A DNA stretch of 29,401 nt. Origin: a virus. The notes under the pieces were generated by a model. The model saw only the letters and a list, made by a program, of their open reading frames with translations, did no database searches and was not told where the DNA came from. Below are positions 1-29,401 of this stretch, piece after piece. Position numbers and translations under genes: made by a program. Numbering within the stretch: the first letter of the stretch is position 1; every line of letters begins with the position of its first letter. The stretch covers positions 1 to 29,401 of IMG/VR virus record IMGVR_UViG_3300034198_001978. One strand, given 5' to 3'.

Positions 1-635
1 AGCAGTTCAAGAACGGCATGATGGGTACTGGCGTGTTGGGTTTTGAAGAAATCAACATGTCTCAGTCCATCAAGCAGCACACCACCGGCACCCGCGCTGC
101 TACAGGCACCGTGACTGGCGCGGCTGTGACTTCTGAAGGCGCAAGCACATTGACGCTGACTGTTGGTTCCGGCGAAACAATCGCTGTTGGTGACGTGTTC
201 ACTATCGCTGATTGCTTTGCAGTTAACCCACAGACTCGTGAGTCCACCGGTTCATTGTTCCAGTTCGTGGCGTTGGCTTCTTCGACAACCACCACAACTG
301 CTACTGTGACTGTTGCTCCGATGTACTCGGCTGCACACGCTTTGGCAACCATGAACGTTTTGCCTGCTACTGCTAAAGCTGTGACCTTCGTGGGCGCTGC
401 TTCTACTCAGTACGCACAAAACTTGGTCTACCACAAAGACGCGATCACATTCGCAACTGCCGACCTGTTGCTGCCAATGGGGGTCGATATGGCTGCTCGT
501 GCCGTTCACAACGGTATCAGCTTGCGTGTTGTTCGTCAGTACGACATCAACAACGATCGCTTGCCTTGCCGTATTGACGTTCTGTACGGCTTCAGCACAA
601 TCCGTCCACAGATGGGTTGCCGTATCTGGGGTTAA
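1..635 (+). CDS. Major capsid (coat) protein, P22 gp5-like, C-terminal part
   Basis: Partial gene open at the left edge; the reading frame starts at base 3 and about 210 C-terminal residues are visible. The end of the protein, with the pattern CRIDVLYGFSTIRPQMGCRI, and the earlier GVLGFEEINMSQSIKQHTTG segment resemble the C-terminal part of the P22 coat protein family. It would form the icosahedral shell. An ATG at base 18 is internal, not the start, because the frame is open upstream of it. The next gene follows after a UUCG-capped hairpin, as expected for a very highly expressed gene whose transcript level is then stepped down. Family assignment is from recalled motifs and from the P22-type portal, gp4 and gp10 genes in the same window. 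Confidence 0.8.
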   Translation, partial: QFKNGMMGTGVLGFEEINMSQSIKQHTTGTRAATGTVTGAAVTSEGASTLTLTVGSGETIAVGDVFTIADCFAVNPQTRESTGSLFQFVALASSTTTTTATVTVAPMYSAAHALATMNVLPATAKAVTFVGAASTQYAQNLVYHKDAITFATADLLLPMGVDMAARAVHNGISLRVVRQYDINNDRLPCRIDVLYGFSTIRPQMGCRIWG

Positions 636-637
636 TT

Positions 638-659
638 AAATGGGGCTTCGGCCCCGTTT
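638..659 (+). terminator. UUCG-capped hairpin after coat gene
   Basis: GGGGC-TTCG-GCCCC, extended by AAAT/GTTT pairing to about 9 bp. The C(UUCG)G loop is exceptionally stable in RNA. The T-tract is short (GTTTC), so this may be a partial terminator or an mRNA-stabilising 3' end rather than a full stop. Confidence 0.6.
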
Positions 660-687
660 CTCGTATCAACATTGAAAGGAAATTATC

Positions 688-1083
688 ATGGCTCTCCCTA
701 ATGGCGCAGGCGGTTACCAACTTGGTGACGGCAACCTTACCGAAATCAACATGGTTACTCAACCGGCTCCTACTGCAAAAACAGCAGCAGCCACTTTGAC
801 AACCGCTGAATTGGCAACCGGCATCATCACTTACACTGGTGCAGCCGTAGCTTTGACTGTGCCTACCGGCGCATCTTTGGACGCTGATTTCAGCAGCATG
901 AAAGTTAACAGTTCGTTTGAGTTTTCTATCATTAACATTGGTGGCACCAACGCCGCTACTGTTACTGCTAACACTGGTTGCACCTTGGTTGGTGTGGCTG
1001 CTGTTTCTGCAAACTCAGCTTGCATCTGGCGCGTCCGCAAAACCGGCGATGCAACTTATGTGTTTTACCGCGTAGCAGGCTAA
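688..1083 (+). CDS. Small beta-rich virion protein (possible capsid decoration protein)
   Basis: A 131-residue protein behind a good ribosome site (AAGGAAATTATC before the ATG). It is rich in Thr, Ala, Val and Gly, with alternating hydrophobic strands (ELATGIITYTGAAVALTVPT) typical of a beta-sandwich and no charged coiled coil. It lies directly after the coat gene and between two UUCG hairpins, which is where phages often encode head decoration or stabilising proteins. I do not recognise a named family; the decoration role is inferred from position and composition. It could also be a small fibre or adhesin domain. The C-terminal half, with NSSFEFSIINIGG and RVRKTGDATYVFYRV, looks like a compact domain seen in other phage structural proteins. 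Confidence 0.55.
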   Translation: MALPNGAGGYQLGDGNLTEINMVTQPAPTAKTAAATLTTAELATGIITYTGAAVALTVPTGASLDADFSSMKVNSSFEFSIINIGGTNAATVTANTGCTLVGVAAVSANSACIWRVRKTGDATYVFYRVAG

Positions 1084-1087
1084 ATCT

Positions 1088-1111
1088 AAACGGGGGCTTC
1101 GGCCCCTGTTT
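1088..1111 (+). terminator. UUCG-capped hairpin with T-tract
   Basis: Stem AAACGGGGGC / GCCCCTGTTT closed by TTCG with one G-T pair, followed by TTTTTA. It is the best terminator-like member of the three hairpins in this cluster. Confidence 0.7.
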
Positions 1112-1125
1112 TTAAAGGAAACATC

Positions 1126-1533
1126 ATGCCATCAAATACCAAAGCTACTGGCGTTGCGTATCTGGACCCCGAGTTCAGCACATGCTACGCAACCGAGGAA
1201 ATCGGTTACGCTGCTGCTGCCCAAGGCACGGTAACTCAAGCAACTAGCAAATCTACAGGGGTAACTCTGAACAAATCTGCTGGCCGCATTACCATGAACG
1301 GCGCAGAATTGGCAGCCAATACTGCTGTGTCTTTTACAATGACTAACTCGTTGATCTCCGCAAACGACACAATTATTGTTTGCATCTCTGGCGGCGCTAC
1401 TGCTGCGGCTTACACAACGTACATTTCCAGCTTGGCCACCGGCTCCGCTGTCATTACGCTGCGTAACCTGACAGGCGGTGCATTGTCTGAAGCAGTCATT
1501 ATCAACTTCGCCACCATCCACGGCGCGGTCTAA
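1126..1533 (+). CDS. Second small beta-rich virion-type protein
   Basis: A 135-residue protein with ribosome site AAAGGAAACATC before the ATG. Composition is Thr/Ala/Ser-rich with strand-like segments (GTVTQATSKSTGVTLN, TAVSFTMTNSLI, EAVIINFATIHGAV). The pattern TQATSKSTGVTLN followed by a hydrophobic C-terminus is one I associate with small phage structural proteins, but I cannot name a function. Like the preceding gene it is flanked on both sides by UUCG-capped hairpins, so the two may be expressed as separately tuned units. Likely role: head decoration or a fibre-like surface domain; inference only. Confidence 0.55.
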   Translation: MPSNTKATGVAYLDPEFSTCYATEEIGYAAAAQGTVTQATSKSTGVTLNKSAGRITMNGAELAANTAVSFTMTNSLISANDTIIVCISGGATAAAYTTYISSLATGSAVITLRNLTGGALSEAVIINFATIHGAV

Positions 1534-1536
1534 CCA

Positions 1537-1558
1537 AACGGGGTCTTCGGACCCCGTT
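1537..1558 (+). terminator. UUCG-capped hairpin, third in series
   Basis: Perfect 9-bp stem AACGGGGTC / GACCCCGTT with a TTCG loop. There is no real T-run after it, so it may act as a weak terminator or RNA stabiliser. The next ATG starts 8 bases downstream of the hairpin, which leaves no room for a Shine-Dalgarno sequence. Confidence 0.6.
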
Positions 1559-1565
1559 GCTACCT

Positions 1566-1775
1566 ATGAATATTACACTTGTACACCCCGTCCACGGCGC
1601 CAAGATTGCCACAATGGAACTTGAAGCGGTTGCGGATGAAGAAAACGGCTGGACGCGCTACAATGTCGATACGCCTTCGGACTCCGAAGAAGCGGCCCCT
1701 GTAAATGCTTTGGAAACCAAGCGCAAATATACCCGTCGAACTGAAGTTGTCGAGGGTGCAACCGAAGGAGTCTGA
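1566..1775 (+). CDS. Small hypothetical protein with acidic body and basic KRKYTRR tail motif
   Basis: A 69-residue protein. I chose the ATG at 1566 over an upstream in-frame TTG at 1557 because the TTG lies inside the hairpin. No Shine-Dalgarno sequence is visible. The body is acidic (DSEEAAPVNALE) and is followed by KRKYTRRTE, a basic patch seen in many small phage proteins. It ends two bases before the gp4-like gene. Function unknown. Confidence 0.5.
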   Translation: MNITLVHPVHGAKIATMELEAVADEENGWTRYNVDTPSDSEEAAPVNALETKRKYTRRTEVVEGATEGV

Positions 1776-1777
1776 AC

Positions 1778-2494
1778 ATGGCAACGTATACCGCTGGCGA
1801 TCAAATCAACCGTGCATTGCGATTGCTGGGTGTACTTGCAGAAGGCGAGACGCCCTCAGCAGATATGTCAAATGACGCCTTAGTGGCGCTCAATCAAATG
1901 ATCGACTCGTGGGACACCGAGCGATTGTCAGTCTTCAATACGCAAGACCAAATTTTTACTTGGCCCGCAGGCCAAATCACTCGCACACTTGGCCCTACCG
2001 GTGACTTTGTAGGCTTGCGCCCTGTGCTGCTAGATGACTCTACGTATTACCGTGATCCAGGCACTAACGTGTCTTTTGGCATCAAGTTTATTAACCAGCA
2101 GCAATACAACGGTATTGCGGTTAAAACGGTGACATCCACATACCCCCAAGTTATGTGGATAAACATGGAATACCCCAACATCACAATGACGGTCTATCCT
2201 CGCCCGACTCGGGACTTGGAGTGGCACTTTGTGTCTGTTGAAAAGTTGGACGAACCCGCCACGTTGGCAACGCAAATGTTGTTTCCACCAGGGTATTTGC
2301 GCGCGTTTACCTACAACTTGGCAATGGAAATTGCGCCTGAATTTGGCGTTGAACCAAGCGAACAAGTCAAGCGCATTGCCATGACCAGCAAGCGTAACCT
2401 CAAGCGCATCAACAACCCTGACGATGTGATGTCGTTGCCTTACGCAATTGTTGCAACGCGCCAGCGTTTCAACATCTACGCCGGTAACTATTGA
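1778..2494 (+). CDS. Head-to-tail adaptor, P22 gp4-like tail accessory factor
   Basis: A 238-residue protein beginning MATYTAGDQINRALRLLGVL, with ALNQMIDSWDTERLSVFNTQ just after it. This N-terminal helical pattern is typical of the P22 gp4 (packaged DNA stabilisation) family, which binds under the portal ring and begins closing the DNA-filled head. P22 gp4 itself is shorter (166 residues), so this is a longer version with an additional beta-rich middle. A purine-rich GAAGGAG lies just upstream of the start. The stop codon overlaps the next ATG (TGATG), coupling it to the gp10-like gene, its expected partner in the tail stack. Confidence 0.75.
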   Translation: MATYTAGDQINRALRLLGVLAEGETPSADMSNDALVALNQMIDSWDTERLSVFNTQDQIFTWPAGQITRTLGPTGDFVGLRPVLLDDSTYYRDPGTNVSFGIKFINQQQYNGIAVKTVTSTYPQVMWINMEYPNITMTVYPRPTRDLEWHFVSVEKLDEPATLATQMLFPPGYLRAFTYNLAMEIAPEFGVEPSEQVKRIAMTSKRNLKRINNPDDVMSLPYAIVATRQRFNIYAGNY

Positions 2495-4143
2495 TGAAGA
2501 CGCCGATTCTTGGGTCGTCATATGTGGCCCGCAGTGTCAATGCGGCCGACAGCCGCATGGTCAATCTGTTTCCCGAGGCCATACCCGAAGGCGGCAAAGA
2601 ACCGGGCTTTTTGAACCGCGCTCCCGGACTGCAATTGCTTGCCAACATGGGCGATGGCCCTATTCGTGGCCTGTGGCAATTTGGCGGCTACGGCTACGCC
2701 GTGTCGGGCGAAATGCTGTACAAGATCGACAGCCTGTTCAACACTACCGAAATTGGCACAGTGGCTGGATCGTCCGGGCCTGTCAGCATGTCTGACAACG
2801 GCACGCAGTTGTTCATTGCTTGCAACGGCCCCAGCTTCATTTACAACAGCCTGACGCTTGAGTTCGCGCAAATTACCGACCCTGATTTTCCTGGTGCTGT
2901 CACCGTGGGCTATCTGGACGGCTACTTTGTGTTTAACGAACCCAATAGCCAGCGCCTGTGGATCACCAGCTTGCTGGACGGTACATCTATTGACCCGCTT
3001 GATTTTGCCAGCGCCGAAGGTTCTCCTGATGGTCTGGTGTCGGTTCTTGTGGACCACCGTGAAGCATGGTTGTTTGGCACCAATTCGGTTGAAGTTTGGT
3101 ACAACTCAGGCGCGCCCGATTTTCCTTTAAGCCCCGTTCAAGGTGCATTTAACGAGGTTGGCTGTATTGCAGCGTTCTCGGTGGCCAAGCTGGACAACGG
3201 CATTTTTTGGCTGGGCGCAGACGCCCGTGGCCGGGGTATCGTCTACCGCGCCAACGGGTACACTGCGGAGCGCGTATCAACCCACGCCGTTGAGTGGCAG
3301 ATTCAGCAATACGGCAATTTGTCGGATGCGATTGCCTACACGTACCAGCAAGACGGCCATGCGTTCTACGTGCTAATTTTTCCTTCGGCAAACACTACAT
3401 GGGTGTTTGACGTTGCCACTTCGTTGTGGCACGAACGGGCTGCGTTTATCAACGGGGCATTTACCCGCCATCGCTCAAACTGTCAGATGTCGTTCAACAA
3501 CGAAATTGTTGTAGGCGACCATGAACTTGGCAACATCTACGCATTCAGCCTAGACGTGTTTTCCGATGCTGGTCAGCCCCAGAAATGGCTACGGTCGTGG
3601 AGGGCGCTTCCTACGGGCACCAATGATTTAAAGCGAACAGCGCACCACTCATTACAGCTTGACGCCGAAACAGGCGCAATTGACAGCAGCGTCACAACAA
3701 CACCGGTTATCGTTGACGTTTCAAATCCCAACGATGATTTGCTTGCTGAAAACGGTGATTTTCTTGTTTGGGAATATGACACACTTAGCAGTTTGTTGAC
3801 TGAAAATGGCAATGTTATTGTTCAGGAAGACGGCAGCTTTATGTATATTGAAGGGCTTCCGTCAACTGTGGGTGGAAAAATATTGATTGAGCAAGGTCAG
3901 CTTACGGCAAACGCTATTGATCCACAGGTTATGTTGCGTTGGTCAGATGATGGCGGCCACACTTGGAGCAACAGTCACTGGCGCTCGATGGGCAAAACGG
4001 GCGCATATGGCACCCGTGTGCTGTGGCGTCGATTGGGCATGACGTTAAAGTTGCGGGACCGCGTTTACGAAGTGTCAGGCACTGACCCGGTCAAAATTGC
4101 CATCATGGGCGCTGAACTTATCGCAAGTCCGACAAATGGCTAA
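2494..4143 (+). CDS. P22 gp10-like packaged DNA stabilisation protein (tail hub)
   Basis: A 549-residue protein starting MKTPILGSSYVARSVNAADS. I use the ATG at 2494, one base inside the stop of the upstream gene, not the TTG one codon earlier. The N-terminus with RMVNLFPEAIPEGGK, then repeated WLFGTNSVEVWYN and FWLGADARGRGIVYR blade-like segments, fits the gp10 family of P22-type phages. That protein sits between the gp4 ring and the needle or fibres as part of the tail hub. The first 330 residues look like a beta-propeller; the C-terminal third (residues ~400-549), with GGHTWSNSHWRSMGKTG, is a family hallmark. It overlaps the next gene by 8 bases. Confidence 0.75.
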   Translation: MKTPILGSSYVARSVNAADSRMVNLFPEAIPEGGKEPGFLNRAPGLQLLANMGDGPIRGLWQFGGYGYAVSGEMLYKIDSLFNTTEIGTVAGSSGPVSMSDNGTQLFIACNGPSFIYNSLTLEFAQITDPDFPGAVTVGYLDGYFVFNEPNSQRLWITSLLDGTSIDPLDFASAEGSPDGLVSVLVDHREAWLFGTNSVEVWYNSGAPDFPLSPVQGAFNEVGCIAAFSVAKLDNGIFWLGADARGRGIVYRANGYTAERVSTHAVEWQIQQYGNLSDAIAYTYQQDGHAFYVLIFPSANTTWVFDVATSLWHERAAFINGAFTRHRSNCQMSFNNEIVVGDHELGNIYAFSLDVFSDAGQPQKWLRSWRALPTGTNDLKRTAHHSLQLDAETGAIDSSVTTTPVIVDVSNPNDDLLAENGDFLVWEYDTLSSLLTENGNVIVQEDGSFMYIEGLPSTVGGKILIEQGQLTANAIDPQVMLRWSDDGGHTWSNSHWRSMGKTGAYGTRVLWRRLGMTLKLRDRVYEVSGTDPVKIAIMGAELIASPTNG

Positions 4144-4864
4144 CCCACAAAATATCACCAAAATTCCTTCCGCCCGAGTCGCGCTGATTGACCCGGACAC
4201 GGGGTTGATTTCGCGTGAATGGTTTAGATTTTTAAACAATATTTATGTTGTGTCCGGTGGTTCAACTTTAGGTATTGTTCAAATTGAAAATGGTGGAACA
4301 GGCGCATCTACTGTTCAGCAAGCGCGTCAAAATTTAGAACTTGGTTCAGTTACTCGGGTGGGCGGTACAGGCACTGTCAACGGTATAACTTTGACAGGTG
4401 AAGTTACAACAAGCGGTGATTTGGTTCTTGGCGGTGTCTTAGGAGGGGTTAATCTTGGCACTCAAACTGAAGGAACGCTGAGTTTAGACGACCGAGTTGT
4501 TGGCAATCTTGACGTATCCACCCGAGCAACCGGTGTGTTGCCCGTCGCCAACGGCGGTACGGGCTTGTCTGTTCGGCCTACGGTCGTTACCAAAACAGCC
4601 GACTTTACCCTAGCTGACACCGAAGGGTGGGTCATCAACAACAAGTCGGGTTCGACCTGCACGGTTACGCTGCCTGCTGCTTCAGCATGGGCGGGCCGCG
4701 CAGTGACGTTTAAAAATCTGCAACTCCAACTTCTTGTGTCGGCGTCCAGCAATGTCGTGCCTTTGATTGGCGGCGCTGCAAGCACGGCGATTCTTCCTGG
4801 CTTGGTGGGCGCATGGGCTACACTCGTGTCTGACGGCACAAATTGGGTGGTGATGGCAGCATGA
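4136..4864 (+). CDS. Short tail fibre-like protein
   Basis: A 242-residue protein. I chose the ATG at 4136 (MANPQNITKIPSARV), which overlaps the gp10-like stop, over an upstream in-frame ATG deep inside that gene. The N-terminal region (residues 1-40, DPDTGLISREWFRFLNNIYV) looks like a short virion-attachment segment. Two NGGTG motifs (NGGTGAST and NGGTGLSV), typical of trimeric phage tail fibres, flank a glycine-rich beta stretch. The C-terminal ~85 residues end in a compact beta domain (ATLVSDGTNWVVMAA). It is much shorter than most receptor-binding fibres, so it may be a tail needle or a fibre base to which another protein binds. No enzymatic motif is visible. Confidence 0.6.
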   Translation: MANPQNITKIPSARVALIDPDTGLISREWFRFLNNIYVVSGGSTLGIVQIENGGTGASTVQQARQNLELGSVTRVGGTGTVNGITLTGEVTTSGDLVLGGVLGGVNLGTQTEGTLSLDDRVVGNLDVSTRATGVLPVANGGTGLSVRPTVVTKTADFTLADTEGWVINNKSGSTCTVTLPAASAWAGRAVTFKNLQLQLLVSASSNVVPLIGGAASTAILPGLVGAWATLVSDGTNWVVMAA

Positions 4865-5403
4865 TTACAGTAACTTACGGTAAAGGCTTTGAAGTCGCCG
4901 ATCCTGAACGCGTCAAAGTGCAGTTTCGTGAAAAAATCATGATTGTGCAAGACGGTTTGCAGCGGTTGATTGACAGCGGCGCGGCGCAGTCAACCCTTGA
5001 AGACTGCACCCTGAAGCATTATTTTGCGCCCAAAGACGACAAATATGGATGCTGCACCTACGCCCGCGAAATGATGATCCCAAAAGGAACTCTGATCATT
5101 GGCAAAATTCACCGCCACCAGCATTTGAATTTTATCGCCAAGGGTAAGGTGACAGTATTTACAGAATTTGGCCAAAAACATCTTGAAGGGCCATGTACTT
5201 TTGTGTCAGAAATTGGCCTTAAACGCGCGGTTTACGCCGAAGAAGATACACTGTGGACAACAGTTCATTTGACAGAGTTTGAATCTGAAGCTGAATTGGG
5301 TAAAATTGAGCAAGAGGTTATCGCCCCATCATATGAGGACATGGGCCTAATTGCTTGCGTTGACGCTTTGCCGAAACTTGCGGCACAAGGAGAAAAAGTA
5401 TGA
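4861..5403 (+). CDS. Cupin-like phage protein of unknown function
   Basis: A 180-residue protein starting at the ATG of an ATGA overlap with the fibre gene. Residues ~80-135 (IIGKIHRHQHLNFIAKGKV, then GPCTFVSEIGLKRAVYAEED, then TTVHLTE) follow a cupin-type double-stranded beta-helix pattern with histidines placed to bind a metal. Two cysteines occur near residue 65 (YGCCTYAREM). Position between fibre and ejection genes suggests a virion or assembly role, but an enzyme acting on a small molecule is equally possible. It ends with an ATGA overlap into the next gene. I recall similar proteins near tail genes of other podoviruses, without an assigned function. Confidence 0.55.
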   Translation: MITVTYGKGFEVADPERVKVQFREKIMIVQDGLQRLIDSGAAQSTLEDCTLKHYFAPKDDKYGCCTYAREMMIPKGTLIIGKIHRHQHLNFIAKGKVTVFTEFGQKHLEGPCTFVSEIGLKRAVYAEEDTLWTTVHLTEFESEAELGKIEQEVIAPSYEDMGLIACVDALPKLAAQGEKV

Positions 5404-6797
5404 CATGGGGATTTGTAGCAATCGCTGGCGCAACAGTTGTGGGCGCGTCTTTAGCGTCAAGCGGGGCTAAAGAGGCCGCCAATACTCAAGCCGCTGCCGC
5501 AACGGCATCGGGCGACGTATCTCTGCAAGTTGCCGACAAGCAAATTGCGGCGCAAGAAGCCGCGCTTACTAAACAAATTGGCGCAGCAGACGTATCTCTT
5601 GAAAAACAGATTACAGCGCAAAAAGACGCTCTTGCCGCACAACTCGCTGCCGACAGAGAAGCGCTTGATAAACAGCTTGGCGCTCAACAAAGCACACTGA
5701 CTCAGACACTGGCGGCTCAAAAAGCTGCTGCCGATGCTGGCAACGCTGCCGCCGCGCAAGCCCTTGAGCGACAAATTGCCGCGCAAAAAGAAGCCCTTGA
5801 CGCGCAGTTGAATTTGCAGCGCGAAGTGTTTAACAAACAAGTTGAGAACCTTCGCTCGTACAAAGAAGCCGGTGAGACAGGTCAAACTCGTTTGCTTGAA
5901 TTGTTGGGCTTGGGCGGCAACAAAAGCGCGCCGGGCTTTGGCTCTGCTACCACTGCTTTTAAAGTTGAAGGGTTTGACCCCAACACACTGTTTCAAGAGT
6001 TTAACGCTCAAGAAATGGAGAAAGACCCTGGGTACGCATTTCGTTTGGCTGAAGGCCAAAAAGCCATTGAGCGTTCCACTGCCGCCAGCCGTGGCTTGCA
6101 GTCAGGCGCTGCACTCAAGGCCGCCGCACGATACGGCCAAGACATGGCTTCCCAAGAATACCAAAATGCGTTTAATCGTTTTCAAGCCAACAAGGCGTTT
6201 CAAGCCCAAGAGTACGGCAACGCATTCAACCGCTTCACCACCGAACGCGCCAATCAGTTGGCGCCTTTGCAGTCCTTGCAAAGCGTAGGCCAAGCTGCTG
6301 CTGCGGGTCAAGCTGCGGCTGCGGGTAACTTGGGCGCCAGCGGGTCACAGGCGCTGCAATCGTACGGCGCTGGGCAAGCAGGCGCGTATGGCAATTACGG
6401 CACAACAACAGGCAACATTGCTGCAAACTTAGGCGCAGGTCAATCGGCCGCGTACGGTAACTACGGCGCGGGTCAATCTGCCGCTTACGGCAGTTCATCT
6501 GCTGCGCGCCAAAGCGCCTACGGTGCGGCAGGCGCGGGAGCGTCAAACGCTTATGGCAATTACGGTTCCACTACGGGTAATGCTTACGGCAACTTAGGCT
6601 CTAATCTGACCAACATTTACGGGCAAGCAGGCGCTGGCCAAATCAACGCGCTTACCGGCGCGGCCAACGCACGGGCAGCAGGCCAAATTGGTTCAGCAAA
6701 TGCTTACACGTCCGCAATCGGTAATTTGAGCAACGTCTACGGCATGTACAACCAAAACCAGTTAATGGACCGATATCTTAAATCGAAGGGTTATTAA
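5400..6797 (+). CDS. Probable DNA ejection (internal virion) protein with Gly/Tyr low-complexity domain
   Basis: A 465-residue protein. Residues ~5-20 (FVAIAGATVVGASLAS) form a hydrophobic segment suited to membrane insertion. Residues ~45-150 are a long Ala/Gln-rich coiled coil with repeated AAQxxAL and KQI units. Residues ~195-280 carry the motif DPGYAFRLAEGQKAIERSTA and two FNRF repeats, a signature I associate with phage DNA transfer/ejection proteins. Residues ~290-440 are low-complexity Gly/Ala/Tyr/Gln (YGNYGAGQSAAYG-type repeats). It is the first of three consecutive long proteins that occupy the position of the P22 gp7/gp20/gp16 ejection proteins. It starts at an ATGA overlap with the cupin-like gene. 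Role inferred: carried in the head and injected to form a channel for DNA. Confidence 0.65.
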   Translation: MTWGFVAIAGATVVGASLASSGAKEAANTQAAAATASGDVSLQVADKQIAAQEAALTKQIGAADVSLEKQITAQKDALAAQLAADREALDKQLGAQQSTLTQTLAAQKAAADAGNAAAAQALERQIAAQKEALDAQLNLQREVFNKQVENLRSYKEAGETGQTRLLELLGLGGNKSAPGFGSATTAFKVEGFDPNTLFQEFNAQEMEKDPGYAFRLAEGQKAIERSTAASRGLQSGAALKAAARYGQDMASQEYQNAFNRFQANKAFQAQEYGNAFNRFTTERANQLAPLQSLQSVGQAAAAGQAAAAGNLGASGSQALQSYGAGQAGAYGNYGTTTGNIAANLGAGQSAAYGNYGAGQSAAYGSSSAARQSAYGAAGAGASNAYGNYGSTTGNAYGNLGSNLTNIYGQAGAGQINALTGAANARAAGQIGSANAYTSAIGNLSNVYGMYNQNQLMDRYLKSKGY

Positions 6798-6800
6798 GTC

Positions 6801-8132
6801 ATGGCACTCGATCCCAACATTATTCTTGGTGCAAAAAACCCACAGTTTGACTTGGCGCAGTTTTCGCCCGTGAACACATTGGCAAGCGCAATGAAAATCA
6901 AACAGCTTGAACAAGAGGGTGAATTAAATGCGCTCAACTTGGGGGACCGTAAACGTCTTCAGCAATTTTTTAGTGAAAAACCCGACTTGCGCTCGGAAGA
7001 CACTCGATACCGGCTGGCAACCGAGTTTGGCGAGGCGGGGCGCAAACTGGCGACTACTGCCACGGAAATTGGCAAAGCAGGCACCGATGAGGCCAAACGC
7101 CGCAACGATCTGGTGGTGTCAAAAACCAATCTGTACCGCGACGCGCTGCGCGACGTGACCGATCAGCGCGGGGCGCTGCAATGGCTTCAGACGCAACAGC
7201 AAGACCCTGACATGGCCGGTTCGCCAGTAGCCAAGCTGTCGCTTATGGACGCCGCCACTTCGATCCCTGCCGACCCTGCTGGGTTTGAGGATTGGAAGAA
7301 CAAAGCAGCGTTGGGCTTGAGCGAATACATCAAACAAAACAAACCTCAGTTTTTGCAGCAAGACCTTGGCGGCACAAAGCGTGTCGTAGCTGTACCGGGC
7401 CTTGGTGGCGCTGCTACCACAGTCGGCGGCACCGAACAAGCCGTCACCATGACCCCGGCCCAAGAACGTGAAGCCCGCGATTCTGCCCAGCGGATTAAAC
7501 AAGAAGGCCAACGAATTGGTTTGGAAGGCCGCCGAGTTGCGGTGCTGGAAGAAAATGCCCTTCGGGATAAAGACCCCGCATTCCAGCAACAGATGGCAGC
7601 CGCCAAAGCTACAGGCGAAGCAATCGCCAAGGGCGACTTGGCCGCAGTGCAGGCGCTGCCAAAAGTCATTGCACGCGCAGAAGAAGGCGTCCGCTTGATC
7701 GACGAATTGATTGGCAAGCGTGATAGCAAAGGCCAACTGATGGACAAATCTAAGCCACATCCTGGCTTTAGTACTACTGTTGGCACAATCTGGTCGCCTG
7801 TTGCGCGAAATATCCCCGGCACAGACGCGGCTGGCTTTATGGCCCGCTACGACCAACTTAAAGGCGCGTCGTTCTTGGAAGCGTTTGAATCCCTTAAAGG
7901 TGGCGGCGCTATTTCTGAAGTGGAAGGCACCAAGGCTACAAACGCCATCAACCGGATGTCTATTGCAACCAACGAAGCTGAATTTATCCGCGCCGGTTTG
8001 GATTTGCAAGATGTTATCCGCACAGGCGTTAAAAACGCCCAAGCTAAGGCCGCCCGTGCAGGCGTTGCAGGCGGCAGCCGCGCGCCTTCTGGCGGCGGCG
8101 GCGTGGACATGAGCAACCCGTTGCTGAAATAA
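6801..8132 (+). CDS. Probable internal virion / DNA ejection protein
   Basis: A 443-residue largely helical protein, second of the three ejection-type genes. The middle (residues ~60-270) is charged and helical. The C-terminal domain (residues ~320-420) contains IPGTDAAGFMARYDQLKGAS then FLEAFESLKGGGAISEVEG, a pattern shared among phage internal virion and tail proteins. The last 25 residues are Gly/Ser/Arg-rich. The ATG at 6801 lies three bases after the previous stop. The ribosome site is weak, so translation may be coupled to the gene before. Function is assigned by position and family pattern, not by a catalytic motif. Confidence 0.6.
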   Translation: MALDPNIILGAKNPQFDLAQFSPVNTLASAMKIKQLEQEGELNALNLGDRKRLQQFFSEKPDLRSEDTRYRLATEFGEAGRKLATTATEIGKAGTDEAKRRNDLVVSKTNLYRDALRDVTDQRGALQWLQTQQQDPDMAGSPVAKLSLMDAATSIPADPAGFEDWKNKAALGLSEYIKQNKPQFLQQDLGGTKRVVAVPGLGGAATTVGGTEQAVTMTPAQEREARDSAQRIKQEGQRIGLEGRRVAVLEENALRDKDPAFQQQMAAAKATGEAIAKGDLAAVQALPKVIARAEEGVRLIDELIGKRDSKGQLMDKSKPHPGFSTTVGTIWSPVARNIPGTDAAGFMARYDQLKGASFLEAFESLKGGGAISEVEGTKATNAINRMSIATNEAEFIRAGLDLQDVIRTGVKNAQAKAARAGVAGGSRAPSGGGGVDMSNPLLK

Positions 8133-8141
8133 GGATAGAAC

Positions 8142-10313
8142 ATGGCAAATCTCGCCTCGATCCTTAACGACCCAAATTACGTCAACGCCAATGAGGCGAC
8201 AAAGAAGGCGATTTTTGACAAGTTTTCCGCACAGGACACAAACTTTACAAATGCGAACCCTGCAACACAAGACGCCATTCGTCAAAAGTTTGGTGTCCAG
8301 ACACCCGAGGGGCGAAATGTTGAAATAGATGTTCGGTTTCCAAGTTCAACGACACCTGAGTTGCCCGAATCGCTGCGCCCTCGTCCAGAAGCTGTAACGC
8401 CAGGCCCACGTCAAGAACTAAGCACTGGTCAAAAGGTTTACCAAGCCGCCCGTCCTTATGTTGCCCCGTTGTTGGAGGCTGGCGGCGCGATTGGCGGCGG
8501 TCTGCTGGGCACTCCGATGGGTCCAGCAGGCGTTGTAGGCGGCGCTGGCCTTGGCTACGGCATTGCCAAGGAAGGCTTGGAGATGGCCGATGTGGCGATG
8601 GGCATGAAAGCCCCTCGTCAAGGCGTCGCCCAAGTCGCTGAACCTGTGCGTAACGTACTTGAAGGCGCAACCTTTGAAGCGGGCGGTCGGGTTGCTGGTC
8701 CGTTGCTTGCTAAAGGTGTGGGCAAGCTGATGGACTTGCGCCAGATTCCGCAAAACAAAGCCACCAAGATCGTGAAAGACGCTCTTGGTCCAGACTTACC
8801 CGAAGTGCTCAATGCGCTCAAGGCAGGGCAGGGCAAGGGCATGAGTGCTGCACAAGCCACAGCCGACATCAACAGCCCCACGTTCCAAGCCTTGATTGAC
8901 CGAGCCACGGCCCGCGATCCACGGTTCTTGCAGGCGCTGGAGAAGTCCCAAGGCGAGGCGTCGCTGAACGCGTTGTCCAAACTGGCCGGGGGCGCTACAG
9001 CCGCTGATGTGCGGGCTACCACAGAAAACGCAAAGAAAGCTGTCAGTTCAATTACCAGCCCCATGCGTGAGACAGCCCTTAACCGCGCCAACTTAGGCAA
9101 AGAAGTGGCCCGCTTGGAAAACATGGCTGATGATCTTGGTGAGCAAGCGGCTGGCAAAGTGCAAGAAGTGCGCCGCCTGATGGAGTTAGGTGACATTGCA
9201 ACCGCCAACGCGCGCTTGGGCCTGATCAAGCAAAACCTGCCCGTAGGTTTGGAAAAGTATACCTACTCAGGCGAGTTGGCCGAAAAGGCTTTTGGCGAGT
9301 GGTCTAACAAAGCCGCACAGGCATCTCTCGATCTGGGTCAAGGCGCCCGGTTTGCGGATGAAGCAGCCGGTGCTTTGCGTTCGGTGGGCATCAAACCGTT
9401 GGAAGGCGCGCCGTTGGTGCGTAGCCTAAAAGCCGTGGCAAACAACCCTGAGTTTGCAGGCAATGACGTGTTGACAGGCGCGCTCAAAAATGTGTCTGAC
9501 GACATTGCCAAGTGGACCAGCAGCGGCGGTGTCATCGACGCCCGCGCACTGGACGCCATCCGCAAGAACTCGGTCAACGCCGCCATCCAACAACTTCGCC
9601 CGGGCATGGACGCCACAAGCCAACGCAACCTTGCTGCTGGCGTATTGAGCCGTGTTAAACCCGTGCTGGACGACGCCGTTGAAGCTGCGGGCGGCACAGG
9701 CTACCGTGAGTATCTAAAACAGCACGCCCAAATGTCTCAAAAGGTTGCTGAAAAGCAATTGACTGGCGAAGCGCTGCGTTTGTTTAAGACCGACAAAAAC
9801 GCATTTGTGCGACTGGTGCAAAACGAGTCGCCCGAAGCCGTCGAGAAAATTCTTGGCCCCGGCAAGTACAACATCGCCGTTGAGTTGGCCGAAAACACTT
9901 TGGCACCGTTGGAGGCCGAAGCCGCTAAGGTCATCCGCAACGCCAACATTCAATCTCAAGTTGAAGGCGGTCAGACAGCGCTCAAAGAATTGCTGTTGCA
10001 AAACATGAGCAAATTGCGTTTGCCGTCATACCTGAGCGCCGTGGCCGCGACAACAAACAAGGCGTTGAACATCTTGGAAAACAAGATTGGCGCTAAGACT
10101 ATGTCAACCTTGACCGAAGCGCTGAAGACACCCGAAGGCGCTGCTCAGTTGTTGGAATCACTGCCTGCTGCCGAACGCAATCGCGTGTTGCAAATCATGG
10201 CCGATCCGTCAAAATGGGCCGCGCCAACCCGCGCTGCTGTGACCGGAACCACTACAATGGGCGTCAACATGCTGGCACCTAACCGTAATGTTGAAAACGC
10301 TTTTGTGAGGTAA
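8142..10313 (+). CDS. Large ejection / internal virion protein with glycine-rich membrane segments
   Basis: A 723-residue protein with ribosome site AAGGATAGAAC before the ATG. Residues ~1-50 contain a helical repeat (ILNDPNYVNANEATKKAIFD, then a second NANPATQDAIRQKFG). Residues ~105-145 are a Gly/Ala-rich hydrophobic stretch (GGAIGGGLLGTPMGPAGVVG) able to enter membranes. The rest is helical and charged (residues ~195-680). It is the third and longest gene of the ejection group. In P22-type phages such proteins leave the head before the DNA and build a path through the cell envelope. No peptidoglycan-cutting motif is visible. It is immediately followed by the lysis cassette. Confidence 0.6.
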   Translation: MANLASILNDPNYVNANEATKKAIFDKFSAQDTNFTNANPATQDAIRQKFGVQTPEGRNVEIDVRFPSSTTPELPESLRPRPEAVTPGPRQELSTGQKVYQAARPYVAPLLEAGGAIGGGLLGTPMGPAGVVGGAGLGYGIAKEGLEMADVAMGMKAPRQGVAQVAEPVRNVLEGATFEAGGRVAGPLLAKGVGKLMDLRQIPQNKATKIVKDALGPDLPEVLNALKAGQGKGMSAAQATADINSPTFQALIDRATARDPRFLQALEKSQGEASLNALSKLAGGATAADVRATTENAKKAVSSITSPMRETALNRANLGKEVARLENMADDLGEQAAGKVQEVRRLMELGDIATANARLGLIKQNLPVGLEKYTYSGELAEKAFGEWSNKAAQASLDLGQGARFADEAAGALRSVGIKPLEGAPLVRSLKAVANNPEFAGNDVLTGALKNVSDDIAKWTSSGGVIDARALDAIRKNSVNAAIQQLRPGMDATSQRNLAAGVLSRVKPVLDDAVEAAGGTGYREYLKQHAQMSQKVAEKQLTGEALRLFKTDKNAFVRLVQNESPEAVEKILGPGKYNIAVELAENTLAPLEAEAAKVIRNANIQSQVEGGQTALKELLLQNMSKLRLPSYLSAVAATTNKALNILENKIGAKTMSTLTEALKTPEGAAQLLESLPAAERNRVLQIMADPSKWAAPTRAAVTGTTTMGVNMLAPNRNVENAFVR

Positions 10314-10316
10314 GTG

Positions 10317-10550
10317 ATGAACATCCCCGAGATCGACCCAGTGAAGTACGGCGTGCTGTGGGAACGCGTACAAAACTACGAGCGCCGTTTTGACGACATG
10401 AGCGTCAAGATCGACAAGATGGAAGTGTCCATTGAAAAATTGGTGGCGATGGCCAATCAAGGCCGGGGCGGGTTTTGGGCAGGCATGGCGTTTGTGTCGT
10501 TCTTCTCCAGCGCAGTAGGGTTTTTACTTAGCTGGATAAAAGGGCACTGA
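10317..10550 (+). CDS. Holin-like protein: coiled coil plus C-terminal membrane helix
   Basis: A 77-residue protein. The ATG at 10317 is preferred over the adjacent GTG at 10314 because GAGG at 10306-10309 is then well spaced. Residues ~12-47 form a charged coiled coil (ERVQNYERRFDDMSVKIDKM), and residues ~52-74 one membrane helix (FWAGMAFVSFFSSAVGFLLS). This matches small class III-type holins or haemolysin XhlA-like proteins encoded next to endolysins. It overlaps the endopeptidase gene (TGATG). It most likely makes or regulates the inner-membrane lesion at lysis. An accessory holin role is also possible, because a second holin candidate lies two genes downstream. Confidence 0.65.
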   Translation: MNIPEIDPVKYGVLWERVQNYERRFDDMSVKIDKMEVSIEKLVAMANQGRGGFWAGMAFVSFFSSAVGFLLSWIKGH

Positions 10551-10930
10551 TGTTCTCACTTGGCCCACGTTCAATCGCGCGCCTAAAAGGCGTCCATCCT
10601 GACTTGGTAAAAGTTGTTGAACGCGCCATTGAGATCAGCACAATTGATTTCACAGTGCTTGAGGGCTTACGCAGCCCTGAGCGCCAAAGAGCGCTGGTTG
10701 ACACGGGCGCAAGCCAAACCCTTAACTCACGCCATATCACCGGCCACGCCGTAGATTTGGGCGCTTGGGTAGACGACCAGGTAGATTGGTCTTGGCCGCT
10801 GTACAACAAGATTGCAACGGCGATGAAAGAAGCCGCGAAACAACTTAACGTCAAAATCGTTTGGGGCGGCGATTGGAAAAGTTTTAAAGACGGGCCTCAT
10901 TTTGAACTTGACCGAAAGGCGTACCCATAA
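10550..10930 (+). CDS. Endolysin: M15-family zinc peptidase (L-Ala-D-Glu / D,D-type)
   Basis: A 126-residue protein of the VanY/Ply500-like M15 peptidase family, which cuts peptide stems of peptidoglycan. The zinc site is visible: SRHITGHAVD gives His62 and Asp69, and DGPHFEL gives His117. LRSPERQRALVDTGAS (residues 40-55) is the usual upstream motif. There is no signal peptide, so release to the periplasm should depend on a holin. It lies between two holin-like genes with 1-base overlaps (TGATG and TAATG). Confidence 0.9.
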   Translation: MFSLGPRSIARLKGVHPDLVKVVERAIEISTIDFTVLEGLRSPERQRALVDTGASQTLNSRHITGHAVDLGAWVDDQVDWSWPLYNKIATAMKEAAKQLNVKIVWGGDWKSFKDGPHFELDRKAYP

Positions 10931-11298
10931 TGGACCCGATTACTATTCTTGCCGCCCTTGGCCCGTTGGCCGTTGATTTGGGTAAATCTTTGATCGGGCG
11001 ATTTATTCAGACCGACAGTTACAAACCGGTCAATGTGGATGAATACGTCAAGATGCGCCAGCTTGATTTGGACATGTTTAAAGTCATGAACGATGCGGGT
11101 GGCACCAACCCCTCATACCCTTGGGTTGAGGCCACTGTGCGCCTTATGCGCCCTGCTATTGGGCTTATGGTGTTAAGCACTTGGGCGTATATGTCGTTAA
11201 ATGGCATACCTAGCGAAGCAGTTGATAATTTTGCGGGCGCAGTAGGTTTTTATCTATTTGGCGACCGCACGTTGTTTTACGCCCGCAAAGGTAAATAA
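10930..11298 (+). CDS. 3TM-type holin (GTA_holin_3TM-like)
   Basis: A 122-residue protein with three possible membrane segments: residues ~3-22 (PITILAALGPLAVDLGKSLI), ~75-92 (MRPAIGLMVLSTWAYMSL) and ~100-115 (VDNFAGAVGFYLFGDRTL). The pattern PWVEATVRLMRPAIGL is typical of the three-helix holin superfamily first described from gene transfer agents. Its start overlaps the endopeptidase stop (TAATG). Together with the coiled-coil holin it completes a lysis cassette. No conventional spanin pair is annotated downstream, although a nested candidate is listed separately. Confidence 0.7.
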   Translation: MDPITILAALGPLAVDLGKSLIGRFIQTDSYKPVNVDEYVKMRQLDLDMFKVMNDAGGTNPSYPWVEATVRLMRPAIGLMVLSTWAYMSLNGIPSEAVDNFAGAVGFYLFGDRTLFYARKGK

Positions 11299-11339
11299 CC
11301 GGTCATAAATAAGTCATACAGCGGGTTTATAACCTGCAT

Positions 11340-11762
11340 ATGAAAGTTAAACAAATAGACGTTCATCATCCGCAAATAGCGGATACGCTGGCATTACTTC
11401 AAAAAGAATGCCTGCCTGTTGACACGCCTTACGACACAACAACCGGCTATTGGTGGATCGTTTATGACTCAAGTAATACGCCGTGCGCTTTCGCTGGCCT
11501 TGTGCCTTCTGCTCGTTGGCTTCGCGTTGGCTACCTGTGCCGGGCCGGAGTCTTGCCCGGCCATCGTGGACGCGGAACTCAGAAGCGTTTAATCCGCGCT
11601 AGGGTACGGCAAGCCCGAAAACTCGGGTGGGAATGGCTGATCAGCGACACGTACAACAACCCTGCTTCTGCTAACAGTTTGATTAGCTGCGGGTTCAAGA
11701 TGTTTGAACCATCGCAACCTTGGGGCGCTAAAGGCACCCTTTACTGGAGATTGAAGCTATGA
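11340..11762 (+). CDS. GNAT-family N-acetyltransferase
   Basis: A 140-residue protein with the acetyl-CoA pyrophosphate-binding motif A at residues 71-80 (VLPGHRGRGT, i.e. R-G-R-G), followed by a long basic helix (QKRLIRARVRQARKLGW) and the C-terminal NPASANSLISCGFKMFEP typical of the fold. The substrate is unknown; phages use such enzymes to modify host proteins, peptidoglycan precursors or small molecules. The 41-base gap before it holds an imperfect palindrome (GCGGGTTTATAACCTGC) but no clear ribosome site. It ends with an ATGA overlap into the metallophosphoesterase gene. A second small reading frame with a signal peptide lies inside it. Confidence 0.8.
   Translation: MKVKQIDVHHPQIADTLALLQKECLPVDTPYDTTTGYWWIVYDSSNTPCAFAGLVPSARWLRVGYLCRAGVLPGHRGRGTQKRLIRARVRQARKLGWEWLISDTYNNPASANSLISCGFKMFEPSQPWGAKGTLYWRLKL
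11464..11592 (+). CDS. Candidate nested small lipoprotein or secreted peptide (possible o-spanin)
   Basis: A 42-residue frame entirely inside the acetyltransferase gene, shifted by +1. Residues 1-8 (MTQVIRRA) are a basic n-region, residues 9-23 (LSLALCLLLVGFALA) a strong hydrophobic core, and TCAGPESCP follows, so it looks like a signal peptide. The LATC sequence is near a lipobox, but Thr at -1 is unusual. A GGA lies about six bases before the ATG. Small Rz1-like lipoproteins are often nested in another gene in lysis cassettes and the cassette otherwise lacks spanins. However, no matching inner-membrane spanin was found, and a chance hydrophobic frame is a serious alternative. Confidence 0.3.
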   Translation: MTQVIRRALSLALCLLLVGFALATCAGPESCPAIVDAELRSV

Positions 11763-12949
11763 ACTTTGACGCCCAACTGATTAGCTATGCAACAGTGCGT
11801 GATCTTGAGTACATCGAGGCGCTTCAAAAGCACGGCACTTACCGGCAAGCCGCTACGGAACTCGGCGTAAACCACAAAACCATTTGGGGCGCTATTGTTC
11901 GGCTTCAGGCGCGCGCGGCCCAAAAAGGCTACAGCCCAGACCACGACATGACCCGGACAGTCCCGGATGGCTTCAGGGTCAAGGGCGTATCGACCTATTA
12001 CAACGCGGATGGCAAACCTTCCGGCCAGTGGGTCAAGTCAAGCGCAGACGAACAAAGACGCCAACAAATCCAATTAGAAGCCCTAGAAGCCCTCAAAGAA
12101 GACCTGCCCAAGGTAGACATGCCCCCACCGGCAAAAATGGACAGGATGGACGATCTGCTGAATGTGTACGTCATCACCGACTACCACATCGGCATGATGG
12201 CCGATCAAGACGAGACGGGCGGCGCAGATTGGGACACAAAGAAATCGGAACAACTGTTTGTCAACTGGTTTGCTACGGCCGCGCAGTTGGCGCCAAACAG
12301 CAAGGTGGGTGTACTTTGCAACTTGGGTGACCTGCTTCACGCTGACGGCATGGTGCCTGAGACGCCGCACAGCAAACATGTGCTGGACGTGGACACGCGG
12401 TTTCAAAAGGTGGTGCGTATCGCCATCCGCATGATTCGCCGGGCGATTGAAATACTGTCGCAAAAGCACGAACATTTGCATATCATCATGGCCGACGCTA
12501 ACCATGACCCGGCGTCTGGCGCATGGCTGCGCGAACTGTTGCACTCAATGTATGACCACAACCCACATATTTCTGTTGATACAAGCATGGACACGTACTA
12601 CTGTGTCGAGCATGGCAAGACTGTTGTATTTTTCCATCACGGCCATCGTAAAAAGATGGAAAAGATTGACGATGTTTTTGTCGCCAAATTTAGGCGCCAA
12701 TACGGCATGGCTGACTACTGCTACGCCCACATGGGTCACTTGCACCACGATCGTTCTTTAGAAACCAACTTGATGACGGTGGAGCGCCACCGAACGCTCG
12801 CGCCAGCGGACGCCTACGCGTCAAAGTCTGGGTACATCTCAGGTCGAGATGCCAAGGTCATTACTTACTCAAAGCGGTTTGGGGAAGTCGGGCGTCTGAT
12901 CATTAGCCCTGAGATGGTGTACACGGCCCCGGTTTGCGAGGCCGTGTAG
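11759..12949 (+). CDS. HTH-domain metallophosphoesterase (nuclease or phosphatase)
   Basis: A 396-residue two-domain protein. Residues ~20-53 (KHGTYRQAATELGVNHKTIW) are a clear helix-turn-helix. From residue ~135 a calcineurin-like phosphoesterase fold follows with its metal ligands: DYH at 141-143, GD at 190-191, NHD at 248-250, the HHGH at 293-296 and GHLH at 326-329. Members of this fold include the SbcD/Mre11 nucleases. The fused DNA-binding domain suggests DNA is the substrate or target, but a nucleotide or protein phosphatase cannot be excluded. It starts at an ATGA overlap with the acetyltransferase and is the last gene of the rightward late operon. Confidence 0.75.
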   Translation: MNFDAQLISYATVRDLEYIEALQKHGTYRQAATELGVNHKTIWGAIVRLQARAAQKGYSPDHDMTRTVPDGFRVKGVSTYYNADGKPSGQWVKSSADEQRRQQIQLEALEALKEDLPKVDMPPPAKMDRMDDLLNVYVITDYHIGMMADQDETGGADWDTKKSEQLFVNWFATAAQLAPNSKVGVLCNLGDLLHADGMVPETPHSKHVLDVDTRFQKVVRIAIRMIRRAIEILSQKHEHLHIIMADANHDPASGAWLRELLHSMYDHNPHISVDTSMDTYYCVEHGKTVVFFHHGHRKKMEKIDDVFVAKFRRQYGMADYCYAHMGHLHHDRSLETNLMTVERHRTLAPADAYASKSGYISGRDAKVITYSKRFGEVGRLIISPEMVYTAPVCEAV

Positions 12950-12954
12950 TTAAT

Positions 12955-12973
12955 TAAACAACACTGTTGTTTA
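12955..12973. terminator. AT-rich inverted repeat between convergent operons
   Basis: TAAACAAC-ACT-GTTGTTTA forms an 8-bp stem with a 3-base loop exactly where the rightward late operon and the leftward early operon meet; it includes the stop codon of the leftward gene. It is symmetrical, so it could act both ways, but it is GC-poor and has no long T-run. A bidirectional terminator is probable from position rather than from strength. Confidence 0.4.
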
Positions 12974-13192
12974 TTGAGCAGCTTGGCCAGACAAAGTCTC
13001 GTCAAGTTCTTCTTCTTCAAATTCGTCTTCAGCTTCTTCATCGACCGCGCTGAATTCGTACGCGCCAATCCAGCCTTCAGCTTCTTGGAACTCGATGAAA
13101 TCCTTGAGCGTTTCGATGATGTCGAAGTCGTTTGTTTCGATCTTGACAGTGCCGTTACCCAACCAACCGATAGCCATTTCAAATTTAAACAT
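12971..13192 (-). CDS. Highly acidic small protein
   Basis: A 73-residue protein with a good ribosome site (AGGAGTTAAAC before the ATG). It has 22 Asp/Glu against 3 Lys; residues ~50-66 (VDEEAEDEFEEEELDET) are almost purely acidic. The first half (FKFEMAIGWLGNGTVKIETN) looks like a folded beta domain. It is the last gene of the leftward operon. Small acidic early phage proteins sometimes mimic DNA to block host enzymes, but many do not, so no function is assigned. Confidence 0.65.
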   Translation of the reverse strand: MFKFEMAIGWLGNGTVKIETNDFDIIETLKDFIEFQEAEGWIGAYEFSAVDEEAEDEFEEEELDETLSGQAAQ

Positions 13193-13250
13193 GTTTAACT
13201 CCTAAAACAGCGGATTGCTGCAAATTCATCGTAAAGGTTACGAATGACAG

Positions 13251-13391
13251 TTAAATGTCACGAAATAGAGGGCGCTCGTTGGTAGTAAACCGGTGCAGGT
13301 TAGCGCACTCGTAGCGCCGGTATGTGGTGCCGTCGGCCTTTTGCCTAGTTTCTAAAACATTGGTCCAAGCCCTACAGGTGGGGCACTTCAT
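13251..13391 (-). CDS. Small zinc-ribbon protein
   Basis: A 46-residue protein starting at an ATGA overlap with the gene upstream. CPTC at residues 3-6 and ECANLHRFTT at residues 28-37 give a likely CxxC...CxxxH zinc site. The layout, with a basic TYRRYEC strand and the FTTNER ending, resembles the N-terminal zinc ribbon of the NrdR repressor and stand-alone phage zinc ribbons. It could bind nucleic acid or act as a small regulator. A gap of 58 bases separates it from the acidic protein downstream. Confidence 0.6.
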   Translation of the reverse strand: MKCPTCRAWTNVLETRQKADGTTYRRYECANLHRFTTNERPLFRDI

Positions 13392-13570
13392 GATTCGGCC
13401 TTTGTCATGTAGTCCAAATTACTGGCAACCTTTTTTTGCGCCGCCATACCGTCCTCGTACCCCGCCGAATAGGCCGCGTCTTGGGACTCAATCAACTGGC
13501 GTATCAGCGACAGTGATTCCTCGCATACACGCACCAGGTTCTCCAGTGCTGCTTTTTCATTTACTTTCAT
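13388..13570 (-). CDS. Small helical hypothetical protein
   Basis: A 60-residue protein with ribosome site AAGGGGAAGCT before its ATG and ATGA overlaps on both sides. It is predicted mostly helical (ENLVRVCEESLSLIRQLIES), with a Gly/Tyr turn (SAGYEDGMAA). I do not recognise a family. The tight coupling to its neighbours supports that it is expressed. Confidence 0.5.
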   Translation of the reverse strand: MKVNEKAALENLVRVCEESLSLIRQLIESQDAAYSAGYEDGMAAQKKVASNLDYMTKAES

Positions 13571-13878
13571 AGCTTCCCCTTTGGTATTTCGTGTTTGTTA
13601 AGCGTGGGCTTAACGCTTGATTTGGCGCGGCTGTAAACGCCGAACAACTTGTACGCAATCAACGCCGCTTCTTTTTCTTTGGTTGTTGCGCCCAATCGGT
13701 GGATGGTGCCGATCAGTTTGCCCTGCTTGCGCTGCTCGTCAACAAATGCAGACGCTATCTCGGACGCAGACAGCCCGGCCTCGCCTTTAGCGCGGTAAGT
13801 ATGGTCGGCCATAAAGATGCTGTCGCGTGGGGTATTCCTCCAAAGGAATGGCGACATGGGGTGGCATTTACATTTCAT
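13567..13878 (-). CDS. Hypothetical protein, helix-turn-helix-like middle
   Basis: A 103-residue protein. The start at 13878 is fixed by an ATGA overlap with the upstream gene and a GGAAG four bases before it, in preference to a longer frame starting at 13932. The N-terminus MKCKCHPMSPFLWRNTPRDS has a CKCH cluster. Residues ~34-70 (GLSASEIASAFVDEQRKQGK) look like a short helical, possibly DNA-binding, segment, and the C-terminus is basic. Function unknown. Confidence 0.5.
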   Translation of the reverse strand: MKCKCHPMSPFLWRNTPRDSIFMADHTYRAKGEAGLSASEIASAFVDEQRKQGKLIGTIHRLGATTKEKEAALIAYKLFGVYSRAKSSVKPTLNKHEIPKGKL

Positions 13879-14054
13879 GGCGCTTCCAGATAGGCTGTCA
13901 AACGCTTGATTTGTGCTTCCCGGTACTTGCACATCGAGTCGGCGTATTCACGCGCTGTCTGGGCGTCTAGCAGCTTGCGCTTGCAGTCGTCCAGTTCGCG
14001 CTGTGCTAACACCTTGGCTTCCGGTATCCTAAACAATTCTTTCCAATAGTTCAT
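13875..14054 (-). CDS. Small coiled-coil hypothetical protein
   Basis: A 59-residue protein. ATGA overlaps at both ends fix its limits. It is helical and charged throughout (AQRELDDCKRKLLDAQTARE). No family recognised. It is one of five consecutive short helical proteins of 55-79 residues in this part of the operon. Confidence 0.55.
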   Translation of the reverse strand: MNYWKELFRIPEAKVLAQRELDDCKRKLLDAQTAREYADSMCKYREAQIKRLTAYLEAP

Positions 14055-14236
14055 TTCGTTGCTTCCTTCAGGAGTTCTACGCGCTCTCGGGCCACGCGCA
14101 GAGTGTTGTAGCGCTGGTGCAATCGCTCCAGCACGGTTATGCGCTTGGCCGTAGCGCGTTCGTTTTCCAGTAACGCCAAGACTTCTTCCTCAGTCTTAAG
14201 CGCCAGGTCACTGTTCAGTTTTCGCCATGTAAGCAT
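14051..14236 (-). CDS. Small coiled-coil hypothetical protein
   Basis: A 61-residue protein with ribosome site GAGGAAAAGATCA before the ATG; that site lies inside the end of the upstream gene, which it overlaps by 29 bases. Predicted to be one or two helices with heptad-like spacing (EEEVLALLENERATAKRITV). Function unknown. Confidence 0.55.
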   Translation of the reverse strand: MLTWRKLNSDLALKTEEEVLALLENERATAKRITVLERLHQRYNTLRVARERVELLKEATK

Positions 14237-14375
14237 TGATCTTTTCCTCTAGTTTTTGTATTTCGTTTTGCGTGTGTTCGTAGCTGCGGATCGCTGCGTT
14301 CATCTGCCGTTCTTTGTGCTTGACCTCAGACTTTGCAGCCTTCAGCTTGGCTTTCCACAGGTCTATTCGTTTCAT
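14208..14375 (-). CDS. Small basic coiled-coil hypothetical protein
   Basis: A 55-residue protein with ribosome site GGGGGAACAC before the ATG. It starts at an ATGA overlap with the upstream gene. Lys-rich and helical (LWKAKLKAAKSEVKHKERQM). Function unknown. Confidence 0.5.
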   Translation of the reverse strand: MKRIDLWKAKLKAAKSEVKHKERQMNAAIRSYEHTQNEIQKLEEKINAYMAKTEQ

Positions 14376-14611
14376 GTGTTCCCCCTTGCTCGGATGGCGC
14401 GTTTACAGTCAAGCGCGTCAGGCGGGTCAATATCGTCTTCGTCAGTCAATGTCCAAACACGATATAGGTCATCACAAACTGTTGCACACGCCTCACGCTC
14501 ATCAGCACGAACAAGGGCTTCAAAGGCTTTGAATCGTTCAATCACATCTTCTGGCGGCTTTAGCCAAGTCAACAAGCCAGCCTCACGGGCCATGTCTATC
14601 GTGTCTCTCAT
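14372..14611 (-). CDS. Hypothetical phage protein
   Basis: A 79-residue protein. The start at 14611 is set by an ATGA overlap with the helicase stop and is preferred to a longer frame from 14668 that would run inside the helicase gene. It contains ERFKAFEALVRADEREACA, a helical motif common in small phage early proteins, and an acidic loop DEDDIDPPDALDCKR. Function unknown. Confidence 0.55.
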   Translation of the reverse strand: MRDTIDMAREAGLLTWLKPPEDVIERFKAFEALVRADEREACATVCDDLYRVWTLTDEDDIDPPDALDCKRAIRARGNT

Positions 14612-15882
14612 TTCAGCGCCTCCAGTGCAATGTCGGACACGCTGCGCTTGTCGTGCAGCGCGGCCCAAATCTTTTCGTCTACGGTTTTTTCAGTCATCAG
14701 TATGTAGACCCACACGTCATGCCGCTGGCCGCTACGGTGCAGCCGTCCCACGGTTTGCTCGAACAACTCAAGACTCCAAGGCAGGGACAGAAAAACCATG
14801 TGTTGGCCGCCATGTTGTAAGTTAAGGCCATGCCCTGCGGATTTAGGATGCACGGCCAAGATTCGTACGGCACCCGCATTCCATCGAGCGATTGCGTCAT
14901 CGTCGTCAAGCGTTGTGACACTGAATCGTCGCTTGAGTTCGGCGAGTTCTTCTTGGTACTGGTAGACAATGATGGTGTTGGCATGTTGGTTTTCCTCCAA
15001 AAGTTCTTCAAGCCGATCAAATTTATGGGACGACAGCCACCGTGGTTCTGGCGTGTAGACAAACCCGCCAGCCATCTGCTGCAACTTTTGCGTCACGACA
15101 GCCGCGTTAACCGCCACGATGTCGTCAAGCACAAAGTCTTTTTTCAGCGTGTTGTAGTCTTTTAAGTCCATCTTGCATGCCACCTCTACGGTGTGGCATG
15201 GCGGCAGTTTGTCCTTGTACTCGCCAGGCTCCAGCACAAACGTAGCGGGCTTGATCTTGGCCATGACCTTTTCCAGCGACCCGACGCGCGGCTCCCAATC
15301 GCCAAAGTCTTTGTTGACTAAGATGAAGTACTGTTGCATGAACGCGCCCTTGGCGCGGCCCAGCAGCGACTGGTCTACGATTTTGCACTGGCCAAACACG
15401 TCCTCCAAGCCGTTGCTGGTGAACGACCCGGTCAAGCCCCAGCGCGTTTTGAAATGATTGATAACTTTGTTGAGCGCTTTAAAGCGTGTGCCAGATGGGT
15501 TTTTTAACTTGGTCAGTTCGTCGAACACAATGCCATCAAAATTAGCCAAGTCTTGCTCGGCTAACCATTGAATGTTGTCGTAGTTGATGACTACGACCGG
15601 CGCGTCTGAATCAAACGCTGCTTGTCGTTGTTTTGGTGTGCCTACCGCCACTTCAACACGCAGCCCCGGTGCCCACTTTGGGGCTTCCACTGGCCACACG
15701 TCGGTGCAGACGCGCTTGGGCGCGAGCACTAGCCATCCGTTTACATGCCCATCATCGTGCATGGCTTGCATGGCCGTCAGTGTGATGGCTGTCTTGCCCG
15801 CACCCACCGGCGCCAAGATCATGGCGCGGTCATGCTCGTACAAGAAGTCAGCAGCCGTCTCTTGATATGGCCTAAGTTGCAT
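14608..15882 (-). CDS. SNF2-family DEAD/DEAH-type helicase/translocase
   Basis: A 424-residue protein of superfamily 2. I chose the ATG at 15882 (MQLRPYQETAADFLYEHDRA) because the RPYQ motif should be near the start and it overlaps the methyltransferase gene by 11 bases. Motif I is APVGAGKT at residues 24-31, motif II FDELTKLK around 120-126 (Asp121-Glu122), motif III LTGSFTSN at 150-157 (the cellular form is LTGTP), motif V SAGHGLNLQ, and motif VI QTVGRLHRSGQ at ~376-386. This is the short SNF2-like helicase found in many phage replication modules alongside VRR-NUC, DUF2800 and family A polymerase genes. It probably remodels replication or recombination intermediates with ATP. Confidence 0.85.
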   Translation of the reverse strand: MQLRPYQETAADFLYEHDRAMILAPVGAGKTAITLTAMQAMHDDGHVNGWLVLAPKRVCTDVWPVEAPKWAPGLRVEVAVGTPKQRQAAFDSDAPVVVINYDNIQWLAEQDLANFDGIVFDELTKLKNPSGTRFKALNKVINHFKTRWGLTGSFTSNGLEDVFGQCKIVDQSLLGRAKGAFMQQYFILVNKDFGDWEPRVGSLEKVMAKIKPATFVLEPGEYKDKLPPCHTVEVACKMDLKDYNTLKKDFVLDDIVAVNAAVVTQKLQQMAGGFVYTPEPRWLSSHKFDRLEELLEENQHANTIIVYQYQEELAELKRRFSVTTLDDDDAIARWNAGAVRILAVHPKSAGHGLNLQHGGQHMVFLSLPWSLELFEQTVGRLHRSGQRHDVWVYILMTEKTVDEKIWAALHDKRSVSDIALEALK

Positions 15883-16462
15883 ACGCGCTTTCAAACACAT
15901 GCAAGCCCAAGTCAGAGTCAACGCAATTGCGTAGCGCCTGGCGCTTGTTTGGAATCTTGCTTGCCGCAACAACTTCATACCCATCAAAATCTGAAATCTT
16001 GTTTTTGTGCCGAATGTCAGACTTGTCAAATTTGCGAGGCGGAACGTCAAAGTTTGACCAAAACAAATGGCGTTGCATTTCAAAAGATGGCTTGACCAAC
16101 GGTTCGTAATACGGCTTAACATTTTCAATCACCCACTTACCTTTAGCGTAGTGTTGAAGAAAAACGATCTGCGCGTACAGCGTCATATCGGGCATGATCG
16201 GCGCAAAACCTTTACCAATTACGCCGACGTTGTGACGGTATTGGCCGTGGCTTGGGCATGGCGGTGACGCCCAAATAAAATCAAATTCTGCGTAGTGTTT
16301 TTCAAGATACGCAACTGCGTCGCCAACAACTACCGTATCGTTTGGGTACAACTGCTGATAGACAGCGGCAATTTCGGCGGAATACTCGACCGCAGTTACG
16401 TCGTGGTCACCCCACAACCTACGGTTACCACCAATGCCAGCGTAAAGATTAAGAATTTTCAT
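15872..16462 (-). CDS. C5 cytosine DNA methyltransferase, compact phage form
   Basis: A 196-residue protein. Motif I NLYAGIGG at residues 5-12 binds S-adenosylmethionine; motif IV SPPCPSHGQ at 66-74 carries the catalytic Cys69; motif VI ENV at 113-115 carries the catalytic Glu. MQRHLFWSNF and NKRQALRNCV near the C-terminus replace motifs VIII and X. It is much shorter than typical bacterial enzymes (~330 or more residues) and has little room for a target recognition domain. Likely job: methylating phage DNA against host restriction, or regulating transcription or packaging. No partner restriction enzyme gene is visible. It overlaps the nuclease gene before it by 14 bases and the helicase after it by 11. 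Confidence 0.8.
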   Translation of the reverse strand: MKILNLYAGIGGNRRLWGDHDVTAVEYSAEIAAVYQQLYPNDTVVVGDAVAYLEKHYAEFDFIWASPPCPSHGQYRHNVGVIGKGFAPIMPDMTLYAQIVFLQHYAKGKWVIENVKPYYEPLVKPSFEMQRHLFWSNFDVPPRKFDKSDIRHKNKISDFDGYEVVAASKIPNKRQALRNCVDSDLGLHVFESAYAT

Positions 16463-16724
16463 TTAGCCACCCTTCTATCTGTTCTTTGTTCCATAGACAT
16501 ACATACTTTTGATTCATCAGCGCCATGTCGGACGCAAAGACTTTTTGCAAAGGCGACAGCCTGCCGCCCTCGGTTTTGACCTCAACGAACCATGTCTGGC
16601 CGTTGGGCAGGCACACGATCCGATCGGCCACGCCGCGATGCGCGGGGCTGGTGAACTTGTACGCCATACCACCGGCTTCTTTTACCTTTTTGATCAGGTA
16701 GGCTTCAACTTGTTTTTCTAACAT
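16449..16724 (-). CDS. VRR-NUC domain nuclease
   Basis: A 91-residue stand-alone VRR-NUC endonuclease. I chose MLEKQVEAYLIKKVKEAGG (start 16724) because family members begin this way. The active site is visible as GVADRIV (Asp34) and WFVEVKTEGG (Glu48 and Lys50), with RLSPLQ (Gln60) after it. Phage enzymes of this type act on branched or superhelical DNA and usually sit with SNF2 helicases, as here. It is the first gene of the leftward operon. There is no Shine-Dalgarno sequence, and a candidate -10 box ends seven bases before the ATG, so the mRNA may be leaderless. An alternative start further upstream would overlap that -10. Confidence 0.8.
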   Translation of the reverse strand: MLEKQVEAYLIKKVKEAGGMAYKFTSPAHRGVADRIVCLPNGQTWFVEVKTEGGRLSPLQKVFASDMALMNQKYVCLWNKEQIEGWLNENS

Positions 16725-16731
16725 GCCGCAA

Positions 16732-16760
16732 AGCATATCATGTAAAAAAGATTTGCACAA
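16732..16760 (-). promoter_or_regulatory. Leftward early promoter
   Basis: On the minus strand: -35 TTGTGC (16755-16760), 17-base spacer, -10 TATGCT (16732-16737). The predicted transcription start falls on or next to the ATG of the VRR-NUC gene at 16724. Confidence 0.55.
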
Positions 16761-16782
16761 CATTATTTTTGTGTGCTACACT
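16753..16782 (+). promoter_or_regulatory. Rightward early promoter with extended -10
   Basis: -35 TTGCAC (16753-16758), 18-base spacer, -10 TACACT (16777-16782) preceded by TGC, giving an extended -10. It should drive the replication operon starting at 16813. Its -35 overlaps the -35 of the leftward promoter by four bases. Confidence 0.6.
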
Positions 16783-16812
16783 GAACGCCTCATCAACTAA
16801 ACTGGAGTTCAC

Positions 16813-16959
16813 ATGAAAATAGAGTTCACTCGGGCCGAGATCGAAAAGATCATCTTGGACCACATCCAAAACGAGATTGCGCCGTACGTGAAGTTTGCGC
16901 GCAATCCGGACAACGACTGGAATTTGCCAATCATCATTACTGTGGAGTCAACAGAATGA
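16813..16959 (+). CDS. Small hypothetical protein, first gene of replication operon
   Basis: A 48-residue protein with ribosome site GGAG six bases before the ATG. Residues 1-30 are helical (FTRAEIEKIILDHIQNEIAP), and the rest is a strand-rich tail (WNLPIIITVESTE). It ends in an ATGA overlap. Function unknown; its position as leading gene behind the early promoter supports that it is real. Confidence 0.6.
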   Translation: MKIEFTRAEIEKIILDHIQNEIAPYVKFARNPDNDWNLPIIITVESTE

Positions 16960-17177
16960 GCAATACAAACACAGGTGGGCCAGCGTTTCCGGGACTGCAC
17001 CCTTCATCCGAATTCCGATACAAAGAAGAAGGCATGACCCTGCGCGACTACTTTGCAGCCAAGGCACTGCCAGTAGCCATTCAAGAAATGAATGAGGCAG
17101 GGTCCTTTAATGTGAACGATGCGGCAATCATGGCGTATCACTATGCCGATGCCATGTTGAAAGCGAGGGAAGCATGA
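16956..17177 (+). CDS. Conserved small phage protein (GMTLRDYFAAKAL type)
   Basis: A 73-residue protein. The pattern NTGGPAFPG near the N-terminus, then GMTLRDYFAAKALP and AYHYADAMLKAREA at the C-terminus, is one I recognise from very many phages, always without assigned function. It is coupled by ATGA overlaps to the genes on both sides. It may be a small adaptor of the replication machinery, but this is only positional inference. Confidence 0.7.
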   Translation: MSNTNTGGPAFPGLHPSSEFRYKEEGMTLRDYFAAKALPVAIQEMNEAGSFNVNDAAIMAYHYADAMLKAREA

Positions 17178-18289
17178 TGCAGCACAGTAACATCGTCGGC
17201 GGCTCGACCGCCAAGCGCGTCATCAACTGCCCCGGCAGTGTGGCGCTGGTGCAAAAAATGCCCCCTAAACCCAGCAGCGAACACGCAGACCGTGGCACGT
17301 TGCTGCACAACGCTATTGCTACCATTTTGGAAGCAATGGACGCAGAAGTGCTTGGCATGAAGATTAAAAATCAAATGCTGACTCAAGAACTGTATGACGA
17401 AAAAATCATGGTAGCGCTGGCGCTGCTGGACGAAGTAGACCCTGACAAGGAGATGTTGTATGAAGTGGAATCGCGTGTTAGTTTCGGCGATCTGTTACCT
17501 GGCGTATTTGGATCGACGGACCTTATTGGCCGTATTGGCGATCGCGCTATCGTTTTGGATTGGAAGTTTGGTGATGGTGTGGTTGTGACCGCAGAGGAAA
17601 ACGACCAACTGATGTTCTACGCTGCTGCGGCCATGCGTACAACGGCGCTGCAATGGGCCTTTGATGGCGTCAGCGAAATCGAGTGCATCATCATCCAGCC
17701 GCCCATGATCCGGCGCTGGGTGACAACCAAAGAGCGCATCAAGCAGTTTGAGGTTGACTTGGTGCGCGCGGTTAAAGAGGCGCAGTTGCCCGACGCGGCG
17801 CTCAAAGTGGGCGATCACTGCCGTTGGTGCGCGGCCAAACCGGTATGCCCTAAGATGACCGGCGCAGTTGACCGCGCTTTGCAAACGCAGGTCAAAGAAA
17901 TAGATGTTGACACGCTTGGCCGTTACCTCAAGAATGCTGATCTCTTGGAAGAATGGATCAAAGACTTGCGCGGGCTGGCCATGCAGTTGCTAGAAAACAA
18001 CGCCCCCGTGCCCGGCTTTAAGTTGGTGCAAAAACGTGCGACACGTCAATGGATTGACGAGGCGCAAGCTGCTGCGGCATTGGTAAACTTGGGTATCGAC
18101 CCTATGAAACAAGAAGTGATTTCGCCAGCACAAGCTGAGAAGTTGCTTAAAAAGAGCAAGACAGCACTGCCCGACGATCTCGTCGTGTCGGTGTCGTCAG
18201 GCACAACACTGGCAAGCGAGGACGATCCCCGCCCAGCAGTGTTGCAAATCGGACAGCAGTTAAATGCTGCCCTTCTTAAACTTCAGTAA
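17174..18289 (+). CDS. DUF2800 family: Cas4/RecB-like PD-(D/E)XK nuclease
   Basis: A 371-residue protein. It shows a RecB-type nuclease core: RGTLLHNAI (His45), FGSTDLIG (Asp116), VLDWKFG (Asp129, Lys131) and DQLMFYA (Gln145, Tyr149). Four cysteines, Cys19 (INCPG) and Cys216, Cys219 and Cys225 (HCRWCAAKPVC), are placed like the 4Fe-4S ligands of Cas4 and AddB, one at the N-terminus and three at the C-terminus of the domain. DUF2800 proteins are standard members of phage replication modules with family A polymerases. Likely role: DNA end processing for recombination-dependent replication. It starts at an ATGA overlap; a second ATG lies one codon later. Confidence 0.8.
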   Translation: MMQHSNIVGGSTAKRVINCPGSVALVQKMPPKPSSEHADRGTLLHNAIATILEAMDAEVLGMKIKNQMLTQELYDEKIMVALALLDEVDPDKEMLYEVESRVSFGDLLPGVFGSTDLIGRIGDRAIVLDWKFGDGVVVTAEENDQLMFYAAAAMRTTALQWAFDGVSEIECIIIQPPMIRRWVTTKERIKQFEVDLVRAVKEAQLPDAALKVGDHCRWCAAKPVCPKMTGAVDRALQTQVKEIDVDTLGRYLKNADLLEEWIKDLRGLAMQLLENNAPVPGFKLVQKRATRQWIDEAQAAAALVNLGIDPMKQEVISPAQAEKLLKKSKTALPDDLVVSVSSGTTLASEDDPRPAVLQIGQQLNAALLKLQ

Positions 18290-18298
18290 AGGACAATC

Positions 18299-18943
18299 AT
18301 GTCAAATCTCGCAACTTTTTCTTCGGCAAATCTGCCAGCAGTCTCCACTCTTTCCACCGCTTTGCGTGCGCTTGAACAAGGCGCAGGCACCGCTGGCACG
18401 GTCATCTTGAAAATGGACAAGACCGGCCATTGGGTTTTCGGTGCTGACCAAACCGAAGTCGAGGACGACGCTACATGGGCCATCAACCCGTTCAGCTTCG
18501 TTCACGGTTACATCGCTTGGGGCGACGGTGAGGTGTTGGGTGAAAAGATGACCGGTGTGCAAAACCCACTGCCCGAACTTGACGCAGCGCCTGCTGCCGC
18601 CAAGCGTGGCTGGGAGACGCAAATCGGTATGTCACTCAAATGCCTGACTGGCGAAGACAAGGACATGGAAGCGCGCTTCACCACCACGTCAGTGGGCGGT
18701 AAGAAAGCGGTTCAAGCCTTGGGTGTTGCCATCGCTACGCAAGTGGAGAAAGACCAATCCAAGCCCGTCGCCATCGTTAAACTCAAGAAAGATCACTACG
18801 TCCATAAGTCTTATGGCCGTATCTACACACCCGTGTTTGAGATTATTGATTGGGTGAGCATGGACGGCGACGCTGACGAAGCCGCGCCAGAGGTGGAAGA
18901 AGCCGCACCAGCACCAGCCGGTCGTCGCCGCCGTAGTGCCTAA
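18299..18943 (+). CDS. Probable single-stranded DNA-binding protein
   Basis: A 214-residue protein with an AAAGGA ribosome site. It occupies the slot between the DUF2800 nuclease and the polymerase where phages of this type usually encode DUF2815, a ssDNA-binding protein. The core (residues ~45-190) is beta-rich with scattered aromatics and ends in VHKSYGRIYTPVFEIIDWV. The tail is acidic (DGDADEAAPEVEEAAPAPA), then ends with GRRRRSA. An acidic C-terminal arm is typical of SSB proteins, though the basic end is unusual. I do not see a clear OB-fold signature, so the call rests mostly on position and composition. Confidence 0.5.
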   Translation: MSNLATFSSANLPAVSTLSTALRALEQGAGTAGTVILKMDKTGHWVFGADQTEVEDDATWAINPFSFVHGYIAWGDGEVLGEKMTGVQNPLPELDAAPAAAKRGWETQIGMSLKCLTGEDKDMEARFTTTSVGGKKAVQALGVAIATQVEKDQSKPVAIVKLKKDHYVHKSYGRIYTPVFEIIDWVSMDGDADEAAPEVEEAAPAPAGRRRRSA

Positions 18944-18960
18944 GTAAATAGGGGGCTGTT

Positions 18961-19013
18961 AAGCCAGCGATCGAGGATGTTGACGTGGGGAGTTTTCTGG
19001 CTTTCTGCCCCAC
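18961..19013 (+). other. Potential RNA pseudoknot / alternative hairpins in polymerase leader
   Basis: Two interleaved inverted repeats: AAGCCAG (18961-18967) with CTGGCTT (18997-19003), and GTGGGG (18985-18990) with CCCCAC (19008-19013). They can form an H-type pseudoknot or two mutually exclusive hairpins ending five bases before the polymerase ATG, in a leader without a Shine-Dalgarno sequence. Confidence 0.35.
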
Positions 19014-19017
19014 CTAG

Positions 19018-20964
19018 ATGAAGACCAAATCGAAGCCCCCGCCTTTTATGCTTTACCTTGATTTTGAAACCCGCAGCCATTGCGATCTGAAGGCCAAGGG
19101 TGTCTACAACTACGCGCAAGACGCCAGCACCGAAGTGTTGTGCATGTCTTACGCCTTCAACGACGATGAAGTGCAGACGTGGGTTCCCCCTCAGGAATTC
19201 CCAGCCGCTGTACGTAATCATACCGGCTTGATCTACGCGCACAACGCGGCGTTTGAGCGCTTAATTTTTTGGTATGTGTTGCAAATAAACTACAAGCTGG
19301 AGCAGTTCTATTGCACCGCTACCCAAGCCCGCGCCAACTGCGCGCCTGGCAGCCTTGAGGACGTGGGCCGCTTCAGCGGCGCAGCCATGAAGAAAGACCA
19401 TCGCGGCGCGCAACTGATCCGTCAGCTATGCGTGCCGCCGTTTAAAGACTCGCCCGAACTGATGGCCGAGTTGATCGCCTACTGCGAACAGGACGTGCGG
19501 GCCATGCGTGCCGTCAGCAAGGCTATGCGGCCGCTGTCTGCGGATGAATTGCTGGACTACCACGTCAACGAGCGCATCAATGATCGTGGCCTGCTGGTGG
19601 ACGTGCCGCTGTGCCGCGCCGCCGTTAAATACGCAGGCGACGAAGGTGCAGAAATACAACAGATTGTCACCGAGGTGACTGAAGGCCAAGTCACCAGCGT
19701 CCGCAGTCCCAAGATGCGCGAGTGGGTGCTGGAGCGCGTCGGGCCAGAGGCCAAAAAACTGATGTGGACGGGCGAGAAGTATTCGATCGACAAGTCAGTG
19801 CGGGCAAACCTGCTGGCGATGGACAACCCTGACGAAGTCGCCCCCGATGTGGCCGAAGTCATCCAATGCGCTGACGACCTTTGGGCGTCGTCGGTTGCAA
19901 AGTTCAACCGCCTTGCGTCGCTGGCCGATGACGAAGACCACCGGGTGCGGGGCGCGCTTGTCTTTGCTGGCGGCAGCGCTACCGGCCGCGCGTCGTCCTA
20001 CGGGGCGCAAATCCATAACTTTCCCCGCAAGAGCGCCAAAGACCCCGACGCGGTTCGCACGGCGATGGTGCGGGGGCATGAGATCGTGCCCAAGTACGGC
20101 AAGCGCATCACGAACGTATTGAAAGAAATGTTGCGCCCGTCCATTGTGGCAGCGCCTGGCAACGTCCTGATCGCCTACGATTGGTCGGCCATTGAGGGCC
20201 GTGTGCATCCTTGGCTGTCCAACTGCCCAGCAGGCGAGGCCAAACTGGACGTGTTCCGGTCGGGCCTTGACCCGTACAAAGTCAACGCTTGCGCGACCTT
20301 TCGCGTGGCTTACGATGACGTGACCAGTGACCAGCGTCAGGTGGGCAAGGTGCAAGAGTTGGCTTTGGGGTTTCTAGGTGGCGCAGGCGCGTTTGAAGTG
20401 TTCGGCCGCGCCTACGGTATCCATTTGTCTGTTGGCGAGGTTCAGCGGGCCGTGGACGGCTGGCGCAGGGCCAACCCTTGGGCGCAGCAGCATGGCCAGC
20501 AATTAGAAGGCGCATACCTGCGGGCGATGAGAAACAAAGGTCATGAATTTAAGGCTGGCCGGATTGTGTACCTTTTCGACGGCCAGACGCTCTGGTATGC
20601 TTTGCCCTCCGGCCGGGTGCTGTGCTACCCCAACGCCAAGTTTGACGAAGAAGGCAACGTGACGTACACCAAAGCAGCTTGGAAGCCAGCAGCCGACGCC
20701 AAAGAATGGCCCCGCGCCCGTTTGTGGCGGGGTCTGGCTTGTGAAAATGTCGTGCAAGCCACGGCCAACGACATCCTTCGCCATTCCCTGCGCCAGCTTG
20801 ATGGCGTAGTGGCGCACGTACACGACGAAATTGTCGTCGAGTGCCCCGCCGATCAGGCAGACTATGTGTCCAAAATGATGTTTGACGTCATGTGCACACC
20901 GCCCGCATGGGCGACGGGCTTGCCGTTGAACGCTGAGGGTGCGACGACCACCCGCTATTCGTAA
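19018..20964 (+). CDS. Family A DNA polymerase with 3'-5' exonuclease
   Basis: A 648-residue phage replicative polymerase. Exonuclease motifs: LDFET (Asp15, Glu17), HNAAFE (75-80) and YCEQD (155-159). Polymerase motifs: A, YDWSAIEGR (Asp388 and Glu393); B, RQVGKVQELALGF (440-452, Lys444); C, VHDE (His602-Asp603-Glu604). There is no 5'-3' exonuclease domain. SSYGAQIHNFPR is the usual motif before motif A. The start at 19018 has no ribosome site; a downstream alternative ATG at 19048 (MLYLDFET) lacks one too. Translation may depend on the structured leader or on coupling. Confidence 0.92.
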   Translation: MKTKSKPPPFMLYLDFETRSHCDLKAKGVYNYAQDASTEVLCMSYAFNDDEVQTWVPPQEFPAAVRNHTGLIYAHNAAFERLIFWYVLQINYKLEQFYCTATQARANCAPGSLEDVGRFSGAAMKKDHRGAQLIRQLCVPPFKDSPELMAELIAYCEQDVRAMRAVSKAMRPLSADELLDYHVNERINDRGLLVDVPLCRAAVKYAGDEGAEIQQIVTEVTEGQVTSVRSPKMREWVLERVGPEAKKLMWTGEKYSIDKSVRANLLAMDNPDEVAPDVAEVIQCADDLWASSVAKFNRLASLADDEDHRVRGALVFAGGSATGRASSYGAQIHNFPRKSAKDPDAVRTAMVRGHEIVPKYGKRITNVLKEMLRPSIVAAPGNVLIAYDWSAIEGRVHPWLSNCPAGEAKLDVFRSGLDPYKVNACATFRVAYDDVTSDQRQVGKVQELALGFLGGAGAFEVFGRAYGIHLSVGEVQRAVDGWRRANPWAQQHGQQLEGAYLRAMRNKGHEFKAGRIVYLFDGQTLWYALPSGRVLCYPNAKFDEEGNVTYTKAAWKPAADAKEWPRARLWRGLACENVVQATANDILRHSLRQLDGVVAHVHDEIVVECPADQADYVSKMMFDVMCTPPAWATGLPLNAEGATTTRYS

Positions 20965-20995
20965 AAAAGAAAGCCCCCGTGGGTTAGACGGGGGC
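20962..20995 (-). terminator. Minus-strand-facing intrinsic terminator
   Basis: GCCCCCGT-GGGTTAG-ACGGGGGC (20973-20995) is an 8-bp GC-rich stem. Read on the minus strand it is followed by TTTCTTTTTTAC, a good T-tract; on the plus strand it has no T-tract. It lies between the polymerase and primase genes, both rightward, so it would stop antisense transcription. It might also be an RNA-processing hairpin for the plus transcript. Confidence 0.55.
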
Positions 20996-21018
20996 GAAGT
21001 TCCCAACAGGAGATTTCC

Positions 21019-23313
21019 ATGCGCGATTTTATAGAGTTTTTGACAGCTTTGGCACCCGACGGCGAAACTTTTTTGGTGGTGCGTCAAAAACCGCAGTTAA
21101 AAGACGGCCAGTATCAATACCACGCCGACGGCGCAGTCAAGGCCACTTGGCCTGCCATGCTGCCTACGGCCAAAGTCAAGCCCGATTGGGCCATTTACGG
21201 CAACACCGCTTCGTTCATTGTTGACCGTTTCAAAGACGGCCACGTCAGCGCCAGCGCCGCCAACTGCGAGTATGTGCTGGTCATGGTGCTGGACGATGTT
21301 GGCACAAAAGCCAACATTCCACCGCTTGAGCCGACTTGGAAGATGGAGACGTCGGCCGGGTCGTTTCAGTGGGGCTATGTGTTCAGCGAACAGCCCACCA
21401 AAGCCGAGTACACCGCAGCCATTAAGGCGATTGCCGATGCGGGCTACACCGACCCCGGGGCGATCAACGCGGTGCGTAATTTTCGCCTGCCTGGCAGCGT
21501 GAACCTGAAACCCGGCCGCGATAACTTTGCGTCGACGCTAGTGGAATTTCACCCCGAACGCGATTTCACATTGTTGCAAATATGCAACGCTTTGGAAGTG
21601 ACGCCCGGCGATGCGTCTGCCGTACACCGCCCGATTCGTATTTCTGACGATGGCACAGACGACGTGATGGTCTGGCTGTCCGAGCAAGGGATGCTGCTGT
21701 CGCGCCCTAATCAAGAGGGCTGGGCTGGCGTGATCTGCCCCAACAGTGCCGAGCATAGCGACGGCAACCCCGAGGGCCGCTACCTGCCCGCCAATCGTGC
21801 CTACTGCTGCCTGCACTCGCATTGCCTTGACTTTGATTCGTCTGTGTTTTTGAAGTGGGTCGCCGACAACGGTGGCCCCAAGCACACGCCGGGCCTGCGC
21901 GAAGAATTGCTGGTCACTGTGATGGAAGGCGCTTTGGCCAAGTTGGCCCCGACGCCTGACTTCCCCGATGCGGCCGCTGCGGTGGTCGCCGAAGTCGAGC
22001 GCAAAGAGTTGGGCCGCGTTGAAAAAGACGGCTGGTATACGCGGTTTGCGTACCTTCAAGACGACGATTCTTATTTTGATTTAAGTGAGCGGCATGAGGT
22101 GTCGCGTCAATCGTTCAACGCCATTTTTCGGCACTTGGAGTGCCGTAGCATCCACGGGGCCAAAAAATCCAAAATTGAAGCCTCAACGTCATTTGACGAA
22201 AACCGCCAAGCCAAAGGCGCGCGCGTTTTGAAGGGTGTCACCTACGCTGCGGGCGAGTCTATTCTGTGCGCGCGCGATGGCCTGGTCTACGGCAACCGCT
22301 GGCGCAATGCCCGCCCTGTCGCTGTTCCTGGCAATATCCAGCCTTGGATTAAGCACTTAGAGCACATGATCCCCGACCAGCGCGAGCGTGAGCACGTTTT
22401 GAACGTGATGGCGTTCAAAATCCAACATCCTGACCGCAAGATTAACCACGCCGTGCTGCATGGCGGTAACCCTGGCAGCGGTAAAGATACCCTATGGGCG
22501 CCGTTCTTTTGGGCCATCGGTGGCGATTCTTTGAAAAACGTCTCTCTGGTCCGCAATGAGGAAATCACCAGCCAGTGGGGCTATGCCCTAGAAACTGAAG
22601 TTTTGGTGGTCAACGAATTGCGCCAGTCTGAGGCCAAGGATCGACGGGCCTTGGAAAATACTTTAAAACCCCTGATCGCGGCGCCGCCTGAATTTTTGTC
22701 GGTGCAGCGAAAAGGATTGGCGCCCTATGACCTGGTTAACCGTTTGCTGGTCGTGTCATTCTCAAATGAGCGCGTCGCGATTAACCTGCCCTCCGACGAT
22801 CGTCGCTGGTTTGTAATTTGGTCCGACGCGGCGCGCATGACCGACGAAGACGGCGCGGTCATGTGGGCATGGCTGGAGGCCGGGGGCAAGTCAGCGGTGG
22901 CGGCTTGGTTGCACCAGCGTGACGTGTCCGCATTTAACCCTGGCGCCACGCCCATGATGACCGAGGCAAAGGCAATCATGGTCGAGGCGGGCATGAGCGG
23001 CGCAGAGTCGTTTCTTGTTGACCTAATGCGAAACCGTATCGGAGAATTTTCTAAAGGCGTCGTGGGCGCGCCCTGGCATGCCCTTTGTGACCGTTTGCAG
23101 GGGTCAGTGCAGGGTAACGTGAAAATCGTACAGCCTGCCCTGCTGCATGCCCTTAAAGAGGCGGGGTGGATTGACATGGGCCGGTTAAAGTCCCGACGCC
23201 ATGACAATAAAAAACACATTTTTTGCGCGCCTAATATGTTGGACATGAGCCGGTCCGACATGCGCGACATGGTAGAAGAACCGCCCGCGTCGATATTGCA
23301 GCGCGTCAAATAA
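21019..23313 (+). CDS. Primase-helicase: RepB-like primase domain plus DUF5906-type ATPase
   Basis: A 764-residue protein with ribosome site AGGAG before the ATG. The N-terminal region (residues ~1-195) looks like a RepB-like/archaeo-eukaryotic primase domain, with acidic VMVLDDVG and RNFRLPGSVNLKPGRD. Residues ~230-275 hold clustered Cys and His (CPNSAEH, YCCLHSHCLDF), a possible zinc motif. The C-terminal helicase has Walker A GNPGSGKDT at 483-491 and Walker B-like VVNEL (Asn532-Glu533; the usual Asp is Asn). SDDRRWFVIWSD is the typical later motif. It probably unwinds and primes the phage origin. It ends the operon, its stop codon overlapping a terminator stem. Confidence 0.85.
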   Translation: MRDFIEFLTALAPDGETFLVVRQKPQLKDGQYQYHADGAVKATWPAMLPTAKVKPDWAIYGNTASFIVDRFKDGHVSASAANCEYVLVMVLDDVGTKANIPPLEPTWKMETSAGSFQWGYVFSEQPTKAEYTAAIKAIADAGYTDPGAINAVRNFRLPGSVNLKPGRDNFASTLVEFHPERDFTLLQICNALEVTPGDASAVHRPIRISDDGTDDVMVWLSEQGMLLSRPNQEGWAGVICPNSAEHSDGNPEGRYLPANRAYCCLHSHCLDFDSSVFLKWVADNGGPKHTPGLREELLVTVMEGALAKLAPTPDFPDAAAAVVAEVERKELGRVEKDGWYTRFAYLQDDDSYFDLSERHEVSRQSFNAIFRHLECRSIHGAKKSKIEASTSFDENRQAKGARVLKGVTYAAGESILCARDGLVYGNRWRNARPVAVPGNIQPWIKHLEHMIPDQREREHVLNVMAFKIQHPDRKINHAVLHGGNPGSGKDTLWAPFFWAIGGDSLKNVSLVRNEEITSQWGYALETEVLVVNELRQSEAKDRRALENTLKPLIAAPPEFLSVQRKGLAPYDLVNRLLVVSFSNERVAINLPSDDRRWFVIWSDAARMTDEDGAVMWAWLEAGGKSAVAAWLHQRDVSAFNPGATPMMTEAKAIMVEAGMSGAESFLVDLMRNRIGEFSKGVVGAPWHALCDRLQGSVQGNVKIVQPALLHALKEAGWIDMGRLKSRRHDNKKHIFCAPNMLDMSRSDMRDMVEEPPASILQRVK

Positions 23314-23338
23314 AAACGGCCCTTACGGGCCGTTTTTT
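23312..23338. terminator. Bidirectional intrinsic terminator
   Basis: AAAAACGGCCC-TTAC-GGGCCGTTTTT has an 11-bp stem with A-tract and T-tract on opposite sides, so it ends both the rightward replication operon and the leftward accessory operon. Confidence 0.9.
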
Positions 23339-23393
23339 ATAGGTTTAACAGTATCGCAAGTATCGCGGCAATTATTGCCGCAAGCGCAATCAT
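23337..23393 (-). CDS. Tiny hydrophobic peptide, 18 residues
   Basis: MIALAAIIAAILAILLNL. It starts at an ATGA overlap with the preceding gene, has GGGG eight bases before the ATG, and ends at the terminator. All residues except Asn17 are non-polar, enough for one membrane helix. It could be a membrane-active or regulatory peptide; equally, it may be a non-functional short frame. Confidence 0.35.
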   Translation of the reverse strand: MIALAAIIAAILAILLNL

Positions 23394-23593
23394 TCGTCGG
23401 CCCCTATATATGCCCGTTCATGTTGCAATATGGTCAAGTCTTGCCGTAACCCTTCAATTTCCGCCGTGGCCACGCCTAGCGCATGTTGCAGCGCTTCAAT
23501 GCGGGCAAATAGCTTGGCCGCGTTTTCGAATCCTTCGGCATAACACAACCGCTCCGCATCGGCCGCCGGTAGTCTCATAAAATCAAAGTCCAT
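23390..23593 (-). CDS. Small coiled-coil hypothetical protein
   Basis: A 67-residue protein with ribosome site AGGGGAAAAAA before the ATG. Residues ~25-60 (RIEALQHALGVATAEIEGLR) form a coiled coil. It overlaps the preceding gene by 11 bases. Function unknown. Confidence 0.6.
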   Translation of the reverse strand: MDFDFMRLPAADAERLCYAEGFENAAKLFARIEALQHALGVATAEIEGLRQDLTILQHERAYIGADE

Positions 23594-23726
23594 TTTTTTC
23601 CCCTAAGTATTCGGCCACGGTCCGGCCGGTTAAAAAAGCATGCTCCGCACTTGGCATGTCAATTGGCGCGTCGTCGATAGCGTCGGCCAATTCAATCAGC
23701 CACTGCCAAAATTCTTTTACTTTCAT
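23583..23726 (-). CDS. Small hypothetical protein
   Basis: A 47-residue protein. The start at 23726 (MKVKEFWQWLIELADAIDDA) is set by an ATGA overlap and a GGAG eight bases upstream, in preference to a longer frame from 23771. Helical with an acidic patch. Function unknown. Confidence 0.5.
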   Translation of the reverse strand: MKVKEFWQWLIELADAIDDAPIDMPSAEHAFLTGRTVAEYLGEKNGL

Positions 23727-23989
23727 AGCGGCGACTCCGGCATACTGGCGCGGGTTTCCGCTGGTGTCCAAGGGACCGGCTCATTTTGAAATGGCCACAC
23801 GACGAAGTCTTGAAGGTTTGCGTTCATTGTGGAATATGGCCCGGTTTGAAATAGCGCGCGGTATTGGTGCCACACGGTCATAAGAATGACCGGCCGCCCT
23901 TTGTGGTGCCCTTTAACGCCTGCGCGCGGCCATGTGTCGCGCGTCGGGTACCGGTCCGGCGCCGGATTATGCTTATAGCCGGGTATCAT
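23723..23989 (-). CDS. Hypothetical protein
   Basis: An 88-residue protein joined by ATGA overlaps to both neighbours. Rich in Pro, Trp and His (GYKHNPAPDRYPTRDTWPRA, VVWPFQNEPVPWTPAETRA). No membrane segment and no family recognised. No CTG codon occurs in it, as in the two genes before it. Confidence 0.55.
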   Translation of the reverse strand: MIPGYKHNPAPDRYPTRDTWPRAGVKGHHKGRPVILMTVWHQYRALFQTGPYSTMNANLQDFVVWPFQNEPVPWTPAETRASMPESPL

Positions 23990-24741
23990 GCTTGGACCCC
24001 TAACATAATCACGCGGCGCTTATGGCCGACGGCGTGGTCCGCGATGACGACGTCGCGGGCGGATTTTGAAGTTCCGCCGCATAGCATGCATGTGTCGCAT
24101 GTGGCTTTACGGCCACCTTCGGCCGACGCAGGGCATGTGACTTCGCCCGCGTGTTTTTCCACGCCTACGGACACGCGGAAAACGCGCATACCGTACAAAT
24201 TAGCCTGCGCGGCTTCGTCGATTGTGTCGGCCGACGCCATAACCAACGGCGCCCATGCAGCATGATCAAAATTGACGCTTTGCCATTGGTGACTGTATCC
24301 GACGATACCGGCCGCGTCGGCCGTGATAGTTTGCCACATGCGGACCGGCGCGGCCGCGGGGTCCCCATAAGTGCCAAGCCGGACTTTGCGGCCGGACAAT
24401 ATGGCGCGGAGTTGGTCCGGCGTGGCTTTTTGGTACCGGCCGCGGCGGTATGCTTCGTAAACCGAACGGACCGAACGGCCGACGTTTACATAACATGGGG
24501 CTTGGCCATTGTCGCGGGCCAAAATCGGCCGGTGGACACATTGGCCGCAAATTGACACGTCGGCGCCGGTTTTGAGCGCGTCGGTTGGCGTCACGTCGGA
24601 CCGGATAATGAAAGTCTGTACAAGGTCCGCGCCGGTTTTGGCATTGGCCGAACCGGACAATTTATTGACGATGACGACAATCGGGCGGCCGTCGATTTCC
24701 GACGGGCCTTCGAATGCAATGTAACCAAGGGGCTTTTTCAT
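23986..24741 (-). CDS. Cysteine-cluster phage protein (gp88-like family)
   Basis: A 251-residue protein. The start at 24741 (MKKPLGYIAFEGPSE) is set by an ATGA overlap and preferred over a longer frame from 24921 that would cover the upstream gene. Seven cysteines fall in two clusters: CGQC...C at residues 65, 68 and 83, and CPASAEGGRKATCDTCMLC at 203, 215, 218 and 221. Between them are RLGTYGDPAAAPV and GYSHQW. I recall this arrangement from a widespread phage family labelled gene product 88 or hypothetical. A metal or Fe-S site is plausible; function is unknown. Confidence 0.6.
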   Translation of the reverse strand: MKKPLGYIAFEGPSEIDGRPIVVIVNKLSGSANAKTGADLVQTFIIRSDVTPTDALKTGADVSICGQCVHRPILARDNGQAPCYVNVGRSVRSVYEAYRRGRYQKATPDQLRAILSGRKVRLGTYGDPAAAPVRMWQTITADAAGIVGYSHQWQSVNFDHAAWAPLVMASADTIDEAAQANLYGMRVFRVSVGVEKHAGEVTCPASAEGGRKATCDTCMLCGGTSKSARDVVIADHAVGHKRRVIMLGVQA

Positions 24742-25013
24742 TTTGACACCTTTAAAAGTGAATTGATACCGGCGACAAGGGAGTCCAAGTCGCGCGCATA
24801 ACGATTGACGCCGCCCGTGTAATCTTTCATGTGCGCGGCCGTACGGTACAAATACCCGCCGCCCAAAACTTCGGTATTGACGTACACGATAGCGTCGCCG
24901 CGCGCGATAAAGCCGGAACATCCGCGCTTGTCGTCGTTCACGCGGATATTTTTAAGCGCCACATTGTGGGCGGGCGAAAAACGGTTTTTAAGTTTAGTTG
25001 CGAGAATTAACAT
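24738..25013 (-). CDS. Hypothetical protein of accessory operon
   Basis: A 91-residue protein. The start at 25013 (MLILATKLKNRFSPAHNVAL) has GGAG five bases upstream and is preferred over a longer frame from 25079 that would cross the preceding gene. Basic N-terminus, glycine-rich middle (VNTEVLGGGYLYRTAAHMKD). No family recognised. Ends in ATGA overlap with the cysteine-cluster gene, so the two are probably made together. Confidence 0.55.
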   Translation of the reverse strand: MLILATKLKNRFSPAHNVALKNIRVNDDKRGCSGFIARGDAIVYVNTEVLGGGYLYRTAAHMKDYTGGVNRYARDLDSLVAGINSLLKVSK

Positions 25014-25023
25014 GTGGACTCCC

Positions 25024-25146
25024 TTATTTTGTGAGCACGTCGAAGTAAGCCAAAGCGCCGACCAGCAGCGCGGCGGCAATCGTGAGCGCGGCGACCACGT
25101 CGCGCCAGTCGGTTTTGTTTGCGTCGGTAAAAATGTTGCGGTTCAT
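25024..25146 (-). CDS. Small single-pass membrane protein
   Basis: A 40-residue protein with ribosome site GGAGAG seven bases before the ATG. Residues 1-17 (MNRNIFTDANKTDWRDV) are polar, residues 18-36 (VAALTIAAALLVGALAYFD) a membrane helix. It is the first gene behind the strong leftward promoter, so it should be among the most strongly made early products. Function unknown; membrane-acting early proteins in phages include superinfection exclusion and host-inhibition peptides. Confidence 0.6.
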   Translation of the reverse strand: MNRNIFTDANKTDWRDVVAALTIAAALLVGALAYFDVLTK

Positions 25147-25179
25147 ACAGTACTCTCCAGGTTGGTTAATGACGTGTCC

Positions 25180-25207
25180 ATTGTACGTGATTTCTTTACA
25201 CTGTCAA
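25180..25207 (-). promoter_or_regulatory. Strong leftward sigma70-type promoter
   Basis: On the minus strand: -35 TTGACA (25202-25207, perfect), 16-base spacer, -10 TACAAT (25180-25185). It starts the accessory operon 34 bases before the first ATG. A TGTCCA motif (25175-25180) overlaps the -10 and the likely start of transcription, a possible operator position. Confidence 0.75.
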
Positions 25208-25225
25208 TGACCACACGCAAGAAAA

Positions 25226-25245
25226 TTTGTAACAGTTTGTAACAG
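25226..25245. repeat. Tandem 10-bp repeat TTTGTAACAG x2
   Basis: Two perfect adjacent copies lying 19-38 bases upstream of the leftward -35 box. The 10-bp period would put a bound protein on one face of the helix; a likely activator or repressor site. Confidence 0.7.
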
Positions 25246-25380
25246 TGGACATTGTGGGCGAAGTGTGGGCAGCGTTTTTCGGTATGCATGACCCACATGC
25301 GCGGCCATACAGAATGCGGGTTTTGAGGCTTTGTGGATATTGTGGACAGTCTATTTATCTTATATCAGAAAGAATAAATA

Positions 25381-25400
25381 TACTGTATAGATATACAGTA
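25381..25400. promoter_or_regulatory. LexA (SOS) operator, near-perfect
   Basis: TACTGTATAGATATACAGTA matches 19 of 20 bases of the E. coli LexA consensus and has the CTGT-N8-ACAG core also used in beta-proteobacteria. The palindrome extends one base further on each side. It lies inside the iteron cluster, in AT-rich DNA. Confidence 0.75.
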
Positions 25401-25488
25401 TAGTAAAAGGGGGTAAGCGACTGAAATTTCATTGTCCACATGTCCACACTGTCCACACTTTGCACCGGCGCAGTTTGCCCACGCAAAC

Positions 25489-25536
25489 TGTGGACATTGT
25501 GGACAGTCTGTTAACGCATTGTCCACATTGTCCACA
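25489..25536. repeat. Inverted repeat built of paired iterons
   Basis: A 17-base arm (25489-25505) of two TGTGGACA units faces a 17-base arm (25520-25536) of two TGTCCACA units, one mismatch, with 14 bases between. It can form a hairpin or a symmetric protein-binding dyad; GTTAAC lies in the spacer. Confidence 0.7.
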
Positions 25537-25553
25537 AACTACAGTTTATACAG

Positions 25554-25573
25554 TGCTGTATTTGCATACAGTG
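25554..25573. promoter_or_regulatory. Second, weaker LexA-type site
   Basis: TGCTGTATTTGCATACAGTG keeps the CTGT-N8-ACAG core and matches 15 of 20 consensus bases. Extra TACAG half-sites lie immediately to its left (25541-25553). It is about 170 bases before the terminase start. Confidence 0.45.
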
Positions 25574-25745
25574 TTAGACTTGCGGGGGTTAGCTGGTTGC
25601 TGTGGACTGTCCGCAGTGTCCACAAAGTTTCGAGGGGGAGGGGGTAGGGCCGACCGACAGGGCCAGCTAAAAACGTAGCGTTCACGAACAATTTTTTTAT
25701 TTTTTAATATATGATGACAACACGCATCTTTGCGGCCATACAACT

Positions 25746-26204
25746 ATGAGTTTTCATTCACTGCCCCTTGTCCTTAATGAAGTCCGCGCCACAGAGGCGG
25801 TGCTTAACCGCATTTACGATGCGGCCAAACTTGGACTGAAGGGTGACAACCTGGCACTTGCAGCGGGCATGATCCCGCAGGCTTATCGGCAGTTGTGCGA
25901 GTTAGACCCACTGGCGCAACTGGCCGAACAAAAAGGCCGCGCAGAAGGCGAGAAGCTGGCGTCTACGCAACTGCACAAAGCGGCTGAGCAAGGCGACGCT
26001 AAGGCAGCGCTGGCAATCTTGCAAAATGTCCACGGTTGGGTAGCCAAGCAGTCCATCACGGTAGACGTAGACCAGCGCATCTCCATCATCGGGGCGCTGG
26101 CTGAAGCCGAGCGACGCGCGGCCGACGTGATTGACGTGGTAGCGCACGAACCAAGCCCAACACTTAAAGCCAGGCTTGCACCCGCCAAACAGGTACAAAC
26201 ATAA
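25746..26204 (+). CDS. terS: Terminase small subunit (probable)
   Basis: A 152-residue protein directly before, and overlapping by one base (TAATG), the large terminase gene. Residues ~15-65 (ATEAVLNRIYDAAKLGLKGD, then LALAAGMIPQAYRQLCELDP) form an N-terminal helix-turn-helix-like domain suited to recognising the packaging site. A central helical oligomerisation region follows, with a Pro-rich tail. No Shine-Dalgarno sequence is visible before the ATG. The identity is mostly positional, since small terminases diverge quickly. The iteron-rich region upstream may contain its binding site. Confidence 0.7.
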   Translation: MSFHSLPLVLNEVRATEAVLNRIYDAAKLGLKGDNLALAAGMIPQAYRQLCELDPLAQLAEQKGRAEGEKLASTQLHKAAEQGDAKAALAILQNVHGWVAKQSITVDVDQRISIIGALAEAERRAADVIDVVAHEPSPTLKARLAPAKQVQT

Positions 26205-27736
26205 TGCAGTCAACCATCTATTCGGCCGAAGACGAACAGGAACTCATGGCGCGGCTATGGGCGCCGCAGTACAAAGACAACCCGCTGGCGTTCGTTAAGT
26301 TTGTGTTCCCGTGGGCTGTTAAAGGCACGCCGCTGGAAAACTTTGACGGGCCGCGCAAATGGCAGCGCGAGGTGCTGCAACGCATCGCCGACCACATCCG
26401 GGACAACAAGGGTCAGATAGACTTTGACACGCTGCGCCACGCCGTCTCATCCGGCCGGGGTATCGGCAAGTCGGCGTTGGTGTCATGGATCGTGATCTGG
26501 ATGCTGACCACACGCATCGGCTCGACCACCATCGTGTCGGCTAACTCGGAAAGCCAGCTTCGGTCTATCACATGGGCCGAAATCACCAAGTGGCTGGCCA
26601 TGTCGCTTAACAGCCATTGGTTTGAAGTCAGCGCAACTCGGCTGATGCCCGCCAAATGGTTGACGGAATTGGTCGAGCGCGACCTGAAAAAAGGCACCCG
26701 GTATTGGGGCGTAGAGGGCAGGCTCTGGTCGGCTGAGAACCCCGACGCGTACGCTGGCGTGCACAACTTTGACGGTGTGCTGGTAATCTTTGACGAAGCG
26801 TCGGGTATCGACGACTCGATCTGGGCGGTGACGGCGGGTTTCTTTACCGAGAACACGCCCAATCGTTTTTGGCTGGCGTTTAGCAACCCGCGACGCAACA
26901 CCGGGTATTTCTACGAAACCTTCCACAGCAAACGCGAGTTCTGGGTAACCAAGGTGGTGGACGCCCGTACAGTCGAGGGCACGGACAAGCAGGTCTATCA
27001 GCAGATCATCGACGAATATGGGCCGGACTCCGCGCAGGCGCACGTCGAGGTGTACGGTGAGTTTCCTAACGCAAGCGACGACCAGTTCATCTCCAGCATG
27101 GTCGTGGACGACGCCATGAAGCGAGAGAAGTACAAAGACCCGACAGCGCCCATCGTAATCGGGGTAGACCCGGCGCGGTTCGGTGCTGACGCAACCGTGC
27201 TGGCCGTGCGGCAGGGGCGAGACATCGTTAAGATCATCCGGCACCGGGGCGACGACACCATGACGGTGGTCGGGCATGTGATCGAGGCCATCGAGGAATA
27301 CAAACCGGCGATGGTGTTTATCGACGAAGGCGGGCTGGGCGCAGGCATCGTGGACCGGCTCAAAGAGCAGCGGTATAAAATCAAGGGTGTCAACTTCGGC
27401 TGGAAGTCGCGCAACCCGTCAATGTACGGCAATATGCGGGCGCAAATCTGGGGCGACATGCGTGAGTGGCTGAAGTCGGCCAGCATCCCAAATGATCGGT
27501 TCTTGAAAACCGATCTGATTTCGCCTATGATGAAGCCGGATTCTAAAGGGTCGATATTTTTAGAATCGAAAAAAGACATGAAAGCGCGTGGGTTAGCGTC
27601 CCCGGATGCTGCGGACGCTATTGCGCTAACCTTTTCGTACCCCGTGGCTAACCGTGGGGATTACAATTCGCGCACCGTAACGCGCGTAAGTTCCGCAGGC
27701 CAAAGCGCGGTATCAACTGGATGGATGGGGTCTTGA
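26204..27736 (+). CDS. terL: Terminase large subunit (packaging ATPase and nuclease)
   Basis: A 510-residue DNA packaging motor. ATPase: Walker A SGRGIGKSAL (Lys89, Ser90) and Walker B VLVIFDEAS (Asp197, Glu198). RNase H-like nuclease: IGVDPARFGAD (Asp322), VFIDEGG (Asp374) and SPDAADAIALTF (466-477). It docks on the portal, pumps DNA and cuts the concatemer. The start shares a base with the stop of the small subunit gene. Confidence 0.93.
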   Translation: MQSTIYSAEDEQELMARLWAPQYKDNPLAFVKFVFPWAVKGTPLENFDGPRKWQREVLQRIADHIRDNKGQIDFDTLRHAVSSGRGIGKSALVSWIVIWMLTTRIGSTTIVSANSESQLRSITWAEITKWLAMSLNSHWFEVSATRLMPAKWLTELVERDLKKGTRYWGVEGRLWSAENPDAYAGVHNFDGVLVIFDEASGIDDSIWAVTAGFFTENTPNRFWLAFSNPRRNTGYFYETFHSKREFWVTKVVDARTVEGTDKQVYQQIIDEYGPDSAQAHVEVYGEFPNASDDQFISSMVVDDAMKREKYKDPTAPIVIGVDPARFGADATVLAVRQGRDIVKIIRHRGDDTMTVVGHVIEAIEEYKPAMVFIDEGGLGAGIVDRLKEQRYKIKGVNFGWKSRNPSMYGNMRAQIWGDMREWLKSASIPNDRFLKTDLISPMMKPDSKGSIFLESKKDMKARGLASPDAADAIALTFSYPVANRGDYNSRTVTRVSSAGQSAVSTGWMGS

Positions 27737-27738
27737 TT

Positions 27739-27894
27739 ATGGCGACTAAACCTGGACTGTATGCCAACGTTCACGCAAAACAGGCTCGCATTAAAGCTGG
27801 CTCTGGCGAGAAAATGAACAAAGTGGGCAGCAAAGCAGCGCCCACTGCTAAAGACTTTAAAGATTCTGCCAAGACGGCAAAAAAGGGTAAGTAA
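27739..27894 (+). CDS. Small basic conserved phage protein (KPGLYANVHAKQ type)
   Basis: A 51-residue Lys-rich protein too short for common gene finders. MATKPGLYANVHAKQARIKA and the following GSGEKMNKVGSKAAPTAKDF pattern recurs in many phages near structural or packaging genes, without known function. It overlaps the next ATG by one base (TAATG). It may bind DNA or be a small virion component. Confidence 0.65.
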   Translation: MATKPGLYANVHAKQARIKAGSGEKMNKVGSKAAPTAKDFKDSAKTAKKGK

Positions 27895-28043
27895 TGCCAT
27901 TGGTCAAATCAAAATCGCCGGAAGCCTTCCGCAAAAATGTCAAGGCCGAAGTTGCCGCAGGCAAGCCCGTCAAACAGGCGGTTGCCATTGCGTATGCTGT
28001 TAAACGTGAAGCTGCTAAACCCGCACCCAAGGGTAAAAAATGA
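27894..28043 (+). CDS. Small basic conserved phage protein (YAVKREA type)
   Basis: A 49-residue protein, helical and Lys-rich: KSPEAFRKNVKAEVAAGKPV then KQAVAIAYAVKREAAK. I recognise this motif from many phages next to packaging genes; function unknown. It ends in an ATGA overlap with the co-chaperonin gene. Confidence 0.65.
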   Translation: MPLVKSKSPEAFRKNVKAEVAAGKPVKQAVAIAYAVKREAAKPAPKGKK

Positions 28044-28282
28044 GCCTTCGCGCCATGCAAAACTGCTTGATTATTGAGCGTGATGTTGAAAAGCACCCGC
28101 TTTTTGTGCTTCCGCTTGACGAAAATACCGAAACAGGTATCGTAGTATCCGCTGGGCCAGACTGCAAAGAATTAAAATCCGGGGATCACGTATACTTTGG
28201 GGTAGGGCAAGAATTTGCGTACGGTGGCACCAAGTACGTTGTCATGCGCGAACCCCATGTTTTAGGAGTCTTGAATGGCTGA
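28040..28282 (+). CDS. GroES-like co-chaperonin
   Basis: An 80-residue protein with the GroES beta-barrel pattern: NCLIIERDVEK, then TETGIVVSAGPDCKELKSGD, VYFGVG, and YVVMREPHVLGVL. E. coli GroES has 97 residues; here the mobile loop that contacts GroEL is shortened but keeps a hydrophobic LFVLPL. P22 coat protein folding needs the host GroEL/GroES system, so a phage version beside portal and coat genes fits. It overlaps the portal gene by 8 bases. Confidence 0.75.
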   Translation: MSLRAMQNCLIIERDVEKHPLFVLPLDENTETGIVVSAGPDCKELKSGDHVYFGVGQEFAYGGTKYVVMREPHVLGVLNG

Positions 28283-29401
28283 TCCTACCGGCATCGTAGC
28301 CGCAGCAGCAGTTGCTGTCGGCGGCTCGGCCAAAAATCAAAGCAGCGCCAGCATTTTGGCGACTGCTCGGTCACGACTTGACATGGCAATGTCTGCACTG
28401 TCGGAATCGCGTGAAGACGAGATCGACGACTTGCGCTTTTATGCCGGTTCGCCCGACAACCAGTGGCAGTGGCCCGCCGATGTGCTGGCTACTCGCGGTG
28501 CGGTGCAGGGCCAGACCATCAATGCCCGCCCTTGCTTGACCATCAACAAGCTGCCACAGCACGTTCGTCAAGTGACCAACGACATGCGGCAAAACCGTCC
28601 AGGCGCCAAGGTCATCCCCGTGGACGACAAGGCCGATTTGCAAGTGGCCGAGGTGCTTAACGGCATGATTCGCCACATCGAATACATCTCCGATGCCGAC
28701 GTGGCCTACGACACGGCCTGCGAAAACCAAGTGGCCTACGGCGAAGGCTACATTCGCATTTTGACCGAGTATTGCGACGAAAACACCTTTGACCAAGACA
28801 TTAAAATCGGCCGTGTTCGCAACAGTTTCTCGGTCTACATGGACCCAATGATCCAAGACCCCACGGGTGCGGATGCCAAATACTGTTTTGTGACCGAAGA
28901 CGTCAGCAAAGAAGACTACGAGCGCATGTACCCGGATGCCGCGCCTATCACAACACTGCAATCTTTGGGTGTTGGCGACCAATCTATCTCCAATTGGCTG
29001 AACGAAGACACTATTCGCATTGCCGATTACTACTACGTTGATTACGACCGCGCAACGCTGAATTTGTACCCCGGAAATGCCACAGCTTTTGAAGGCACAC
29101 CGGAAGACAAGATGCTGCGTATGACGTACGGCAAGCCAAAACGCTCCCGTGAGGCCGATCGCCCCCGCGTGCGCTACTGCAAAATCAACGGCTACGAAAT
29201 TCTTGAGCAAAATGAGTGGGCGGGCAAGTGGATTCCTGTGATCCGCGTTGTTGGCAACGAATTTGAGGTCGATGGCCGCTTGTATGTATCAGGTTTGGTA
29301 CGCAACGCCAAAGATGCCCAGCGCATGTACAACTATTGGGTGTCCCAAGAGGCAGAAATGCTGGCTTTGGCCCCTAAAGCGCCGTTTATTGGCTACGGTG
29401 G
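28275..29401 (+). CDS. Portal protein, P22 gp1-like, N-terminal part
   Basis: Partial; 375 residues are visible before the right edge. Ribosome site AGGAG lies six bases before the ATG. After a low-complexity N-terminus, residues ~40-130 contain DDLRFYAGSPDNQWQWP, RPCLTINKLPQHVRQVTNDM and RQNRPGAKVIPVDD, a set typical of the P22-type portal family. Next come VAYGEGYIRILTEY and SVYMDPMIQDPTGADAKYCF. Portals form the dodecameric ring through which DNA enters and leaves. The missing end should be followed by scaffold and coat genes. Confidence 0.88.
   Translation, partial: MADPTGIVAAAAVAVGGSAKNQSSASILATARSRLDMAMSALSESREDEIDDLRFYAGSPDNQWQWPADVLATRGAVQGQTINARPCLTINKLPQHVRQVTNDMRQNRPGAKVIPVDDKADLQVAEVLNGMIRHIEYISDADVAYDTACENQVAYGEGYIRILTEYCDENTFDQDIKIGRVRNSFSVYMDPMIQDPTGADAKYCFVTEDVSKEDYERMYPDAAPITTLQSLGVGDQSISNWLNEDTIRIADYYYVDYDRATLNLYPGNATAFEGTPEDKMLRMTYGKPKRSREADRPRVRYCKINGYEILEQNEWAGKWIPVIRVVGNEFEVDGRLYVSGLVRNAKDAQRMYNYWVSQEAEMLALAPKAPFIGYG

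Follow-up and report, generated by a model that had tools for sequence, protein, structure and literature searches.

The 29,401-base virus record analysed here (the window) is an incomplete contig that encodes a P22-like portal, a family-A DNA polymerase and a DUF5906 primase-helicase. Its relatives are podophages with a P22-like portal, and their likely hosts are Betaproteobacteria. Between a minus-strand operon that ends leftwards from position 25146 and the small terminase gene (TerS, from 25746), a non-coding region (25147-25745) holds a dense array of short repeats. No credible gene was found within this region, and an Rfam search of 23300-26300 gave no match.

The repeat array and its surroundings

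The 8-mer TGTCCACA occurs ten times on both strands of the whole record, and nine of the ten copies fall inside 25341-25624. Dinucleotide shuffles of the record gave a mean of 0.96 copies and at most 4. A sequence-only reading had described nine non-coding copies in both orientations, many in pairs or a triple with 8-9 bp steps, and the spacing and strands are as it claimed (Table 1). Near-copies (TGTGGATA, AGTCCACA and TGTCCGCA) lie beside the exact sites, and when one mismatch is allowed, 16 sites in both orientations are found in the 800 bp before TerS. The 9-bp unit of the window is TTGTCCACA, with TGTCCACA as its core.

The AT-rich sequence that the same reading placed beside the repeats includes the most AT-rich 50-bp stretch of the record (82% AT). 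It is flanked by inverted iterons, with the left inverted pair on one side and the rightward triple on the other. The same anatomy is seen in relatives: around the AT maximum of 126 related regions, the nearest site to the left is on the minus strand and the nearest to the right on the plus strand in 89. The tract also contains a LexA-box-like palindrome, whose pattern CTGTN8ACAG is present in 24 of the 126 regions against 1.3 expected, and which may link the origin, or its operons, with the host SOS response or with a phage repressor. Cumulative GC skew, which the sequence-only reading suggested as a check, does not turn at the array. The replication genes are closer than that reading implied: the primase-helicase gene ends 2.0 kb to the left of the array.

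Table 1. Positions in the window of the array, the tract beside it and the genes considered as its readers
Feature	Position	Strand	Basis or remark
Family-A DNA polymerase (PolA)	19018-20964		
Primase / SF3 (D5-type, DUF5906) helicase, 764 aa, proposed initiator	21019-23313	+	Pfam and profile match
C-terminal winged-helix domain (residues ~660-755), predicted	22996-23283	+	AlphaFold and weak structural matches
Wing segment GRLKSRRHDNKKH (residues 721-733), putative specificity residues K724, R726, D729	23179-23217	+	Co-variation
Left iteron pair: TGTGGATA (25332-25339, degenerate) and TGTGGACA (25341-25348)	25332-25348	-	
AT-rich tract, proposed DNA-unwinding element	25353-25402		Most AT-rich 50-bp window
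LexA-box-like palindrome TACTGTATAGATATACAGTA within the AT-rich tract	25381-25400		Matches CTGTN8ACAG
Iteron triple (25433, 25441, 25450)	25433-25457	+	
Iteron pair (25489, 25498)	25489-25505	-	
Iteron pair (25520, 25529), in the opposite orientation to the pair before it	25520-25536	+	
Right-end group: AGTCCACA (-) 25601-25608, TGTCCGCA 25608-25615, TGTCCACA 25617-25624	25601-25624	+	
TerS	25746-26204	+	Assigned from position, without family match; array not tracked
TerL	26204-27736	+	Array not tracked

Relatives were collected as 80 viral contigs via the large terminase (TerL) and as more than 120 stretches with two adjacent units via a pattern. Their arrays precede TerL by about 0.6-1.1 kb. 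Among the contigs of the TerL set whose upstream sequence is long enough, about half carry TGTCCACA, and most of the remainder have a different 9-bp unit at the same place. Loss of the array from relatives that keep the genes, which had been named as evidence against the repeats being an origin, is thus not what most relatives show; the array is present and its unit is often different. The units include TTGTCCACA, TAGCCAACA, TGACCCAAA, TGACYCACA, TTGCCTACA and TAGCCGACA among others, and further TGACTCACA/TGACCCACA, TAGCCCACA, TGACTTACA and TTGTCCATA; the pattern T-n-n-Y-Y-n-A-n-A is common to all listed 9-bp units.

The variety of units bears on the proposal that the repeats are host DnaA boxes and that the host initiator opens the origin. 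As previously noticed, some copies approach a DnaA box: three of the nine TGTCCACA sites have the form TTGTCCACA, one base away from TTATCCACA. DnaA-box units are not conserved, however, and at the same place relatives carry units such as TGACCCAAA, TAGCCAACA and TGACTTACA, so the initiator is not DnaA. The unit moreover changes on the same branches as the wing of a phage protein (see below). Host DnaA was rejected as initiator, and we regard its chances as close to negligible.

In L053, L065, L079 and others, another palindrome (CTAACTTAG / CACTAACTTAGTTAGTG) is repeated in 4-7 copies upstream of TerS and occupies the place of the CTGTATA palindrome of other relatives. Phage DSL-LC05 (L199), related through its TerL, carries an array at 3606-4000 with units of the TGACCCACTGGG type; tblastn did not detect a homologue of the window primase-helicase in the fetched part, and this phage possibly pairs another initiator with a similar origin.

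The protein that follows the unit

Natural swaps of the unit separate the candidate readers. Loci L011 (unit TAGCCAACA) and L014 (unit TTGTCCACA) have wholly different arrays; their TerL proteins are identical over 508 aligned residues, their TerS proteins differ only in the C-terminal tail, and 12 of the 21 positions that differ between their primase-helicases fall in residues 719-760, clustered at the wing of a predicted winged helix. The pair L018/L197 repeats this pattern. When primase-helicase C-termini are aligned and sorted by unit, one segment, GRLxSxxxxxKKH, proves specific to each unit class across clades. Over 54 common loci, association with the unit class reaches 0.85 at primase-helicase residue 729 and 0.66 at residue 724, the highest values among all variable columns of that protein, against best-column values of 0.35 for TerS and 0.33 for TerL. 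In the 26 loci that also hold PolA, the association is 0.84 for the primase-helicase and 0.49 for PolA. Where primase-helicases are 97-100% identical outside the C-terminus, pairs with the same unit differ in the wing by an average of 0.0 residues and pairs with different units by 3.8. Judged by co-variation, the primase-helicase is the protein that tracks the array, and TerS, TerL and the DNA polymerase do not.

The array lies just upstream of TerS and TerL, a position in favour of a pac or cos region bound by TerS. The swap pairs speak against this: in L011 and L014, arrays without resemblance go with a shared TerL and with TerS proteins that vary in the tail only. TerS is not the initiator, as neither terminase subunit changes along with the repeats; a TerS-bound pac site was rejected, and we consider a packaging role for the iterons highly improbable. 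The combined origin and packaging role suggested by the sequence-only reading likewise gains nothing from the 9-mers. A separate G-rich element lies nearer to TerS, between it and the array (25632-25706): GAGGGGGAGGGGGTAGGGCCGA...AGGGCC...GAACAATTTTTTTATTTTTT, found in 66 of 126 related regions with any iteron class and in none after shuffling. This conserved element is a candidate packaging site, promoter or terminator.

The primase-helicase matches Pfam DUF5906 (E 2.8e-10) and, by profile, the NrS-1 helicase (6k9e, E 6e-11); a weak, sub-threshold match to RepB_primase (0.008) is the sole sign of a primase-polymerase domain. An AlphaFold model of residues 640-764, built on 42 close sequences, has a pLDDT of 81 with a core above 90 and predicts a winged helix in the order helix, strand, two helices, strand, wing, strand, helix. 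The wing loop corresponds to residues 724-731, and the presumed recognition helix (705-714) is nearly invariant. The best structural matches of this domain are winged helices, including the C-terminal region of NrS-1, and all are weak; Foldseek returned no significant match for it, the P4 domain structure was absent among the matches listed, and no sequence homology of the domain to P4 alpha or PDB chains was found. The full-length model was too poor to rely on (pLDDT 68, pTM 0.38).

Wing residues and unit bases

The co-variation suggests that the wing contacts bases. On a tree of 162 proteins (322 branches) from which the C-terminal domain was left out, the eight changes of residue 726 and the eight of unit base 8 fall on the same branches, and residue 729 and base 4 have 12 of 16 changes in common. 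Unit classes in the first set were in part assigned by hand. A rule predicting the unit from residues 724, 726 and 729 was fixed before three further scans fetched the test regions. A clear array was called in 102 of 124 held-out regions and no clear call was made in 22, although the cut-offs for "clear" and the status of three calls as uninformative were decided once the list had been seen, which is a weakness, and five held-out wings were read by eye. In the 102 regions, base 8 is always C where residue 726 is arginine (79/79) and always A where it is glycine or serine (23/23). Lysine at 724 goes with C at base 6 (42/42), and serine, new at this position in the held-out set, with G in five of five cases and in two different unit backgrounds; with alanine, base 6 is A, C or T, never G. 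The full unit was predicted correctly in 80 of 91 cases, against 19.8 by permutation. Contigs of metagenome-assembled genomes fit this picture: one from a Rhodoferax MAG in a third collection combines the K/R/D wing with nine copies of TGTCCACA.

Most of the wrong predictions come from one subclade with the wing ASREYQ. Its members (L222, L225, L228, L232) carry GCCTACA-TGACCCACA dyads and not the predicted TAGCCAACA, and this exception implies that residues 724, 726 and 729 are not the whole code. In another relative, L198 (MW202483), whose primase-helicase is 51% identical to that of the window, the wing is MCFAPELSTKRH and the array at 10317-10580 consists of TGTTTACA units, of which many form TGTTTACATAAACA palindromes.

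Conservation is poor between wing and array in the swap pairs, and swaps may travel as one recombined block of wing, accessory operon and array. A small repressor from the operon could then bind the array and the co-variation of the wing would be hitch-hiking. Such a block would not yield the same residue-to-base match repeatedly across backgrounds, as seen for residue 726 and base 8 on eight of eight branches and for the pairing of S724 with G in two different units, and none of the five accessory genes searched across loci was found in more than 40 of them. We consider this explanation very unlikely.

Reading of the unit would fall mainly to the wing of the primase-helicase, with residue 726 specifying base 8, residue 724 base 6 and residue 729 bases 3-4. 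More tentatively, the initiator might read its origin by the wing rather than by the recognition helix, in a code of nearly one residue to one base (726/base 8, 724/base 6, 729/base 4), which the phages would switch repeatedly, probably to evade exploitation of the origin by satellites, rival phages or defences; we rate this idea as a possibility somewhat short of even chances.

A proposed origin and the systems it resembles

We conclude that the array (25332-25624) is very probably a replication origin whose iterons are bound by the C-terminal winged helix of the primase/SF3 helicase. The earlier interpretation as a replication origin or initiator-binding region thus survives, with a unit that follows the wing of the primase-helicase and neither terminase subunit. 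In the proposed mechanism, the winged-helix domain would bind the 9-bp units, and side-by-side and inverted bound copies would load two or more helicase rings flanking the AT-rich tract. The tract would melt, and the primase part would then prime synthesis by the phage family-A DNA polymerase. What the analysis establishes is the array, the place and anatomy that it keeps in relatives, and the specific co-variation of its unit with the wing; physical binding, melting, ring loading and the start of replication at the array are all inferred.

The same protein could bind the array mainly for transcription control of the divergent operons or for limiting copy number. The array does lie between divergent operons, and both a strong sigma-70-like promoter match for the minus-strand operon (11/12, 25207-25180) and the LexA-like palindrome adjoin it. 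An arrangement of up to 16 sites in two orientations around the most AT-rich tract is, however, what origins typically show, and the protein found to follow the array is a helicase-primase. A mainly regulatory role seems unlikely to us, and the origin remains the preferred reading.

Iteron origins with C-terminal winged-helix initiators are already known. According to PMC4234260 (citing Yeo 2002), P4 alpha is a primase-helicase whose C-terminal winged helix binds short repeats. In the P4 record, the 8-bp type 1 repeats TGTTCACC occur in both orientations with 9-11 bp steps, and they are only two bases away from TGTCCACA. The short repeats in tandem and inverted groups of a P4 alpha-type origin are found in the window array, and the window protein is likewise a primase-SF3 helicase with a predicted winged helix at its C-terminus. 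An hhalign comparison of the C-terminal domain of the window protein with P4 alpha gave a probability of 0.14, with no detectable sequence relation, and because no homology of the DNA-binding domains was detected, the window system is not classed as a member. The P4 primase is of the TOPRIM type by the literature. P4 also carries its repeats at another cis site, crr; no second cluster was seen in the window, which is an incomplete record.

SaPI Rep and SCCmec Cch2 are self-loading helicases whose C-terminal domain binds iterons (PMC7581432). In these systems, compared here by description, the origin lies directly downstream of the gene, whereas the window array is 2.0 kb away (23313 vs 25332), past the accessory operon. 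By analogy, we think it probable that the window origin works like the P4 alpha and SaPI Rep origins.

The NrS-1 primase-polymerase, to whose helicase part that of the window is homologous, recognises short template motifs such as TTTGGTTA (PMC8718748), and this motif prompted testing of the primase. Motif reading in NrS-1 is assigned to the helix-bundle domain on single strands, whereas the determinant in the window is the C-terminal winged helix. The template motif was dropped as the source of the unit, as the residues that co-vary with the unit belong to the C-terminal wing and not to the primase part. pRN1 ORF904 unites an AEP primase, an SF3 helicase and a C-terminal winged helix in a single protein (PMC4234260), but its origin is a stem-loop without iterons, unlike the window array. 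In the PLE satellites of Vibrio cholerae, the DNA-binding domain of RepA co-varies with iterons and replicons are swapped (PMC8263062); this initiator belongs to another family (RepA_N), and its iterons are semi-palindromic and about 30 bp long.

A search of the available literature collection for the origin of this phage group found no paper. The number of natural switches and the residue-to-base grain seem to be new. A common freshwater phage group supplies many naturally switched initiator-origin pairs with single residues matched to single bases, which makes origin specificity, incompatibility and the driving pressure directly testable, and the initiator class of a phage becomes predictable from its origin, and vice versa. 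One relative (L213) has eight consecutive iterons at exact 9-bp steps (8308-8379), which suggests a recent tandem amplification of the unit.
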